Shown here: piece after piece, positions 1 through 64,000 of the stretch
Layout: each line of letters begins with the position of its first letter
Numbering within the stretch: position 1 is the stretch's first letter
NCBI GenBank assembly: GCA_947166385.1
Contig: CAMVEB010000020.1
Coordinates: 1 to 64,000 of the forward strand
Length of the DNA: 64,000 bases
From: an uncultured Clostridia bacterium
GTDB lineage: Bacteria; Bacillota; Clostridia; Christensenellales; Aristaeellaceae
Reading direction: 5' to 3'
The notes under the pieces: generated by a model
The model's database searches: none
What the model saw: only the letters and a program-made list of their open reading frames with translations
Told to the model about the DNA's origin: nothing
Position numbers and translations under genes: made by a program

Positions 1-101
1 ATTATATGATGGAACTTCCGGAAATTCCGAATGAAACGGTCGTCGAGGAAATCGAATCACTTTTTGACGATGAGATGGTTAAACCGGGGGATACCTTTTG
101 A
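1..101 (+). CDS. C-terminal end of an unidentified protein (5' truncated by window edge)
   Basis: An open frame enters from the left edge and stops at TGA 99-101. About 32 acidic C-terminal residues are visible, including the run ETVVEEIESLFDD. I do not recognise the family. It sits just upstream of the transglutaminase gene on the same strand, so it is probably the preceding gene of one operon. Transglutaminases of this type often follow alpha-E or circularly permuted ATP-grasp genes, but nothing in these residues identifies either. Confidence 0.55.
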   Translation, partial: YMMELPEIPNETVVEEIESLFDDEMVKPGDTF

Positions 102-118
102 CAGGGGTTGGTTTAAAG

Positions 119-919
119 ATGCTCCGTATGGACTATCAGTATCATATGCAACTTTCCTTTTCCGAACCGGTAAGCCGTCATCATTTTACACTGCGCTGCT
201 TCCCGGCGAACAATGAACGACAGAAAATTATTAAAGAACAGATACAGATTGACCCATTCTATACTGGCGGAACAGAAACCGACTCATTTGGCAACCGGTA
301 TATGTACGGCGTAGTTGAAAAACAGCATACTGCTTTTTCTGTAAATGTCAGCGGAACAGCCTGCGTATACGGAGATATATCGCTGCCTGTTCATGGGGTA
401 CATACAATCGGTATGTTTCGCTATCATACGGCACTGACAAAGATGGGGCCGGGACTTGGAAAGATCCACGAAAAACTGCCGGACATTCGCCGCAGTGCTT
501 TATTAACACCTGAAAATGCGATGCTTTGGATGGATGTTGTTTATCACAGCATCAGATATGTTCAGGGCGTCACACAGGTGACAACAACAGCGGAAAACGC
601 AGCGGAGCTCGGCATGGGCGTATGTCAGGATTATGCGCATATATTCCTTGCACTGCTACGGAAGGAACATGTTCCCTGCCGGTATGTTGTCGGAATGATG
701 TCAGGAGAAGGTGCTTCGCACGCATGGGTCGAAATATTTGACGGGGAAAAATGGCTTGGCCTTGATCCTACGAATAACTGCCCGGTGGATGATCGTTATA
801 TTTGTATCTCTCATGGAAGAGACGCAAAGGATTGTTCCATGAATCTGGGGTACTATTACGGCTCTCCCAGACAGGTGCAGGAGATCCATGTTGTTGTGGA
901 GGAAAATAAGGATGATTGA
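119..919 (+). CDS. Transglutaminase-like cysteine protease/amidase
   Basis: A 266-residue cytoplasmic protein with no signal peptide. It has a beta-rich N-terminal domain (about residues 4-110), as in bacterial transglutaminase-like proteins, then the papain-like core. The catalytic triad is visible as Cys169 (GMGVCQDYAH), His201 (SHAWVEI) and Asp216 (LGLDPTNN), so it should be active. ATG 119 is chosen because homologues as I recall them begin near the motif DYQYHMQLSF; a TTG at 98 overlapping the upstream stop is the alternative. It overlaps the next gene by 8 bp. Families of this kind cleave or transfer amide bonds and are often found in operons that make and remove peptide tags, which fits the two M14 genes that follow. 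The substrate is unknown. Confidence 0.85.
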   Translation: MLRMDYQYHMQLSFSEPVSRHHFTLRCFPANNERQKIIKEQIQIDPFYTGGTETDSFGNRYMYGVVEKQHTAFSVNVSGTACVYGDISLPVHGVHTIGMFRYHTALTKMGPGLGKIHEKLPDIRRSALLTPENAMLWMDVVYHSIRYVQGVTQVTTTAENAAELGMGVCQDYAHIFLALLRKEHVPCRYVVGMMSGEGASHAWVEIFDGEKWLGLDPTNNCPVDDRYICISHGRDAKDCSMNLGYYYGSPRQVQEIHVVVEENKDD

Positions 920-1907
920 TGCAATCGAATCTGTTGTCAAAACAGAGCTTCCGGTTGATGAAAATCTCACGATTCAAAAACATCGGCTGATGCCTGAAAC
1001 AGGAAATTCTGCCGAATATGAAAAGGAGAAAAAGAGAATTGCCATTGTGACCGGGATACACGGCGACGAATTGGAAGGCCAATATGTCTGTTACGAATTA
1101 ACCAGAAGGATCAGGCAGCATGCGGATCAGCTTGCCGGAATCGTTGATATTTATCCCGCCATGAATCCTTTCGGGATTGATAATATTACAAGGGGTATTC
1201 CGGCGTTTGACCTGGACATGAACAGGCTTTTCCCCGGCAACCATAACGGGGATATGAATGAGTACATCGCGGCTGAGATTATAAATGAAATGGAAGGCGC
1301 GGCGCTTGTGCTTGATATACACGCAAGTAATATTTTCCTGACAGAGGTTCCGCAGATCCGAATTAATGAACTGCATAAGCAAGCACTTGTACCAATCGCT
1401 GAAAAATCAAATGTAGATTTCATTTGGGTACATGGTGCAAATACTGTGCTGGAGGCTACATTCGCATACAGCTTAAACAGCCGTGGGATTCATACGCTGG
1501 TTGTTGAAATGGGAGTTGGAATGCGAATCACAAAAGAATATGGCGATCAGCTTGTGGATGGCATCTTTTCTCTGATGTCAGAACTTGGGATATGGAAAAA
1601 AATGGTCCTCCCAACACATCAGCCGATACTCTGCCACGACATAAGTGGACAGGATGTATACTACCTGAATGCCGGTGTGTCAGGGATTTTTATGAAGCTA
1701 AAGGCTCATGGTTCCATGGTGGAAAAGGGTGAAACAATCGGCATTATCGTCAACCCGTTAACCGGCGATTTGCTCAGCGAAGTAAAAGCGCCCGGAAATG
1801 GCTGGCTTTTCACGATCAGGGAATACCCCGTGGTGGACGAAGGATCACTTCTGGGAAGAATTCTCCGCACTGAGGCGATTATACGGCTGGGGGAGGAAAA
1901 GAAGTGA
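912..1907 (+). CDS. M14-family succinylglutamate desuccinylase/aspartoacylase-like zinc hydrolase
   Basis: A 331-residue protein of the AstE/AspA branch of M14 carboxypeptidases, which remove acyl or amino acid groups from small amides. The zinc site is intact: His50 and Glu53 (GIHGDELEGQ) and His137 (LDIHAS). The likely catalytic Glu is Glu199 (VVEMGVG), and the substrate-binding Asn-Arg pair is in DLDMNRLFPG. The C-terminal about 90 residues form a beta-barrel-like biotinyl-lipoyl-type domain seen in this family. ATG 912 follows a good GTGGAGG-like site and overlaps the transglutaminase stop; the next gene starts at GTG 1904 inside its stop (4-bp GTGA overlap), so the three are translationally coupled. 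The exact substrate cannot be told from the sequence. Confidence 0.85.
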   Translation: MIDAIESVVKTELPVDENLTIQKHRLMPETGNSAEYEKEKKRIAIVTGIHGDELEGQYVCYELTRRIRQHADQLAGIVDIYPAMNPFGIDNITRGIPAFDLDMNRLFPGNHNGDMNEYIAAEIINEMEGAALVLDIHASNIFLTEVPQIRINELHKQALVPIAEKSNVDFIWVHGANTVLEATFAYSLNSRGIHTLVVEMGVGMRITKEYGDQLVDGIFSLMSELGIWKKMVLPTHQPILCHDISGQDVYYLNAGVSGIFMKLKAHGSMVEKGETIGIIVNPLTGDLLSEVKAPGNGWLFTIREYPVVDEGSLLGRILRTEAIIRLGEEKK

Positions 1908-2842
1908 TCAGGGAAGTTATATATGAAATCAAAGCTTTGTATCGGGATGATTTCAGGGTAACCGGATTCCGGTTAGGCCAGGGGGAGCCTTCTGTCTGTA
2001 TCATTGGTAGCCTGCGGGGTAATGAATTTCAGCAGATCTATGTCTGTTCTCAGTTGATCAGAAAACTCAGCATTCTGGAAAGCAAAGGAAGAATAACTGA
2101 AGGGAAAGAAATTCTTGTGATTCCTTGCGGCAATCCTTATTCCGTAAATACGCAAAAAAGATTCTGGACGATTGACAACACGGATATCAACCGAATGTTT
2201 CCCGGGTATGAACTGGGAGAAACAACGCAGCGCATTGCGGATGGCATTTTTAAGAAGATCAAGGATTATCGGTTCGGTATTCAGTTCGCGTCTTTCTATA
2301 TGCCCGGCAATTTTGTGCCGCAGGTACGTATGATGAAGACAGGCGCGGAAGATATAGAGCTTGCCAGGCAGTTTGGGATGCCCTATGTGGTTCTTCATAA
2401 CCCGAGGCCATTTGACACAACTACTTTGAATTATAACTGGCAATTATGGGAAACCGACGCGTTTTCAATCTATACAACGAGCACAAGCGGTATTGATAAA
2501 AACAGCGCCAAGCAGGCTGTTGATTCTGTCCTCAACTTCCTCGCGAAGCAGGGAATCATCGAATACAGAGGATATGAGGGGTATATTTCAAGGGTTGTGG
2601 AAAGCCAGAACTTTGTTGATGTAAGAGCCCTGCATGCCGGATTCTTTGAACAGTGCTCCGGAGCGGGTGAAAAGGTGGAAAAGGGACAGCTCCTTGCCAT
2701 TATAAGCGATCCTTACACGGCAGAAGTATTACAGGAAATCAGGGCTCCGATTCCCGGGATTGTTGCCTTTGCGCATAATGAAACGCTGGCATATCAAAAC
2801 ACAGCCGTGTATAAACTGATTCCTGAAGAGGATGAAATATAA
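1904..2842 (+). CDS. M14/AstE-like paralogue without zinc ligands (probable pseudoenzyme)
   Basis: A 312-residue protein that aligns end to end with the upstream M14 gene: GSLRGNEFQQ matches GIHGDELEGQ, DNTDINRMFPG matches DLDMNRLFPG, and VPQVRM matches VPQIRI. The first zinc His is Arg38 (Glu41 is kept), the second zinc His is Phe128, and the catalytic Glu position falls in the threonine-rich stretch TTSTSG (191-196). The Asn-Arg substrate pair is kept. The frame is intact, without stops or frameshifts, so this is a maintained gene rather than a decaying one. I infer a non-catalytic partner or regulator of the coupled upstream enzyme, possibly as a heterodimer; that is not shown by the sequence. 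It ends 13 bp from the convergent acetolactate synthase gene. Confidence 0.8.
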   Translation: MIREVIYEIKALYRDDFRVTGFRLGQGEPSVCIIGSLRGNEFQQIYVCSQLIRKLSILESKGRITEGKEILVIPCGNPYSVNTQKRFWTIDNTDINRMFPGYELGETTQRIADGIFKKIKDYRFGIQFASFYMPGNFVPQVRMMKTGAEDIELARQFGMPYVVLHNPRPFDTTTLNYNWQLWETDAFSIYTTSTSGIDKNSAKQAVDSVLNFLAKQGIIEYRGYEGYISRVVESQNFVDVRALHAGFFEQCSGAGEKVEKGQLLAIISDPYTAEVLQEIRAPIPGIVAFAHNETLAYQNTAVYKLIPEEDEI

Positions 2843-2855
2843 GAATGGTTCGACA

Positions 2856-4511
2856 TCAGGCGCTGTGACCGTCAATTATTGCTTTCAGGCGTTGAGTCAG
2901 TAAGACATTTTCGCCATAATCCACCGGACAGTCAATAACCGCGGGTACATCCTGCCGGAAAGCATCGTCAAGAATCGTACGGAGATCATCCGCACTCTGA
3001 ACGCGGTATCCCTTGCAGCCCATGCTCTGTGCCATTTTGACATAATTAGGATTAGTAAATGCTGTCATATTTGCGTGTCCGAAACGATCGTTCTGTTTCC
3101 ATTGTATAAGACCATAAGCACTGTCATTAAAGATCAGGGTGACAAAAGGCAGATGCTCGCGTCGCGCAGTTTCCAATTCCTGGCAATTCATCATGAATCC
3201 GCCGTCACCGGTTACTGCAAGAACCCTGTTTTCGTTTCGCAAAAGCTTGGCGGCCAATGCTCCGGGGAGGGCGATCCCCATGGAGGCAAATCCGTTCGAT
3301 ATAATGCAGGTGTTAGGTTCATCACAGAAATAATGACGGGCAATCCACATTTTATGCGCTCCCACATCACTGAGCAAAACATCGCCTTTACCCATTGTTT
3401 TCCTGATATCGCTCAGAATGCGCTGCGGCTTCATGGGATAAGCGCCGTCTGTCTCATAGGCAGAGTGCTCCAACAGCATTTCATCCCGAAGCGCAAAGGC
3501 GTGATCTGGTTCCTGAATGCGGGCAGTCAGTTGAGATAGATGGCGTAATGTTTCCGCCATATCGCCAACAACTTCCAACGCCGGGGGATAACTGCGGTTC
3601 ACATGCGCCGCAGCAGTGCTGACGTGAATAATTGTTTTATCAAGCAGAGGATCAAGTCTGGAAGGAGCGAGTTCCACAATGTCATAGCCGACACATAGCA
3701 AAAGATCAGCCTGAGCCAGCAGAAGATCTTGATAGTCTTTCTGCGGAATACCGATTGTTCCCATGGCATATGGATCATCACTGCGAATAATCCCTTTAGC
3801 CATCATGGTGTTGACTACAGGAAGATGGGCAGTATGCGCAAGGTCCATGATTTCATTGGTAAAATCTGGCCTTGTTCTGGATGCATCAGCGCCTACGAGC
3901 ATCACTGGGAATTTAGCCCGTGCAAGCAACTTGGCGGCTTGAGCTATGGTCTCTAAATCAGCATATTCCGGACGGCTGTGCTGTGGGCTCATGGGGTTTA
4001 ATCCATCCGGAACCTCCATGCGAGCTACATCCACGGGCAGATCAATGTGAGTTGCCCCCATCAGGCCTTCTCCTTCAGCGTACTTAAAGGCAAGCCGGAC
4101 AATTTCTGTGATACTGTCTGGGCGCATAACGAGTTTGGTTCGCTTTGTAATCGGTTCAAAGAGCTTGGCAAGATCCAGATACTGATGACCTGTAATATGC
4201 ATCCTTTCAGAGGATACCTGTCCGGTGATTGCAACAAGCGGCGCACCGTCTGAGTTGGCATCAGCGACTCCAGTAATCAGGTTGGTTGCTCCGGGGCCAA
4301 GTGTAGCAAGGCATACGCCTGCTTTACCGGTCAGGCGTCCGTATACATCAGCCATAAAGGCAGCGCCTTGTTCATGGCGTGTTGTAATAAAGCGAATAGG
4401 AGATTCAGCAATCGCTTCGATCACTTCCAGGTTTTCCTCCCCCGGAATGCCGAAAATATACTCCACTCCTTCTGCAGCAAGACATTCAACAAGCTTCTGG
4501 GCAACATTCAT
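2856..4511 (-). CDS. alsS: Acetolactate synthase, catalytic subunit (AlsS-like)
   Basis: A 551-residue thiamine-diphosphate enzyme that condenses two pyruvates to acetolactate. Seen: the N-terminal pyrimidine-binding domain with FGIPGEENLE and the catalytic-Glu region TTRHEQGAAFMADVYGR, a central domain, and a C-terminal ThDP motif starting TGDGGFMMN and ending FNDSAYG. The C-terminal DCPVDYGENV and the central VGYDIVEL resemble the catabolic AlsS type more than the biosynthetic IlvB type, and no small regulatory subunit (IlvN) is next to it. No acetolactate decarboxylase is present either, so a role in branched-chain amino acid synthesis cannot be excluded. It is the last gene of the minus-strand purF-carA-carB operon, 23 bp after carB. 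Confidence 0.85.
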   Translation of the reverse strand: MNVAQKLVECLAAEGVEYIFGIPGEENLEVIEAIAESPIRFITTRHEQGAAFMADVYGRLTGKAGVCLATLGPGATNLITGVADANSDGAPLVAITGQVSSERMHITGHQYLDLAKLFEPITKRTKLVMRPDSITEIVRLAFKYAEGEGLMGATHIDLPVDVARMEVPDGLNPMSPQHSRPEYADLETIAQAAKLLARAKFPVMLVGADASRTRPDFTNEIMDLAHTAHLPVVNTMMAKGIIRSDDPYAMGTIGIPQKDYQDLLLAQADLLLCVGYDIVELAPSRLDPLLDKTIIHVSTAAAHVNRSYPPALEVVGDMAETLRHLSQLTARIQEPDHAFALRDEMLLEHSAYETDGAYPMKPQRILSDIRKTMGKGDVLLSDVGAHKMWIARHYFCDEPNTCIISNGFASMGIALPGALAAKLLRNENRVLAVTGDGGFMMNCQELETARREHLPFVTLIFNDSAYGLIQWKQNDRFGHANMTAFTNPNYVKMAQSMGCKGYRVQSADDLRTILDDAFRQDVPAVIDCPVDYGENVLLTQRLKAIIDGHSA

Positions 4512-4534
4512 AGTGAATTATTCTCCTTATATCG

Positions 4535-7500
4535 TCAAGAGTTTATGACGGAAATTTTCATGGTCATTTCTTCCAGCACATCAAGAAGCATCCTCACCGT
4601 ATCCAGGCTTGTCAGCATGGTTGTGTTGTTCTGGGCGGCACATCTGCGGACAGCGGCGCCGTCTCCCTGATGGGTACCGGACTGGATTGCCCGAGTATTG
4701 ATGACATAGCTGATGTAGCCGGCGCGGATCGCGTCGGTCAAAGCTGTGCTTCCCTCGCTGGGCTTGGGAAGGATCCGGGTGCGGATGCCGTTTTCAATCA
4801 GCAGTCTGCCCGTCTGCGGCGTTGCTTCGATATTAAAGCCCATCTTATAGAACCTGCGGATCAGGGAGACAGTTTCTTCTTTATCTTCATCGGCGACGCT
4901 TACCAGTACTGTGCCGTAGTTTTTCAGTTTCATCCCTGCGGCGGTCATGGCTTTATAAATGGCCCGGTGCAGTTTGGCATCATAGCCGATTGCCTCACCA
5001 GTTGATTTCATTTCAGGAGAAAGATACGCGTCCATTCCCCGCAGCTTGGAAAACGAGAATGCGGGAACTTTGACATAGTAACGCTTTTTTTCCTCCGGAT
5101 AGCGCCGGAAGATTCCCTGTTCCCTCAGGGAAACGCCCAGCATGGCCAGCGTGCCCATATCCGCCAGGCTGTATCCGGTTGCTTTTGACAGGAACGGAAC
5201 CGTCCTGGATGAACGCGGATTCACTTCGATGATATATACCTTATCCTTCGGATCAACAATGAACTGGATATTGTACAGGCCGATAATCCCGATGCCCCTC
5301 CCCAGTTTTTCCGCATAGTCCAGTATTGTCTGCTTCACGCTGTCGGAGAGGCTGTAAGACGGATAGACGCTGATCGAATCCCCTGAGTGAACGCCGGTGC
5401 GCTCTACCAACTCCATGATTCCGGGAACAAACACATTGCGCCCGTCACATACAGCGTCCACTTCCACCTCTTTACCGCGGATATAGTGGTCTACCAGCAC
5501 GGGCTTGTCTGCATCTACTTCTACTGCGGTGCGAAGATATTCCGCCATAGCTTCTTCTTTTGCCACAATGGTCATGGCACGTCCCCCGAGCACAAAGCTC
5601 GGACGCACCAGGACGGGATAACCGATTTCCCGTGCCACCCGTATGCCTTCATCAACACAGGTTACTGCCTGGCCCTTCGGTTGAGGAATATGCAGAGATG
5701 ACAGCAGTTTTTCAAAAAGACCCCGGTCCTCCGCGCGGTCAATTGCTTCGCAGCCTGTGCCAATGATCCGGACGCCGCGTTCATGCAGCGGCCTGGCCAG
5801 GTTGACAGCCGTCTGTCCACCGAAAGTAACGATCACCCCTTCCGGCTTTTCCAAGTGGAGAATGTTCATGACGTCCTCTGTACAGAGCGGTTCAAAATAC
5901 AGCTTGTCAGAACAGGTATAGTCAGTAGAGACCGTTTCAGGGTTGTTGTTGATAATGATTGCTTCATAGCCTGCCTGCCGGATCGTGCGGACCGCATGCA
6001 CCGTGGAATAGTCAAACTCCACGCCCTGGCCGATCCGGATAGGCCCGGAACCCAGCACAACTATTTTTTTCCGATCCGAAACTATGGATTCGTTCTCTAC
6101 TTCGTACGTAGAATAGAAGTATGGAATGTAGCTGTCAAACTCAGACGCGCAGGTGTCGATCATCTTATAGACAGGAAGAATGCTGCAGGCTTCCCGCATG
6201 TCAAAGACTTCCTGTTCACTCATATGCCAGAGCTCACCGATCTCTCTATCTGAGAAACCGGATTGTTTAGCTTCTCGTAGCACGGCCGGATCTCCCGGGC
6301 AGGCTGCCAATTCCTGTTCCAGTTCTGTAATCCGGCGGATTTTCTGCAGGAAGAAACGATCAATCGCCGTAGCGCCTGCGATTTTCTCCATAACGCAGCC
6401 CAGGCGGAACAGTTCCGCAATGGCGAAGATCCGATCGTCTGTTCCGTTGCCAATATATGCCAGGAGATCCTCTTCACTCCGGCCGTCGAACTTCTTCAGG
6501 TGCAGATGGTATGCTCCGATCTCCAGGGATCGGATTCCTTTCAGCAGGCTCTCCTCAAAATTCCGGCCGATGCTCATGACCTCGCCGGTCGCTTTCATTT
6601 GGGTTGACAGCGTGTTGTTTGCGTCGGCAAACTTATCAAAGGGGAAACGCGGAAGCTTACTCACCACATAATCCAGCGTGGGTTCAAAGGATGCCGGTGT
6701 ATTTGCGATACGGATCTCGTCAAGCGTCATGCCGACGCCGATCTTTGCGGACACCCGGGCGATCGGATAACCACTGGCTTTGGATGCCAGTGCGGAGGAG
6801 CGGGAGACGCGGGGGTTGACTTCGATCAGATAGTATTGAAAAGAGTGCGGATCCAAAGCGAACTGTACATTGCAGCCGCCTTCGATTTTCAGCGCACGGA
6901 TGATTTTCAGCGCGCTGTCCCGCAACATATGGTATTCCTTGTTTGTCAGCGTCTGGGAGGGACATACGACAATGGAGTCACCTGTATGGATACCGACGGG
7001 ATCAATGTTTTCCATATTACAGACTGTGATGGCAGTATCATTCCGGTCCCGGATCACTTCATATTCAATTTCTTTATAGCCTTTGACGCTCTTTTCAATC
7101 AGCACTTCCCCTACAGGCGAAAGCTCCAGTGCATTCTTCAGAAGCCCGATGCATTCAGCTGGCGTATCTGCAAAACCGCCGCCGGTGCCGCCCAGTGTGA
7201 AAGCCGGTCGGAGAACCACAGGATAGCCGATTTCTCCTGCTGCGTGCAGGCCTTCTTCCATTGTATGCACTGTGACGGAGGGAAGCACAGGTTCGCCCAG
7301 GGATTCGCAGAGTTCCTTGAACATTTCCCGATCCTCGGCACGCTCGATGGAACTACTGTCCGTGGCAAGCAGTTCAACGCAGCATTCCTTCAGAACGCCT
7401 TTCTTCTCAAGCTGCATCGCGAGATTCAGCCCAGTCTGGCCTCCAATCCCCGGAAGCAGCGCATCAGGACGCTCATATCGAATAATCTTTGCAATGTATT

Positions 7501-7714
7501 CCAGCGTCAGAGGCTCCATATAAACTTTATCTGCAATGGATGTATCGGTCATAATGGTAGCGGGGTTCGAATTGCACAAGATCACCTCATAGCCTTCCTC
7601 TTTAAGGGCAAGGCAGGCCTGTGTCCCTGCATAGTCGAATTCCGCTGCCTGGCCGATCACAATCGGTCCGGAACCGATGACCAGCACTTTCCGGATATCA
7701 GTTCTTTTCGGCAT
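4535..7714 (-). CDS. carB: Carbamoyl-phosphate synthase large subunit
   Basis: A full-length 1059-residue CarB. It makes carbamoyl phosphate from bicarbonate, ammonia and two ATP, for pyrimidine and arginine synthesis. Two homologous ATP-grasp halves are plain: the first starts [20 protein letters not shown] and the second, near residue 550, starts [21 protein letters not shown]-like. [18 protein letters not shown]-type motifs in both halves carry metal and ATP ligands. The C-terminal about 130 residues form the MGS-like allosteric domain. It starts 17 bp inside carA, so the two subunits are coupled. No arginine genes are nearby and purF is upstream, which favours a nucleotide role. Confidence 0.97.
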
Positions 7715-8804
7715 GATCGGCGCCCTCCTTCATCATCCGGATAAACCGTTCAAACAGATATCGGCTGTCCTGCGGCCCCGGCGCGCTTTCCGGGTGGTAC
7801 TGCACGCTGAACACACGGTCTTTTTCACATTCAGCTCCCTCAATCGTATTGTCCAGCAGGTTGATATGCGTCACTTTGAGCGGTGTGGCTTTTAGGCTTT
7901 CCGGGTCCACCGCATAGGAATGGTTCTGGGATGTGATCTCGATTTTCCCTGTTTCCAGGTTCTTAACCGGGTGGTTGCCGCCCCGGTGGCCGAATTTCAG
8001 CTTGTAGGTACGCGCACCGTATGCAAGAGAAATGATCTGATGCCCCAGGCAAATACCAAACATCGGCTTGAAGCCGATCAGGGAACGGATTGTCTGGATT
8101 GTGTCCGGAACATCCATAGGATCTCCCGGACCGTTGGAGATAAACACCCCGTCCGGATTCAGGGCACGAATCCCGCTTGCGGGAGTATTCCATGGCACAA
8201 CGGTTACCTTGCACCCCATTGCATTCATGGCTCGGGCAATGTTCCGCTTCATGCCACAGTCAATCGCAACGACATGAAAACGCTCCTCTGTTGCGGGAAA
8301 TAATCGCTTCGCTCGGCAGCTCACACGACTGACTGCGTCTTTAGGCATCATGCAGGTGCTGAGCCTGGCTAATCCGTCCTCCAATGTTGTATCCGCTGAT
8401 GTAATTATGGCTCTGCGGCTTCCGAAGTCGCGAATAGAACGGTTCAGTTTTCGTGTGTCCACTCCGGACACACCAACAATTCCGTATTTTGCCATTACCT
8501 GGCCCAGTGAGGATGCCGAACGGAAGTTGGATGGTTCATCATTGTATTCATGCACAATAAGCGCGCCGATGCTCGGTGTGTCAGTTTCATAATCATCTTC
8601 CGCCATGCCGTAGTTACCGATCAGCGGATAGGTCATGACGACAGCCTGATCCGTGTACGACGGATCGGACAGGATTTCCTGGTATCCAACCATGGATGTG
8701 TTGAAGACAATTTCCAGAATTGCTTCCTTATCGGCGCCAAAGCTCCAGCCCAAATACTCCTGCCCGTCTTCCAGAATAACCTTTTTATCCGGATCTTTTC
8801 TCAT
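7698..8804 (-). CDS. carA: Carbamoyl-phosphate synthase small (glutaminase) subunit
   Basis: A 368-residue CarA that releases ammonia from glutamine and channels it to CarB. The N-terminal half is the CPSase small-chain domain ([18 protein letters not shown]). The C-terminal half is a class I glutamine amidotransferase with the nucleophile Cys252 in GICLGHQ and His337/Glu339 in YHPE, so it should be active. Its ATG lies in the 4-bp ATGA overlap with the stop of the short truncated gene upstream, and its end overlaps carB by 17 bp. Confidence 0.97.
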
Positions 8805-9148
8805 AACGGTTCCCCTTCCAGTTCAGCATTAAAAAAGCACGGGGGATCCTTTCCTTCATGCTCAATGATGTTGTGAATGTCCACAGTAAAGGTTTCAAAC
8901 CGGTGGGACAGCGGCAGCCGGACGGTTTTTATCTCCGGCCGGTCGGTGACCAGCGGTTCATGGCTTGCGAAACGCAGATAAATGATATTGCGCTGATCAC
9001 GGATTGCCTGTTCCACATAAGGTTCCATAAACAGCCTGAACTGTGACAGATCTGATACACGCCAGACGACGTTATCACCCAGCCGGATATTGTCAAAAGC
9101 GGCATCCATTTCCGGAATGCCTGACTGAATACGATCAAATGCTGCCAT
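8801..9148 (-). pseudogene. Truncated N-terminal fragment of a PEP-synthase/KaiC-like protein, kept in frame ahead of carA
   Basis: A 115-residue frame containing SGIPEMDAAFDNIRLGDNVV, then a segment with FMEPYVEQAIRD and IIYLRFASHEPL, and later FTVDIHNIIEHEGKD. From memory this matches the first about 100 residues of large PEP/pyruvate-binding-domain proteins that start with a RecA/KaiC-like region. Those proteins run on for several hundred residues, whereas here the similarity ends at HEGKD and the frame closes after about 15 unrelated residues. The stop overlaps the carA start (ATGA), so it now works as a translated leader of carA whether or not the peptide has a function. It lies 15 bp after purF. 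The alternative is a genuine small protein. The family assignment is moderately sure and the truncation is inferred. Confidence 0.6.
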
Positions 9149-9163
9149 GGCGTTCCCTCCTAA

Positions 9164-10570
9164 TCACTCCGAAAGACGGCGTTCAAATCTGTCCTTCCGC
9201 GTGTCTGCAGGAATTGCAGTCGGGTATTTTCCGGTAAAGCATGCATGGCAGTACACGTTTTTTCCAACCAGTGCGCATAATTCTTCAACCGGAAGATATC
9301 CCAGTGTGTCCGCACCGATGATCCCTGCGATCTCATCCACTGTGTGGCGGCACGCAATCAGATGCTCCCGCGAATCAATATCCGTGCCGTAATAGCAGGG
9401 ATGAAGAAAAGGCGGGGAGGATATACGCATATGGATTTCTTTCGCGCCTGCCTCCCGCAGAAGCTCAACAATCCGTCCGCTGGTTGTCCCCCGGACGATA
9501 GAATCGTCAATCAGCACTACACGCTTTTTCCTGACAACATCTCCGATAGCGGATAATTTAATCTTTACCTGATCCAGTCTGTGATCCGGCGCGATGAAAG
9601 TTCTCCCGATGTATTTGTTTTTGATCAACCCGATACCGTATGGAATGCCGGAAGCGCGGCTGAACCCCAGCGCGGCATCCAGACCGGAATCAGGTACGCC
9701 GATCACGATGTCCGCCTCCACCGGATGGGATTTTGCCAGGCATTCTCCGGCATGGATGCGGGCGATATGAACGGATATGCCGTCCAGAACAGAATCAGGC
9801 CTGGCAAAATAAATATACTCAAAAATACAATGACGCGGTTGTTCTTTCCCGCAGTGTTCCCGACGGGACTGCACGCCGCTTTTGCTGAAAATCAGGATTT
9901 CACCCGGTTCCACATCACGGATCATGCTTGCACCGACAGCGTGGAGGGCACAGCTTTCCGAAGCGATGATCCATGTCCCGTCCTGCGCCTGCCCGTAACA
10001 CAGCGGCCGGAATCCATGCGGATCCCGGGCGCAGATCAGTTTTTGCGGTGACATCAGGACAAGGGAATAAGCGCCGTCAAGCCTGTTCATAGCCCGGCTT
10101 AACGCTTCCTCTATGGAAGGCGCATTCAGCCGTTCCTGCGTGACAATGTATGCGATGGTTTCCGTATCGCTGGTCGTATGAAAAATGGCGCCGTTCATTT
10201 CCAACGCGGACCGCAGCTCCGCAGCGTTGGAGAGATTGCCGTTATGCGCCAGCGCCATATGTCCTTTCTGATGATTGACTTCAATCGGCTGGCAATTATT
10301 GCGGTTTGTACCGCCGGTTGTGCCATACCGTGTATGACCGACAGCCATGGTTCCCTTTGGAAAGGAGTGAAGGATACTGCTGCTGAAAATTTCACCGACA
10401 AGACCGGTGTCCTTATGGGAAACGAACACCCCGTCATCGTTGACCACGATACCGCAGCTTTCCTGTCCACGATGCTGCAGGGCATAGAGGCCGGAGTATA
10501 CAATGCCGGCAACGTCCTCCGGTTGTCCTGCCATAACGCCGAATACACCGCATTCTTCATGGATACTCAT
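9164..10570 (-). CDS. purF: Amidophosphoribosyltransferase
   Basis: A 468-residue PurF, the first committed step of purine synthesis (PRPP plus glutamine to phosphoribosylamine). The N-terminal Ntn glutaminase nucleophile is Cys7 after the short propeptide MSIHEE, which must be removed. The PRPP loop VLIDDSIVRGTTS is at 352-364. Cys248, Cys392, Cys441 and Cys444 match the four ligands of the [4Fe-4S] cluster in the Bacillus-type enzyme, so this is the oxygen-sensitive iron-sulfur form. It is the first gene of the minus-strand operon, with a clear promoter about 70-95 bp upstream. No other pur genes are in the window. Confidence 0.97.
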   Translation of the reverse strand: MSIHEECGVFGVMAGQPEDVAGIVYSGLYALQHRGQESCGIVVNDDGVFVSHKDTGLVGEIFSSSILHSFPKGTMAVGHTRYGTTGGTNRNNCQPIEVNHQKGHMALAHNGNLSNAAELRSALEMNGAIFHTTSDTETIAYIVTQERLNAPSIEEALSRAMNRLDGAYSLVLMSPQKLICARDPHGFRPLCYGQAQDGTWIIASESCALHAVGASMIRDVEPGEILIFSKSGVQSRREHCGKEQPRHCIFEYIYFARPDSVLDGISVHIARIHAGECLAKSHPVEADIVIGVPDSGLDAALGFSRASGIPYGIGLIKNKYIGRTFIAPDHRLDQVKIKLSAIGDVVRKKRVVLIDDSIVRGTTSGRIVELLREAGAKEIHMRISSPPFLHPCYYGTDIDSREHLIACRHTVDEIAGIIGADTLGYLPVEELCALVGKNVYCHACFTGKYPTAIPADTRKDRFERRLSE

Positions 10571-10590
10571 AACAGCACCCGATCCTTTTC

Positions 10591-10629
10591 AAAACAAATA
10601 AGCAAGGGGCCAATTCAGCTCCCTTGCTT
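10591..10629 (-). promoter_or_regulatory. Terminator-like hairpin in the purF leader
   Basis: On the minus strand the 9-bp stem AAGCAAGGG/CCCTTGCTT has a 12-nt loop and is followed by ATTTGTTTTG. It lies right at the predicted transcription start and about 30 nt before the purF ATG. It may be a 5' stabilising hairpin or an early terminator. I see no purine riboswitch or T-box sequence around it. Confidence 0.5.
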
Positions 10630-10636
10630 GCAAACA

Positions 10637-10665
10637 AGTGTAACACCCGGACGGCGCTGTGTCAA
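10637..10665 (-). promoter_or_regulatory. purF operon promoter
   Basis: On the minus strand: TTGACA (10660-10665), a 17-bp spacer and TACACT (10637-10642). The predicted start is near 10630, immediately before the leader hairpin. It would drive purF, the truncated gene, carA, carB and alsS. Confidence 0.75.
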
Positions 10666-10807
10666 CTCCTGAAGAGAATCGGCTCTTCGTAAAATCATGG
10701 GGAAAACTGAGTTTACTCCTGTTCGGCATTACTTTTCTCACTTAGGATTTAATCATAATATATCATTACTCATTTTTAATCACAATCCTTTCACAGCTTT
10801 TTTTAGG

Positions 10808-10960
10808 CTCGTTGTTGGCACTTGCGGCAGTACGCCGCATGCGTGGGTTACCGTCTACTACTATGGTGATGATGGCAAGCTGAAAAGCCTGTCTTTAGAC
10901 CCGACATACTATTGCAATGCAACCGCCAAAGCCGGTTACAAGGCTGAACGGTATTATTAA
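10808..10960 (+). pseudogene. C-terminal remnant of a secreted transglutaminase-like protein
   Basis: The last 50 or so residues of an open frame contain PHAWVTVYYY and LSLDPTYY, the His- and Asp-bearing motifs of a transglutaminase core. The catalytic Cys region and everything N-terminal are missing. The sequence upstream of 10808 in the same frame is low-complexity AT-rich DNA without similarity to the family, and has no good ribosome binding site. It is therefore read as a 3' gene remnant. The rest of 10666-11029 shows nothing else I can name. Confidence 0.55.
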
Positions 10961-11029
10961 TCGTAGAATTCGCGGAGTATTCGCCAGGCGTGTATGCCCG
11001 GCGGAAACAGATGGGAGGGATCGCACACG

Positions 11030-11061
11030 GCAAAAGAAAACCCTTGAGGAATTCTCCAGGG
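11030..11061 (-). terminator. Possible second terminator after the tRNA-like array
   Basis: On the minus strand CCCT-G-GAG/CTC-A-AGGG forms an imperfect stem around GAATT and is followed by TTTTCTTTT. It lies about 50 bp beyond the stronger terminator at 11109-11140. Confidence 0.35.
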
Positions 11062-11108
11062 ATTCAGTGCAGGATTTGCATACTCTGATTAGCTGAAAAA
11101 TGAGCGTG

Positions 11109-11140
11109 AAAAAACCTTGCAGACTTTGATCTGCAAGGTT
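11109..11140 (-). terminator. Terminator of the tRNA-Ala/tRNA-like RNA transcript
   Basis: On the minus strand the 10-bp perfect stem AACCTTGCAG/CTGCAAGGTT (11113-11122 with 11131-11140) is followed by a six-T run. It comes 6 bp after the last tRNA-like 3' end, in the place where the other units carry their separator hairpins. Confidence 0.85.
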
Positions 11141-11146
11141 TTCTTG

Positions 11147-11302
11147 TGGAGCATAGGGGAGTCGAACCCCGTCTCGCTGCGCTTCGCTTGCTCGGTCAGG
11201 TTCGCAATAGTCGGCTGTCTTCTCTGCCGTTCGACAGCCTTCTTTGCTCACCAGGCTTCCGCCTCGCTTCATCCGCCACTGGCGGCGCTTCGGCTACGCC
11301 CC
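11147..11302 (-). ncRNA. tRNA-Ala-like RNA, copy 1 (156 nt)
   Basis: On the minus strand it begins GGGGCGTAGCC and ends in a T-arm GGGGTTCGACTCCCC plus TATGCTCCA. The first seven bases pair with ATGCTCC as an acceptor stem including G3-U70, the alanine identity pair, and the discriminator base is A. Between these ends a body about 80 nt longer than a normal tRNA replaces the D and anticodon arms. It contains the hairpins CCGCC-AGT-GGCGG and GGCTGTC/GACAGCC, and no normal anticodon arm is seen. It is identical base for base to copy 3. It could be a tRNA mimic, a decayed tRNA with an insertion, or a new non-coding RNA. Open frames over it in several phases are not credible genes. Confidence 0.6.
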
Positions 11303-11360
11303 TCTCCAATGCATTCAGTGCAATGACGGGGCAGGGGATGCGGACACTCCGTGCCCGCAT

Positions 11361-11401
11361 AAACAAATCAGGATATCCATGAAGGATATCCTGATTTGTT
11401 T
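11361..11401 (-). promoter_or_regulatory. Separator hairpin between tRNA-like copies 1 and 2
   Basis: An 18-bp perfect stem AAACAAATCAGGATATCC with its complement around a 5-nt loop. It starts 1 bp after the 3' end of copy 2 on the minus strand. It looks like a weak terminator or an RNase processing hairpin; the T-rich tail (TTTGTTT) is inside the stem. Confidence 0.6.
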
Positions 11402-11402
11402 G

Positions 11403-11534
11403 TGGAGCATAGGGGAGTCGAACCCCTGTTCCGCATGCTCAATCGTCGCGACTCCACACTGTGGAGATCGCTCGTTTCGCATGAGGCTTCAGCTGATGAA
11501 ATATCCGCCACCGGCGGTCATCAGCTGAAGCCCC
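11403..11534 (-). ncRNA. tRNA-Ala-like RNA, copy 2 (132 nt, different body)
   Basis: It has the same ends as copies 1 and 3: 5' GGGGC and a 3' T-arm AGGGGTTCGACTCCCCT, then ATGCTCC and A. The acceptor pairs 6 of 7 bases including G3-U70. The body is different in sequence. A 15-bp arm GGCTTCAGCTGATGA pairs with TCATCAGCTGAAGCC and encloses a CCGCC-GGT-GGCGG hairpin shared with the other copies. A second long arm is closed by CATGC/GCATG and contains CTCCAC/GTGGAG. So two arms lie where D and anticodon arms would be. The long first arm uses the GGC of the acceptor, so the two folds compete. Confidence 0.6.
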
Positions 11535-11592
11535 TCTCCAATGCATTCAGTGCAATATCGAAATCAGGGATGCGGACACTCCATGTCCGCAT

Positions 11593-11632
11593 AAACAAAT
11601 CAGGATACCCATGAAGGGTATCCTGATTGTTT
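11593..11632 (-). promoter_or_regulatory. Separator hairpin between tRNA-like copies 2 and 3
   Basis: The stem AAACAATCAGGATACCC with its complement GGGTATCCTGATTGTTT, with one bulged A and loop ATGAA. It occupies the same position as the other separator hairpins but with a changed and re-paired upper stem (ACCC/GGGT instead of ATCC/GGAT). Confidence 0.6.
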
Positions 11633-11633
11633 G

Positions 11634-11789
11634 TGGAGCATAGGGGAGTCGAACCCCGTCTCGCTGCGCTTCGCTTGCTCGGTCAGGTTCGCAATAGTCG
11701 GCTGTCTTCTCTGCCGTTCGACAGCCTTCTTTGCTCACCAGGCTTCCGCCTCGCTTCATCCGCCACTGGCGGCGCTTCGGCTACGCCCC
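11634..11789 (-). ncRNA. tRNA-Ala-like RNA, copy 3 (156 nt)
   Basis: Identical to copy 1 over its whole length and over about 60 bp of upstream spacer, giving a direct repeat of roughly 215 bp. The spacer carries the conserved hairpin ATGCGGGCA/TGTCCGCAT and the small palindrome TGCACTGAATGCA shortly before the GGGGC 5' end. It is the first tRNA-like unit after the true tRNA-Ala in the transcript. See copy 1 for structure and alternatives. Confidence 0.6.
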
Positions 11790-11847
11790 TCTCCAATGCA
11801 TTCAGTGCAATGACGGGGCAGGGGATGCGGACACTCCGTGCCCGCAT

Positions 11848-11887
11848 AAAGAAATCAGGATCACCATGAATGTGATCCTGATTCTTT
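11848..11887 (-). promoter_or_regulatory. Separator hairpin after tRNA-Ala
   Basis: The stem AAAGAATCAGGATCAC with its complement GTGATCCTGATTCTTT, with one bulged A. It directly follows the 3' end of the genuine tRNA-Ala on the minus strand. Compared with the other two separators both the base (AAAG/CTTT for AAAC/GTTT) and the upper stem have changed on both arms. Confidence 0.6.
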
Positions 11888-11888
11888 G

Positions 11889-11961
11889 TGGAGCATAGGG
11901 GAGTCGAACCCCTGACCTCGACAATGCGAATGTCGCGCGCTACCAACTGTGCTAATGCCCC
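11889..11961 (-). tRNA. tRNA-Ala (anticodon CGC)
   Basis: A 73-nt cloverleaf on the minus strand, with the CCA end not encoded. The acceptor stem GGGGCAT/ATGCTCC includes G3-U70, the alanine identity pair. The anticodon stem CGACA/TGTCG carries the loop TTCGCAT, anticodon CGC, reading GCG. The T-arm is AGGGGTTCGACTCCCCT. The D stem GCAC/GCGC has one A-C mismatch (positions 12-23). It is the first element of a transcript that continues into three tRNA-Ala-like RNAs. Confidence 0.93.
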
Positions 11962-12049
11962 GTATATGCTTCCCGGATATTCCGGGGAAGGCTCCTCGAC
12001 TTTATCGTCCTGAGGTCTGGGACTCCACGGCTTTTCAGCCGCAAACGGG

Positions 12050-12078
12050 AGTATAACACAGCGAGCGGGAAAAGGCAA
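12050..12078 (-). promoter_or_regulatory. Promoter of the tRNA-Ala / tRNA-like array
   Basis: On the minus strand: TTGCCT (12073-12078), a 17-bp spacer and TATACT (12050-12055). The predicted start is near 12043, about 80 nt before the tRNA. Leader hairpins follow (GCGGCT/AGCCGT and CTTCCC/GGGAAG). I see no other promoter inside the array, so the tRNA and the three tRNA-like units are probably one precursor of about 930 nt. Confidence 0.75.
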
Positions 12079-12126
12079 GAGTTTTTTTGCCGGATTTCAG
12101 CCGGCCTGACCGGGTGATCATGGAAC

Positions 12127-12156
12127 TGGACGATGCGGTATCTGCCGTGATAAAAT
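12127..12156 (+). promoter_or_regulatory. Possible promoter for the secreted protein at 12268
   Basis: TGGACG (12127-12132), 18 bp, TAAAAT (12151-12156). The -35 is weak for sigma-A, but the pattern resembles the TGGACA/TAAAAT promoters at 24718 and 31536. Confidence 0.4.
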
Positions 12157-12267
12157 GAACTGGGAAAAACAGGGAAGGAAACGGAGGTATGGTTCGTTTT
12201 CTTCTGTGAACACGGGTCATCCAGGAGTTCATACGATCACGAATGATCATGAAGAAACAGGAGGAGA

Positions 12268-13543
12268 AATGAAAATGAAGAAAATAGCGGTAATCCTGAC
12301 TGCAGCGATCCTGATGCTGGCAGTTGTATGCGCCGGCGCGGAGACGGCACCTGCCGACCTGCTGTCGCTGATCCGGGGCAAGACGTTCGACTTTACCAGC
12401 GGCGTCGGCGCCTGGTATACCGAGCTGACGGTGGGGGAGAACGGAACCTTCATGGGCAGCTACCATGACAGTGAGATGGGGGAGACGGGAGAGGGCTATC
12501 CGGACGGCACTGTGTACGGATGCCTGTTCCACGGACAGTTTTCCGATCCGGTACAGGCGGATGAATACAGCTGGACAGTCAAAGTGACCGTGGAGCAGGA
12601 TGAGGGACAGGCCCCGGAAACGATCGAGGATGGGATGCGGTTTGTGACCTCTCCGGTGTACGGGCTGGAAAAGGCGCAGACCGTGACCGTTTACCTGCCG
12701 GGCACGCCGGTGGACAAGCTGCCGGAGGATTTCATGTTCTGGTCGCACCTGCAGGAGATCGATCCGGAGGCGAAAGTGATTCCCTATTACGCCATCTGGA
12801 GCGAAGCGGACGCGGCAGGCTTTATCACCGAGCCGGGAACCGCGCAGAACCAGGATATGGAAGCGGCACAGCCCGTGACAGCGAAGGACCTGATCGGCTC
12901 CTGGCGCGTATGCTACGGAACAGACGGGTATGACACCCTGGTTTTCCACGAGGACGGCACCATGGAAGCGTATGACATGCTGTTCACCTATGCCGGCGCC
13001 CATGAGAAAGGGCTGCTGCTGTTCTACGGGGAATACCGGATCGACGGAACGGATGTGATCCTGGCTAACAACGAAACGTACCACACCGAGCTGACGAAGG
13101 CGCCGGCGGATGTGGATTATTCCATCGGGAACGGGTCACTGAGCGTGGATCCGGGTGACATGCTGCTGACGCTGTACCAGGATCCTGTAGATGATATGCA
13201 GATTTTCGGCGGATATGTCCAGGGGTACTATTATCCCGGAACGCCGGCGGAGGAATACCTGGCGAACGAAGGATGGCTCAGCGAGGACGGAAAGGAGGTC
13301 ACTTTCGAACAGGATCTGATCGAATACGGCCGGATCATGATTGACGGCGCATACTATTCCGTCCAGTGCCAGCTGCTGCCGGCATCCGAACTGAGCGACG
13401 CGGAAAGGGAAAAGCTGGATGGCGAAGAGCTGCTGCTTTACGATGAAAACGCGGAGAAGCCCCTGTGGTACCTGTCCGACTATGAAATTATCGCGTATCC
13501 TCTGGGCGAAGGAGCTCCCATGAAGTACTCCATCATGAGATAA
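12268..13543 (+). CDS. Secreted protein of unknown function with lipocalin-like segment
   Basis: A 424-residue exported protein. The Lys-rich start and hydrophobic core are followed by an AGA signal-peptidase I site near residue 25; there is no lipobox. ATG 12268 follows AGGAGGAG closely (an ATG at 12274 is also possible). The N-terminal domain carries beta-type motifs such as GTFMGSYHDSEMGETGEGYP. A segment from about residue 210 has the layout of a lipocalin-like domain (LIGSWRVCYG, then DTLVFHEDGTMEAYDM). I know of no specific function. It stands alone between the tRNA array and another secreted protein gene. Confidence 0.75.
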
Positions 13544-13698
13544 AGGAACATTGGGGTCGATTTTGGTCGTGTTTTTTCGGGGCCGGAGCTGCCATCCTCC
13601 CTGCGGGCTGCGTATAAACATGTGTCGGGAGAAAATAAGGCCCGGTAACACGCGAAAAGCATGAAAACCATTATCATTTAATTAGGAGGAAACACACG

Positions 13699-14238
13699 AT
13701 GAAGAAACTGATTGCAACCCTGATGGCCCTGACCCTGCTAATCACGATGGCGGCGACCGCCGCTCTGGCGGAGGAATCTGTGCAATGGGTTTTCCGCGGC
13801 GGCGTTGAGTTCGACATGGACATGGAACAGGTCATGGAGCTGGAAAACAATCCGAAGTACGAGATTGAGAGCGAGAAGACCCGCGGCACCGTTGAGTTCT
13901 ACGAGCTGGAGTATGAAGACATCGTTGAAGAAGGCATCAAATATGACCTGAAGTACCTGTTCGTGGGCAACAGTCTTGTGGCGATTCACTACGATTTTGA
14001 CGACGGCGTCAGCTATGACACGATCAAGGGAAAGCTTGCCGCATACGGCGAAGCGGTTCCCTTCGACGCGGCGGCGATCGGCAACGGTAAGTACGCGGTT
14101 GACGATGACGGTGATCTGAAGGACTGCGTGGAAATGATCAACGCCGGCGCCGGCCTGATCATTGTCCTGGAGCGCGACAAGGACGGCGACGTAGATGTGA
14201 CCTTCGTGAATGTGAATGCCGCGTACATTAACGCCTGA
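13699..14238 (+). CDS. Small secreted protein of unknown function
   Basis: A 179-residue protein with a clear signal peptide (MKKLIATLMALTLL, cleavage near ALA-EE). The mature part is acidic, with repeated beta-alpha-beta spacing (KYDLKYLFVGNSLVAIHYDF, then TIKGKLAAYGEAVP). It has no Cys-lipobox, no LPXTG and no recognisable enzyme motif. Its ribosome binding site is AGGAGG in the run before ATG 13699. A terminator follows at 14277-14307, so it is probably monocistronic. Confidence 0.75.
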   Translation: MKKLIATLMALTLLITMAATAALAEESVQWVFRGGVEFDMDMEQVMELENNPKYEIESEKTRGTVEFYELEYEDIVEEGIKYDLKYLFVGNSLVAIHYDFDDGVSYDTIKGKLAAYGEAVPFDAAAIGNGKYAVDDDGDLKDCVEMINAGAGLIIVLERDKDGDVDVTFVNVNAAYINA

Positions 14239-14276
14239 CAGAGCGCAGAAACGCCCCGCGGAAGACCGCAGGCAGC

Positions 14277-14307
14277 AAGGCTCCGGTGATCAAGGCCGGG
14301 GCCTTTT
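14277..14307 (+). terminator. Terminator after the 13699 gene
   Basis: The stem AAGGC-T-CCGG / CCGG-G-GCCTT with a 9-nt loop, followed by TTTT. Confidence 0.6.
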
Positions 14308-14393
14308 CGCGTGCGGAAAAAGATTGTGCATCAGGGGATTTTGTTATTGAATAACCTTTCGGAAAGAAACACGGGGCATCGGGAGGCTGCTTT

Positions 14394-14870
14394 ATGAAAG
14401 GGAAATCTTGAGAATACAAGCTGCTGTCAGGGCTGTTTTTCAGACTCCTGCCTTACCAGATCCTGCTGCTGATCATCGTGGCGGTAAACGGGATTGTGGA
14501 CAGCCTCTATGCCAGCAACATGATCGGCAAGAGCGCCATGAGCGCGATCGGTCTGTTCAGCCCGCTGAATCATTTCCTTTACGCGGCCAGCAACATGCTT
14601 GTCAGCGGATCGGCGGGGAATGTTGTGCAGCACGGTTTCCCGCTGGACCGGAAACAGCACAGCGCGGACATCCGGGTGATTCACAAGGAGGACGAGGTCA
14701 TCCTGCGCATCCGGGACAACTGCGCGGCATTTGATCCATCGGAGTACCACAGGAGCATGCAGCCGGACGGAAGCGGCAAAAACGTCGGGATCCAGATCGT
14801 GTACGGGATCGCCAAAGAAGTGAATTATCAGAACCTGCTCGGCATGAACGTGCTGACCATGCGGATCTGA
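14394..14870 (+). pseudogene. Broken MATE-transporter/HATPase fusion gene
   Basis: The frame from ATG 14394 (ribosome binding site GGGAGG) reads MKGKS and then TGA at 14409. After the stop the same frame continues with a MATE-type first transmembrane region (LLPYQILLLIIVAVNGIVDS) and NMIGKSAMSAIGLFSPLNHF. At about residue 80 it jumps directly into the C-terminal half of a histidine-kinase-like ATPase (NVVQHGF, RIRDNCAAFDPSEY). The intact paralogue at 28995 has about 400 residues of membrane domain between these parts. So the gene has both a premature stop and a large internal deletion. A shorter product from a later start (GTG/ATG near 14478) cannot be ruled out. Confidence 0.75.
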
Positions 14871-14892
14871 CCGCGCTCCCGGGACAGGAACA

Positions 14893-14919
14893 GAAAAAAG
14901 CCGGCGATAACCGCCGGCT
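14893..14919 (-). terminator. Terminator of the LysM leader-peptide gene
   Basis: The stem AGCCGGCG/CGCCGGCT (14899-14906 with 14912-14919), followed on the minus strand by six T. It may also end the broken gene on the plus strand. Confidence 0.8.
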
Positions 14920-14945
14920 GAAAAGACGCCCCTGGGTGGAAAGGA

Positions 14946-15191
14946 TCAGGCGGGAACGTAGATGTAGTAACCCGCGGTGATGTCATTCCTGTTATGGATA
15001 AAGTCCCGGTTGATCCGCATCAGATTATCCACCGTGGTATCAAAGCGGTAGGCGATCTTGGTCAGCGTATCCCCGTGCACAATCTGATAAACCTTGTAGC
15101 CCTTCTTCGGTTTCAGCTTTTCCCGGGAACCGCCCTTGCCGCCGACAACCTGTTCCATTTCGTTCATGTTCAGTTCCATCGTGTCTGCCAT
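14946..15191 (-). CDS. Small LysM protein with a double-glycine leader peptide
   Basis: An 81-residue protein. Residues 1-18 (MELNMNEMEQVVGG at the end) have the form of a double-glycine leader, as cleaved by C39 peptidase-type ABC exporters: acidic, with ELNM-EMEQV-GG spacing. A basic linker (KGGSREKLKPKKG) follows, then a single LysM domain from about residue 31 to the end (YQIVHGDTLTKIAYRFDTTV), which normally binds peptidoglycan or chitin. It has no Sec signal peptide. The ribosome binding site AAGGAGG precedes the ATG. It has its own terminator and no exporter next to it; the NHLP system at 31.6-36.5 kb has the C39 peptidase needed. Export by that system is inference. Confidence 0.8.
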   Translation of the reverse strand: MADTMELNMNEMEQVVGGKGGSREKLKPKKGYKVYQIVHGDTLTKIAYRFDTTVDNLMRINRDFIHNRNDITAGYYIYVPA

Positions 15192-15449
15192 TTTTGTTTC
15201 CTCCTTAAAAAATGATTTCGTATTTCTTTTCTGTCAGCAGGTTTCCTGCCTGCACTTGTTTATACGCAAACCAAACGAACGGTGGCAGTTTTTTCTTCCC
15301 AAAATGATCAAAAACTTTTCAAAACTTTTCAAAAACCCGCTCTGTTTGACACATAACTGATTGCTGACAGGGTGATTATATAGGAAATAACAGGAATAAT
15401 CAAGCGGTTTGGCGAGGTTTCGCGGGGAATACGTCCGCCTCTTTTATCG
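15192..15449. other. Intergenic region between divergent genes (LysM protein and ABC transporter)
   Basis: An AT-rich leader and promoter region for the LysM gene. It contains a tandem repeat of TTTTGAAAAG (minus strand, around 15310-15332) and a small hairpin GCAGG/CCTGC near 15238. I cannot choose one convincing -35/-10 pair for the minus strand. Confidence 0.4.
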
Positions 15450-15479
15450 TTGCGCAATTCGTCCTTTTTTTGGTATAAT
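15450..15479 (+). promoter_or_regulatory. Promoter of the ABCG-type transporter operon
   Basis: TTGCGC (15450-15455), 18 bp, TATAAT (15474-15479). A start near 15486 means translation cannot begin upstream of about 15490, which supports ATG 15558. Confidence 0.65.
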
Positions 15480-15557
15480 CAGAAAAAGGGGAAAGAACCC
15501 GCCAAGATGCCGGACGGAAAGCTCCTGTGTCTATCAATAAGGAAAGGATTATGTGGG

Positions 15558-16913
15558 ATGATTCTGCAAACTCTTTTGAATCTGCTGCTGACAATCTTCT
15601 TCGGAGGAAGCGAGATCCTGACGATCGTGCTCTCGCTGCTAGGCATCGTGGGGTATTGGGGCATTTTCAGGAAATGCGGGCTGACAGGATGGCACGCGGC
15701 GATTCCGGTGCTGCGGGAGGCGGATATCGGGCGCGCCGCGGGGCGTGAGCGGGAAGGCCGGGTGTATGCCATGGATGCCGCGCTGATCATCCTGCTGAAC
15801 GCTGCCAGCATCCTTTTCCTGGGGGACCCGGTCAGAGGGGAACGGTACGATATGTTCCAGCTGGGCGCTACCTTCGTCCTGAGCGTGCTTACTTTCATCT
15901 ATGGCATGAAGGTTTCCCTGGGCCTGATTGAAGTATTCGGCCAGAAGAAAAGATGGATCCTGCTGTGGGCTGTGTTTGACTTTATTCCCGCGCTGATGTG
16001 GGGATGGATGAAGAAATATCAGCCTCAGTGGACCGCGGAGGAGCTGAAGAGCGACGCGACGGACTACTTCAGCGGCTCCAGGGCGGAGGTGCTGGATCAG
16101 GGGCTGACGGTGAACCTGGAAGAGCGGACCGCCACGGAATTCTTCAAGAAGAAATACCTGCTGCGGGATATCCACATGTACATCCAGCCCGGGCATATGG
16201 TGCTGCTGCTGGGCGGGAGCGGCGCCGGGAAAACCACTTACCTGAACGCGGTGAACGGCTATGAAAAGGCTAAGGCCGAAGTGGTTCTGAACGGGCGGAA
16301 CATGTATAAGAACTACAAGGACATGCAGTATGACATCGGCTTTGTGCCGCAGCAGGACCTGATGCGGGGAAGCGACACCGTGTTCCGCACGCTGATGGAC
16401 GCGGCGACGCTGCGCCTGCCCACCGAGCTCACCCGGGTCCAGCGGCAGGAGCGGGTCGAGGAAGTCATGACGATCTTCGGCCTGACGCCGGTGAAGGACA
16501 GCCTGGTTTCCAAGCTTTCCGGCGGGCAGCGGAAAAGGCTGTCCATCGCGATGGAATTTATCCCGAATCCCTCGCTGTTCATCCTGGATGAGCCGGACAG
16601 CGGCCTGGATGGCGTCATGGCGCGGGAACTGTTCCAGCAGCTGCGCCAGATCGCGGACCATGGCAAGATCATCATCGTGATCACCCATACGCCGGACCGC
16701 GTGATCGATCTGTTTGACGATGTGATCGTCCTGGCGAAGGACGCGAAACGCACCGGCCGGCTGGCTTATTTCGGACCGATTGAGGAAGCACGCACTTTCT
16801 TCGGCAGAGAAGGCATGGAGGAAATCGTCAAGTCTGTGAACCGGAAGGAAGAAGGCGGCGACGGACTGGCGGACGATTTCATCCGGAGATACGCGGAGGT
16901 GCAGCATGCCTAA
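15558..16913 (+). CDS. ABC transporter ATP-binding protein, ABCG/White-like, with N-terminal membrane segment
   Basis: A 451-residue protein. About 150 N-terminal residues hold several hydrophobic segments (ILTIVLSLLGIVGYWGIF and IILLNAASILFLG among them), as in the DUF5684-like part of some clostridial ABC proteins. An ATPase domain follows, with Walker A GGSGAGKTTYLN, signature LSGGQRKRLSIAMEF and Walker B LFILDEPDSGLDG. The signature followed by RKR and the aspartate-rich Walker B resemble the eukaryotic ABCG family. ATG 15558 is used because the promoter -10 lies at 15474; ATG 15507 is a weaker alternative. It overlaps the permease gene by 8 bp. The substrate is unknown. Confidence 0.8.
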   Translation: MILQTLLNLLLTIFFGGSEILTIVLSLLGIVGYWGIFRKCGLTGWHAAIPVLREADIGRAAGREREGRVYAMDAALIILLNAASILFLGDPVRGERYDMFQLGATFVLSVLTFIYGMKVSLGLIEVFGQKKRWILLWAVFDFIPALMWGWMKKYQPQWTAEELKSDATDYFSGSRAEVLDQGLTVNLEERTATEFFKKKYLLRDIHMYIQPGHMVLLLGGSGAGKTTYLNAVNGYEKAKAEVVLNGRNMYKNYKDMQYDIGFVPQQDLMRGSDTVFRTLMDAATLRLPTELTRVQRQERVEEVMTIFGLTPVKDSLVSKLSGGQRKRLSIAMEFIPNPSLFILDEPDSGLDGVMARELFQQLRQIADHGKIIIVITHTPDRVIDLFDDVIVLAKDAKRTGRLAYFGPIEEARTFFGREGMEEIVKSVNRKEEGGDGLADDFIRRYAEVQHA

Positions 16914-18150
16914 GAACATGGAGAAAAAAACGAAAGCCCAGCGTCGGGTTCATCACGCGGGTCGAGAAAGTCAGATCCTGATCTACCTGGGAAAGCAGCT
17001 GCGGTTCTTTATCAACGAAAGCGACTGGAAGGTGCTGCCGATGGCGGCCATCATCGCCGCTCTGGTGGCGATGGTGATCCGGAAGCGGTTCTTTATCAAC
17101 ATGGAAGGCAGCCTGATCGGCGCCTTCGCGCTGACATGTGTGGCAATCTGGAACGGATGTTTCAATTCGATCCAGGCAGTGTGCCGGGAGCGGCCGATCG
17201 TCAAGCGGGAACACCGCTCCGGCATGCATATTTCCGCCTACGTGCTGGCTCACATGATCTACCAGCTGCTGCTGTGCGCGGCGCAGACCGGACTGACCAT
17301 GTATGTGCTGAAGCTGCTGGGGGTGCCGTTCCCGGCGGAAGGGTTCATGACCAGGTGGATGATCGTGGATATCGGTATCTCGATGCTGCTGATTTCCTAC
17401 GCGTCGGATATGATGAGCCTGTTCCTGTCCAGCATCTCGCATACGACAACCGGAGCGATGACGATCATGCCCTTTGTGCTGATCTTCCAGCTGGTCTTTT
17501 CCGGCGGGATCATTCCGCTGCCGTCCTGGAGCCAGTCGCTGTCCAACTTCACGATTTCGAACTACGGGGTCAAGGCGATCGCCGCGCAGTCCGGATACAA
17601 CGAACGGCCGATGGTGACAGCCTGGAATACGCTGTCCGGCATGCGGAACCGGGAAATCGGCGGCACGGTGACGCTCGGCCAGCTGATGGATCTGCTGAAC
17701 AACGAGAAGATGGAGCAGTATGAGGATCGGGAGATTATTCCCTCCTTCAACCTGGCGGAGACGGCGGTGCAGGTGGTGAGGGAACTCAACCTGATCGATG
17801 AGGAGAAGACGCAGGAGGCGCTGGCCGAGGCCCAGGCTGATCCGGCCATGACAAAGGCAGTACGTCTGAAGGACGTGAAGAAGCTGCTGAACAGCAGCAA
17901 CTACCTGCAGTCCCACCGGGATCAGGCGTTTACGCTGAAGTTCAAGGTGGGCGAGCTGTTTGATCTGTTCGGCGAAGAGAATATCAAGGCCGCGGTGCAG
18001 AAGGCGACGGCGGAGGCAAGCTATAAGCCGGAGTACGCGCAGACCAGGGAGAACGTGGTCAAAAACTGGGTGATGCTGGGCGTGTTCATCGCTGTCTTCG
18101 CGCTGATGTCCGTGATTGTGCTGGAAATGATCGATAAGGACAAGCGGTAA
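16906..18150 (+). CDS. ABC-2 type permease, ABCG-like partner
   Basis: A 414-residue membrane protein translated from inside the end of the ATPase gene. A basic N-terminus is followed by about six transmembrane segments (MAAIIAALVAMVI, FALTCVAIWNGCFNS, MIYQLLLCAAQTGL, and LIFQLVFSGGIIPLPS, typical of ABCG permeases before the last extracellular loop). A long soluble loop of about 150 residues, rich in Glu and Lys, comes before a final membrane span (VMLGVFIAVFALMSVIVL). With the preceding gene it forms one exporter or lipid-type transporter; the cargo is not indicated. Confidence 0.8.
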   Translation: MPKNMEKKTKAQRRVHHAGRESQILIYLGKQLRFFINESDWKVLPMAAIIAALVAMVIRKRFFINMEGSLIGAFALTCVAIWNGCFNSIQAVCRERPIVKREHRSGMHISAYVLAHMIYQLLLCAAQTGLTMYVLKLLGVPFPAEGFMTRWMIVDIGISMLLISYASDMMSLFLSSISHTTTGAMTIMPFVLIFQLVFSGGIIPLPSWSQSLSNFTISNYGVKAIAAQSGYNERPMVTAWNTLSGMRNREIGGTVTLGQLMDLLNNEKMEQYEDREIIPSFNLAETAVQVVRELNLIDEEKTQEALAEAQADPAMTKAVRLKDVKKLLNSSNYLQSHRDQAFTLKFKVGELFDLFGEENIKAAVQKATAEASYKPEYAQTRENVVKNWVMLGVFIAVFALMSVIVLEMIDKDKR

Positions 18151-18210
18151 CAAGATCCTTTGCCTCGTTCGGGATGACACGAAGCTTCCGGGACGGGACG
18201 AAGGATCCAA
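18151..18210. repeat. Dispersed intergenic repeat, copy 1
   Basis: A short intergenic sequence with GGATGACACGAAG after a CCTTTGCCTCG run. A related sequence with GAATGACACGAGG after CCTTCGCTGTG is at 50500-50545. Similar short elements are common between genes in related gut genomes, as I recall; no coding potential. Confidence 0.35.
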
Positions 18211-18237
18211 AAAATACATAGTGGGAGGTAATACACA

Positions 18238-19317
18238 ATGAAAAAGGTACTGGCAATGATCCTGGGGATGATGATGCTCCTGTCCGTCTGCGGCGGGGCG
18301 CTGGCGGTGAACGAGGATGTCACCGGAGAACTGGTGATCTACACCTCGATGTATCCGGAAATCGTGGACATGATGAACGAGGCGCTGAAAGCGGAATTCC
18401 CGAACCTGACGCCGGGCATTGACGGCAGCTTCTTCTTCCAGGCGGGCAGCGGCAAGCTGATCACGAAGATCTACGGTGAGATGGGCGACAACCGGGATCA
18501 GGCGCTGGACTGCGACATGTTCATGGTCGCGGAGCCTTCCTTCTCCCTGGAGCTGAAGGACTACGGCTACCTGCACTCCTTTGAGGTGGAGGACGCGGAA
18601 AACAAGCTGCGCTTCCCCTACGACAAGGAAGGCTACTGGTATCCGGTGCGGGTGTGCAACATGGTGCTGGCCTGCAACCCGGAGAAGAACGACGAATGGG
18701 CTGCGAAGGGAATCAATGTTCCGAAGAGCTTCCATGACTTTGCGTATGACCCGGCGCTGAAGGGTTATATCTCCATGGGCGATCCCATGACCAGCGGCAC
18801 CGCCTACGCGACGCTGGTTTCCCTGCTGGGGAAATACGGCGAGGAGTATGTGGACAAACTGGGCGAGAACAAGGTCATGCGGGAATCCGGATCCACGGCC
18901 ATCGCGAAGCTGCAGAGCGGCGAATGCGCGGCGATCATGATCCTGGAGGAATCCATCCTCAAATACCTGGAGGATGAGGAGAAAAAGGGCAACCAGGTGA
19001 CCAACCTGGAAGTCATCTATCCGGAGGACGGCGTGGTGCTGATCCCCTCCACGGTGATGATCGTGGCGGAAGAGTTCTCGAAGAATGTGAACACCGAAGC
19101 GGCGGAAGCCGTGGCCCAGTGGTTCCTGAGCCCGGAGGGACAGGAAATGATCATCAAGGGCTGGATGCACTCCGTGCTGGCGGGCGAGACGAAAGTACCC
19201 TACCATTCCATCAGCACCGATGACCTGATCCAGAAGGACATCGGCGTGGACTGGGAGAAGGCCTATCATGACCGGGAATCCATCACCAACCTGTGGACGG
19301 TGAAAGTCACCCAGTAA
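18238..19317 (+). CDS. Solute-binding protein of a ferric-type ABC importer
   Basis: A 359-residue exported binding protein of the bacterial family 1 (FbpA/AfuA-like) type. The signal peptide ends at GALA-VN. The mature protein has GELVIYTSMYPEIVDMMNEA, then FFFQAGSGKLITKIYGE and the C-terminal AAEAVAQWFLSPEGQE segment typical of iron(III) or phosphonate-type binding proteins. The Cys in LLSVCGG is not in a proper lipobox, so it may be released or held by its permease. It is followed at 22 bp by the fused permease and then by the ATPase, a complete importer. Iron(III) is the likeliest substrate; an organic ligand is possible. Confidence 0.8.
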   Translation: MKKVLAMILGMMMLLSVCGGALAVNEDVTGELVIYTSMYPEIVDMMNEALKAEFPNLTPGIDGSFFFQAGSGKLITKIYGEMGDNRDQALDCDMFMVAEPSFSLELKDYGYLHSFEVEDAENKLRFPYDKEGYWYPVRVCNMVLACNPEKNDEWAAKGINVPKSFHDFAYDPALKGYISMGDPMTSGTAYATLVSLLGKYGEEYVDKLGENKVMRESGSTAIAKLQSGECAAIMILEESILKYLEDEEKKGNQVTNLEVIYPEDGVVLIPSTVMIVAEEFSKNVNTEAAEAVAQWFLSPEGQEMIIKGWMHSVLAGETKVPYHSISTDDLIQKDIGVDWEKAYHDRESITNLWTVKVTQ

Positions 19318-19339
19318 CAGGGAAAGAGGAGAGGCGTCC

Positions 19340-21805
19340 ATGCGCTTGACAGGGGAAAAAATCACAAAGATCGGCCTCGCGGTCTGCCTGGCCCTGGGCA
19401 TTCTCTGTGTGATCTACGGGATCAAAGGGCAGCAGGCCAGCTCGGACTCCGAACTGGGCAGCGAGAACAGCTACCAGGCGATCTATGCCCTTTCCGGGAA
19501 CGCGGAGAAGACCTGGAACACGCTGGAAAGCGACCGCGGAAGCCTCTCCGACGACCAAAGAACCCAAACGGACGGGAGCGTCCGGACCCTGGTACGGGAT
19601 TTCTGGGAGAACCGGAAAGCCGGTGCCGGGGAGGAAATCGACGCTTTTCTGGAAGAAAACAGGGATTCGGAGGCGAAACTGGCCTGGAAGCTGCTGTTCG
19701 CGGCAGACATGACCGGCGGCCCGAAGGTCAGCGCCGCGCTCCGGAAAAAACTGGCCGGCATGCCGTCGGAGGAGCAGCAGCTCTTCCGGCGGCAGCTGCT
19801 TTGCTGCATCGCGGATGAAAGCGCCGCGCTGCCCGACGGGACGGAGGAAGCCCTGGAAGGGCTGACGGGAACGGATCGGGACGCGATGCTGATGCAGCTG
19901 GCGTACACCTCCGCCTGTGCCGGAAACGATCAGGTGACCGAGCATGTGAACCAGCTGAAGAAAAGCGTGCGCGACCGGGAAAAGCAGCTGACCGCGTTCC
20001 GGATGATCGCGACGGGAGAGGTGACCTGGCTGTGGCAGCTGATCATCAGCAACAGCCGGACCGTGATTCTCCTCGGCGTCGCGCTGATCCTGGACGTGCT
20101 GCTGCTGGCGCTGCTGATGGCGGCGGACAGGAACTGGCAGCTGAACTTCAAATGGGTGCTGATCCTGCTGATCGTGGACTTCCTGCTGGTGTTCGAGGTG
20201 CTGCCGGTCGTCTATATGCTGATCAAAGGGGTGTTCCCGGAGGGAAGCTTCTCGCTGGAAACGGTCCGGCGGCTGTTCAGCTATCCGATGAACCTGGAAG
20301 CGCTGAAGAATACGCTGATTGCCGGGTTTGCCACAATGATCCTCGGCACGATGATCGCCTTTCCGCTGGCGTGGCTGGTGGGCCGGACGAACCTGTACGG
20401 GAGAAAATTCTTCCGCGCGCTGTTTGTGATGACCTATATGGTTCCGCCGTATGTGGGCGCGATGGCCTGGCTGCGGCTGATGAACCCGAACGTGGGGTTC
20501 ATCAACCAGTGGCTGCGGATCCTGTTCGGGCTCAGCGACGCGCCGGGGCCGCTGAATGTCTATACGCTGCCGGGCATGATCTGGGTGCTGACGACCTTCT
20601 ATTACCCGTATGCCTTTATTACAATCAGCCGGGCGATGGAGAAGATGGATCCCTCGCTGGAGGAAGCCAGCCGGATTTCCGGCGCGGGCCCGGTGCGCAC
20701 GATCCTCCGGGTGACGCTGCCGATGATGACGCCCTCGCTGATCGCGGGCGCGCTGCTGGTTTTTGTCAGCGCGGCGAGCTGCTACGGTATTCCATCGATC
20801 ATCGGCACGCCGGGCAATGTCAACACGGTGACGACGCGGATCGTGGAATATGTTTCCATGGGCCAGCAAAGTATCAACGATGCCACCGGCCTGGCGGTAT
20901 TCCTGATGCTGGTGGCACTGCTGATCCTGTTCATTTCCGACGGGGTGCTGGCGAAGAAGCAGTACGTCACCGTATCCGGAAAGTCCGTGAACCCGACGAT
21001 CGTGGACCTGCGCAGGTGGCGGACGCCGCTGACGGTCCTGGTGTCGCTGTTCGCGGTGATCATGGTGGTGATTCCCTTCGGGGTGATCCTGACCACCTCC
21101 TTCAAGGTGGACGTCGGGAAGAGCATGTTCGACGCGGCAAACTTCACGCTGGCCAACTGGACGGGCGTCTTCTCCCGGGGGGAGACCATCAGCTGCCTGA
21201 AGAATTCCCTGATTTTCGCTTCTGTCGCGGCGACCGTCGGCCTGGTGATCGCCTGTGTGATGAGCTATCTGCTGCAGCGGACGCGGATCCGGGGGCGGGG
21301 GATTCCCAACTTCCTGATCACGCTGGGCTCCGGCACGCCCTCGGTGGTGATCGCACTGGGGCTGATCATGACGATGCGGGGCAACTTCGGGGTGAATATC
21401 TACAATACGGCGTATATCCTGATTATCGCCTACCTGATCAAGTATCTGATGATGGGAATGCGGACGGTCGTGTCCGCGATGAGCCAGATCCATGTATCCC
21501 TGGAGGAATGCAGCCAGATTTCCGGCGCCAGCTGGCTGCGCACCATGGTCCGGATTACGGGACCGCTGATTTTCCCCTCCATTGCCGCCGGATGGTTCCT
21601 GATCTTTATTCCCAGCTTCTATGAGCTGTCGATGACGACGCTGCTGTATTCCAGCACAACGAAAACCATCGGCTTCCAGCTGTATGAGTACTGGACGTTT
21701 ACCAGCCAGCCGATGAGCTGCGCGATGGCCTTCGGGATCCTGCTGATCGTGATTGGGCTGAACTTTTTACTGAACCGCCTGACGAAGGGCGAATTCTCCA
21801 TATAG
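19340..21805 (+). CDS. Fused double ABC permease (FbpB-like) with an extra N-terminal domain
   Basis: An 821-residue permease. Two BPD-transport modules are present, each with its EAA motif: EEASRISGAGPVRTILRVTL near residue 441 and EECSQISGASWLRTMVRITG near residue 722. This matches the duplicated FbpB architecture. Unusually, a first membrane segment (IGLAVCLALGILCVIYGI) is followed by about 200 soluble, charged, helical residues before the second one (VILLGVALILDVLLLALL). That segment would lie outside the membrane and next to the binding protein. The family is usually 500-560 residues. It is co-transcribed with the genes on either side. Confidence 0.85.
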   Translation: MRLTGEKITKIGLAVCLALGILCVIYGIKGQQASSDSELGSENSYQAIYALSGNAEKTWNTLESDRGSLSDDQRTQTDGSVRTLVRDFWENRKAGAGEEIDAFLEENRDSEAKLAWKLLFAADMTGGPKVSAALRKKLAGMPSEEQQLFRRQLLCCIADESAALPDGTEEALEGLTGTDRDAMLMQLAYTSACAGNDQVTEHVNQLKKSVRDREKQLTAFRMIATGEVTWLWQLIISNSRTVILLGVALILDVLLLALLMAADRNWQLNFKWVLILLIVDFLLVFEVLPVVYMLIKGVFPEGSFSLETVRRLFSYPMNLEALKNTLIAGFATMILGTMIAFPLAWLVGRTNLYGRKFFRALFVMTYMVPPYVGAMAWLRLMNPNVGFINQWLRILFGLSDAPGPLNVYTLPGMIWVLTTFYYPYAFITISRAMEKMDPSLEEASRISGAGPVRTILRVTLPMMTPSLIAGALLVFVSAASCYGIPSIIGTPGNVNTVTTRIVEYVSMGQQSINDATGLAVFLMLVALLILFISDGVLAKKQYVTVSGKSVNPTIVDLRRWRTPLTVLVSLFAVIMVVIPFGVILTTSFKVDVGKSMFDAANFTLANWTGVFSRGETISCLKNSLIFASVAATVGLVIACVMSYLLQRTRIRGRGIPNFLITLGSGTPSVVIALGLIMTMRGNFGVNIYNTAYILIIAYLIKYLMMGMRTVVSAMSQIHVSLEECSQISGASWLRTMVRITGPLIFPSIAAGWFLIFIPSFYELSMTTLLYSSTTKTIGFQLYEYWTFTSQPMSCAMAFGILLIVIGLNFLLNRLTKGEFSI

Positions 21806-21821
21806 GAAAGGGGAGATTCCG

Positions 21822-22895
21822 GTGTCGACCGTGACGATCCGCCATATCACCAAATCCTTCGGGAACCATGTGGTGCTGCAGGATTTCAACGAAACGTTCG
21901 GAGACGGGGAGTTTATCACTCTGTTGGGACCTTCCGGATGCGGGAAAACCACGATGCTCCGTATGATCGCGGGGTTTGAGCACCCGACCAGCGGGGAGCT
22001 GTACATCGATGACCAGCTGGTTTCCGGCGGGAAGACCTTCCTGCCGCCGGAAAAGCGGGGGATCGGGATGGTGTTCCAGAGCTATGCCGTCTGGCCGCAT
22101 ATGAACGTGTATGAAAATGTGGCGTATCCGCTGCAGATCCGGAAAGAACCGAAGGACAAAATCCGGGAGGCGGTGGAGCGCGTGCTGGAGATCGTGCACC
22201 TGAGCCAGTACGCGGAGCGGCTGCCGAGCCAGCTTTCCGGCGGGCAGCAGCAGCGGGTGGCCCTGGCACGGGCCCTGGTCGCCGCGCCGAAACTGCTGCT
22301 GCTGGATGAGCCGCTGTCCAACCTGGACGCGAAGCTGCGGGAAACGATGCGCTTTGAGATCAAGGAAATCCAGCGCAGGATCGGGATCACGGTGGTGTAT
22401 GTGACCCACGATCAGACGGAAGCCATGGCCATGAGCGACCGGATTTTCCTGATCAACCGCGGGGTGGTGCAGCAGAGCGGCACGCCGCGGGAAATCTACA
22501 ACCAGCCCTGCAACCAGTTCGTAGCGGATTTCCTGGGAAAGGTCGACTTCTTCAAGGGCGAAGTCCGGGACGGGAAGATCGTGTTCCCCGGAATGGGCGG
22601 GCAGTCGCTGCCCTACAGCGGGGAGCGAACCGGCCGGGTGGACGTGGCGATCCGGCCGGAAAACCTGAGCATCGCGGCGGAAGGGCCGCTGACGGGCACG
22701 CTGGAGACCTGCTATTACCTGGGGGATGTCAACGACTGCCGGATCCGGGTCGGGGAAACCCTGGTGCGGGTGACGGCGCCCGGCTGGACGGCGGAGGAAA
22801 TGAAAACCGGGGAGACCGTCCACCTGCAGGCGCGGAATCTGATGGTATTCCCGGATGACGGGCTGCTGGAAGAGATGCTGACGATCCAGACCTGA
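21822..22895 (+). CDS. ABC importer ATP-binding protein (FbpC/PotA-like)
   Basis: A 357-residue ATPase starting at GTG 21822 after AGGAAAGGGGAG. Walker A is GPSGCGKTTMLRMI, the Q-loop lies in GMVFQSYAVWPHMNVYENVA, the signature is LSGGQQQRVALARAL, Walker B LLLLDEPLSNLDAKLRE, and the switch His is in VTHDQTEAMAMSD. The C-terminal about 120 residues form the TOBE/OB regulatory domain (VAIRPENLSI). The VWPHMNVYENV wording matches ferric importers. It energises the fused permease directly upstream. Confidence 0.88.
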   Translation: MSTVTIRHITKSFGNHVVLQDFNETFGDGEFITLLGPSGCGKTTMLRMIAGFEHPTSGELYIDDQLVSGGKTFLPPEKRGIGMVFQSYAVWPHMNVYENVAYPLQIRKEPKDKIREAVERVLEIVHLSQYAERLPSQLSGGQQQRVALARALVAAPKLLLLDEPLSNLDAKLRETMRFEIKEIQRRIGITVVYVTHDQTEAMAMSDRIFLINRGVVQQSGTPREIYNQPCNQFVADFLGKVDFFKGEVRDGKIVFPGMGGQSLPYSGERTGRVDVAIRPENLSIAAEGPLTGTLETCYYLGDVNDCRIRVGETLVRVTAPGWTAEEMKTGETVHLQARNLMVFPDDGLLEEMLTIQT

Positions 22896-22977
22896 GAGAA
22901 AAAACTGACAGAATGAAATCTGATGCGTATCAACAGGCGGGCATCCGCGGATGCGCCGATGCCGGAAGGAGGAACAG

Positions 22978-24708
22978 ATGCTGAACAGGAAAAGGCTGCT
23001 GCTGATGCTGGCCGCTGTGCTGGTGCTGCTCTGCAGCATCGCCCTGGCGGAGACGGGCGGTCCCTGCGGAAAGGGCATTACCTGGACCTTCACGGACGGA
23101 ACGGTCCGGGTCGAAGGGAAGGGCGCCATGCAGGACGGAGCCTTCTGGGAAGGCAGCGTCCCGGCCGATGAAATCCGGCAGGCGATCATCGGGGACGGGA
23201 TCACCCGGATCGGAGAAAAGGCGTTCTGCGGCTGCGGCAAACTGAAGCAGGTGACGCTGCCGGACAGCCTGACGGCCATCGGGGAGAGCGCGTTTGAGGG
23301 CTGCAAAAGCCTGAAAACCCTGCGGCTGCCGACGGAGATTACGGAGATCGGTTTCCAGACCTTCGACGACAGCCTGAAGCGCCTGGAAATCCCGGTACTC
23401 CGGTCGACCACCGGGATCACGCTGGGATCGTACGACAAACCGTTCTACCTGCCGGGGCAGCAGGAAGCCTACATCTTTGCCCACACGGAGACATCGGAGT
23501 ACATCGGACTGACGCTGTACGAACCGCAGTCGAAGGACGTGGAGACCGTGGAGTTTCCGGACGGCCTGGAATGTATCCGGGAAGGATTCTTTGCCGGAAT
23601 GGAAAAACTGAAATCCATCCGGATTCCGGACTCCATGACCAAGTTCTCCATGCATTCCTTCGCCGGGATTTACCGGGAGTGCGTCATCCTGTGCGGAAAG
23701 GGATCCGCGGCGGAGAAGTTCTGCCTGGAAAAAGGATTCCAGTTCGACAACGGCGAGCGGCGGGTGGTCGGATACGACATTCAAAACGAGAAGGAAAAGG
23801 TCCGCTGGATCGTCCGGAATTATATCCGGGCCGGCATGAGTGAACGCCAGAAGGCGCAGGTGCTGCATAACTGGCTGATAACCAACGCTCACTACCATGA
23901 CGACGGCACCATGAAATCCCATGACGGAAAAACGCTGCTGCTGGAAGGTTACGGGGTATGCGAAGCGTATGGCGAGGCGTACGGCAAGCTTCTGACAGAA
24001 GCCGGTATCGCCTGGGCGAACATGCTTATCCAGAAGATGTCGCACGCCTGGAACCTGGTGCGGGTCGACGGTAGATGGTACCATGTGGACGCCACCTGGG
24101 ACGATGGTCCCGCCTGTCAGATGAAGCGGTATCCGTGCGTCAGCGGCATGGAAAAGAACCAGTACTTCCTGCTGACCGACAAACAGATCCGGGCGGATCA
24201 CGACTGGGAGGACCGGTACGTTTCAGCAGACAAGGGCCGGCCGCTCAGCTATTATGAGCCGAGGCTGGGACGGGAGATCTGGCTGCAGGTCTGGATCGGC
24301 ACCAACGGCTATCTTTTGGACTGGGATCATCAGACGGCCACGGTGCTGGGCCCGTGCTACGGCACCGAAACGGAGATCCTGATTCCCGCGGAAATCGAGT
24401 ACGAAGAAAAACAGTGGAAGGTGACGGCCGTCGACGACGGGGCTTTCCGGAAGAACAAGAAGATCAAAAGCGTTACGATCGGAAAGAACATCCGGAAAAT
24501 CGGAGCCAACGCCTTCCGGGACAGCGGGCTGACGAAAATCACGCTGAAGACCGACCGACTGACGGAGGAAAACGTCGGGAAGGAAGCGTTCGGCGGGCTT
24601 TCGGAGAAAGTCAGGGTCCGGTGCTCTGCCAAGCAGCTGAAACGATACAAAAAGCTGCTGCGGAAGCGCGGTGTTTCAAAAAAGGCAGAATTTATTGCGA
24701 AAGAATGA
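22978..24708 (+). CDS. Secreted leucine-rich-repeat (BspA-type) protein with central transglutaminase-like domain
   Basis: A 576-residue exported protein; ATG 22978 has a GGAGGAACAG site (an upstream ATG at 22951 would spoil the signal peptide). Signal cleavage is near ALA-ET. Residues about 60-260 hold LRR_5 repeats (GITRIGEKAFCGCGKLKQV, then LTAIGESAFEGCKSLKTL). A transglutaminase-like core follows with Cys (YGVCEAYGEAYG, near 326), His (SHAWNLV, near 355) and Asp (HVDATWDD, near 371). Two or three more LRR_5 repeats are C-terminal (KIKSVTIGKNIRKIGANAF). It is probably a cell-surface or extracellular protein acting on peptide or polysaccharide partners; the partner is unknown. Confidence 0.85.
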   Translation: MLNRKRLLLMLAAVLVLLCSIALAETGGPCGKGITWTFTDGTVRVEGKGAMQDGAFWEGSVPADEIRQAIIGDGITRIGEKAFCGCGKLKQVTLPDSLTAIGESAFEGCKSLKTLRLPTEITEIGFQTFDDSLKRLEIPVLRSTTGITLGSYDKPFYLPGQQEAYIFAHTETSEYIGLTLYEPQSKDVETVEFPDGLECIREGFFAGMEKLKSIRIPDSMTKFSMHSFAGIYRECVILCGKGSAAEKFCLEKGFQFDNGERRVVGYDIQNEKEKVRWIVRNYIRAGMSERQKAQVLHNWLITNAHYHDDGTMKSHDGKTLLLEGYGVCEAYGEAYGKLLTEAGIAWANMLIQKMSHAWNLVRVDGRWYHVDATWDDGPACQMKRYPCVSGMEKNQYFLLTDKQIRADHDWEDRYVSADKGRPLSYYEPRLGREIWLQVWIGTNGYLLDWDHQTATVLGPCYGTETEILIPAEIEYEEKQWKVTAVDDGAFRKNKKIKSVTIGKNIRKIGANAFRDSGLTKITLKTDRLTEENVGKEAFGGLSEKVRVRCSAKQLKRYKKLLRKRGVSKKAEFIAKE

Positions 24709-24717
24709 CATTTATAC

Positions 24718-24746
24718 TGGACATTTTGAAAAGAAATTGTTAAAAT
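24718..24746 (+). promoter_or_regulatory. Promoter of the secreted-protein run at 24.8-29 kb
   Basis: TGGACA (24718-24723), 17 bp, TAAAAT (24741-24746). The same pair and spacing occurs before the NHLP genes at 31536-31564. Confidence 0.6.
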
Positions 24747-24818
24747 AAATGGGATAGCGAGGAAGAAATCCTCCGGCTATTCCGTTAAGTAGACAAAAGC
24801 AAAACGGAGGGGAAGACC

Positions 24819-25760
24819 ATGAAACGAGTGGCAATCCTGATTCTGGCCCTGGCGATCCTGTTACCCTGCGGCGTGGCGCTGACGCCGTCCACGGCAAAAG
24901 CGGAATCGATGTACATCATTCCGGACAGCAACACCCGCGAACTGAGCTATGAGGAAATCTGGGAATACCGGTACGATACGCTGCTGTACGCGTTCAACGA
25001 GATCCTTGCCCGGCACGGATACAAGTTTGAAACCGGCAGCAACTGCTACAACTGGTTCACCCAGATGCCCTGGTACAAGCCGAACGCGAGCGAGAACTCC
25101 AAGAATCACAGCGAGTCCTACAACAAGACGACGAAGCTGGAATGGACCAACATCAACAAGATCAAGGAAGTCCGCCGGATCATGCGGGAGAACAAGGACT
25201 ACAACAACAAGGGAAAGGGCATGCCCATTCCCCCGGCGCAGAACATCAACAAGCCCCGCGGATTCGAGTATGTGGAGCTGCAGGCGAATCAGAAGTTTGC
25301 GGTATACACCGCGCCTTCCGCTTCCGCCTACCGGGCCAACAACGGCAAGGCGGCCGTGAGCACCAACGGCGCGATCTACGCGCTGGGCTGGGAAAACGGC
25401 TGGATGCTGATGCTGTACGAAGCGAACGCCGTGAACCAGTACCGCATCGGCTATATTGAAGGATCGAAGATCCGCGGAAAGAAGCCCGCGCTGGGCCAGC
25501 TGTACTGGGACGGCTATACGGTGGATGTGCTGGAGACCGTGGCGCTGACGGATGACCCCGCCCTGACCGGCAAGTCCCTGATGACGCTTCCGGCGGGCAG
25601 CCAGGTGACCTATCTGTCCACGATGTACAACACCGACGCGTGGGATTACGTGGAGACTACCCTGAACGGCCAGACGATCCGCGGTTTCGTGCCAAACGGA
25701 TGCCTGTCCGGCGGCGGCGTGGATATGACCGAAGAAGACGCGATGGTCGGAGACGGCTGA
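24819..25760 (+). CDS. Secreted YARHG-domain protein
   Basis: A 313-residue exported protein (signal peptide to about residue 28, AKA-ES). Residues about 38-85 form a YARHG domain: ELSYEEIWEYRYDTLLYAFN, ILARHGYKF and WFTQMPWYKPN. This domain is common in surface proteins of Clostridia, often before peptidoglycan-related modules. The remaining two thirds read as two SH3-like beta segments (FAVYTAPSASAYRANNGKAA and MTLPAGSQVTYLSTMYNTDA). No catalytic motif is visible. The ribosome binding site is GGAGGGGA. It is the first of four same-strand genes for small exported proteins. Confidence 0.8.
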   Translation: MKRVAILILALAILLPCGVALTPSTAKAESMYIIPDSNTRELSYEEIWEYRYDTLLYAFNEILARHGYKFETGSNCYNWFTQMPWYKPNASENSKNHSESYNKTTKLEWTNINKIKEVRRIMRENKDYNNKGKGMPIPPAQNINKPRGFEYVELQANQKFAVYTAPSASAYRANNGKAAVSTNGAIYALGWENGWMLMLYEANAVNQYRIGYIEGSKIRGKKPALGQLYWDGYTVDVLETVALTDDPALTGKSLMTLPAGSQVTYLSTMYNTDAWDYVETTLNGQTIRGFVPNGCLSGGGVDMTEEDAMVGDG

Positions 25761-25832
25761 TGATGATCTGACCCCAACCGGCGCAGGACCCGGAGTCCGG
25801 CGCCGGATCAAAATATGAGGAGGAATGATGGG

Positions 25833-27620
25833 ATGAGAAAGATTCTTGTTCCGCTGTTGCTGCTGATGCTGCTGTGCGTAAGCCTGGCGGCGCCGGCGGG
25901 AGGAGAGGACGCCGTGACCCTGCAGCTGGACACCGCGAAGCTCCCGGTTTTCGAAGCGGATGATCCGCTGGTTTCCGGGCTGCTGGCGGAGCAGGAGGGG
26001 GACGCGCTTCCCGTACTGCTGGTTTCGCTGAAGAAGAGCGTCCAGCTGCGGATTACTGTCCTGCCCAAGAACCTGAAGAACAAAAAGGTTGCCCTGAGCG
26101 TGGACAACGGAGACATCGTCAGGATCAGGGGAAATACCCTGACCGGCCAGGCGCTGGGCGAAACTGTGCTGACGATCGCCAGCGCCCAGGAGCCGACGGC
26201 GCAGATTCAGTACCGCGTGCTGGTGATCCAGCCCGTGACGCGGATCTCCCTGGTGCCTTCCGCGAAGTTTGTGTACGTGGGAGAAACCATCACGCTGGCG
26301 CCGACCATCCAGCCGGAGAACGCGTCGATCCTGAAGACGACGTTTGCTTCTTCAGCGGAACAGATCGCCACCGTGGATGAGAACGGCGTTGTGACCGGCC
26401 TGAAGCGCGGGTCGGCCCGGATCATTGTGACCGCGATGGACGGGAGCAACGTGCGCGCCAATATCAGCATCCCGGTACAGCAGAAGGCGGAGGAAGTCCA
26501 GCTGAAAGAGAAGGAAATCACCGTGGACGTGAAGCGGACCAGCATGCTGCACGCGACGGTGCTGCCGAAGGACGCGAACGACAAGGGCGTTCTCTGGACC
26601 TCTTCCGACGAGAGCATTGCCACGGTGAACAACCAGGGCCGGGTGACCGGCGTGGCGCCGGGCGACTGCGAGATCATCTGCACGAGCAAGGTCAACGAAG
26701 CCGCGAGCACGAAGGCTGTCGTGCATGTTCAGCAGCCGGTGACGAAGATTACGCTGTACGAGGCATCCACCGTCTATGCCGGGGAAACCGGCCAGATCAC
26801 CTGGAGCGTGGAGCCCGCGAACGCGACAAATCCCGGGATCCAGCTGAGCTCCGGCAATCCCAAGATCCTCCAGGTCAGCGAGGACGGAACCCTGACCGGC
26901 ATCGCCGCCGGGGAAACGGTGGTGAAGGCGGTTTCAACGGACGGATCCAACCGCCGGGCACAGATCAAGGTCCGGGTCCTGCAGCACCTGACAGGCGTTC
27001 ATATGTACCGGAAGACCGCTTACCTGGATGTCCGGGAATCCGGATCCGCCCTGGCCGTGCTGGAGCCCAACAAGCTGGTGAATACCAACATGACCTGGGA
27101 ATCCGGGGATGAGAGCATCGCGACCGTGAAGCCGGTGGCCAACCAGCCGAAGGCGATGATTACCGGCGTCAGGACCGGGGACACCTATGTGACCGGCACC
27201 ACGGAAGACGGCGGCTATCAGGCGACGATTCAGGTCCGCGTCGGCGATTTCAGCCATCTGATGCGGATTACCGACGCCTTCATTGACGGCAAGGGCAGAG
27301 TCCGCGTCACCGTGAAAAACAAGAGCGACGATCTGTATATTACAGCGGTCACGCTGGAGATCGAAGCTTTCAAACACAACGGGAAGAAAGCCCATATCAA
27401 CGCGAAGGACGGCAGCAATATCTGCAAGGCCACCTACCGCGGCAACATAGCGCCCGGCAGGTATTCGCCGGACAACGGATGGAAGATGATCGATTACGAC
27501 GAAAACGTGGAATTCGGTCAGATGATTGTCCGAGTGGTGGAATACCAGATTGAGAACGACTGGATCAAAGTGCTCCGGAAGAACGTCCAGCCGACCTATG
27601 AATACTGGCTTGATTACTGA
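25833..27620 (+). CDS. Secreted protein with four bacterial Ig-like (Big_2) domains
   Basis: A 595-residue exported protein. ATG 25833 has a GAGGAGG site 9 bp upstream; the ATG at 25815 overlaps that site. The signal peptide runs to about residue 20 (SLAAPAGG). Big_2 repeats start near VTRISLVPSAKFVYVGETIT, EVQLKEKEITVDVKRTS, VTKITLYEASTVYAGETG and LTGVHMYRKTAYLDVRES. Each carries the typical S-x-x-IATV-x-x-x-G-x-VTG turn (SIATVNNQGRVTGVAPGD). The C-terminal about 130 residues (FSHLMRITDAFIDGKGRVRV) form another beta domain. No sorting signal or enzyme motif is seen, so this is likely a structural or adhesive extracellular protein. Confidence 0.85.
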   Translation: MRKILVPLLLLMLLCVSLAAPAGGEDAVTLQLDTAKLPVFEADDPLVSGLLAEQEGDALPVLLVSLKKSVQLRITVLPKNLKNKKVALSVDNGDIVRIRGNTLTGQALGETVLTIASAQEPTAQIQYRVLVIQPVTRISLVPSAKFVYVGETITLAPTIQPENASILKTTFASSAEQIATVDENGVVTGLKRGSARIIVTAMDGSNVRANISIPVQQKAEEVQLKEKEITVDVKRTSMLHATVLPKDANDKGVLWTSSDESIATVNNQGRVTGVAPGDCEIICTSKVNEAASTKAVVHVQQPVTKITLYEASTVYAGETGQITWSVEPANATNPGIQLSSGNPKILQVSEDGTLTGIAAGETVVKAVSTDGSNRRAQIKVRVLQHLTGVHMYRKTAYLDVRESGSALAVLEPNKLVNTNMTWESGDESIATVKPVANQPKAMITGVRTGDTYVTGTTEDGGYQATIQVRVGDFSHLMRITDAFIDGKGRVRVTVKNKSDDLYITAVTLEIEAFKHNGKKAHINAKDGSNICKATYRGNIAPGRYSPDNGWKMIDYDENVEFGQMIVRVVEYQIENDWIKVLRKNVQPTYEYWLDY

Positions 27621-27662
27621 GCATCCGACAGGATCAAACATCCATAAAGGAGGTTACACCCG

Positions 27663-28310
27663 ATGAAGAAACGCATTCTTTCCCTGCTGACGGTTCTCGT
27701 GCTGCTGGCGGTGGCAGTGATCCCCGCGGCAATGGCTGTGGACGAGGAAGAGGATAACACACCTTCCTCCTCCGCCGGTTACTACTATGTCTATACAGAG
27801 AACGGCAAAGGTCTGAACGTCCGCGCCACGCCCGGCGGGCAGAAAGTCGGTTCCCTGAAATACGGCACCAGGATCTACTGCTACTATCGGGACAACGGCT
27901 TCGGCTGGGCCCTGATCGACTATGACTACGATATGCCCGGCGTCGGCTACGGCACCTACGCCTGCTTCATTTCCAGCCGCTACCTGCGCAAGAACAAGCC
28001 GCCGGCCAAGCCCAGCGAATCCGGTTCGACGAAGCCCGCTGCCACGGGAACGAACGATCCGCTGACAGACATGAACGCGGAGTTCCTCAGCGCCAAGACG
28101 GTGGACAATTTCATTGTTTATACCCGCCCCACCCGGGCCAGCGGATGGGTGAACCTGCACTGGGCCCCCAGCATGAATGCTGAAATCATGGCGAACTACG
28201 GCGCCAATACCGAACTGGTTGTGCTGAAGGAAACCACCAACTGGTACCAGGTTGAAAACACGAAGACCGGCGACGTCGGCTTTGTCATGAAAGAGTTCAT
28301 TGTGCAGTAA
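27663..28310 (+). CDS. Secreted protein with two SH3-type domains
   Basis: A 215-residue exported protein (signal to about residue 25, AMA-VD). SH3b-like repeats are at about 40-105 (GLNVRATPGGQKVGSLKYGT) and about 155-213 (VNLHWAPSMNAEIMANYGAN). They are joined by a Pro/Ser/Thr-rich linker (PPAKPSESGSTKPAATGT). Such domains bind peptidoglycan or peptides. The ribosome binding site AAAGGAGG precedes ATG 27663. It lies 42 bp after the Ig-like gene. Confidence 0.8.
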   Translation: MKKRILSLLTVLVLLAVAVIPAAMAVDEEEDNTPSSSAGYYYVYTENGKGLNVRATPGGQKVGSLKYGTRIYCYYRDNGFGWALIDYDYDMPGVGYGTYACFISSRYLRKNKPPAKPSESGSTKPAATGTNDPLTDMNAEFLSAKTVDNFIVYTRPTRASGWVNLHWAPSMNAEIMANYGANTELVVLKETTNWYQVENTKTGDVGFVMKEFIVQ

Positions 28311-28351
28311 CGCACGATGACCGGGAATCAAGATAAAGGAGGAACTTCAGA

Positions 28352-28993
28352 ATGAAAAAATGCATAGCCCTGCTGTTATGCCTGATCCTGGCGCTCGGAA
28401 GCGCCGTCTCCTTCGCGGAGTCTGCTGAAAAGACCACCATCGGAACCATCAGCATCAACGGCGCCTTTACCCTGAAGTGCGCCCTGCCGGAAGGCTACCG
28501 GATCCAGCCGCTGAAAGTGAACCAGGATCAGGTCGTCGCGATTGTCACGGCCGAAGATCCCATGAAGCCTATGATGCAGCTGTCCGTCGCGTTTGACGAA
28601 CTCTACGCGGAAGTGGACCGGATGAACGACCTGACCGATGAACAACTGGAAGTGCTGGAGAGAACCTTCACCGACGTGGATCCCACGATTGAGATTACCT
28701 ACGGGGATACCGGCTGGGGCACCCGGGTGATGATGGTCCGGCAGTCCGGTGAGAATCAGCTCAACTATGTGGATTTCCTGAGCGTCTATAAAGGATACTT
28801 TGTGGAATTCGTGCTGCTTCCCTCCAAGAACGCGGAAGACAAGACCCTGACGGACGAACAGATCCGGATGTGCGTCGACTTCCTGACCGAGCTTGACTTT
28901 ATACCCGTCGGCGAGACTGAAACCGTGACGGAAGGCACGGACAGCGAAGTGATCGACACGGAGACAGAAGACGCGGCGTCAGAACCGAACTGA
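28352..28993 (+). CDS. Secreted protein of unknown function
   Basis: A 213-residue exported protein with a signal peptide (CIALLLCLILALGSAVSFA, cleavage before ES). The mature part is a compact alpha/beta domain (FTLKCALPEGYRIQPLKVN, then TYGDTGWGTRVMMVRQSGEN) with an acidic tail (TETEDAASEPN). I do not recognise the family. The stop codon ends 1 bp before the MATE-HATPase start, so those two genes are coupled. Confidence 0.75.
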   Translation: MKKCIALLLCLILALGSAVSFAESAEKTTIGTISINGAFTLKCALPEGYRIQPLKVNQDQVVAIVTAEDPMKPMMQLSVAFDELYAEVDRMNDLTDEQLEVLERTFTDVDPTIEITYGDTGWGTRVMMVRQSGENQLNYVDFLSVYKGYFVEFVLLPSKNAEDKTLTDEQIRMCVDFLTELDFIPVGETETVTEGTDSEVIDTETEDAASEPN

Positions 28994-28994
28994 G

Positions 28995-30764
28995 ATGATC
29001 AGGAAACTTGTGAAACAAATGCTGTCAGCGCAGATTTTCTCTGCGCTGACAGTTTCTCTGTGCCTGCTGATTGACAATATTGTCATCGGCTCCTTTCTGG
29101 GCGAAAAAGCCATTGCTTCCTATGTCCTGGCGAACCCGCTGCTGCTGTCGATCGGCGCGATCGGCATGCTGCTGTCCGCCGGGGTTCAGGTGGTATGCGG
29201 AAAATCCCTGGGGAAAGGCCTGCAGGAGGAAACCCATGCCGGGTATTCCTCCGCGATTGTGATTGGGGGCGGCATCTCCCTGGTTTTCCTGGCGGCGGTG
29301 CTGCTGTTCCATCCCTTCCTGACCCGGGCGATGGGCGCGGGGAGTGAGGGCGAGCTGTACGGCATGACGAAGGATTATCTGATTGGATACAGCATCGGCG
29401 CGCCGGGATCCATGGGCGCCCTGGTGCTGGTGCCGTTCCTGCAGATGGCCGGGCAGAGCAACCTGCTGATCGTGGGGGTTCTGAGCATGACCGTGGCCGA
29501 CGTGGCGCTGGACCTGCTGAATGTGACGGTCTTCCACGGGGGCATGTTCGGCATGGGCCTGGCCTCTTCCCTGAGCTACTATGTGGCGATGATCATCGTC
29601 GGATTCTATTTCCTGTCCGGGCGCTGCGTGTTCCGGTTCTCGTGGAAGCGGGTCAGCCTGCAGAAAATGGCGGAACTGTTCCGGAGCGGATTCCCGTCCT
29701 GCTTCGGGATGGCAGCCTCGGTGATCCTGGTTTTCGCAATCAACCATATCCTGAAGCCCATCGGCGGGGAAAAGGCGCTGGCGGCTTTCGCCGCCATCTC
29801 CACGCTGGGGAATACGGCCAACGCCGTGACCACCGGCACGGCCGGCGTTTCCCTGACCCTGTCGGGAATCTTCTTCCATGAAGAGGACCGAACCGCCCTG
29901 CAGCAGCTGATCCGGCTCCTGTGCCGGTACGCGGTGGTGCTGAGCCTCGCGGTGGCGGTGATCCTGCTGGTGTTCGCGCCGACGCTGATCTCTCTGTTCA
30001 TCCCGCGGGCGGACGAAGCGCAGCGGATGGCGATCCTCGGCCTGCGGCTGTTCGCGGCAGGGATTTTCCCGTGCTGCGTGTGCAACGCGCTGCGCGGGGC
30101 ATACCAGGGAACCGGCCGGATTCTGCTGACGGAGATCCTGGCCCTGCTGGAAGGCGCGGTTTTCCCCACAGCGGTCGCGTTTCTCTTCACCCGGCTGATC
30201 GGGGTCAACGGCGCGTGGCTGTACTTCCCGGTTGGAGAATGGCTGACGCTGGTGTGTGTCGGCGTGCTGATCCGGGTGAAAACAAAGAAAATGCCCTGGA
30301 AGGAAGGAACAGCCCTGCTGCTGAAGGACGGCTTCGGCGTCGCGCCGGAGGATCTGCTGGAGCTGGATATTCACTCCATGCAGGAAGTGACGGACGCGGC
30401 GGAGCAGGCGGAAAAGTTCTGCATCGCCCGGGGAGTCGGCGTGAAGGAAGCCAACCATATCGCGCTGTGCATTGAAGAGCGGGCCGCCAATACCATCCAG
30501 CATGGGTTTGCCACGGACCGGAAGCACCATGATCTGTCCGTGCGCCTGCTGAAAAAGGACGCTTCCTTTATCCTGCGCTTCCGGGACAACTGCGGCGCTT
30601 TCGACCCGGTGCACTACGTGCCCGAAAAAAAAGAGGCCGCACTCGGACTGCGCCTCATGCTGGCCTTCGCGGAAGAAGCCCATTATACCTATGCCATGAA
30701 CCTGAATAACCTTTGCATCCGGATTGCCTTCAATCCCCGGGAGCAAGCGACTCCCGAAGCATGA
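28995..30764 (+). CDS. MATE-family transporter fused to an RsbW/SpoIIAB-like ATPase domain
   Basis: A 589-residue protein. Residues 1 to about 440 form a 12-span MATE domain (ALTVSLCLLIDNIVIGSFLG; QVVCGKSLGKG; ALRGAYQGTGRILLTEILA). After a short linker, residues about 460-580 are a histidine-kinase-like ATPase of the anti-sigma-factor type: N-box IEERAANTIQHG, G1-type FRDNCGAFDP, and a late ALGLRLMLAFAEEAHY. I know separate MATE and HATPase_c_2 proteins; the fusion couples a membrane carrier to a probable protein kinase or sensor. The start follows the previous stop by 1 bp. The 3' end overlaps the convergent sigma factor gene by 35 bp. A broken copy is at 14394. Confidence 0.85.
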   Translation: MIRKLVKQMLSAQIFSALTVSLCLLIDNIVIGSFLGEKAIASYVLANPLLLSIGAIGMLLSAGVQVVCGKSLGKGLQEETHAGYSSAIVIGGGISLVFLAAVLLFHPFLTRAMGAGSEGELYGMTKDYLIGYSIGAPGSMGALVLVPFLQMAGQSNLLIVGVLSMTVADVALDLLNVTVFHGGMFGMGLASSLSYYVAMIIVGFYFLSGRCVFRFSWKRVSLQKMAELFRSGFPSCFGMAASVILVFAINHILKPIGGEKALAAFAAISTLGNTANAVTTGTAGVSLTLSGIFFHEEDRTALQQLIRLLCRYAVVLSLAVAVILLVFAPTLISLFIPRADEAQRMAILGLRLFAAGIFPCCVCNALRGAYQGTGRILLTEILALLEGAVFPTAVAFLFTRLIGVNGAWLYFPVGEWLTLVCVGVLIRVKTKKMPWKEGTALLLKDGFGVAPEDLLELDIHSMQEVTDAAEQAEKFCIARGVGVKEANHIALCIEERAANTIQHGFATDRKHHDLSVRLLKKDASFILRFRDNCGAFDPVHYVPEKKEAALGLRLMLAFAEEAHYTYAMNLNNLCIRIAFNPREQATPEA

Positions 30765-31218
30765 TCAGGGCATTCTGGTGCCGCAGCTTGACGGCACCGT
30801 AGCTCAGATGCATCATTTCGGCAATCTCCGTCAGCGGCTTTCCGTCGTAATACCGCAGCACGATGATATCCATCATCTGCTGGGGGAGGCGGCGGAGAGC
30901 CGCTGCCAGCTCTCCCAGGGATTCGGTCTGCAGCAGATCCTCATCCAGCTCCGTGTCATCCGATATGTTCTCATCGAGCTCCTCGGACGGCCTGGAACGG
31001 CGGAAATGATCGATCACCGTGTTCCGGGTAATTGTGAAAACCCAGGTATTCAGGGAAGCCTTTTCCGGATCAAATCCGTCCAGACGCTTCGTGATTTTTT
31101 CAAACACTTCGGAGTGCAGATCCTCCGCGTCCGCCTTGCCATGCACGCGGGCCCGGATATATCCCATGATCTTTCCGCTGTATTCCGTATAGATCTGCTC
31201 AAGATCTACGGTTTGCAT
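30730..31218 (-). CDS. ECF-type RNA polymerase sigma factor
   Basis: A 162-residue sigma-70 family protein. Region 2 is DLEQIYTEYSGKIMGYIRA, then DAEDLHSEVFEKI and LNTWVFTITRNTVIDHFRR. The linker is acidic (DENISDDTELDEDLL). Region 4 with a helix-turn-helix is LPQQMMDIIVLRYYDGKPL, then IAEMMHLSYGAVKLRHQNAL. No classical anti-sigma gene follows; the MATE-HATPase on the other strand carries an anti-sigma-like ATPase domain. It begins 20 bp inside the small leader-like peptide gene and is convergent with the MATE gene. It is a candidate regulator of the adjoining NHLP genes; that is inference. Confidence 0.88.
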   Translation of the reverse strand: MQTVDLEQIYTEYSGKIMGYIRARVHGKADAEDLHSEVFEKITKRLDGFDPEKASLNTWVFTITRNTVIDHFRRSRPSEELDENISDDTELDEDLLQTESLGELAAALRRLPQQMMDIIVLRYYDGKPLTEIAEMMHLSYGAVKLRHQNALIMLRESLAPGD

Positions 31219-31399
31219 CCTGCTGGTCTTCCTTTGTCCGCGTTTTGGTCACGAGACCGGCGGCGCTGACCCATTCCATCTCATCCAGCGAAAGCTCGCG
31301 CACGGCGTAGCGGGAATGGACGGAATCGATCACCGCGCGGAGATCGGAATTCCCTTCAAACTTCTGATAATCAAACAGGGTCGTGAGTTTCTTCTCCAT
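31199..31399 (-). CDS. Small protein with a double-glycine-like leader motif
   Basis: A 66-residue protein starting at ATG 31399 behind AAAGGAGGGG (a longer frame to 31417 has no good site). Residues 35-48, ELSLDEMEWVSAAG, have the pattern of a bacteriocin-type leader end (ELS-x-x-EME-V-x-G) with Ala-Gly in place of Gly-Gly. Only 18 hydrophilic residues follow (LVTKTRTKEDQQDANRRS), so a processed product would be very short. It overlaps the sigma factor gene by 20 bp and is divergent from the NHLP exporter, which makes it the nearest candidate substrate or regulator. An anti-sigma-like peptide role is also possible. Confidence 0.65.
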   Translation of the reverse strand: MEKKLTTLFDYQKFEGNSDLRAVIDSVHSRYAVRELSLDEMEWVSAAGLVTKTRTKEDQQDANRRS

Positions 31400-31494
31400 G
31401 ATGACCCCTCCTTTCAAACTGTGTTCACCAGTTTATACGGAATAAAGTGACCGGGTGGCAGATCAAATGGGATATTTTTTTTATTACCAGACGG

Positions 31495-31564
31495 TGTCCA
31501 ATAAATGTCCAGTATTCCCGGATGCTTTTTTTTCATGGACAATTTCGTGAAAATACAATAAAAT
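31495..31564 (+). promoter_or_regulatory. Divergent regulatory region with repeated TGGACA boxes
   Basis: Plus strand: TGGACA (31536-31541), 17 bp, TAAAAT (31559-31564), a promoter for the NHLP operon. Minus strand: TGGACA boxes at 31495-31500 and 31506-31511, 11 bp apart, facing the small peptide/sigma genes, followed by an A-rich stretch where a -10 would be. The box may be a recognition element of the local sigma factor or a plain variant of TTGACA. Confidence 0.5.
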
Positions 31565-31603
31565 AAGAAGAAAGAGAACTTTTGCCGAGAGGAGCAGACG
31601 CCT

Positions 31604-32074
31604 GTGGATCAGCAGTTATTTCGAAAAAAAAGTATTGACAGAATCTCTTCCCCGGAGGAACTGCACGATTATATGCGCGTGACCACGCCACGCCTGTGGA
31701 TGATCCTGGGCGCGATCGTGCTGCTGCTGGCCGGGATCATTATTTATGCCTCCACCGGTACGCTGGAGAATACCACGCAGATCCGGGTGAAACTGCAGGC
31801 GAGCGAAAGGACCACGGAGAAGGGAACGACGGAAGCCTATACGAAGGTGACCGGCGTGCTTCCGTCCACCATGCTGGAGAACGTGAAGACCGGTATGCAG
31901 GTCCGGATCGGCCAGGAAAAGGGAACCCTCGCCTATATTTCCAGTTCAGCCGGACAGGATGATATCCTGCTGACATTCGACATGGACCGGGACCTGCTGG
32001 AGCTGGAAGACGGGGAATATGACGCGGTGCTGGTGCTGGAGTCCGTATCCCCGATGAAGTACCTGTGGAATTAA
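31604..32074 (+). CDS. NHLP-type secretion membrane-fusion protein (short form)
   Basis: A 156-residue protein from GTG 31604. The N-terminus LFRKKSIDRISSPEELHDYM followed by RVTTPRLW and one membrane span (MILGAIVLLLAGIIIYAS) matches the start of NHLM/NHLP bacteriocin system secretion proteins (HlyD-like). The rest is a short beta domain (TKVTGVLPSTMLENVKTGMQ). Known members are often about twice as long and carry a helical hairpin, which is missing here. It is the first gene of the exporter, 54 bp before the C39-ABC gene. Confidence 0.75.
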   Translation: MDQQLFRKKSIDRISSPEELHDYMRVTTPRLWMILGAIVLLLAGIIIYASTGTLENTTQIRVKLQASERTTEKGTTEAYTKVTGVLPSTMLENVKTGMQVRIGQEKGTLAYISSSAGQDDILLTFDMDRDLLELEDGEYDAVLVLESVSPMKYLWN

Positions 32075-32128
32075 CAACCGGCGGCCTGATTTCAATCCGC
32101 TTACTCTGAACAGAGGGAGAACGCAGAA

Positions 32129-34315
32129 ATGGCGAACAAAGGAACGCTGAAAGCCCCTGTCCAGCCGGGCAAGGTGGCCAAAGTGCCTGTGGTGATCCAG
32201 ATGGAGGCGCTGGAATGCGGCGCGGCGTGCCTGGCGATGATCCTGGCCTACTACCGGAAATGGATCCCGCTGGAGCAGGTCCGGAAGGACTGCGGCGTCA
32301 GCCGGGACGGATCAAACATGAAAAACGTGTACCTGGCCGGAAAGCATTACGGGCTGGACGCGCATGGATACCGGATGGAGCTGGAGAACCTGAAGGAGGA
32401 GGTTACCTTTCCCTGCATCATCCACTGGGAATTCAACCACTTTGTCGTGCTAGACGGATTCAAGGGCAACAAGGCGGTGCTGAACGATCCCGCCCGGGGC
32501 GTCGTGCAGGTCTCCATGGAGGAATTCGACAACGGTTTCACCGGCCTGGTGATGACCTTTGAGCCGGGAGAAAACTTTGAACCCTCCGGGAAGCGCAAAA
32601 GCATGCTCAGCTTTGCCAGAAAGCGGCTGAAGGGCGCGGCACCCGCGGTGATTTTTGTCATCCTGACGTCGATCATCGCCAAGCTGTTCGGCATCATCGA
32701 CCCGGTGATGTCGCGGATTTTCTATGACCAGCTGCTGACCGGCAAGGCGCCGGGCTGGCTGTATCCCTTCCTGATCGCCCTGTCAGCGCTGGCGATCTTC
32801 CGGCTGGCTGTCGAATGGGCGTCGATCGTATACAAACTGAAGATCAACGGGAAAATGTCGATCGAAGGCAACGCGAGCTACCTGTGGAAAGTGCTGCGGC
32901 TGCCGATGGACTTCTTTTCCCAGCGCATGACCGGCGATATCATGCAGCGGCAGGGAACCAACGCCACCATCGCGGAAACGCTGGTGGAAACCGTTGCGCC
33001 CATGGCGCTGGACACCATCATGATGTTCTTCTACCTGATCGTGATGATCCGGTACAGCCCGATCATGACGCTGGTCGGCATCGGATCGCTGGTAATCAAC
33101 CTGGTGACCGCCGAGTACCTGGCGAGGAAACGGGTCAATGTGACACGGGTTCAGATGCGGGATGAGGGCAAGCTCGCTTCCGCTTCGCTGGCCGGCATCA
33201 GCATGACGGAAACCATCCGCTCTTCCGGCGCGGAGGACGGCTTCTTCCGCAAATGGAGCGGCTATCAGGCCGCCGTGAACAAACAGGAAGTGGAATACAA
33301 CACGCTGAGCAACCGGGTCGGGATCATTCCCGGTTTCATTACCATCGCGAGCAACTATCTGGTGCTGTTCATGGGTGTTTATCTGTGCATGAACGGATCG
33401 TTTACGCTGGGTATGATCACCACGTTCCAGGGATTCCTGGGCAGCTTCATGGACCCGGCGACCCAGCTGGTTTCCGCGGGGCAGACCATCCAGGAAATGC
33501 GCACGTCGATGGAACGCGTGGAAGACGTGCTGGAATATCCGGACGATCCCATGATGAAGGAAGACCAGGCGTTCGAAGATCAGGATTACGCGAAGCTGAA
33601 GGGCGATGTGGAACTGAAGCATGTGACCTTCGGGTATTCTCCGCTGGGCGAGCCCGTGATCACCGATTTTTCCATGCACCTGAAGCCTGGCAGCCGGATC
33701 GCGGTGGTCGGGGCCAGCGGATGCGGGAAGTCCACGGTCAGCAAACTGACGGCCGGCCTGTACCAGCCCTGGACGGGAGAGATCCTGTTTGACGGGAAAC
33801 CCATCGACCGGATTCCGCGGAGCGTGCTAACCGGATCCCTGGCCATGGTGGACCAGGATATCGTGCTGTTTGAGGATACGATTGCCAACAATATCCGCAT
33901 GTGGGACGAGACCATCGCGGACTTTGAGATGATTCTGGCGGCCCGGGACGCGCAGATCCATGAGGATATCCTGCAGCGGCCGGACGGCTACCAGAGCAAG
34001 CTGATTGAAAACGGCCGGGACCTGTCCGGCGGGCAGCGGCAGCGGCTGGAAATCGCCCGGGTGCTGGCGCAGGATCCTTCCATCATCATCCTGGACGAAG
34101 CAACCAGCGCCCTGGACGCCAAGACGGAGTATGAACTGGTGAAGGCGATCCGGAACCGCGGAATTTCCTGCATCGTGGTGGCTCACCGGCTGTCCACGAT
34201 CCGGGACTGCGATGAGATCATCGTGCTGGATCACGGCAGGGTGGTGGAACGCGGCACGCACGAGGAACTGTTTGCCAGAGGCGGCGCCTATACAGAGCTC
34301 GTCACTTCGGAGTAA
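32129..34315 (+). CDS. NHLP-family ABC exporter with C39 peptidase domain
   Basis: A 728-residue peptidase/permease/ATPase. The C39 domain (about 18-145) has the catalytic Cys30 (QMEALECGAACLAMIL), His104 (IHWEFNHFVVLDG) and Asp120 (LNDPARG), so it should cleave after double-glycine leaders. Six membrane spans follow (about 165-440). The ATPase has Walker A GASGCGKSTVSKL (near 527), signature LSGGQRQRLEIARVL and Walker B IIILDEATSALD. It removes leader peptides and moves the cargo across the membrane. Candidate cargos in the window are the small protein at 31199 and the LysM protein at 14946. It lies 14 bp before the second ABC gene. Confidence 0.92.
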   Translation: MANKGTLKAPVQPGKVAKVPVVIQMEALECGAACLAMILAYYRKWIPLEQVRKDCGVSRDGSNMKNVYLAGKHYGLDAHGYRMELENLKEEVTFPCIIHWEFNHFVVLDGFKGNKAVLNDPARGVVQVSMEEFDNGFTGLVMTFEPGENFEPSGKRKSMLSFARKRLKGAAPAVIFVILTSIIAKLFGIIDPVMSRIFYDQLLTGKAPGWLYPFLIALSALAIFRLAVEWASIVYKLKINGKMSIEGNASYLWKVLRLPMDFFSQRMTGDIMQRQGTNATIAETLVETVAPMALDTIMMFFYLIVMIRYSPIMTLVGIGSLVINLVTAEYLARKRVNVTRVQMRDEGKLASASLAGISMTETIRSSGAEDGFFRKWSGYQAAVNKQEVEYNTLSNRVGIIPGFITIASNYLVLFMGVYLCMNGSFTLGMITTFQGFLGSFMDPATQLVSAGQTIQEMRTSMERVEDVLEYPDDPMMKEDQAFEDQDYAKLKGDVELKHVTFGYSPLGEPVITDFSMHLKPGSRIAVVGASGCGKSTVSKLTAGLYQPWTGEILFDGKPIDRIPRSVLTGSLAMVDQDIVLFEDTIANNIRMWDETIADFEMILAARDAQIHEDILQRPDGYQSKLIENGRDLSGGQRQRLEIARVLAQDPSIIILDEATSALDAKTEYELVKAIRNRGISCIVVAHRLSTIRDCDEIIVLDHGRVVERGTHEELFARGGAYTELVTSE

Positions 34316-34329
34316 AGGAGGCGGAAAGA

Positions 34330-36543
34330 GTGGGCTGGTTCAACGAGCAGATCAGACAGCGCATGGACAATGACCAGAATGTCCTGGAAGATTCCTTTTT
34401 CCGCATGGCCAGCGTGGTGATGAACAAATGGGACGCGGAACGGCTGGCTGACGACCGGCTGATTTCGAAGGAAGCCATTGACGACGTGCTGAAATACTAC
34501 CACCAGAAGCCCGTGGAGATTCCGGAGAGCATCCACGACGTGGACGCGCAGCTGACCTACGCGCTGCGGCCGTCCGGGCTGATGGTCCGCGATGTGGAAC
34601 TGGGGGAGCACTGGTACAGCGACGCCTACGGGCCGATGCTGGGCTATCTCCGGGAGACCGGCAAGACGGTGGCCCTGCTGCCGGGACTGATCCAGGGATA
34701 CTACTTCAAGGACCCGACGACGGGAAAGAAAACCAGGGTCACCCGGAAGAACGCCAAAATGTTCGCGAGGGACGCGCTGTGCTTCTACCAGCCGATGCCC
34801 ATGAAGAAACTCGGAATCCGGGATCTGCTGCTGTACATGAAAAACAGCATCACGACCGGAGACATGGTGCTGATTATCGCCGCTTCCCTGATCGTGGTTC
34901 TTGTCAGCAAGATTGAACCGAGGCTCCAGGCTGTCATCACCGGCCCGGTGGTGGACACCAAGAACCTGAGCCTGCTGACCGGCGCGGCGCTCTTCATGCT
35001 GTGCGCCGCCTTCTCCTCGCAGCTGCTTTCCCTTGTGAAATCGCTGCTGCTGCAACGAATCGAGACCAAGACCAGCCAGGCGGTGGAAGCATCCGTCATG
35101 ATGCGGATCCTGTCACTGCCGGTGAGCTTTTTCCGGCGGTTTGCCTCCGGCGACCTGTCCAACCGGGCGGACTGCATCGGTACCCTGTGCTCCACCATCC
35201 TGAACGCGATCCTGTCCGTCGGCCTGTCGAGCCTGATGTCCCTGCTGTACATTACGGACATGGCGAATTTCGCCCCGGAACTGGCGCTGCCCGCCGTACT
35301 GATCATCCTGGTGACGGTTGTCGTGAGCATGACGGCCACCATCCTGCAGATCGGCATCTCCCGGAAGAAGATGAAGCTGAGCGCCCAGGAATCCGGCATG
35401 AACTACGCGCTGCTGAACGGCGTCCAGAAAATCCGCCTGTCCGGATCGGAAAAGCGGGTATTCGCGCGGTGGGGCAACCTGTATGCCCAGAACGCGCGGC
35501 TGACGTATAACCCGCCGGCATTTGTGAAACTGAACAGTATGTTTACGCTGGCGGTTTCCCTGGTCGGAACGATTATCCTGTACTACCTGGCCGTGCAGAG
35601 CCGCGTATCCGGGAGCCAGTATTATGCCTTTACCGCCGCCTTCGGGCGCGTGACGGGCGCCTTCTCCGCCCTGTCGAGCATCGTGGTTTCCCTCGCCTCC
35701 ATCAAGCCGATCATCGAGATGGCGGAACCGATCCTGCAGGCGGAGCCGGAAGTATCCAGCGACAAACAGAGCGTCTCCAGCATCAGCGGCCATATCGAAA
35801 TGAGCCATATCGACTTCCGTTATGATGAAAAGCTGCCCTATGTGCTCAACGACCTGAACCTGAACATCAAGGCCGGGGAATATGTGGCGATTGTCGGGCG
35901 GACAGGCTGCGGCAAGTCCACGCTGATCCGGCTGCTGCTGGGATTTGAGAAACCGGAGAAAGGCGCGGTTTTCTATGACCGGCAGGACCTGAGCACGCTG
36001 GATCCCCGCTCGCTCCGCAAGAAGATCGGCGTGGTGATCCAGAACGGCGAGCTGTTCCAGGGGGATATTTTCTCGAATATCACCATTTCCGCGCCGCAGC
36101 TGACGCTGGACGAGGCCTGGGAAGCGGCGGAGCTGGCCGGCGTGGCGCAGGATATCCGCGATATGCCCATGGGCATGAGCACTGTGATTTCCGAAGGTCA
36201 GGGCGGGATTTCCGGCGGACAGAAACAGCGCCTGATGATCGCCCGGGCGATCGCTCCCAAGCCGAAGGTTCTGATCCTGGACGAAGCGACTTCCGCGCTG
36301 GACAACAAGACCCAAAAACAGGTGTCCGACGCGCTGGACAAGCTGAAGTGCACCCGCATCGTGGTGGCCCACCGGCTGTCCACGATCCGGAACTGCGACC
36401 GCATCCTGGTGATGGAGAAGGGCGAAATCATTGAGGAAGGAACCTATGAGGAACTGATCCGTCAAAACGGATTCTTTGCGGAACTGGTCGCGAGACAGCG
36501 GCTGGATACCAACATGCCGGAAGAAGGAGGAAGACCATCATGA
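34330..36543 (+). CDS. NHLP-family ABC exporter, second permease/ATPase subunit
   Basis: A 737-residue protein from GTG 34330 (ribosome binding site AAGGAGG). The N-terminal about 170 residues (FNEQIRQRMDNDQNVLEDSF, later YLRETGKTVALLPGL) are typical of the peptidase-free partner in NHLM systems. A six-span membrane domain follows, then an ATPase with Walker A GRTGCGKSTLIRLLL, signature ISGGQKQRLMIARAI and Walker B VLILDEATSALDNK. It probably forms a heterodimer with the C39-ABC protein. It overlaps the next gene, preA-like, by 4 bp (ATGA), an unexpected coupling. Confidence 0.9.
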   Translation: MGWFNEQIRQRMDNDQNVLEDSFFRMASVVMNKWDAERLADDRLISKEAIDDVLKYYHQKPVEIPESIHDVDAQLTYALRPSGLMVRDVELGEHWYSDAYGPMLGYLRETGKTVALLPGLIQGYYFKDPTTGKKTRVTRKNAKMFARDALCFYQPMPMKKLGIRDLLLYMKNSITTGDMVLIIAASLIVVLVSKIEPRLQAVITGPVVDTKNLSLLTGAALFMLCAAFSSQLLSLVKSLLLQRIETKTSQAVEASVMMRILSLPVSFFRRFASGDLSNRADCIGTLCSTILNAILSVGLSSLMSLLYITDMANFAPELALPAVLIILVTVVVSMTATILQIGISRKKMKLSAQESGMNYALLNGVQKIRLSGSEKRVFARWGNLYAQNARLTYNPPAFVKLNSMFTLAVSLVGTIILYYLAVQSRVSGSQYYAFTAAFGRVTGAFSALSSIVVSLASIKPIIEMAEPILQAEPEVSSDKQSVSSISGHIEMSHIDFRYDEKLPYVLNDLNLNIKAGEYVAIVGRTGCGKSTLIRLLLGFEKPEKGAVFYDRQDLSTLDPRSLRKKIGVVIQNGELFQGDIFSNITISAPQLTLDEAWEAAELAGVAQDIRDMPMGMSTVISEGQGGISGGQKQRLMIARAIAPKPKVLILDEATSALDNKTQKQVSDALDKLKCTRIVVAHRLSTIRNCDRILVMEKGEIIEEGTYEELIRQNGFFAELVARQRLDTNMPEEGGRPS

Positions 36544-38042
36544 TCCAGACAAATCCCCTGATTCTCCGATCGGATATGATCCGGTGCGCTCTGTGCGCGG
36601 ACGCTCCCTGCGACAACGCCTGCGGCAGGCTGCAGCCCGCCGGACTGCTGCGCAGCATCTGGTTCCGGAACGAACAGACCGCTGCGCTGAAGCTTCCGGA
36701 GGAAAATCCCTGCGCGGACTGTGACGCCCCCTGCGAGAAAGCCTGCGTCCGCCCCGGCGAAGTGAAGATCCGGAGCCTGATCAGCCGGCTGGAGACCCAG
36801 GTGCGGCCGATCTGCGAAACGCCGCTGCCGGAGACGGAGGAATGCCTGCGGTGCGACCTGTGCGGGATTCCGCTGGAGAACCCCTTCCTGCTGTCCTCCT
36901 CGGTGGTGGCCAGCACCTACGACATGTGCGCCCGGGCGTTTGAGGCCGGATGGGCAGGCGCCTGTTTCAAGACGATCTGCAGCCTGGACATCCGGGAGGC
37001 GTCCCCGCGGTTTTCCGCCATTGAAGGGAACGACGGGAGCATCATCGGATTCAAGAATATCGAACAGCTGTCCGACCACAGCGTGGCGGAGAACATGGAG
37101 ATCTTCCGCCGGCTGAAGAAAAACTACCCCACCAAATTCATCCTGGCCTCGATCATGGGCCAGAACGACGAGGAATGGGGAGAACTGGCCCGGCTCTGCG
37201 AGGAGAACGGCGCCGACGCGGTGGAGCTGAACTTCTCCTGCCCCAACATGGCCGAGGGCGGACTGGGCAGCGATATCGGCCAGGTGCCGGAGTTGGTGGA
37301 ACGGTTCACGGCGGCGGCCAAACGGGGATGCGGAATTCCCGTGCTGGCCAAACTGACGCCCAATGTCGCTACGATGAGCGAGGCGGCGGAGGCGGCCAGG
37401 CGGGGCGGCGCGGACGGCATCGCGGCCATCAACACGATCAAGTCCGTGGTGGGCGTGGATCTGCATACCTTTGTATCTGCTCCCGCCGTGCACGGGCACA
37501 GCGCGGTCGGCGGATACAGCGGCAACGCGGTGAAGCCGATTGCCCTGCGCTTCATCGCCGAACTGGGGAAGAATCCGCAGCTGGCGGGGATGCATCTGAG
37601 CGCGATGGGCGGGATCGAGACCTGGCAGGACGGGCTGGAATTCCTGCTGCTGGGCGGCGGAAGCCTGCAGGTGACCACCGCGGTCATGCAGTACGGCTAC
37701 CGGATCATCGACGACCTGAAAGCGGGGCTGAACCTGTACCTCCGGGAAAAGGGGTTCAGCAGCGTGAAGGACGTGATCGGGCAGGGACTGGACAGCCTGA
37801 ACCAGACGACGGACGTCCTGGAGCGCGACAGCGTCCTGTTTCCGCGGTTTATTGAAGAAAAATGCATCGGATGCGGACGGTGCGTGATTTCCTGTGCGGA
37901 CGGCGGGCACCAGGCGATCACCCTGGACGCGGAGCGCCGGCCGAGGCTGAACGGCGGGAAGTGCGTCGGGTGCCACCTGTGCATCCTTGTGTGCCCGCAG
38001 AAGGCGATTGTTCCGGCGAAAAAGCGGATTCACCGGGGGTAG
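36540..38042 (+). CDS. preA: PreA-like dihydropyrimidine dehydrogenase/dihydroorotate dehydrogenase family protein with extra Cys-rich N-terminus
   Basis: A 500-residue flavin and iron-sulfur protein. The central FMN barrel has ENPFLLSSSVVASTYDM, VELNFSCPNMAEGGLG and LAKLTPNVATMSEAA. The C-terminus has two [4Fe-4S] motifs, CIGCGRCVISC and CVGCHLCILVCP. The usual PreA is about 410 residues. Here about 90 N-terminal residues add two Cys clusters (CALCADAPCDNAC and CADCDAPCEKAC) that resemble the N-terminal cluster domain of PreT/GltD-type partners. No PreT gene is adjacent. The reaction in this family is reduction of uracil/thymine or oxidation of dihydropyrimidines. Its start overlaps the NHLP ABC gene stop; a strong terminator follows. 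Confidence 0.8.
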   Translation: MIQTNPLILRSDMIRCALCADAPCDNACGRLQPAGLLRSIWFRNEQTAALKLPEENPCADCDAPCEKACVRPGEVKIRSLISRLETQVRPICETPLPETEECLRCDLCGIPLENPFLLSSSVVASTYDMCARAFEAGWAGACFKTICSLDIREASPRFSAIEGNDGSIIGFKNIEQLSDHSVAENMEIFRRLKKNYPTKFILASIMGQNDEEWGELARLCEENGADAVELNFSCPNMAEGGLGSDIGQVPELVERFTAAAKRGCGIPVLAKLTPNVATMSEAAEAARRGGADGIAAINTIKSVVGVDLHTFVSAPAVHGHSAVGGYSGNAVKPIALRFIAELGKNPQLAGMHLSAMGGIETWQDGLEFLLLGGGSLQVTTAVMQYGYRIIDDLKAGLNLYLREKGFSSVKDVIGQGLDSLNQTTDVLERDSVLFPRFIEEKCIGCGRCVISCADGGHQAITLDAERRPRLNGGKCVGCHLCILVCPQKAIVPAKKRIHRG

Positions 38043-38061
38043 GACGATAACGGAAAAACCG

Positions 38062-38097
38062 ACGGTTACATGAAACGAGTTTCATGTAACCGTTTTT
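38062..38097 (+). terminator. Terminator of the NHLP-preA operon
   Basis: A 14-15 bp perfect stem, CGGTTACATGAAAC with GTTTCATGTAACCG, with a 2-nt spacing at the tip (effective loop 4 nt), followed by five T. Confidence 0.9.
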
Positions 38098-38148
38098 CAT
38101 GGCATCATGTAACTATTGGCAAAAGAATGTGATTTTTTCATTCGCCTC

Positions 38149-38176
38149 TTGACAAATCAAATATATTGAGTAAAAT
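38149..38176 (+). promoter_or_regulatory. Promoter of the trxB-trxA operon
   Basis: TTGACA (38149-38154), 16 bp, TAAAAT (38171-38176), in an AT-rich stretch. TATAAT at 38176-38181 would need a 21-bp spacer. Confidence 0.65.
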
Positions 38177-38231
38177 ATAATTTGCACCAAGAAATTAGGA
38201 GCAAAGAAATTTCAGGATGCAGGAGGAACGC

Positions 38232-39119
38232 ATGGAACGGGTTGATATTGCCATTATCGGGACGGGACCGGCGGGCGTTTCGGCGGCGCTGACCGCGGTG
38301 AACCGGAACAAACGCGTGATGCTACTGGGAAGCCGGGAGCTGAGCGAGAAGGTGACCAAAGCCCATGAAATCCGGAACTATCCGGGGTTTCCCCAGGTGA
38401 AGGGGGCGGATCTGGCGGAGGCCTTCCGGCGGCACCTGGAGGCGGCGGGCGTGGAAATCACGGAGAAACGGGTCGGCGCCGTCTATGCCATGGGCGATTA
38501 TTTCGCGCTGCAGACCGGGGAAGAGATGCAGGAGGCGGAGGCTGTGATCCTCGCGACCGGCGTTGTGCAGGCCCATCCGCTGCCCGGGGAAAAGGAACTG
38601 CTGGGCCGGGGCGTCAGCTATTGCGCGACCTGCGACGCGCCGCTGTACCGGGGAAAAACCGCCGCCGTCATCGGGTACAGCCCGCGGGAGGAGGCGGAGG
38701 CCGCCTTTCTGAGCCAGGTGTGCGAAAAGGTGCTCTACTTCCCGGTGTACGCGGAGGAAACCGGCCTGCCGGGGAGCGTGCAGGTGATCCGGGAGAAGGT
38801 GACCGGGATCGAGCAGGCGGACGGGAAACGCCTGGTCCGCACGGAAACGGGCGCCTACGTCGCGGACGGCGTGTTTGTGCTGCGGGAGGCCGTGGCGCCG
38901 GATACGCTGGTACCGGGACTGGCAACGGAAGGCGCCCACGTGACCGTGAACCGGAAGATGGAAACGAACCTGCCCGGCGTCTTCGCCTGCGGGGATCTGA
39001 CCGGGACGCCGTACCAGTATGTGAAGGCGGCCGGGGAAGGCAACGTGGCGGCGATCGGGGCGGCGATCTATGTCGACGCGAAACGAAGGCAGAAAGAAGC
39101 TGCCCTTCGCTCTGAATGA
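38232..39119 (+). CDS. trxB: Thioredoxin reductase-like flavoprotein lacking the NADPH motif
   Basis: A 295-residue protein; ATG 38232 follows AGGAGG, and an ATG at 38217 lies inside that site. The FAD motif is IGTGPAG (9-15), the redox pair Cys131/Cys134 is in CATCD, and the C-terminal FAD motif is FACGDLTG. At the place of the NADPH Rossmann motif (GGGxSAxEEA in TrxB) it reads VIGYSPREEAEAA (147-159), and the HRRDxxR motif is absent. This pattern is known from clostridial ferredoxin-dependent flavin thioredoxin reductases and related deeply rooted forms. The electron donor here may be ferredoxin, which is inference. trxA follows at 37 bp. Confidence 0.85.
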   Translation: MERVDIAIIGTGPAGVSAALTAVNRNKRVMLLGSRELSEKVTKAHEIRNYPGFPQVKGADLAEAFRRHLEAAGVEITEKRVGAVYAMGDYFALQTGEEMQEAEAVILATGVVQAHPLPGEKELLGRGVSYCATCDAPLYRGKTAAVIGYSPREEAEAAFLSQVCEKVLYFPVYAEETGLPGSVQVIREKVTGIEQADGKRLVRTETGAYVADGVFVLREAVAPDTLVPGLATEGAHVTVNRKMETNLPGVFACGDLTGTPYQYVKAAGEGNVAAIGAAIYVDAKRRQKEAALRSE

Positions 39120-39156
39120 AACAATAAAATGAAACAATAACAAGGAGGAAAAAGAC

Positions 39157-39471
39157 ATGGTTACCAAGATCAGCGAACAGGATTTCAAAACCAAAGTGGT
39201 GAACGACGCGGCGGCCGTGGTGGACTTTTCCGCCACCTGGTGCGGCCCCTGCCGGATGCTGGCGCCGGTGCTGGAGGAAATCTCGGAGGAACTGGCCGGC
39301 AAGGTGAACTTCTACAACGTGGATGTGGATGACGACGGCGCGCTGGCCGCGGGCTTCGGCATCAGCTCCGTGCCCACCGTGCTGATCCTGAAGAACGGCA
39401 AGGTGGTGGATCATTCCGTGGGCTTCCAGCCCGGACCGGCGATGAAAAGCTGGATTGAGAAGAATCTGTAA
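39157..39471 (+). CDS. trxA: Thioredoxin
   Basis: A 104-residue classical thioredoxin with the active site Trp28-Cys29-Gly30-Pro31-Cys32 (SATWCGPCRML), the cis-proline region SVPTVLILKNG, and full family length. It reduces protein disulfides and should accept electrons from the flavoprotein encoded directly upstream. The ribosome binding site AAGGAGG precedes ATG 39157. The OhrR-like gene follows at 36 bp on the same strand. Confidence 0.95.
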   Translation: MVTKISEQDFKTKVVNDAAAVVDFSATWCGPCRMLAPVLEEISEELAGKVNFYNVDVDDDGALAAGFGISSVPTVLILKNGKVVDHSVGFQPGPAMKSWIEKNL

Positions 39472-39507
39472 ACACGGGAAAATAGAAAGGTCCTGGAGGA
39501 AAGAAAC

Positions 39508-39957
39508 GTGAGTGAACAGAACCGGGGAGAATTTCCGCAGCTGCTGCTGGACAACCAGATGTGCTTTCCGCTGTACGCGGCGGCCCGGCAGGTGGTGAAT
39601 ACCTATAACCCGCTGCTGAAACCCTACGGACTGACCTATACCCAGTATATTGTTTTCCTGGCCCTGTGGGAAGCGGGCAAGGTGAAAGTCGGGGATCTGG
39701 GGAAAAGGCTGTACCTGGACTGCGGTACCCTGACCCCGCTGCTCAAGAAGATGGAGGAGAGCGGATGGATCAGCCGCTGCCGCTGCAAGCAGGACGAGCG
39801 GGTGGTCTATGTCTCCGTGACCGACGAGGGATGGAAGATGCGGGAGGAGCTGCAGCATATTCCGGAACAGGTGGGCGGATGCATCGCCATGGACGCGGAG
39901 GACGCGGCGCAGCTCTACACGCTGCTCCATAAACTGCTGGATGCGATGGAAGCATAA
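39508..39957 (+). CDS. ohrR: MarR-family regulator, OhrR type
   Basis: A 149-residue winged-helix regulator starting at GTG 39508. LLLDNQMCFPLYAAARQVVN, TYTQYIVFLALWEAGKVKVG and LYLDCGTLTPLLKKMEESGW match the OhrR subgroup. Cys19 is at the position of the peroxide-sensing Cys. An extra Cys replaces Ser in LYLDCGTL. It probably represses thiol or peroxide genes until oxidised. No ohr gene is adjacent; the neighbours are thioredoxin genes and an amino acid importer, which may be its regulon. Confidence 0.85.
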   Translation: MSEQNRGEFPQLLLDNQMCFPLYAAARQVVNTYNPLLKPYGLTYTQYIVFLALWEAGKVKVGDLGKRLYLDCGTLTPLLKKMEESGWISRCRCKQDERVVYVSVTDEGWKMREELQHIPEQVGGCIAMDAEDAAQLYTLLHKLLDAMEA

Positions 39958-39974
39958 AGAGGAGGAAGAAGCAT

Positions 39975-40760
39975 ATGAAGAAACTGACGGCACTGCTGGC
40001 GGCCCTGATCCTGACCCTGAGCGCCGGGGCGGCCCTGGGGGACGGAACGGACGCACTGGACGCGATTCTGGCCAAAGGCGTTCTGACGATCGCGATGGAG
40101 GGCAACTGGCAGCCCTGGACCTACCATGACGCGGATGACCGGCTGACCGGGTTTGACGTGGAAGTCGGCGCACTGATCGCCGAGGGCCTGGGCGTGAAGG
40201 CGGAATACATGGAAACCGCGTGGGACGGCATCCTGGCGGGCGTGGATTCCGGCCGGTTCGACATTGCCTGCAACGGCGTGGGATACACGGAAAAGCGCGC
40301 GGAATCCTACCGGTTCAGCGATCCGTATGTCTATACGGAGATGGTGCTCGTGGTCCGGTCGGACAATGAGGACATCCACTCCCTGGACGACCTGCAGGGA
40401 AAGAAGACCGCGAACTCCCCGAACTCCACCTATGCGATGCGCGCGGAAGCCGCCGGCGCGGAAGTGGTCTACGTGGATACGCTGGGCGAAACCATGGCGC
40501 TGCTGGAGCAGGGCCGGGTGGACGCCACGCTGAACGCCGCGGACTCGGTGAACGCCTACCTGGCGGAGCATCCCGAAGCGCAGATCAAGACGGTGCTTTC
40601 CGTGGCGGGCGAACCGGTGGCGGTTCCGGTGCGCAAGGGCGCGGAAACGGAAACCCTGGTGAATGAGATCAACCGGATCCTGGAGGAAGCCCGGCAGAGC
40701 GGAAAGCTGGCGGAGCTGAGCATCAAGTATTTCGGCCGCGACCTGACCCACGAGGAGTAA
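39975..40760 (+). CDS. Polar amino acid/cystine ABC importer, binding protein
   Basis: A 261-residue exported binding protein of family 3. The signal peptide ends at ALG-DG, without a lipobox. Motifs seen: GVLTIAMEGNWQPWTYHD, LTGFDVEVGALIAEGLGV, and DGILAGVDSGRFDIACNGVG, as in cystine/FliY-type proteins. It heads a complete three-gene importer. Its place after the thioredoxin and OhrR genes makes cystine a reasonable substrate, but glutamine or another polar amino acid cannot be excluded. Confidence 0.85.
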   Translation: MKKLTALLAALILTLSAGAALGDGTDALDAILAKGVLTIAMEGNWQPWTYHDADDRLTGFDVEVGALIAEGLGVKAEYMETAWDGILAGVDSGRFDIACNGVGYTEKRAESYRFSDPYVYTEMVLVVRSDNEDIHSLDDLQGKKTANSPNSTYAMRAEAAGAEVVYVDTLGETMALLEQGRVDATLNAADSVNAYLAEHPEAQIKTVLSVAGEPVAVPVRKGAETETLVNEINRILEEARQSGKLAELSIKYFGRDLTHEE

Positions 40761-40779
40761 CCGAGACAGAGGGATTTGG

Positions 40780-41454
40780 ATGGACGAGAGACTCTGGGAT
40801 ATCCTGGCGGAATCATTCCCCAAAATGCTGGAATACGGAATCAGGGTGACGATCCCCCTGACGGTGCTGTCCTTCGCGCTGGCGTTTGCCGTCGCGCTGG
40901 GGGTGGCCCTGATTCAGTATGCCCGCGTGAAGGGGCTCCGCCAGATTTGCCGTTTCTATATCTGGATCACCCGGGGCACGCCGCTGCTGGTGCAGCTGTA
41001 TATCGTGTTCTACGGGCTGCCGAAGGTGGGCATCCTGATCGACGCCTTTCCCGCGGCGGTCATCGTGCTGGGGCTGAACGAAGCGGCCTACATGGCGGAA
41101 ACCATCCGAGGCACGCTGGAGAGCGTCAGCAGGGGCCAGCTGGAAGCCGGATTCTGCGTCGGGATGACCTGGCCGAAGATCATGTGGCATGTGGTGCTGC
41201 CCCAGGCGATGCGCACCGCTTTCCCGGCGCTGTCGAACTCCATGATTTCCATGCTGAAGGAAACCTCCATGGCCGCGACAATCACGGTGATGGAAATGTT
41301 CCGGCAGGCGCAGGTGATCAACGGCCGGGTGTATGAGCCGCTGGCGCTGTACCTGGAAGCGGCGGTGATCTACCTGATCTTCTGCACGATCCTTACCTGG
41401 CTGCAGCACCGGGGAGAGAAACGGCTGGCCCGATACGGAGGTGAGCGCGCATGA
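40780..41454 (+). CDS. Polar amino acid ABC importer, permease
   Basis: A 224-residue HisM/GlnP-type permease with about five membrane spans (TVLSFALAFAVALGVALIQY, VQLYIVFYGLPKVG) and the conserved loop EAGFCVGMTWPKIMWHVVLP, which contacts the ATPase. It ends in the ATG of the ATPase gene (4-bp ATGA overlap), so the two are coupled. It is 19 bp downstream of the binding protein gene. Confidence 0.88.
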   Translation: MDERLWDILAESFPKMLEYGIRVTIPLTVLSFALAFAVALGVALIQYARVKGLRQICRFYIWITRGTPLLVQLYIVFYGLPKVGILIDAFPAAVIVLGLNEAAYMAETIRGTLESVSRGQLEAGFCVGMTWPKIMWHVVLPQAMRTAFPALSNSMISMLKETSMAATITVMEMFRQAQVINGRVYEPLALYLEAAVIYLIFCTILTWLQHRGEKRLARYGGERA

Positions 41455-42197
41455 TGCTGGAAGCGGCGGACGTGAAAAAACAGTTCGGCGGCCATACCGT
41501 GCTGGACGGCATCGGGCTGAAAGTCGAGAAAGGCGACGTGACGGCGATTCTGGGCCCCAGCGGTTCAGGAAAGACGACCTTCCTGCGCTGCCTGAACTTC
41601 CTGGAGCGGGCGGACAGCGGAACGCTGATCTTTGACGGGGAGACCTTCGACCTGCACACGGCCCGGAAGGTGGAGATTGCCAGGGTCCGGAAGAAGACCG
41701 CGTTTGTGTTCCAGAATTACAACCTGTTCCTGAACAAGACGGTGCTGCAGAACGTGACACTGGGACTGACGGCCGGCGCCGGGATGAAGAAGGACGCGGC
41801 GGAGCAGATCGCCGTGAAGGCGCTGGAACGCGTCGGTATGGCGGATAAGCTGAAGAGCTATCCTGTCCAGCTGTCCGGCGGACAGCAGCAGCGGGTGGCG
41901 ATCGCCCGGGCGCTGGCCATGGAACCGGAAATCATTTACTTTGACGAACCTACCAGCGCGCTGGATCCGGAGCTGATCGGCGAGGTGCTGGCCGTGATGC
42001 GGCAGCTGGCCGAGGACGGGATGACCATGCTGGTGGTGACCCATGAGATGGATTTTGCCCGGAACGTCAGCAACCAGGTGCTGTTCATGGACGGGGGAAA
42101 GGTCATCGAAAGCGGGCCCTCCCGGGCATTTTTTGCCGATCCGCAGCAGGAGCGAAGCCGGGAGTTTATCCGGGCGCTGCGGGAAGCCAGGGAGTAA
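41451..42197 (+). CDS. Polar amino acid ABC importer, ATP-binding protein
   Basis: A 248-residue GlnQ/TcyC-type ATPase. Walker A is GPSGSGKTTFLRCLNFLE, the Q-loop lies in FVFQNYNLFLNKTVLQNV, the signature is LSGGQQQRVAIARALAM, Walker B is IIYFDEPTSALDPEL, and the switch His is in VVTHEMDFARNV. All catalytic elements are present. It overlaps the permease by 4 bp and ends the importer operon. The TPR gene follows at 19 bp and may be co-transcribed. Confidence 0.92.
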   Translation: MMLEAADVKKQFGGHTVLDGIGLKVEKGDVTAILGPSGSGKTTFLRCLNFLERADSGTLIFDGETFDLHTARKVEIARVRKKTAFVFQNYNLFLNKTVLQNVTLGLTAGAGMKKDAAEQIAVKALERVGMADKLKSYPVQLSGGQQQRVAIARALAMEPEIIYFDEPTSALDPELIGEVLAVMRQLAEDGMTMLVVTHEMDFARNVSNQVLFMDGGKVIESGPSRAFFADPQQERSREFIRALREARE

Positions 42198-42216
42198 AAC
42201 GACGGGAGGAACGCTG

Positions 42217-43041
42217 ATGAAGCTGGAGAGGGAAGATTATCTGGAGCCTGCGTGTCCGCTGTGCGGACAGCCGGGGGAGACGGAGGGCGCGAAACCCGTG
42301 CCGCTGGACCGGATTATCGGGAAAATGCGGGAGTACGAGGATGCCGCCGACTGGACCGGGGCGGAACGCCACCTGCGCTACTGGCTGGCGGAAGCGGACA
42401 TGAACCGCGACGAGCGGGGCGCCCTGATGCTGAACAACGAGCTGATGGGCTTCTACCGGAAGCAGGGGAACCGGGAGATGGCATACCGGCACGCGGATGC
42501 GGCCGCGGCCCTGGTGGAGAAGCTGGGGATGGAAGAAACGGTGACCGCGGGGACCACCTGGGTCAATGCCGGCACGGTGAGGGAAGCCTTCGGGGAGCCT
42601 GTGGAGGGGCTGGCGTTCTTCGAAAAAGCAAGGGAGAACTATGAGAAGAACCTGCCCTCCGATGACGAACGGCTGGGCGGCCTGTACAACAACATGGCGC
42701 TGGCCCTGACGGCCTGCGGCAGGTACCGGGAGGCGCTGGACATGTTCCGCCGGGCGCTGCGGGTCATGGAGCAGCAGGAGCATGGGGAGCCGGAGATGGC
42801 GATCACCTACCTGAACATGGCGGACGCGGCGGAGGCCGAGCTGGGCCCGGAGGACGCGGCGGAATACACGGAGGAATACCTGGACCGGGCGGCGGAACTG
42901 CTGGACACGGAAGCCCTGCCCCGGAACGGGTACTATGCCTTCGTATGCGAAAAATGCGCGCCGGTATTCGGCCATTACGGATATTTTGCTGAGGATGAGG
43001 AGCTCAGAAAGCGGGTGAGGGAGATCCGTGAAAGGTCTTGA
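42217..43041 (+). CDS. Tetratricopeptide-repeat protein
   Basis: A 274-residue cytoplasmic protein from ATG 42217 (site GGGAGGAACG). Near the N-terminus a CPLCG pair may bind metal, with a second CEKC pair near the C-terminus (FVCEKCAPVFG). Between them are about five TPR-like helix pairs (ALMLNNELMGFYRKQGNREM, LYNNMALALTACGRYREALD, AITYLNMADAAEAELGPEDA). It overlaps the DUF4037 gene by 14 bp. Such TPR/DUF4037 pairs are common in Clostridia as far as I recall; their function is unknown. Confidence 0.75.
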   Translation: MKLEREDYLEPACPLCGQPGETEGAKPVPLDRIIGKMREYEDAADWTGAERHLRYWLAEADMNRDERGALMLNNELMGFYRKQGNREMAYRHADAAAALVEKLGMEETVTAGTTWVNAGTVREAFGEPVEGLAFFEKARENYEKNLPSDDERLGGLYNNMALALTACGRYREALDMFRRALRVMEQQEHGEPEMAITYLNMADAAEAELGPEDAAEYTEEYLDRAAELLDTEALPRNGYYAFVCEKCAPVFGHYGYFAEDEELRKRVREIRERS

Positions 43042-43969
43042 ACTGGCCGAGAGATACTACGAAGCCTGCGGGGCGCCGATGATCCGGGAGCAGTTTCCGG
43101 AGCTGGAATCCGTCCTGGCCGCCGGGCTGACCGGCAGCGGATCCGAATGCTACGGGTACGACGACGAGATTTCCGGAGATCACGACTTTGAGCCGGGGTT
43201 CTGCCTGTTTCTGCCGGGAGAGGAAAGCGTGGACCGGCGGACCGCGTTCCGGCTGGAACGGGCCTACGCGAAACTGCCGGCGGAGTTTGCGGGATATACC
43301 CGGCAGAAGCTGGATCCCGTGGGCGGACACCGGCACGGCGTTTTCCGGGCGGACGAGTACTTCCGCGAGAAGATCGGCTGCCTGCCGGAGGAGATGACGC
43401 CGGAAATCTGGCTGCGGCTGCCGGAGGACGCGCTGGCGGAGGCGGTGAACGGAAAGATTTTCCGGGACGACGCGGGAACGATGACCCGGCGGCGGGAGAT
43501 CCTGCGGCAGATGCCGGAGGATATCCGCCGGAAACGGATGGCGGGACATCTGCTGATGATGGCCCAGAGCGGGCAGTACAACTACCGCCGGTGCCTGCGG
43601 CACGGGGAGACCGGCGCGGCGCAGCTGGCGGCCGGAACGTTTGTGAACCACGCGATGAGCATGGCCTTCCTGCTGGCAAAGCGGTACAGGCCCTACTACA
43701 AATGGAGCTTCCGGGCGCTGCGGGAGCTGACAGGCGGGGAGGATCTGGAGCGGTCGCTGGAATGGCTGCTGACAACGGGAAACGACGAAAGCCTGGCGGA
43801 GGAAAAATATTTCTGCATGGAAGGAATTGCCTCCGAGGTGATCGAAAAACTTCAGGAACAGGGACTGACGGAGGCCGTCTGCGGGGATCTGGAGAAGCAC
43901 GCCTATTCCGTGAACGACGGCATCGCAGACAGCGGGATCCGGAACCTGCATATCCTCTGTTGCGTATAG
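43028..43969 (+). CDS. DUF4037-family protein, nucleotidyltransferase-like
   Basis: A 313-residue protein from GTG 43028, coupled to the TPR gene by overlap. AAGLTGSGSECYGYDDEIS and GDHDFEPGFCLFL resemble the GS-x-x-D-x-D nucleotidyltransferase fold core seen in DUF4037 proteins. The C-terminal half is helical (NYRRCLRHGETGAAQLAAGT, PYYKWSFRALRELTGGEDLE) and fits the conserved family tail. The substrate is unknown; the partner TPR protein may present it. Confidence 0.7.
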   Translation: MKGLELAERYYEACGAPMIREQFPELESVLAAGLTGSGSECYGYDDEISGDHDFEPGFCLFLPGEESVDRRTAFRLERAYAKLPAEFAGYTRQKLDPVGGHRHGVFRADEYFREKIGCLPEEMTPEIWLRLPEDALAEAVNGKIFRDDAGTMTRRREILRQMPEDIRRKRMAGHLLMMAQSGQYNYRRCLRHGETGAAQLAAGTFVNHAMSMAFLLAKRYRPYYKWSFRALRELTGGEDLERSLEWLLTTGNDESLAEEKYFCMEGIASEVIEKLQEQGLTEAVCGDLEKHAYSVNDGIADSGIRNLHILCCV

Positions 43970-43975
43970 GAGAGA

Positions 43976-44638
43976 ATGAACATGAAACAGGATACCGTGC
44001 TGATCTTTGACCTGGACGGGACGCTGTGGGATTCCGCGCCGGCTGTGGCGGAAGCCTGGAACGAGGTGTTCCGGGAAGCGGACGCGAACCTGCCGCCGCT
44101 GACGACGGAGGATGTTCACGGCGTCATGGGCATGACGATGGCGGAGATCGGCCGGGTGCTGCAGCCGCAGCTGGCCCCGGAAAAACGGGAGGCGGTGTTT
44201 GAACGCTGCTGCCGGTACGAGGTGGAATACCTGCAGACGCATACCGGCCGGCTGTATCCCGGGCTGCGGGAGACCATGGAAGAAATGCGGCGGCGGGGAT
44301 TTACCCTGGCGATCGTCAGCAACTGCCAGCTGGGATACGTGGACGCCTTCCTGAAAGGCAGCGGGATGGGCGACCTGTTTGACGACTATGAGGAATGGGA
44401 GCGGACCGGGAAGGTGAAGGGCGAGAACATCCGCCTGGTCATGGAGCGGAACGGTTTCCGGAAGGCCCTGTACATCGGGGATACGCGGAAGGATCAGGAA
44501 GCGGCGCAGCTGGCCGGGATTCCTTTCCTGCACGCCGCATACGGGTTCGGCGAGGCGGAAAAACCGGACGGCATCCTGCGGGAACTGACGGAGCTGCCGG
44601 ACGCGGTGGATCGGCTCCTGAACAAAAAACACGAATAG
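43976..44638 (+). CDS. HAD-superfamily phosphatase
   Basis: A 220-residue HAD hydrolase. Motif I is FDLDGTLWDS, with the nucleophile Asp and acid/base Asp. Motif II is in AIVSNC, and motifs III/IV are the Lys of TGKVKGENIRLV and YIGDTRKDQEAA. The helical cap between about 20 and 90 (EDVHGVMGMTMAEIGR) is of the phosphoglycolate-phosphatase/beta-phosphoglucomutase type. It probably dephosphorylates a small metabolite. ATG 43976 is close to AGGAGAG; ATG 43982 is possible. It lies 6 bp after the DUF4037 gene. Confidence 0.85.
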   Translation: MNMKQDTVLIFDLDGTLWDSAPAVAEAWNEVFREADANLPPLTTEDVHGVMGMTMAEIGRVLQPQLAPEKREAVFERCCRYEVEYLQTHTGRLYPGLRETMEEMRRRGFTLAIVSNCQLGYVDAFLKGSGMGDLFDDYEEWERTGKVKGENIRLVMERNGFRKALYIGDTRKDQEAAQLAGIPFLHAAYGFGEAEKPDGILRELTELPDAVDRLLNKKHE

Positions 44639-44651
44639 TGCAGCGAGTGCA

Positions 44652-46122
<1,471 letters not shown>

Positions 46123-46164
46123 GGCAAGAACAAGGGAAAAACAGTCAGCGGGGGTTTTCCCCCG

Positions 46165-46193
46165 TTGACAATCGCCTGAACCGGGAGTATGAT
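46165..46193 (+). promoter_or_regulatory. Promoter of the paaK-ACT operon
   Basis: TTGACA (46165-46170), 17 bp, TATGAT (46188-46193). The -35 overlaps the 3' arm of a 9-bp hairpin (CAGCGGGGG/CCCCCGTTG, 46146-46167) that may end gdhA. The predicted start is near 46199. Confidence 0.8.
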
Positions 46194-46238
46194 GCATCCA
46201 TCGTCAGACGATACCACTGAACGACGGGGAGATTATTG

Positions 46239-46289
46239 ATGATGATGTACAGTGCGGCTTTCTTCTTTAGCAGCATTGCGATGGATTGA
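46239..46289 (+). CDS. Phenylalanine-type leader peptide
   Basis: A 16-codon frame, MMMYSAAFFFSSIAMD then TGA, preceded by GGGGAGA at a suitable distance. It contains three consecutive Phe codons (TTC TTC TTT, 46260-46268) and one Tyr codon. It lies in the leader of an arylacetate-CoA ligase operon, directly before alternative RNA stems and a terminator. This is the layout of pheA/pheST-type attenuation peptides. Expression has not been shown; the reading rests on codon content and position. Confidence 0.75.
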   Translation: MMMYSAAFFFSSIAMD

Positions 46290-46352
46290 CAAGCGCCCGG
46301 GAGCGCGATAATCCACCGCCTTTTGAAGTGAGAAAAGGCGGTGGATTTTTTT
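46279..46352 (+). promoter_or_regulatory. Transcription attenuator of the paaK-ACT operon
   Basis: The terminator is a 15-bp stem, AATCCACCGCCTTTT (46310-46324) with AAAAGGCGGTGGATT (46333-46347), followed by a T run. The antiterminator is TGGATT (46282-46287) with AATCCA (46310-46315), enclosing GCGC/GCGC. A protector pairing is possible between ATCCATCG (46196-46203) and CGATGGAT (46279-46286), partly upstream of the predicted start. A ribosome stalled on the Phe codons would leave TGGATT free and prevent termination; one reaching the stop codon would cover it. Confidence 0.75.
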
Positions 46353-46367
46353 GAAGGAGGATTTGCC

Positions 46368-47675
46368 ATGAGCAGGTATTATCAGCAGGAGATTGAAACC
46401 GCCTCCAGGGAGAAGATCCTGGAGATCCAGAACGAAAAGATCGTCCGCCAGGTCCGCCATGTCTGGGACAACGTTCCCTACTACCGGCACCTGATGGAGG
46501 AGAAAGGCCTGACCCCGGCGGATATCCGCGGCGTGGAGGATATCCACAAGCTGCCTTTCCTCAGCAAGGCGGATCTGCGGGACGCCTATCCCTACGGGCT
46601 GCTGGGCACGGACCTGAAGAACTGCGTCCGCATCCAGTCGACCTCCGGCACGACCGGGAAGCGGGTGGTCGCGTTCTATACGCAGCATGATGTGGACCTG
46701 TGGGAGGAATGCACCGCCCGGGCGATTGTCGCAGCCGGCGGAACCGAGGAAGACGTGCTGCAGGTAGCCTACGGCTACGGCCTGTTCACCGGCGGCGCGG
46801 GGCTGCACGGCGGATCCCACAGGGTGGGCTGCCTGACGCTGCCCATGTCCTCCGGGAACACGGAACGGCAGATCCAGTTCATGATGGATCTGGGGACCAC
46901 AATCCTCTGCTGTACGCCTTCCTATGCGGCGTATCTCGGCGAGTCGCTGGCGGAGCGGGGATACAGCCCGGAGGACAACAGGCTCAGGGCCGGCATCTTT
47001 GGCGCGGAGCCCTGGACGGAGGAGATGCGCCGGGACATCGAAGCGAAACTGGGCATCAAGGCCTACGATATCTACGGGCTGACGGAGATCAGCGGTCCCG
47101 GCGTCGCCTTCGAATGCGAAGAGCAGCACGGCATGCACATCAACGAGGATCATTTCTATGTGGAAATTATCAATCCGGAGACAGGAGAAGTGCTGCCCGA
47201 GGGCGAAAAGGGAGAATTGGTATTCACCTGCCTCGACAAGGAAGCGTTCCCCCTGCTTCGGTACCGCACGCGGGATATCTGCGTGCTGAGCCGGAAAAAA
47301 TGCTCCTGCGGACGCACCCATGTGCGCATGACCAAACCCATGGGACGCAGCGACGACATGCTGATCATCCGCGGGGTCAACGTTTTCCCGAGCCAGATTG
47401 AAACCGTGCTGCTGAACGAGGGATATACCCCGAACTACCAGATCGTGCTGGACCGCGAGCGGAACACGGATACGTTCGATGTTTACGTGGAAGTCAGCGC
47501 GAACCAGTTCTCCGATCTGATGTCCCAGATCCAGAAGATGGAAAAGAACCTGGAAGGCGCCCTGCGCACAATGCTGGGCATCAGCCCGAAAGTGCACCTG
47601 GTGGCGCCCAAGAGCATTACCCGCAGCGAAGGCAAGGCAGTCCGCGTCATCGACAAGCGGAAACTGCATGATTAA
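46368..47675 (+). CDS. paaK: Phenylacetate-CoA ligase family protein
   Basis: A 435-residue AMP-forming ligase that activates phenylacetate or a related arylacetate to its CoA thioester. Motifs seen: the ATP loop STSGTTGKRVV, IFGAEPWTEEMR, YDIYGLTEISGPG, RTRDICVL and the C-terminal MLIIRGVNVFPSQIE. A Cys pair with CSCGRTH is typical of the anaerobic/archaeal PaaK branch. In anaerobes these pair with ACT proteins and indolepyruvate-type ferredoxin oxidoreductases, working either in amino acid breakdown or in the reductive synthesis of Phe from phenylacetate. The Phe leader upstream favours synthesis here (inference). ATG 46368 follows GAAGGAGG. Confidence 0.9.
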   Translation: MSRYYQQEIETASREKILEIQNEKIVRQVRHVWDNVPYYRHLMEEKGLTPADIRGVEDIHKLPFLSKADLRDAYPYGLLGTDLKNCVRIQSTSGTTGKRVVAFYTQHDVDLWEECTARAIVAAGGTEEDVLQVAYGYGLFTGGAGLHGGSHRVGCLTLPMSSGNTERQIQFMMDLGTTILCCTPSYAAYLGESLAERGYSPEDNRLRAGIFGAEPWTEEMRRDIEAKLGIKAYDIYGLTEISGPGVAFECEEQHGMHINEDHFYVEIINPETGEVLPEGEKGELVFTCLDKEAFPLLRYRTRDICVLSRKKCSCGRTHVRMTKPMGRSDDMLIIRGVNVFPSQIETVLLNEGYTPNYQIVLDRERNTDTFDVYVEVSANQFSDLMSQIQKMEKNLEGALRTMLGISPKVHLVAPKSITRSEGKAVRVIDKRKLHD

Positions 47676-47696
47676 CCGGACGGGAGGGAAAAAAGT

Positions 47697-48122
47697 ATGG
47701 CTATTACGCAGGTGTCTCTTTTTCTGATGAACCAGCCCGGGCAGCTGGTGGACGCGATCGGCGCCATTTCCTATGCCGGATCGAACATCCGGGCGCTGAG
47801 CATCTCCGAAACGAATGATTTCGGCATTCTCCGGGCCATTGTGACGAATACGGACAGGGTCTGCGATCAGCTGAAGGAAAAGTACCTGGTCACCCGGACC
47901 CAGGTCGTGGCGGCGAAGATGGACGACAAGTCCGGCGCGCTGTATCCCATCCTTGCGGCGCTGAACGGCGCCAACATCAATATTGAATACCTGTATGCCT
48001 TTACCGGCTCCGGGCCGGATGAAGCGTATGTGGTGCTGCGGGTGAACGATCCCGAAATGACGGAGCAGATCCTCCACGCGCGGGGGATCGATACCCTGTC
48101 GGACGAAAACCTGAACCTGTAA
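47697..48122 (+). CDS. Tandem ACT-domain protein
   Basis: A 141-residue protein with two ACT-like units: residues 1 to about 65 (VSLFLMNQPGQLVDAIGAIS, NIRALSISETNDFGILRAIV) and about 68-141 (GALYPILAALNGANINIEYL, AYVVLRVNDPEM). ACT domains bind amino acids. Proteins of this type follow paaK in many anaerobes and are thought to sense an aromatic amino acid. It lies 21 bp after paaK and is in the same attenuated transcript. Confidence 0.88.
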   Translation: MAITQVSLFLMNQPGQLVDAIGAISYAGSNIRALSISETNDFGILRAIVTNTDRVCDQLKEKYLVTRTQVVAAKMDDKSGALYPILAALNGANINIEYLYAFTGSGPDEAYVVLRVNDPEMTEQILHARGIDTLSDENLNL

Positions 48123-48214
48123 GGAAGCGTGTATTTTTTCGGTACTTCCTGCCGGAAGCGGGGAAAATCTCCCGGATTTGCTGCAAATGGTTGATTTCCG
48201 GCCATTGCAGTCCA

Positions 48215-48243
48215 TTGTTTGCAGCGCTTTGATGTGGTAGAAT
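48215..48243 (+). promoter_or_regulatory. Promoter of the small protein gene at 48317
   Basis: TTGTTT (48215-48220), 17 bp, TAGAAT (48238-48243). Confidence 0.5.
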
Positions 48244-48316
48244 ACCGCCGGCGTGAAAAAGATCACGCAACTTCACTTAATTGATGCGCTGCACGCGCGA
48301 AAGGGAGAAGAGGAAA

Positions 48317-48544
48317 ATGAAGAAGGTTATCTGCAAGATCGAATACGACACCGAAGCTTCTGAACTCATTCAGAAAAAGGTTTCCGGCGCGTTCGGCGAT
48401 CCCAAGGGCTATGAAGAGTGCCTGTACAAGACCCAGGACGGCAAGTTCTTCCTGTACGGCATCGGCGGCACCGAGTCCCCCTATCCGGCAGAGACCATCA
48501 AGCGTCTTGCCGCGGACAAGGTCAAGGCCTGGCAGCAGGCTTAA
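48317..48544 (+). CDS. Small conserved-looking protein of unknown function
   Basis: A 75-residue cytoplasmic protein from ATG 48317 behind GAGGAAA. The sequence CKIEYDTEASELIQKKVSG, then GDPKGYEECLYKTQDGKFFL and GIGGTESPYP, is compact, soluble and free of low-complexity runs. Its codon use matches its neighbours, and it has its own promoter and terminator, so it is a real gene. I recall similar short proteins in gut Clostridia annotated as hypothetical. No function can be given. Confidence 0.75.
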   Translation: MKKVICKIEYDTEASELIQKKVSGAFGDPKGYEECLYKTQDGKFFLYGIGGTESPYPAETIKRLAADKVKAWQQA

Positions 48545-48558
48545 TCGTCTGCCCCATG

Positions 48559-48582
48559 AAACCCCGCTCCGGCGGGGTTTTT
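48559..48582 (+). terminator. Terminator of the 48317 gene
   Basis: The stem AACCCCGC/GCGGGGTT with a 4-nt loop, followed by five T. Confidence 0.85.
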
Positions 48583-48617
48583 GCATGCCTTCCAAAAGTA
48601 CAGTCAGAAAGCGCAAT

Positions 48618-48646
48618 CAAAAATGCCGGGCATTGCTGCCCGGCAT
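48618..48646 (-). terminator. Terminator of the secreted protein gene at 48664
   Basis: A 10-bp perfect stem ATGCCGGGCA/TGCCCGGCAT with a 4-nt loop, followed on the minus strand by five T. Confidence 0.85.
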
Positions 48647-48663
48647 AAAAGCTTTTGGGAAGA

Positions 48664-49401
48664 TCAGGCGGCGGGTTCTTCCGCGGCCTGAACGCGGGTA
48701 TAGTAGAGAATCAGGGTGGTGCCCTCGTTATCCAGGGAGAATTTCAGCATGCCGTCCTGCAGCATCTGGGCGGTTCCGGTGGCATTTGCGCCTTCCACGG
48801 TGGCGACGATCTTCAGCACGCCGTCCTCAAAGGAAGACTGCAGGCCCAGCATGTTGAAGATGGTTCCGAAGAGGTCGTCTTCTCCGGCAATGAATTCCAC
48901 GGTGCCGTCCCCGAGGGTCACGTTCGGATAGACCAGGCCCATGGCGGAGAGGTTCATGATGGTACCGTCCATTTCCACAAAGGCGCAGGTCCATTCCCCG
49001 TAAAATTCTTCCGCGGTTTCGGCGGGCTTCGGGTCAGCCATGGTGATGGCCTGCGTCGCTTCCCGGGTGAAGACCATGACCTGGCCGTCCGCCTCTATGG
49101 TCAGGGAGTCGGCGGTCACAGGTCCGCTGGCAGGGGAGTCATCGATGGTGACGGTGATGGTATCGCCGTCCAGAGTCCAGGTACCGGTCTGAGGTTCGCC
49201 GATCATCCCGAAGACGGCCGTTCCGTTCTCACTCAGGGACAGGGTCGCCGTGAAGCCCAGGGCCGCGGCGTCCATCTCCTGATCGCCCATCTTCATGATC
49301 TTCAGGTACCATTCGCCGGTGACGTTAATGTCATCAGCCAGGGCGGGGATCAGCATGCAGGCCATGCACAGGGCCAGAACCAGGGAAATCAGTTTCTTCA
49401 T
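48664..49401 (-). CDS. Secreted protein with two lipocalin-like repeats
   Basis: A 245-residue exported protein; the start at 49401 gives a clean signal peptide (KKLISLVLALCMACMLIPAL, cleavage before DD) behind AAAGGAG. Two similar beta domains follow. One is about 25-115 (VTGEWYLKIMKMGDQEMDAA, TATLSLSENGTAVFGM, TGTWTLDGDTITVTI). The other is about 130-235 (YGEWTCAFVEMDGTIMNLSA, GTVEFIAGED). The W-x-L-x-G-D-x-I pattern is that of lipocalin-like/META-type barrels. There is no lipobox. It has its own minus promoter and terminator. Ligand unknown; the protein at 12268 has a related segment. Confidence 0.75.
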   Translation of the reverse strand: MKKLISLVLALCMACMLIPALADDINVTGEWYLKIMKMGDQEMDAAALGFTATLSLSENGTAVFGMIGEPQTGTWTLDGDTITVTIDDSPASGPVTADSLTIEADGQVMVFTREATQAITMADPKPAETAEEFYGEWTCAFVEMDGTIMNLSAMGLVYPNVTLGDGTVEFIAGEDDLFGTIFNMLGLQSSFEDGVLKIVATVEGANATGTAQMLQDGMLKFSLDNEGTTLILYYTRVQAAEEPAA

Positions 49402-49462
49402 GGGTCCATTCTCCTTTTTCTTTCTATTCTTCCGCGCGCCTTCCGCGCGGATCATCGGGGAC

Positions 49463-49491
49463 AGTATACCACATGTTCGTACTTTTGACAA
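49463..49491 (-). promoter_or_regulatory. Promoter of the 48664 secreted protein gene
   Basis: On the minus strand: TTGTCA (49486-49491), 17 bp, TATACT (49463-49468). Confidence 0.75.
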
Positions 49492-49515
49492 AATACAAGC
49501 GGTTGTTCGGATTCC

Positions 49516-49545
49516 TTGACACAAAGCGGAAAAATATAGTATATT
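49516..49545 (+). promoter_or_regulatory. Promoter of the degV-family gene
   Basis: TTGACA (49516-49521), 18 bp, TATATT (49540-49545). It is divergent from the minus promoter 25 bp away. Confidence 0.7.
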
Positions 49546-49591
49546 GTAATCTTGTTACCGGCTGTTTGCCGGGCTGAGGAGGAGACTGAAG

Positions 49592-50449
49592 ATGGCCTAT
49601 GTGCTGATCACGGATTCCGCGTGCGATATCCTGCCGGAGAAGCTGAAGGAATGGGATGTGGGGCTGATCCGGATGCCCTATCTTTTTACGGATGATAACC
49701 GGGAGAGGCTGGATCACGACCAGCCCATGAAGGAATTTTACGACGAGATGCGGGACGGCCGGGTGGCGAAGACCTCCGGAGTGAACGAAGAGACATTCCT
49801 GACGTTCTTTACGCCCTTCCTGGAGGATGGAAAAGATATTCTTTACCTGGCGTTTTCCAGCGGGCTGAGCGTGACCTGCGCCAACGCGGTCCGCGTGGCG
49901 GAGCAGCTGGCCGAACAGTATCCGGAACGGAAGATCCGCGTGGTGGATTCCCTGTGCGCCTCCGCGGGACAGGGCCTGTTTGTCTATCTGGCGAAGATGA
50001 ACCGGGACAAGGGCATGACAGTGGACGAGAACGCCGACGCGATGGAGGCGGACAAGCTGCACCTGTGCCACTGGTTCACGGTGGAGGATCTGAAATATCT
50101 GAAGCGCGGCGGGCGCGTCAGCGCGGCCACCGCACTGCTGGGCACGGCGCTGAACGTGAAGCCGGTGCTGCACGTGGACAACGAGGGGCACCTGATCAAG
50201 ATGACCCAGGTGCACGGACGGAAGAAATCCATTCGCAAAATGGCGGAGATGCTGGGGGAGACGATCCTGAAGGACACCCCGATCTTCATCTCCCACGGGG
50301 ACTGCATCGAGGACGCGGAACTGCTGGCGAAGATTCTGAAGGAGAACTACGGCAGGGAAACAAACCTGATCACCGGGATCGGATCGGTGATCGGGGCGCA
50401 TTCCGGCCCGGGGACGCTGGCGCTGTTCTTCCGGGGGAAGGAAAGATAA
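49592..50449 (+). CDS. DegV-family fatty-acid-binding protein
   Basis: A 285-residue DegV/FakB-type protein, which presents fatty acids to a fatty acid kinase in Gram-positive bacteria. Seen: YVLITDSACDILPEKL, TSGVNEETFLTFF, the ligand-binding LAFSSGLSVTCANA, VVDSLCASAGQGL, and YLKRGGRVSAATALLGTALN with KPVLHVDNEG, all family marks. The SHAHSGPGTLALFF-like end (GAHSGPGTLALFF) is also typical. It has its own promoter; ATG 49592 follows GAGGAGG. FakA and partner genes are not in the window. Confidence 0.9.
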   Translation: MAYVLITDSACDILPEKLKEWDVGLIRMPYLFTDDNRERLDHDQPMKEFYDEMRDGRVAKTSGVNEETFLTFFTPFLEDGKDILYLAFSSGLSVTCANAVRVAEQLAEQYPERKIRVVDSLCASAGQGLFVYLAKMNRDKGMTVDENADAMEADKLHLCHWFTVEDLKYLKRGGRVSAATALLGTALNVKPVLHVDNEGHLIKMTQVHGRKKSIRKMAEMLGETILKDTPIFISHGDCIEDAELLAKILKENYGRETNLITGIGSVIGAHSGPGTLALFFRGKER

Positions 50450-50456
50450 GACGCAT

Positions 50457-50487
50457 GGGAGCGGTTCGGAAGGACCGCTCCCGTTTC
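50457..50487 (+). terminator. Probable terminator of the degV-family gene
   Basis: A 9-bp perfect stem GGGAGCGGT/ACCGCTCCC with an 8-nt loop; the T tail is short (GTTTCG). Confidence 0.5.
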
Positions 50488-50499
50488 GCAGAACGGGAA

Positions 50500-50545
50500 A
50501 AGGACCTTCGCTGTGTCAGAATGACACGAGGAGCATGCCACGGAA
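50500..50545. repeat. Dispersed intergenic repeat, copy 2
   Basis: Related to 18151-18210: CCTTCGCTGTG followed by GAATGACACGAGG. No coding potential. Confidence 0.35.
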
Positions 50546-50577
50546 AAATAGCGGCGGGTAATTTGCGGTTTTCGCTG

Positions 50578-50607
50578 TTTACAGCACGAGGATCCTGTTG
50601 GTATAAT
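50578..50607 (+). promoter_or_regulatory. Promoter of the SPFH protein gene
   Basis: TTTACA (50578-50583), 18 bp, TATAAT (50602-50607). Confidence 0.65.
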
Positions 50608-50660
50608 CACATCGTCCACCGGAGAGAAGCGCATGGTGGGGGAAGAGGAGGAGACATCAG

Positions 50661-51551
50661 ATGAGGAAAATGAAGAAAATCGGCGTGATCGCCGGGATCG
50701 CGGCAGCCGTGATCCTGCTGGTTTCCGTGACCTGCACGGCCACTGTGGAAACCGGGTATACCGGAATCGTGACCACCTTCGGCAAGGTGGAGGACATCAC
50801 CCTGGAAGCCGGACTGCATTTCAAGAGCCCGTTCCAGCGGATCATTGCCATGGATAACCGGGAACAGAAGACGACCTTCACCACGGAAGCCTTCTCCAGC
50901 GATATCCAGCAGGTGAACATCACCGGCAGCATCAACTATGCCATCAACAAAGCGACGGCGATGAACCTGTTCAAGGAAGTCGGCACTGACTATTTCAACA
51001 AGCTGGTGTATCCCCGGATGCTGGAGATCACCAAAGGCGTGTTCAGCAAATACAGCGCGGAGAACCTGGTGGCCAACCGCCAGAGCCTCAGCGAGTCCAT
51101 CCGGGACGGCCTGTACGACGAACTGAAGGACTACGGCATCAACGTGATCAGCCTGAGCATCGAGAACCTCGACTTCACGGACGCCTTCACCGACGCCGTC
51201 GAAGCCAAGCAGGTCGCCGCGCAGCGGAAGCTGCAGGCCGAGATTGAGCAGGCCCAGATGACCATGGAAACCCAGCAGCAGGCGGAACGCCAGCGGATCA
51301 ACGCCGAGGCGCAGGCCAACGTGGCCAAGATCAACGCCGACGCGGACGCCTATGCCACCAAGGTGCGCAGCGAAGCGGAGGCGGAAGCCAACAAGAAGAT
51401 CGCCGAATCCCTGACCGAAACTCTGATTAAGTTCAACGAGATCAAGAGCTGGGACGGCAAACTGCCGACTTACATTGCCGGTGAAGGCAGCACGACCGTG
51501 CCGGTGCTGCAGATGGGAACGCAGGAAAGCAGCCAGACCCCCGCGGAGTAA
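50661..51551 (+). CDS. SPFH/Band 7 (prohibitin-like) membrane protein
   Basis: A 296-residue protein with one N-terminal membrane anchor (KKIGVIAGIAAAVILLVSVT). The SPFH domain spans about 28-190 (VETGYTGIVTTFGKVEDITL, EAGLHFKSPFQRIIAMDNRE). A long Ala/Glu/Gln-rich coiled coil spans about 180-260 (KQVAAQRKLQAEIEQAQMTM, AEAQANVAKINADADAYATK). A short tail follows. Such proteins form ring-like membrane scaffolds. It appears monocistronic, with a TATAAT promoter and a following hairpin. No NfeD partner is adjacent. Confidence 0.88.
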   Translation: MRKMKKIGVIAGIAAAVILLVSVTCTATVETGYTGIVTTFGKVEDITLEAGLHFKSPFQRIIAMDNREQKTTFTTEAFSSDIQQVNITGSINYAINKATAMNLFKEVGTDYFNKLVYPRMLEITKGVFSKYSAENLVANRQSLSESIRDGLYDELKDYGINVISLSIENLDFTDAFTDAVEAKQVAAQRKLQAEIEQAQMTMETQQQAERQRINAEAQANVAKINADADAYATKVRSEAEAEANKKIAESLTETLIKFNEIKSWDGKLPTYIAGEGSTTVPVLQMGTQESSQTPAE

Positions 51552-51562
51552 CGGAAAACCGG

Positions 51563-51591
51563 GGCGGACGCCGGACAGGCGCCCGCCTTTT
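51563..51591 (+). terminator. Terminator of the SPFH gene
   Basis: The stem GGCGGACGCC with GGCGCCCGCC (one A-C mismatch), a 5-nt loop, then TTTT. Confidence 0.6.
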
Positions 51592-51623
51592 CCGCAGGGA
51601 TGGAATCCGGCGGGAAAAACAGA

Positions 51624-51652
51624 TTGCGTAAAACCGGAAAAAAGGGTATAAT
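51624..51652 (+). promoter_or_regulatory. Promoter of the P-loop protein / thrC operon
   Basis: TTGCGT (51624-51629), 17 bp, TATAAT (51647-51652). Confidence 0.65.
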
Positions 51653-51688
51653 AGCCAGTGAGAGAAACCAAAAAGGAGGCGTATTCCC

Positions 51689-52099
51689 ATGATACAGGTG
51701 ATTGCAGGCAAGAAGGGCTCCGGAAAAACGAAGCGGCTGATTGACCTGACCAATACCACCGCAAGGGATGCGGAACACGATGTTATTTTCCTGGACGACG
51801 ACAATCGCTACATGTTCGACGTGGACCACAAGGTCCGGTTCATCAACGCCGAAGATTATCATATTCACAACGCCGATATGTTTATCGGCTTTCTGTGCGG
51901 CATGCTTTCCTCCAACTTTGACATCGGCACGGTCTTCATTGACGCTTTCCTGAAGCTGTGCCATACCGAGCTGGACGATACGGAAGAAATCGTCAGGACG
52001 CTGGCGGATCTGGGCAGCAGGCACCAGGTGGATTTCGTGCTGAGCCTGAGCGCCGATCCGGAAGAACTGCCTGATTTCCTCAAACAATACCTGATCTGA
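51689..52099 (+). CDS. Small P-loop protein of unknown function
   Basis: A 136-residue cytoplasmic protein. Walker A is at the very start (IAGKKGSGKTKRLIDL, residues 5-20). A Walker B-like strand is VFIDAFLKLC, preceded by HNADMFIGFLCGMLSSNFDI. There is no helicase or AAA+ signature after it. It is an ATP- or GTP-binding protein whose family I recall only as hypothetical in Clostridia. The ribosome binding site is AAGGAGG. It lies 31 bp before thrC, probably in one transcript. Confidence 0.75.
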   Translation: MIQVIAGKKGSGKTKRLIDLTNTTARDAEHDVIFLDDDNRYMFDVDHKVRFINAEDYHIHNADMFIGFLCGMLSSNFDIGTVFIDAFLKLCHTELDDTEEIVRTLADLGSRHQVDFVLSLSADPEELPDFLKQYLI

Positions 52100-52130
52100 G
52101 CCCCGGCCCGGTCAGAAGGAGCGAAGGGAT

Positions 52131-53621
52131 ATGTCGTTTTTTTCCACCCGCGGCGGAAGCGCCGTAACGGCCAGCCAGGCCATTCTCCGCGGCATCGCGC
52201 CGGACGGAGGGCTGTATGTGCCGGCCATGTTCCCGATGGTATCGGCAGAGAAGATCTCCGAGATGGCGGGAATGAGCTACAACGAACGGGCCGTGAGCGT
52301 GCTGAAGCTGTTCCTCGAGGATTTTACGATTCCCGAGATCGAGGCGGCCGTCAACGCCGCGTACAGCCCGGAACGGTTTGAGGATCCGGCGATCGCCCCG
52401 CTGAAACAGCTGGATGACGCGACCTGGGCGATGGAACTGTTCTACGGGCCGACACTGGCCTTCAAGGACATGGCGCTGCAGCTGCTGCCCCACCTGCTGA
52501 AGAAATCCGCCGAGAAGAACGGGGAAGAGCGGGAAGTCTGCATTCTGGTGGCGACCAGCGGCGATACCGGAAAGGCCGCGCTGGAAGGATTCCGGGACGT
52601 ACCGGGCACCAGCTGCACCGTATTCTATCCCCTGGACGGGGTCAGCGATGTGCAGAAGCTGCAGATGGTGACCACCGGCGGGAAGAATACCCACGTGATC
52701 GCCGTGCGCGGCAACTTTGACGATGCGCAGACCGGCGTCAAGGAGCTGTTCGGATCGGAAGCGTTTATCGCGCAGATGAACGAGCAGGGCAGGACGATGT
52801 CCTCCGCCAACAGCATCAACCTCGGGCGCCTGGTGCCCCAGGTGGTGTACTATTTCTCCGCTTACGCGGATCTGGTGAAGCAGCATGCGATCCGGGTCGG
52901 CGACCCGGTGAACTTCTGCGTGCCGACAGGGAACTTCGGCAACATCCTGGCGGGATTCTATGCCCGGAACATGGGGCTGCCGATCGGCCGCCTGATCTGC
53001 GCCAGCAACCGGAACAACGTGCTGACGGATTTCTTCCACAGCGGGATTTACTCCACCCACCGCACGTTCTTCAGGACGATCAGCCCAAGCATGGACATCC
53101 TTGTTTCCTCCAACCTGGAACGGCTGCTGTATGAAGCCGCGGACCGGGACGGCGGGCTGATCCGCACCTGGATGAGCCAGCTGAAGGATTGCGGAAGCTA
53201 CTCCGTGGGCGACCAGCGGCGGGAATGGATGGAAGGCATGTTCTGGGGAGAATGCGCTGACAACAAGGACACCCTGACAGCGATCCGCCAGCGCTGGGAG
53301 GACGACAGATACCTGCTGGATCCGCATACGGCGGTGGCCAGCCATGTGCTGCGGGAATACCGGAAGCAGGGCGGCCGGGACAATACGCCGACCGTGATCG
53401 TTGCTACCGCGAGCCCCTACAAGTTTGCGGCGGACGTGCTGACGGCCCTGACAGGCGAAAACGCCGGCGGGGACGCCTTCAGAGCCAGCGAGGAGCTGGA
53501 GAAACTGACCGGCGTGCCGATGCCGGAACAGGTCCGGAAACTGCAGGAGCTGCCGGTTCGCCATACAGCGGCCTGCGATAAGGATAAAATGGGAGAGGCC
53601 GTGCTGCAGGCGTTTGCCTGA
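52131..53621 (+). CDS. thrC: Threonine synthase
   Basis: A 496-residue PLP enzyme that converts O-phosphohomoserine to threonine. The N-terminal FFSTRGGSAVTASQAILRGI and APDGGLYVP match the long (type I, E. coli/yeast-like) form. The PLP Lys is Lys112 in GPTLAFKDMALQLLP. The phosphate-binding loop VATSGDTGKAALEGF and the later VPTGNFGNILAGFYARNMGL are present. It ends at a strong terminator. No hom or thrB is in the window. Confidence 0.95.
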   Translation: MSFFSTRGGSAVTASQAILRGIAPDGGLYVPAMFPMVSAEKISEMAGMSYNERAVSVLKLFLEDFTIPEIEAAVNAAYSPERFEDPAIAPLKQLDDATWAMELFYGPTLAFKDMALQLLPHLLKKSAEKNGEEREVCILVATSGDTGKAALEGFRDVPGTSCTVFYPLDGVSDVQKLQMVTTGGKNTHVIAVRGNFDDAQTGVKELFGSEAFIAQMNEQGRTMSSANSINLGRLVPQVVYYFSAYADLVKQHAIRVGDPVNFCVPTGNFGNILAGFYARNMGLPIGRLICASNRNNVLTDFFHSGIYSTHRTFFRTISPSMDILVSSNLERLLYEAADRDGGLIRTWMSQLKDCGSYSVGDQRREWMEGMFWGECADNKDTLTAIRQRWEDDRYLLDPHTAVASHVLREYRKQGGRDNTPTVIVATASPYKFAADVLTALTGENAGGDAFRASEELEKLTGVPMPEQVRKLQELPVRHTAACDKDKMGEAVLQAFA

Positions 53622-53641
53622 GGCTGCTGACCGAAAACCAT

Positions 53642-53672
53642 GGCAGGGAAGCAATTCCCTGTCATTTTTTTT
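53642..53672 (+). terminator. thrC terminator
   Basis: The stem GGCAGGGAA/TTCCCTGTC with a 4-nt loop, then A and eight T. Confidence 0.88.
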
Positions 53673-53716
53673 CTTTTCAAATCCATGTATCTATGATAGA
53701 ATAACCAACAGGTGTA

Positions 53717-53732
53717 TTTGCCGTACGGCAAA
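53717..53732 (+). promoter_or_regulatory. 16-bp perfect palindrome upstream of pepP
   Basis: TTTGCCGTACGGCAAA, 22 bp before the pepP start and just after a possible -10 (TATGAT or TAGAAT near 53693-53703). It could be an operator or a small leader hairpin. Confidence 0.4.
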
Positions 53733-53753
53733 ACACGGAAAGGCGAGGATACT

Positions 53754-54827
53754 ATGACTGCTGCTGAACGACTGACAGATCTGCTTCGGCTGGGGCAAAA
53801 TGCCGCCGTGGTGATCCATGATCCGTCCAATATGTTCTACCTGACGGAGGGGTATACCGGCGAAGGCCTGGTCTATATCTCCAGCGCCCGCAAGGTGATT
53901 GTGACAGATTTCCGGTATACGGAACAGGCGGAGCGCCAGGCGCCGGGCTTTGAAGTCATCATGACGGAGAAGGGCCGGAACGCCAACCAGGTGCTGGGCG
54001 AGCTGGTCCGGGACGGGAAGATTACCGAGATCCGGGCGGAAACGAACTACCTGCCGGTGGACGACTTTGAAAAGATCCGCGCGGCCGTGGGCGAGGAGGT
54101 CTCCTGCGTTTCGCTGGCGGAAGCGCCGCAGAAGCTTCGCCAGATCAAGACGCCGCGGGAGGTCATGGCCATCCGGAAGGCCTGCAAAATCACGTCCGAA
54201 GCTTTCCAGGCGATCCTGCCGAAGATCCGGGACGGCATGACCGAGAAGGAACTGCAGATCGAGCTGGACTTCACGATGCTGCGGCTGGGCGCTGAACGGC
54301 TGGCCTTCGACACAATCATCGCCTCCGGCGAGAACGGCAGCCTGCCCCATGCGATTCCCGGCGACCGGGTCATCCGCCGCGGGGACATGATCACGATGGA
54401 CTTCGGCGCAAAGGTCGGCAACTACTGCGCAGACATGACGCGGACGGTGGCCTTCGGGCAGCCCTCCGACGAGATGCGCAAAATCTACGACACGGTGCTG
54501 CGGGCGCAGACCATGTGCGAAGACGCGCTGGCGGCCGGGAAGAACTGCTTCGACATCGACAAGCTGGCCCGGGACTACATTGACGCCCGGGGGTACGCGG
54601 GACGCTTCGGCCACGGGCTGGGCCACTCCGTCGGAATCGACATCCATGAGGAGCCCCGGCTCAGCACCCTGTGCCACGAGACGCTGAAAGCCGGCATCGT
54701 GATCACGGTGGAGCCCGGCATCTACGTGCCCGGACTGGGCGGCGTGCGGATCGAGAACACCTGCCTGGTGAAGGAGAACGGCAGCGAGGCCCTGACCACG
54801 GCAGACAAACAGCTGATCATTCTGTAA
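53754..54827 (+). CDS. pepP: M24-family Xaa-Pro aminopeptidase
   Basis: A 357-residue metallopeptidase from ATG 53754. The N-terminal creatinase-like domain (about 1-125) is followed by the pita-bread catalytic domain. All five metal ligands are seen: two Asp in [17 protein letters not shown], His in [16 protein letters not shown], Glu in TVEPGIY and Glu in VRIENTCLV. It removes N-terminal residues before proline. It stands 49 bp before efp, a common pepP-efp pairing in Gram-positive bacteria that links proline peptides and proline-stall relief. Confidence 0.92.
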
Positions 54828-54876
54828 GGGAATTATCAATATAATTAATGAAAGATACAGGAAGGGAGAAAAACAC

Positions 54877-55434
54877 ATGATTACAGCGGGAGATTTCAAA
54901 AAGGGCATTACCATTGAATGGGACGGCGGCGTATGGAACATCGTGGACTTCCAGCACGTGAAGCCCGGCAAGGGAGCGGCTTTCGTCCGCACCAAGATCA
55001 AGAACGTGATGACCGGCGCAGTGGTGGAGCGCAGCTTCAACCCCACCGACAAGATGCCCAAGGCCATCATCGAGACCAAGGAAATGCAGTACGTCTACAA
55101 TGACGGCGACCTGTACTACTTCATGGACACCGAGAGCTATGAACAGCTGCCCCTGAGCAAGGATCAGGTGGAAGACGCCATCCCCTTCGTCAAGGAAGGC
55201 ACCAACGTGACCGTCCGCTTCTTCAAGGGAAGCGCGTTCTCCGTGGAAGCTCCGAACTTCGTCGTGCTTGAGGTGACGGACACCGAGCCCGGATTCGCCG
55301 GCGACACCGCATCCAACACCTACAAGCCCGCCACGCTGGAGACCGGCTTCAGCCTGCAGGTGCCGCTGTTCATCAACACCGGCGACAAGATTCAGATTGA
55401 CACCCGGAGCGGCGAATATCTGAAGCGCGCGTAA
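54877..55434 (+). CDS. efp: Elongation factor P
   Basis: A 185-residue EF-P with three beta-barrel domains. It enters the ribosomal E site to relieve stalls at polyproline. The tip loop is [11 protein letters not shown] with Lys32 at the position modified in many bacteria; no modification enzymes are in the window. The C-terminal [20 protein letters not shown] with RSGEYLKRA is the family signature. The ribosome binding site GAAGGGAG precedes ATG 54877. Confidence 0.97.
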
Positions 55435-55460
55435 CGGACCACACCGGAAAGGAATATACC

Positions 55461-55889
55461 ATGAGCAAACTGACAGACAAAATCAGTTACCTGCAGGGCC
55501 TGGCGGAAGGCATGAAGCTGAACCCGGAGAAGGATTCCCACCGGCTGATCCTGGAGATCCTGGACGTGCTGGGGGAAGTGGGCGACGCCTTTGAAGCGCT
55601 GGCGGAATCCCACGGCGAGCTGAGCGACTACGTCGAGAGCATCGATGAGGATCTGGCGGATCTGGAAGCCGACCTGTACGACGATGAGGACGAGGAACTG
55701 GCCGAAGACGAGGACGGGGAGGATTTCGAAAGCTCGATCGAGTACGAATGCCCCCACTGCGGCACCGTGATCCAGCTGGATCCGGATGACGTGGACTTCG
55801 ACGACGACGCCAAGTGCCCCGAATGCGGGAAGGATCTTTTCCCCGAACTGCCGGAAGGCGCGGTGGAAGATCCGGAAGAGGAAGACTGA
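55461..55889 (+). CDS. CD1247-like small acidic zinc-ribbon protein
   Basis: A 142-residue protein. The N-terminal helical part (SKLTDKISYLQGLAEGMKLN, then DVLGEVGDAFEALAESHGEL) matches what I recall as the CD1247 N-terminal domain of Clostridia. A very acidic linker and a zinc ribbon follow with CPHCG and CPECGKDLF (Cys-x2-Cys pairs). The function is unknown; it might bind RNA polymerase or nucleic acid by its ribbon, which is speculation. It lies 26 bp after efp and ends at a strong bidirectional hairpin. Confidence 0.8.
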   Translation: MSKLTDKISYLQGLAEGMKLNPEKDSHRLILEILDVLGEVGDAFEALAESHGELSDYVESIDEDLADLEADLYDDEDEELAEDEDGEDFESSIEYECPHCGTVIQLDPDDVDFDDDAKCPECGKDLFPELPEGAVEDPEEED

Positions 55890-55895
55890 ATAAGA

Positions 55896-55930
55896 GGACG
55901 GCCGGGATACAATCCCGGCCGTCCGTTTTT
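55896..55930 (+). terminator. Terminator between the zinc-ribbon gene and ktrA
   Basis: A 12-bp perfect stem GGACGGCCGGGA/TCCCGGCCGTCC with a 5-nt loop, then G and five T. It may also serve the convergent ktrA gene. Confidence 0.88.
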
Positions 55931-55934
55931 CAAA

Positions 55935-56582
55935 TCATTGTTTTTTCAGCTTGTTGATGGTCTTGTAATTGCCGAGCATGACGAGCACGGTATCCTCATC
56001 GAGCGGGCGGTTGATATCCGGCGGGATGATCAGGGAATCGCCGTGGCGCATGGCAATCACGTTGACATCAAAGCGGGAGCGGAGATCCAGCTCGCGGATG
56101 GATTTCCCATCCCAGGATTCCGGCGGATCCAGCTCGACGATGCCGTATTCATCAGAAAGCTCGATGTATTCCACAATGCCGGTGGAGGTCAGGCCCAGGA
56201 CCAGCTTGTCGGCAATCTCCCGCTCCGGGATGATCACGCGGTCGGCGCCCAGCTTCTCCAGGATTTCCCGATGGGTGTCATCATGCGCCTTGCAGAAGAT
56301 ATATGGCACCCCGAGGGTTTTCAGGTTCATCGTGATCAGGGCGGAGGCGGCCAGGTCGGAACCCACGGCCACGACCGCGCTGTCGCAGTTCTCGACGCCC
56401 AGCTTTTTCAGAACGTCGGGATCCCGGGCGTCAGCGGCGACAGCTTTGGTGACCCGGTCCGCGAACTTGTCGATGAGCGCGGCGTCGGTATCGATCGCCA
56501 GCACATCCTCTCCGCAGTCATAGAGCTTGGCGGCCATCTGCATGCCGAAGCGGCCCAGGCCGATTACCACATAGGATTTCAT
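55935..56582 (-). CDS. ktrA: Potassium uptake regulatory subunit KtrA/TrkA
   Basis: A 215-residue cytoplasmic gating subunit. The RCK-N Rossmann domain (YVVIGLGRFGMQMA, acidic AIDTD after the second strand) binds NAD or ATP. The RCK-C domain spans about 135-213 (PPESWDGKSIRELDLRSRF, NVIAMRHGDSLIIPP). It forms a ring on the KtrB channel and controls potassium flow. It lies 24 bp after ktrB on the minus strand. Confidence 0.93.
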   Translation of the reverse strand: MKSYVVIGLGRFGMQMAAKLYDCGEDVLAIDTDAALIDKFADRVTKAVAADARDPDVLKKLGVENCDSAVVAVGSDLAASALITMNLKTLGVPYIFCKAHDDTHREILEKLGADRVIIPEREIADKLVLGLTSTGIVEYIELSDEYGIVELDPPESWDGKSIRELDLRSRFDVNVIAMRHGDSLIIPPDINRPLDEDTVLVMLGNYKTINKLKKQ

Positions 56583-56606
56583 TCAGGAATCCAACCCCTT
56601 TCCAGC

Positions 56607-58004
56607 TTATCCGATCAGCAGATCGGTATTTGCGTACCTGAAATTCTCGCCCGCCGGCTTCTTCTTCAGGAACCCGAAGAAGATCGTCAGCACGCCGACA
56701 CGGCCGAAATACATGAAGACAATGATCATCAGCTTGGTGACGGGCCGGAGGCTCGGCGTGATCCCCGTCGTCAGGCCGACCGTGGCGATGGCGGAGACCG
56801 CCTCATACAGGCCGTCCGCAAACTCCACCGGCGAGGTGGCGCAGATCAGCGCGGCGCCGGCAAAGCTCATTCCCCACATGATGATGAAAATCGTGATGGC
56901 GTTGAGCACATGATCGTCGGAGATCGTGCGGTGGAAAACGCTGACCGTATAGCGGCCGCGGATCCTGTTCCACAGGAACATGAGGAGCACCACGAAGGTT
57001 ACGGTCTTGAGGCCGCCGGCCGTGGATCCGGAGGAGCCGCCGATCAGCATCAGGAAGATCGAGACCGCTTTGGAGGCCGGGGTTAGGACGCCCTGGTCCA
57101 GCCCGGCAAAGCCGGCGGTGCGCAGCGTCATTGACTGGAAGAGCGCGGCCAGCAGCTTCTGACCGAAAGGCAGGGGGGCCAGCGTCTTCGGATTGTTCCA
57201 CTCCAGAACGCAGGTCAGCACGAAACCGGAGAGCAGCAGAACCGATGTGGTGATCAGGACCAGCTTCGTATAAACGGTCCACTTTTTCCGGTCCCGCTGG
57301 CGCAGAATCTCATCCCACACCAGGAAGCCCAGGCCGCCGAGCACCACCAGGCCGGTCAGCGTCAGGCAGACGACGGGATCGGTATGGTACAGCACGAGGC
57401 TGGCACCGGGCGTTTTGAAGCCCATGATATCGAAGCCCGCGTTGCAGAATGCGGAAACGGAATGGAAAACCCCGAGCTTCAGGGCCTGGACAAAGGGATA
57501 GTCGAAGGCGAAGCGCGCGGTCAGGATCAGGGCGCCGACGCCTTCGATCTTAAAGGCGCGGAGAATCAGCTTCTTCTGGTGGGCGGTGACGTCGCTCATG
57601 CTGCTGGCGCCCATGGCTTCCGCCATGACCAGCTGGGAGCGCATCCCGACCTTCCGCCGGAACATGAAATAGGCCAGGGAAGCGGCGGACATGAAGCCGA
57701 GGCCGCCGATCTGGATCATCAGCAGGATGACCGCCTGCCCGAAGGGGGACCACATGGAATACGTGTCGCCCATGACGAGACCGGTCACGCAGGTGGCCGA
57801 GGTGGCGGTGAAGAGCGAGGTCAGCACCTCCTGCGGGCGCCCCGTTCTGGAGGAAACCGGCAGGCAGAGCAGCGCCGTGCCGAGGACGATGATCCCGATA
57901 AACGTCGTCGCCATGATCCGGCTGATGCTGACCGACCGGCGCTGTTTAAGCTGTTTCCCCTTATTCCGCCAATCCCGGCGGGTCCGAAGCAGCGGCACGC
58001 GCAT
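56607..58004 (-). CDS. ktrB: Potassium uptake channel subunit KtrB/TrkH
   Basis: A 465-residue membrane protein of the Trk/Ktr/HKT superfamily with eight main spans arranged as four repeats. Selectivity loops are visible as TATSATCVTGLV, SAFCNAGFDIMGF, MTLRTAGFAGLD and AVSAIATVGLTTGI. It conducts K+ (and perhaps Na+) under KtrA control. It begins 38 bp after the predicted -10. No ribosome binding site stands out beyond GAAGGGAA. Confidence 0.93.
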   Translation of the reverse strand: MRVPLLRTRRDWRNKGKQLKQRRSVSISRIMATTFIGIIVLGTALLCLPVSSRTGRPQEVLTSLFTATSATCVTGLVMGDTYSMWSPFGQAVILLMIQIGGLGFMSAASLAYFMFRRKVGMRSQLVMAEAMGASSMSDVTAHQKKLILRAFKIEGVGALILTARFAFDYPFVQALKLGVFHSVSAFCNAGFDIMGFKTPGASLVLYHTDPVVCLTLTGLVVLGGLGFLVWDEILRQRDRKKWTVYTKLVLITTSVLLLSGFVLTCVLEWNNPKTLAPLPFGQKLLAALFQSMTLRTAGFAGLDQGVLTPASKAVSIFLMLIGGSSGSTAGGLKTVTFVVLLMFLWNRIRGRYTVSVFHRTISDDHVLNAITIFIIMWGMSFAGAALICATSPVEFADGLYEAVSAIATVGLTTGITPSLRPVTKLMIIVFMYFGRVGVLTIFFGFLKKKPAGENFRYANTDLLIG

Positions 58005-58041
58005 TCCCTTCTTTCCCGTTCATTCCGATTTTCCGGAAGCA

Positions 58042-58071
58042 AGTATACACCCAACCTCCCGGGAAGATCAA
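58042..58071 (-). promoter_or_regulatory. ktrB-ktrA promoter
   Basis: On the minus strand: TTGATC (58066-58071), 18 bp, TATACT (58042-58047). Its -35 is 2 bp from the -35 of the divergent promoter. Confidence 0.7.
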
Positions 58072-58073
58072 CC

Positions 58074-58102
58074 TTGAAACGAAGCGCGGGATCGCATATA
58101 AT
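58074..58102 (+). promoter_or_regulatory. Promoter of the glycosyltransferase gene
   Basis: TTGAAA (58074-58079), 17 bp, TATAAT (58097-58102). Back to back with the ktrB promoter. Confidence 0.75.
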
Positions 58103-58163
58103 ACCGGAAAGGCGTCCTGCCGGGCAAAAAGGGCCGCGGATCACGCCGGAAAGGGAAGCAACC

Positions 58164-59153
58164 ATGGAAGCAAGGCCTGTATTGTGGATTGTGGTTCCGT
58201 GCTATAACGAGGAGCAGGTGATGCCAATGACGGCGCCGATGTTCATCGGAAAACTGAACCAGCTTGCCGATGCGGGGAAGATCAGCCCCAACAGCCGGGT
58301 GCTGTTTGTCAACGACGGATCGAAGGACCGGACCTGGGAGATCATCCGGGAGCTGGCGGAGAAGCACGCAGAGTGCATCGGCATCTGTCAGAGCCGCAAC
58401 CGCGGGCATCAGAACGCGGTGCTGGCCGGGCTGATGGAAGCCAAGGACCGCTGCGATATCACGATCTCCATCGACTGCGACGGGCAGGACGATATCAACG
58501 CCATGGACGAGATGGTGGACAAATACCTGAACGGCGCGGAGATCGTCTACGGCGTTCGCTCCGAGCGGAAGACGGACACCTGGTTCAAGCGGACAACCGC
58601 GGTGGGTTTCTATAAACTGATGAAGCTGATGGGCGCGGAGATCGTGTTCAACCACGCGGACTACCGCCTGATCTCGGCCAGGGTGCTGCAGCATTTCGCG
58701 GACTTTGAGGAAGTCAACATCTTCCTGCGGGGCATGGTGCCGATGGTGGGCTTCCCCTCCGAGACCGTTTACTACGAGCGCGCGGCCCGGCTGGCCGGGG
58801 AGAGCCATTACCCCCTGCGCAAGATGATTGCCCTGGCGTTCAACGGCATCACGAGCCTCTCCGTCAAGCCCATCGCGCTGATCACCACTGTCGGCATCGT
58901 ATTCAGCATCCTGGGCGTGATCCTGATGATCTGGGCGATCGTGCAGGCCTGTCTCGGAAACACCGTGGCCGGCTGGACATCCACGGTATGCATTATCTGC
59001 CTGCTGGGCGGGATCCAGCTGATCAGCCTGGGCGTGCTGGGGCAGTATATCGGCAAAACCTACCTGGAAACCAAGCACCGGCCGCGCTATATCATCTCCG
59101 CCCGGACCTGGGAAAAGGAAGAGCGCCACTGGATCGAGGAACAGGACAGCTGA
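58164..59153 (+). CDS. Membrane-bound family 2 glycosyltransferase (GtrB/DPM1-like)
   Basis: A 329-residue protein. The catalytic GT-A domain has VPCYNEEQVMP, LFVNDGSKDRTWEII, SIDCDGQDD (the metal-binding DxD-type region) and HADYRLISARVL. Two C-terminal membrane spans are ALITTVGIVFSILGVILMIW and TSTVCIICLLGGIQLISLGV. This layout transfers sugars from nucleotide donors to polyprenyl phosphate, for teichoic-acid or surface-glycan decoration. ATG 58164 follows AAGGGAAG. No GtrA flippase is adjacent. Confidence 0.9.
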   Translation: MEARPVLWIVVPCYNEEQVMPMTAPMFIGKLNQLADAGKISPNSRVLFVNDGSKDRTWEIIRELAEKHAECIGICQSRNRGHQNAVLAGLMEAKDRCDITISIDCDGQDDINAMDEMVDKYLNGAEIVYGVRSERKTDTWFKRTTAVGFYKLMKLMGAEIVFNHADYRLISARVLQHFADFEEVNIFLRGMVPMVGFPSETVYYERAARLAGESHYPLRKMIALAFNGITSLSVKPIALITTVGIVFSILGVILMIWAIVQACLGNTVAGWTSTVCIICLLGGIQLISLGVLGQYIGKTYLETKHRPRYIISARTWEKEERHWIEEQDS

Positions 59154-59388
59154 AGAACAGGAAAAAAACAATCTTCCAGAATGTGGAAACTATGGCCTGC
59201 CCGTGACAAAACGGAAGAAAAACGACCGGAATGACCCGGAAAAGCCATTTTTTGGCTTGCTTTTTTCCCCTGATCTCTCTATAATAAATTCTGTAGAGGT
59301 ATGCCCAGCAGGCAGACCTGCTTTTCCGTACGTTTTCCGGAAGGCAGCGCTTTCCGGATCATGAGAACACCAGAGGGGAGAAACACAC
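59154..59388 (+). promoter_or_regulatory. Promoter and leader of the Cna-B protein gene
   Basis: TTGCTT (59257-59262), 17 bp, TATAAT (59280-59285). The remaining about 100-nt leader has GC-rich inverted pieces (TTTCCGGAAGG region) but no riboswitch I recognise. Nothing else is seen in this gap. Confidence 0.65.
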
Positions 59389-61296
59389 ATGAAAAAAAGG
59401 CTGCAGCGTATTCTTTCCATCCTGTGCGTCCTGGCCCTGGCCATCGGATGCTGGACTGTCGCCGTCTCTGAAGAAGGAGACGCCAAACAGGCCAGTTATG
59501 TGATCACCGTGACCTGGATGGATGAGGACAACTATGACGGGCTTCGCCCCGATTCCATCAACGCGAGCATCGGCGGAACCGCGGTGACGCTGAACAAAGG
59601 GAACGGATGGACCGCCATCGCGCTGGCACCGGAAGGCTCCGCGTGGTCGGTGCCGGATGTGGCCGGATACAACAAATCCGTCAGCGGCACGGAAGTCGCC
59701 GCCGTGACTTACCGCCACCCGGTAGCCCGGACGCAGCTGACTGCCAGCGTAACCTGGAACGATGACGGCAACGCTGCCGGCCTGCGGCCCGCCTCGATGA
59801 AGATCCGCCTGCTGGCCGACGGGAAGCCCTTCGGAGCGCCCCAGGCCGCGACCCGTGCCAACGGCTGGACCGTGGTATGGAATGATCTCCCCCTGACAAG
59901 GAAGGGAAGCTCCGAACCGATCACCTACGCCATTGAGCCGGCCCAGGTTCTGAGCAACTATATCACCGTGGCCGCCGGATCCACCCTGACCAACACGCTG
60001 AAGGCCGGCACCCTGACGGTGGATGCCTCCGCGTTCGGTATGCCGGAGGGCGACACCGGCGCCCTGAGCGTGACCGTTTCCGGCCCGGATCCCCGGATGC
60101 CCGTGACGCTGAGCTACAGCCAGGCAGCCGGCGGATACAGCTTCGGGAAAGTGGTGGAAGGCGCCTACCTGGTCAAGATCAACAATGACGGCGCCATTCC
60201 GGACGGCTTCCGGGTCGACGCCGGCGCCAGCAAGCCCGCCGCGGCCATCATGGTCAAAAACGGCGAGGCCGCGAACCTGTCCGTCTCCTACGGGCTGACC
60301 GACAGGACCCTGGCCGCCAACGATGACGAAGAGGAAGAAGATCCCTGGGCGAATATCGGCGCGCTGGAGATCATGATTACCGGTCCGGATCCCAGTATGC
60401 CGATCACCATTACCTATGCCGATTTTGTCGAGGGACGGTATGAGCTGGACAACCTGGTTCCCGGCGAATACGCCGTTGTGGAGCTGAACCCGGAAGGCCT
60501 GGTCAAAGCCTACACGCTGAGCAGCGACAGCATCACCGCCATCACGGTGACCGTGGCCGCGGACGGAACCGCGACCGCCTCCCTGTTCAACCGGTATGAG
60601 CCGGAAACCACGCCCGAACCCGAGCAGGAGACCGTGGACATCCCGGTCAGCAAGGCCTGGGCGGACGAGAACAACAAGGACGGCAACCGGCCTTCTTCCA
60701 TCACGGTCCGCCTGTATGCCGACGGCGTGCTGAAGGATACGATCACCCTGACCGACGGCATGGGCTGGTACACGGTGTTCACCGGACTGCCCCGCTATGC
60801 CGAGGACGGCCATGAGATCGTCTACACGGTGGGCGAAGACGAGGTTCCTCTCTACACCGCCAGCGTCACCGGTACCTCAATCGTGAACGTGTATTCCCCT
60901 GAGACCACCTCAACCACGATTACCAAGGTCTGGGACGACAACGATGACGCCGCCGGGAAGCGGCCGGATTCCGTGGGCGTGACGCTGCAGCCGGTCGGAA
61001 AGTCCTATCTGCTGACTCCCGGAAACGGATGGACCATTACCGTCACCGGCCTGCCCACCCAGATCCAGGGAAAGAAGGTGACCTACAGCTGGACCGAACA
61101 GCAGGTGCCCGGATACAAGACCACCGTCAGCGAGGACGGCAGCGTCATCACCAACCATTACGTGGCGATGCCCAAGACGCCGGAAGGACAGAAGAAGCCC
61201 CAGACACCGCAGGATGTCTGGTACACCTTTGAAGACTATGACACCGCGCTGGGCGTGAACGTCATCATCAACCACGTCGGCGACTGTTTCGACTAA
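59389..61296 (+). CDS. Secreted protein with Cna-B-type repeats
   Basis: A 635-residue exported protein (signal peptide to about residue 24, AVS-EE). Cna_B-like units start near ASYVITVTWMDEDNYDGLRP, LTASVTWNDDGNAAGLRPAS, IPVSKAWADENNKDGNRPSS and TTITKVWDDNDDAAGKRPDS, each with the W-x-D-x-x-x-x-x-x-RP pattern. Between repeats 2 and 3 are two copies of another beta unit (ALSVTVSGPDPRMPVTLSYS and ALEIMITGPDPSMPITITYA). There is no LPXTG sorting signal; the C-terminus is NVIINHVGDCFD. Probably a stalk-like extracellular protein. It lies 86 bp before the binding protein gene. Confidence 0.85.
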   Translation: MKKRLQRILSILCVLALAIGCWTVAVSEEGDAKQASYVITVTWMDEDNYDGLRPDSINASIGGTAVTLNKGNGWTAIALAPEGSAWSVPDVAGYNKSVSGTEVAAVTYRHPVARTQLTASVTWNDDGNAAGLRPASMKIRLLADGKPFGAPQAATRANGWTVVWNDLPLTRKGSSEPITYAIEPAQVLSNYITVAAGSTLTNTLKAGTLTVDASAFGMPEGDTGALSVTVSGPDPRMPVTLSYSQAAGGYSFGKVVEGAYLVKINNDGAIPDGFRVDAGASKPAAAIMVKNGEAANLSVSYGLTDRTLAANDDEEEEDPWANIGALEIMITGPDPSMPITITYADFVEGRYELDNLVPGEYAVVELNPEGLVKAYTLSSDSITAITVTVAADGTATASLFNRYEPETTPEPEQETVDIPVSKAWADENNKDGNRPSSITVRLYADGVLKDTITLTDGMGWYTVFTGLPRYAEDGHEIVYTVGEDEVPLYTASVTGTSIVNVYSPETTSTTITKVWDDNDDAAGKRPDSVGVTLQPVGKSYLLTPGNGWTITVTGLPTQIQGKKVTYSWTEQQVPGYKTTVSEDGSVITNHYVAMPKTPEGQKKPQTPQDVWYTFEDYDTALGVNVIINHVGDCFD

Positions 61297-61382
61297 TCCA
61301 GTCTGCGGGATTCAATCCCTTATGAGGGTAAGGGATCGAGGATAGAGCCAAGGATAGAATATGAGGAAAGGGTCTGATCATC

Positions 61383-63707
61383 TTGAGTAAGTGGCAAAGA
61401 TTCCTGAGCGTTCTCCTGTCTGTCATGCTGCTTCTGACCTGGGCGCCGCTGGCGTCCCTGGCGGAAGGCGAGGCCCCCGTTGAGGAGGAAACGGCGGCCG
61501 AACCCGCGGCGGAAGAGGAAATCGAGTTCCCGGATGAGCTGATTGTCGGCCATCCCACGATTACCAAGGGCGACTTCTTTACCGAAATGTTCGGCAACAA
61601 CACCGCCGACATCGACGTGCGCGCCCTGATCCACGGCTACAACCTGGTGAACTGGGATCAGAACCAGGGTACCTACGTGTTCGACCCCAGCGTCGTGCGC
61701 GCCGTGGAACTCCAGGAGGATGACCTGGGCAACAAGATCTACACGATGGTGCTGGCGGACAACCTGTACTACTCCGACGGCAGCAAGATCACAGCCTGGG
61801 ATTACGCCTTCTCCCTGCTGCTGATGATGAGCCCTGAGATCGAGCAGATCGGCGGCAAAATCTACCGCGCCGAGCACCTGATGGGCTACAAGGACTACAT
61901 CGAGACCCGCCGCAAGATCATTGCCGGTGAGGAGACCAATCCCATCGTGGATGTGGATTACCTGAGCGGCGTGACCGTGCTGGACGACTACCAGATCCGG
62001 TTCTTCCTGGATCATGAATTCCTGCCGTACTTCTTCGAGACCGGCCTGATGATGACCGTGCCCTATCCGATCAAGGTGATCGCTCCCGGATGCAAGGTGG
62101 TTTCCGGCTATGAGGACGAGAACGGCAACCCCCTGGGCATCAAGATCGTCAACGAGGACGAGAGCGTCGCGGCGCCCGTTTATACGGCGGACCTGCTGAA
62201 GCAGACGATCCTGGATCCGCAGACCGGATACAACACCTTCCCCTCTGTGGTTTCCGGCCCCTACACCATCAAATCCTGGGACGGCGTGACCGGCCACTAT
62301 GAGATCAACCCGTACTTCAAGGGCGCCTGGATGGTCAACAACCTGCCCGGCGAGGTCATTGCCCGGGCGACCGCCCACGGCAATATCGTGCCCGATGTGG
62401 ACGAGTTCGGCAATCCTGTGCTGGACAGCGAGGGCGAGCAGATCATGCTGGTGAAGCCTTCCATTGAGAAGATCGCCTTCACCGTGGCGGACAACGACAC
62501 CATGATCGGCGATCTGACCGACGGCAAGCTGCACCTGGTCAACAAGGTGACCTACGCGCCGACGATCATGGCCGGCATGCAGGCGCAGCCCGGCATCCAG
62601 AACGACAACTATCCCCGCATCGGCCTCAGCTTCCTGACCTTTACCTATGACTGGCCGACGGTTCACGACAAGGAAGTCCGCCAGGCCATCGCCTGGTGTA
62701 TGGACCGGGATCAGCTGACCCGCGACTACTGCGGCGGCTTCGGCGTGCGGATGGACGGCTACTACGGCATGCACCAGTGGGAATACATGCTGGTAACCAA
62801 GCAGCTGGACTATCCCGTCAACTTCCTGCCGACGCAGGACGCCCTGGGCACCAAGATTGAGTATGAAGACGATGAATTGAAGAAAATGCTTAACCTGAAG
62901 TACCGTTGGGTGCAGACGGAAGAAGAGTACAATGCCGCCATCGCGGCATGGGACGCCCTGGCCAAGGAATGGGACGACGGCGAAGGCCATACGCTCCTGA
63001 CCCAGTACACCGTGGATCTGGACAAGGCTAACGCACTGCTGGACGACGCGAAGTGGATCCTGAACAAGAACGGTGAAAAGTATCAGGCCGGTGTGGATGA
63101 TGTCCGCTGCAAGCTGATCGACGGCAACATCGTACCGCTGGAGCTGAAGATGATGTATCCCGAAGGCAACCATATGGCCGAGTTCATGCAGCTGGAAGGC
63201 CGCTTTGTGGACAACCTGGCCCAGGTCGGTATCAAGCTGGAAATGGTGCCCACCCCCATGCAGGATCTGCTGCACTCCTACTACCGCGAGACCGAACGGA
63301 CCACCGACATGATCTACCTGGCCACCAACTTCCACGTGATCGTCGACCCGTCCATCACCTACAGCACGGATGACACCGTCGGCCACCAGGTCTGGAACAA
63401 CACCTATTCCGACGATGAGCAGCTGTTCTACGACGCGGTGGATATGCGGAAAACCGAAATGGGCGATGTATATTCCTACGTGTCAAAGTGGATGGGATTC
63501 CAGAAGCGGTATAACGAAGTGCTGCCTACCATCCCGGTGTACTCCAACGTCTACTTCGATTTCTTCACCCAGTACCTGCAGAACTACGAAATCACCGCGC
63601 AGGTCACCTGGTCCCAGGCGATCCTGCTGGCGTACTTCGGACTGCCGGAAGTTCCCGAAGAGACAGAAGAGGAAGAACCTGTCGACGGCGAGGAGATCTT
63701 CGAATAA
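61383..63707 (+). CDS. Family 5 (oligopeptide-type) solute-binding protein
   Basis: A 774-residue exported protein from TTG 61383 behind GAGGAAAGG; no other in-frame start keeps the signal peptide. The signal peptide ends near SLA-EG without lipobox Cys, then an acidic Glu/Ala/Pro linker. The binding-protein fold has VLADNLYYSDGSKITAWDYA, VVSGPYTIKSWDGVTGHYEI and the helix VRQAIAWCMDRDQLTRDY, as in OppA/DppA-like proteins. An insert near 480-560 makes it longer than the usual 500-600. A permease and ATPase are not in the window. An acidic C-terminal tail (EVPEETEEEEPVDGEEIFE) ends it; a strong terminator follows. Confidence 0.85.
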   Translation: MSKWQRFLSVLLSVMLLLTWAPLASLAEGEAPVEEETAAEPAAEEEIEFPDELIVGHPTITKGDFFTEMFGNNTADIDVRALIHGYNLVNWDQNQGTYVFDPSVVRAVELQEDDLGNKIYTMVLADNLYYSDGSKITAWDYAFSLLLMMSPEIEQIGGKIYRAEHLMGYKDYIETRRKIIAGEETNPIVDVDYLSGVTVLDDYQIRFFLDHEFLPYFFETGLMMTVPYPIKVIAPGCKVVSGYEDENGNPLGIKIVNEDESVAAPVYTADLLKQTILDPQTGYNTFPSVVSGPYTIKSWDGVTGHYEINPYFKGAWMVNNLPGEVIARATAHGNIVPDVDEFGNPVLDSEGEQIMLVKPSIEKIAFTVADNDTMIGDLTDGKLHLVNKVTYAPTIMAGMQAQPGIQNDNYPRIGLSFLTFTYDWPTVHDKEVRQAIAWCMDRDQLTRDYCGGFGVRMDGYYGMHQWEYMLVTKQLDYPVNFLPTQDALGTKIEYEDDELKKMLNLKYRWVQTEEEYNAAIAAWDALAKEWDDGEGHTLLTQYTVDLDKANALLDDAKWILNKNGEKYQAGVDDVRCKLIDGNIVPLELKMMYPEGNHMAEFMQLEGRFVDNLAQVGIKLEMVPTPMQDLLHSYYRETERTTDMIYLATNFHVIVDPSITYSTDDTVGHQVWNNTYSDDEQLFYDAVDMRKTEMGDVYSYVSKWMGFQKRYNEVLPTIPVYSNVYFDFFTQYLQNYEITAQVTWSQAILLAYFGLPEVPEETEEEEPVDGEEIFE

Positions 63708-63727
63708 TCCGAACAGCATCAACAACG

Positions 63728-63763
63728 CAGCCGGGTACCGATTGGTATCCGGCTGATTTTTTT
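63728..63763 (+). terminator. Terminator of the 61383 gene
   Basis: A 12-bp stem CAGCCGGGTACC/GGTATCCGGCTG (one G-T pair) with a 4-nt loop, then A and seven T. Confidence 0.9.
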
Positions 63764-63787
63764 CAGAATTCCAAAAAATATTTTTTC

Positions 63788-63818
63788 GAATGGGGCGAAA
63801 TGGGGCGGAATGGGGCGA
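63788..63818 (+). repeat. Three tandem TGGGGCG repeats, 10-bp period
   Basis: TGGGGCG occurs at 63791, 63801 and 63811 with AA before each copy. The helical spacing suggests a protein-binding site. Confidence 0.5.
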
Positions 63819-63871
63819 GACGAGATCCCTTGACTTGTAGTATGATACACTCGGCAGAATCAGATGAGAGG

Positions 63872-63891
63872 CCCCGGAAGAAATTCCGGGG
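63872..63891 (+). promoter_or_regulatory. Leader hairpin with GAAA tetraloop
   Basis: CCCCGGAA-GAAA-TTCCGGGG, a perfect 8-bp stem with a stable GNRA loop, in the leader of a gene that must start outside the window. Confidence 0.5.
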
Positions 63892-63921
63892 TTCCTGCGT
63901 AGGAAGGGAAAAGCAAAAAGT

Positions 63922-63949
63922 TTTCACGATATTTCGTGAAATTTCACGA
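63922..63949 (+). promoter_or_regulatory. Operator-like repeats TTTCACGA
   Basis: TTTCACGA (63922-63929), its inverse TCGTGAAA (63934-63941) and a third direct copy TTTCACGA (63942-63949), then a related TTTCCCGA-like box. Followed by the AT-rich TATGATATATTA at the edge, which may be a promoter. Confidence 0.5.
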
Positions 63950-64000
63950 TTTTTCCCGATGTTTCATCTTTCTTCGTGGAAGACATTATGATATATTATC

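Follow-up and report, generated by a model that had tools for sequence, protein, structure and literature searches.

Displaced 3' halves of a tRNA-Ala(CGC) gene with a structured repeat in their variable loops: probable scars of rearrangement in a Clostridia genome

The window, i.e. the whole stretch of 64,000 nucleotides analysed here (contig C20 of an uncultured Clostridia bacterium, whose assembly comprises 96 contigs with 4.38% contamination), contains on its minus strand a tRNA-Ala(CGC) gene followed by three repeated units. A promoter, this tRNA and three units had been described in the first-pass annotation, and the layout is real. The promoter-like site (TTGCCT-17-TATACT, 12050..12078) matches 9 of 12 consensus positions and has a TG in front of its second hexamer; as two such sites occur in the 1.4 kb region versus 0.8 in shuffled sequences, the match alone is no proof. 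Of the leader of the tRNA transcript (11962..12040), a part with a CCTC..GAGG hairpin is similar in relatives: G002, G018, G020, G030 and G036 align with the window leader and tRNA at 81-91%, and positions 12087-11607 agree with G023 at 79.7% in the alignment. The tRNA gene itself (11888..11961) is ordinary and intact and scores 61 bits with the Rfam tRNA model.

Behind the tRNA the same order occurs three times: a terminator-type hairpin, then the tRNA 3' half in inverted orientation, then a unit made of an anticodon-arm remnant, a structured body, a T-arm and the 3' strand of the acceptor stem. The first round comprises hairpin T0 (11848..11887), a decayed inverted half (11801..11847) whose position is homologous to strong cases in relatives, and unit 1 (11634..11800), in which the anticodon-arm remnant TGCATTGGAG precedes body A (11684..11790), a structured repeat at the variable-loop position. 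Hairpin T1 (11593..11632), an inverted half (11546..11592) and unit 2 (11403..11545) with body B (11432..11535) form the second round, and hairpin T2 (11361..11401), a decayed inverted half (11314..11360) and unit 3 (11147..11313), composed as unit 1 and carrying a second, identical copy of body A (11197..11303), form the third. A last hairpin (AACCTTGCAG..CTGCAAGGTTTTTT, 11109..11142), seen by eye, stands at the end. The CTCCA ends of the three units lie at 11634, 11403 and 11147 with a spacing of 255/231/256 bp. Units 1 and 3 run for 156 nt without a difference, as had been stated before, and the tRNA and all three units agree in every one of the 22 nt that make up T-arm and acceptor strand. 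Each copy of body A scores 120.4 bits (E 1.1e-23 for the first) with model R1, whose 20 founder rows include that of the window. Body B, which had been taken for an unrelated sequence, reaches 28.9 bits with this body A model (window E 2.6e-4) and represents a diverged member of the same structural family.

A terminator-type hairpin is found behind the tRNA and behind each unit; our terminator rule, which gives 3 sites in the region versus 1.4 in shuffles, flags one of the four (T1), and the other three were recognized by eye, T2 also by folding. The hairpins vary from unit to unit with compensating changes, which selection on an RNA would also give. With z at -5.2 and -5.4 the folds are stable, a further point against the reading as scars given below. 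With such hairpins in place, the single transcript that had been assumed is unproven. The array is not a product of chance, since further genomes show this architecture downstream of a tRNA-Ala or tRNA-Val gene, including G023, G036 and G002, which are assembled in one or two contigs.

The inverted halves were assessed by aligning the reverse complement of the 60 nt before 20 units to the tRNA 3' half, with 1000 mononucleotide shuffles each. Among these rows, which are partly related by descent (G001 and unit 1 of G023 have the same upstream sequence), not one shuffle was as good in 12 of the 20 units, and at most 4 of 1000 were as good in 16. Units without an equally good shuffle are of the alanine kind in G023 (units 1 and 2), G036, G002, G017, G001 and L039, and of the valine kind in G002, L056, L059, L064 and L068; L052 followed with 1 shuffle per 1000, unit 2 of the window with 3, and L067 and the valine unit of G036 with 4 each. 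The copies before units 3 and 1 of the window are weak by themselves (25 and 36 of 1000), and those of the valine units L053 and L066 are not significant (117 and 146 of 1000). In direct orientation the control stayed mostly at chance, with L056 (4/300) and L059 (7/300) above it. Because inverted 3' halves precede the units, the arrays run from a direct half over a terminator and an inverted half to the next direct half. In unit 2 of G023 the inverted half lacks the body, an empty variable loop thus standing beside a filled one, and an altered GCGAC acceptor end is common to the inverted half and its direct partner; this sharing would fit template switching or conversion from arm to arm.

The body, about 105 nt long, is a structured repeat of its own. 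With a 19-base pattern from its core 36 stretches were retrieved from genome_contigs, 33 of them under Clostridia-type titles (many from ruminant gut); three of the 36 (L044, L069 and L072) look like chance matches by context. Folded freely, the 20-row alignment A1 gave 28 pairs, of which 14 are changed in both partners. Model R1 matched 57 times at E up to 0.05 in the window and 51 chosen loci, and in the 51 distinct rows 94.4% of the cells pair and 26 of the 28 pairs are changed on both sides (16.8 on average in shuffles; none of 500 shuffles came as high by any of five measures), figures that lean upward because the alignment was fitted to the model and the founders match by construction. 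The structure is still supported, since the free fold of A1 and slid controls of the R1 alignment, of which 30-42% paired, speak for it. Furthermore, the internal loops hold conserved bases.

A T-arm with up to one mismatch was found within 60 bases downstream of 24 of the 57 matches and is absent in 33, among which at least L107 and perhaps L111 are, by eye, broken tRNA contexts. Inspection by eye also unveiled a broken T-arm or acceptor strand in 4 of the 24 tRNA-context copies, with L109, of unclear tRNA type, as a fifth. Body A also occurs outside tRNAs, and so do B-like copies in G023, G001 and G036; a body C is present in relatives. Under strict filters, which lose weak matches, 25 of 61 genomes matched R1 at E up to 1e-3 (23 of 37 in the genus, 2 of 24 outside it), and the window genome holds at least eight matches (150 of 2982 candidates scored).

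The window genome has further copies. Contig C22 carries a 3' half with unit A and has the window's right flank in common to about 11037 at 96.7%. On contig C29 a variant tRNA-Ala with unit A lies at 25 kb, an anticodon arm with body A in the variable loop and a T-arm at 31.7 kb, and a 3' half without a body at 44.4 kb. A tRNA-Val on C45 holds a body of about 80% similarity (by eye) in its variable loop, and ARAGORN calls no tRNA for this insert-bearing gene. Read by eye, the anticodon arm is kept and the body sits in the variable loop in this copy, in the tRNA-Ala copy at 31.7 kb on C29 and in a tRNA-Val on C133 of G034. G034 is assigned to the same genus as the window genome. The insert need not be removed for the sake of tRNA-Val function, because the window genome has insert-free tRNA-Val(CAC) genes on C32, C40 and C55.

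Being short, stem-loop forming, dispersed and also present inside genes (genic contexts by eye), the body has the properties of a small palindromic repeat. At the end of an ABC-transporter-like gene (L051) an open frame passes through copies. In-frame insertion as in Rickettsia was considered and set aside; the L048 copy inside a parA-like gene seems, as read, to break the parA frame. A REP-type transposase was likewise discarded as mobilizer, as no R1 element lies in the 11.4 kb around the four Y1 matches of the window genome; the two of these loci that were examined contain one inverted pair. The body might nevertheless be the acting part, i.e. a selfish or regulatory RNA element that enters tolerant tRNA variable loops and uses the tRNA half as its landing pad. 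Its strong covariation, the conserved internal-loop bases and its placement in variable loops of both tRNA-Ala and tRNA-Val copies are consistent with this idea, and PMC2229807 offers the closest known case, palindromic elements of Rickettsia in tmRNA and RNase P RNA genes. However, no mobilizing enzyme was identified, the copy number is low, and more than half of the R1 matches are without a T-arm behind them; we consider the body an unlikely driver of the array.

In relatives the tRNA-Ala(CGC) gene is the landing site of integrative islands, at least some of which have a large serine recombinase at their end. In G018 an intact tRNA is followed on one contig (C5) by three further 3' halves at distances of 5.8, 15.4 and 30.0 kb. 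The first interval contains a large serine recombinase in two open pieces, ending 230 bp before the 3' half, the second a restriction system of type I, with HsdR, HsdS and HsdM recognized by Pfam, and the third a short piece of a recombinase that is 3 kb away from the 3' half there. The upstream flank of the G023 tRNA corresponds to contig C41 of G001 at 95-98% and the downstream flank to C33 of G001 at 86-91%, so that G023 represents the empty site relative to the G001 island. At the C41 junction the tRNA 5' half extends up to GGTAG in the D-loop, after which come 96 nt and a complete tRNA-Ala; the genes beside this junction include those of a methylase of EcoRI type and of two proteins of GmrSD type. 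At the C33 junction a recombinase precedes GGTAG and the 3' half, 220 bp from this displaced half. The two junctions have only GGTAG in common, and short shared cores are, according to PMC5704250, usual for serine recombinases. Both contigs, which are not joined, probably end one and the same island.

The recombinases of G001 and G018 carry the Pfam domains Resolvase, Recombinase and Zn ribbon. Of the recombinases located at 3' halves, the G001 enzyme alone forms one long frame, and those on contig C29 of the window genome are C-terminal pieces. Comparison of 25 tRNA-Ala 3' halves from 21 chosen loci, 16 with a 5' half and 9 without, revealed a recombinase of this serine family within 1.5 kb upstream of 3 of the 9 clean 3' halves (at 220, 220 and 230 bp) versus none of the 16 intact genes; within this distance it is absent from the other 6 clean halves. 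The body-bearing half at 31.7 kb on C29, which is outside the 25, has a recombinase piece about 200 bp upstream, and in G013 (L087) the recombinase starts near the 3' half and reads away from it. As for tyrosine integrases, none of the 59 PF00589 matches in G000, G001, G013, G018 and G034 lies on the contigs that hold 3' halves (G000 C22 and C29; G001 C33 and C41; G013 C3; G018 C5; G034 C116), of which C5 spans the whole 3'-half set of G018 and the others may be cut, G008 (L086) being outside this search. Islands at the tRNA gene with a displaced fragment are therefore present in G018 and, by comparison with the empty site G023, in G001, and no tyrosine-integrase island was found on the 3'-half contigs named. 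Beside the window array there is neither an integrase nor a serine recombinase of this family, and contig C20 has no PF00589 match.

The units could also be tiny site-specific cassettes or stacked attachment sites, an integron-like array with the tRNA 3' half as recombinase core. Bodies A, B and C are swapped between fixed ends, tRNA 3' halves occur here as displaced island ends, and the unit borders fall in the anticodon loop, a usual crossover place of tyrosine integrases according to PMC4383910. Stacked integration at one core, however, does not give the inverted half that the units also contain, the crossover of the G001 island lies at GGTAG in the D-loop and not in the anticodon loop, and the window array lacks both kinds of enzyme nearby, which makes such cassettes improbable. 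The related suggestion of the first-pass annotation, cassettes that restore the tRNA 3' end upon each insertion, holds in part: islands of relatives displace the 3' half and bring along either a new tRNA end or an entire tRNA, whereas the units themselves are decayed quasi-palindromic 3' halves with a dispersed repeat in the variable loop, and probably not cassettes that restore the gene.

According to the first-pass annotation, each unit can form an alanine-type acceptor stem with G3-U70. In the window, copies 1 and 3 can indeed form all 7 pairs of this stem and copy 2 can form 6 of them (a full 7/7 arises in 0.09% of draws of a random G-rich 7-mer), but the stem is not kept in homologous units. 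Five of the eight Ala units with an acceptor strand pair at 6-7 of 7 positions (the three window units, unit 1 of G023 and one at L067) and three at only 3-4 (unit 2 of G023, G017 and another at L067); in four further Ala units, one of them cut by a contig end, the script found no acceptor strand. The homologous start of the Val units pairs at 2-4 of 7 positions in all 11 tested and at 4-5 in the best shifted register. The first five to seven letters of the stem derive from the variable loop and the start of the repeat. In the ensemble of copies 1 and 3 the stem reaches P about 1.0 only when cleavage falls precisely at GGGGC and remains below 2% with 75 nt of upstream sequence; in copy 2 it amounts to about 1% or less even if cut.

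A complete cloverleaf (RF00005) was called only for the tRNA at 11961-11888 and for none of the three units, and a scan of the whole window with 4227 Rfam families at gathering score returned the tRNA itself only. With tmRNA (RF00023) unit 2 scored best, at 21.2 bits (E 2.2e-6 in a 981-base search) versus a gathering score of 47, which we take to be due to its T-arm and acceptor strand, and ARAGORN found no tmRNA in the window. The perfectly kept T-arm and acceptor strand of the window units, the strongly conserved body structure and the tmRNA-like score of unit 2 would suit functional tRNA-like RNAs that are cut from the tRNA transcript with the body in place of the D and anticodon arms, but with a stem that is poorly paired in some Ala units and in all Val units tested and that rarely forms with upstream RNA, units behind terminator-type hairpins, 3' ends broken in some tRNA-context copies and so many bodies without a T-arm, such RNAs are very unlikely. 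Thus neither charging by AlaRS nor a role as decoys or regulators, both proposed initially, finds support, the GGGGC start belonging to the variable loop and the repeat.

We therefore interpret the array as probable scars left by rearrangement of the tRNA-Ala(CGC) gene and not as a family of working tRNA-like RNAs. In relatives, the gene is split, the half that extends from the anticodon arm to the 3' end is displaced, and the island brings a new 3' half or a whole tRNA; the place of the recombinase suggests it as the agent of the splitting. Since no recombinase stands beside the window array now, the step from an island scar to this array is one that we infer. The turn-round points between direct and inverted halves are the anticodon loop and the position after the terminator hairpin, and template switching during replication at the anticodon and terminator hairpins could have made both the inverted and the extra direct copies. 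The structured palindromic repeat (A and B here, C in relatives) occupies the variable loop of the direct copies. Copies freed from selection would tolerate such an insert, and its spread by duplication or gene conversion would account for the identity of units 1 and 3. If RNA is made from the units at all, it would be read-through beyond the terminator-type hairpins.

In the tyrT operon of E. coli a tRNA gene is followed by about three repeats, each with a piece of the tRNA 3' end, in the region that yields rtT RNA. The units described here differ by their inverted halves and variable-loop insert; RtT was absent among the 23 Rfam matches listed at E up to 10. A phage origin was rejected: blastn versus phages gave 35 records, the best 20 of which all fall in the tRNA part of the query (best match 74 bases at 95.9%), and the body core had 0 exact matches in viral_contigs. 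The Islander islands, as PMC4383910 presents them, are alike in having an intact or restored tRNA with a displaced 3' fragment and in the occurrence of several such fragments in a row at one tRNA gene, as in G018. By the statement of that paper of 2014, tyrosine recombinases alone were known to target tRNA genes; in contrast, large serine recombinases are found here, and the fragments also form short quasi-palindromic arrays without an island. The Rickettsia palindromic elements, in PMC2229807 short repeats of 105-146 bp with long stem-loops, located between genes and inside genes including those of tmRNA and M1 RNA (RNase P RNA), resemble the body in kind; the body differs by preceding tRNA T-arms in the variable loop and by its low copy number. 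Template switching at quasi-palindromes, as outlined in PMC8794818 and PMC7202029, would explain inverted copies at hairpins and compensating changes in both arms; here, as deduced from end products only, it would have built whole arrays of tRNA halves. Among the matches listed in open-access literature, judged by title and start of abstract, neither such an array nor the variable-loop repeat nor serine-recombinase tRNA islands are described.

Hence no new class of charged RNAs is needed to account for this striking locus. The large serine recombinases seen beside a tRNA gene go against the tyrosine-only rule of PMC4383910. Also new is a covarying structured repeat without an Rfam match at gathering score, which occurs in tRNA variable loops and at other sites. 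Arrays that mimic designed tRNA-like RNAs could arise when templates are switched at a terminator and an anticodon hairpin, and for annotation, the antisense of these T-arms yields short open frames that are probably spurious. More tentatively, serine-recombinase islands may split the tRNA-Ala(CGC) gene in its D-loop and carry a replacement tRNA, and the repeat might then prefer the variable loop of the freed Ala and Val copies, a possible route to chimeric tRNA-like genes that would be tolerated or perhaps even used as RNAs.

In the window, the leader running from the promoter-like site to tRNA-Ala (12040-11962, minus strand) contained, as judged by eye, a hairpin of the form CCTC-AGGAC-NNTAAA-GTC-GAGG. 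The same kind of inspection located the CCTC..GAGG hairpin in the leaders of several relatives as well, and it is possibly a processing or regulatory structure. Short open frames on the opposite strand of the array (11117-11869, plus strand), such as MFVEHRGVEPRL.., correspond to the antisense of the T-arms and are likely spurious.

Among the related genomes, the integrative islands at tRNA-Ala(CGC) carried restriction genes (locus L156, 4553-8790; locus L081, 10286-16267), the G001 island encoding an EcoRI-type methylase together with GmrSD-type proteins and the G018 island a type I restriction system. At two further loci (L087, ~4281; L161, ~12730) a complete tRNA-Ala was preceded by two consecutive tRNA 5′ halves, an arrangement that would fit scarring by several islands on the 5′ side as well.

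The tRNA-Val(CAC) genes of L084 (9344-9530), L065 (2500-2720) and L134 exhibited several acceptor types, alongside what appear to be chimeras of 5′ and 3′ halves. In some genes of this set the variable loop held the structured repeat. Outside tRNAs, the repeat was observed as double, head-to-tail copies (L103, L112, L123). Furthermore, it occupied an apparently identical operon junction in G031 and G015 (L105, 1501-1606; L125, 1501-1605), between genes which by eye look like two subunits of indolepyruvate oxidoreductase; given this shared position, some copies may be old.
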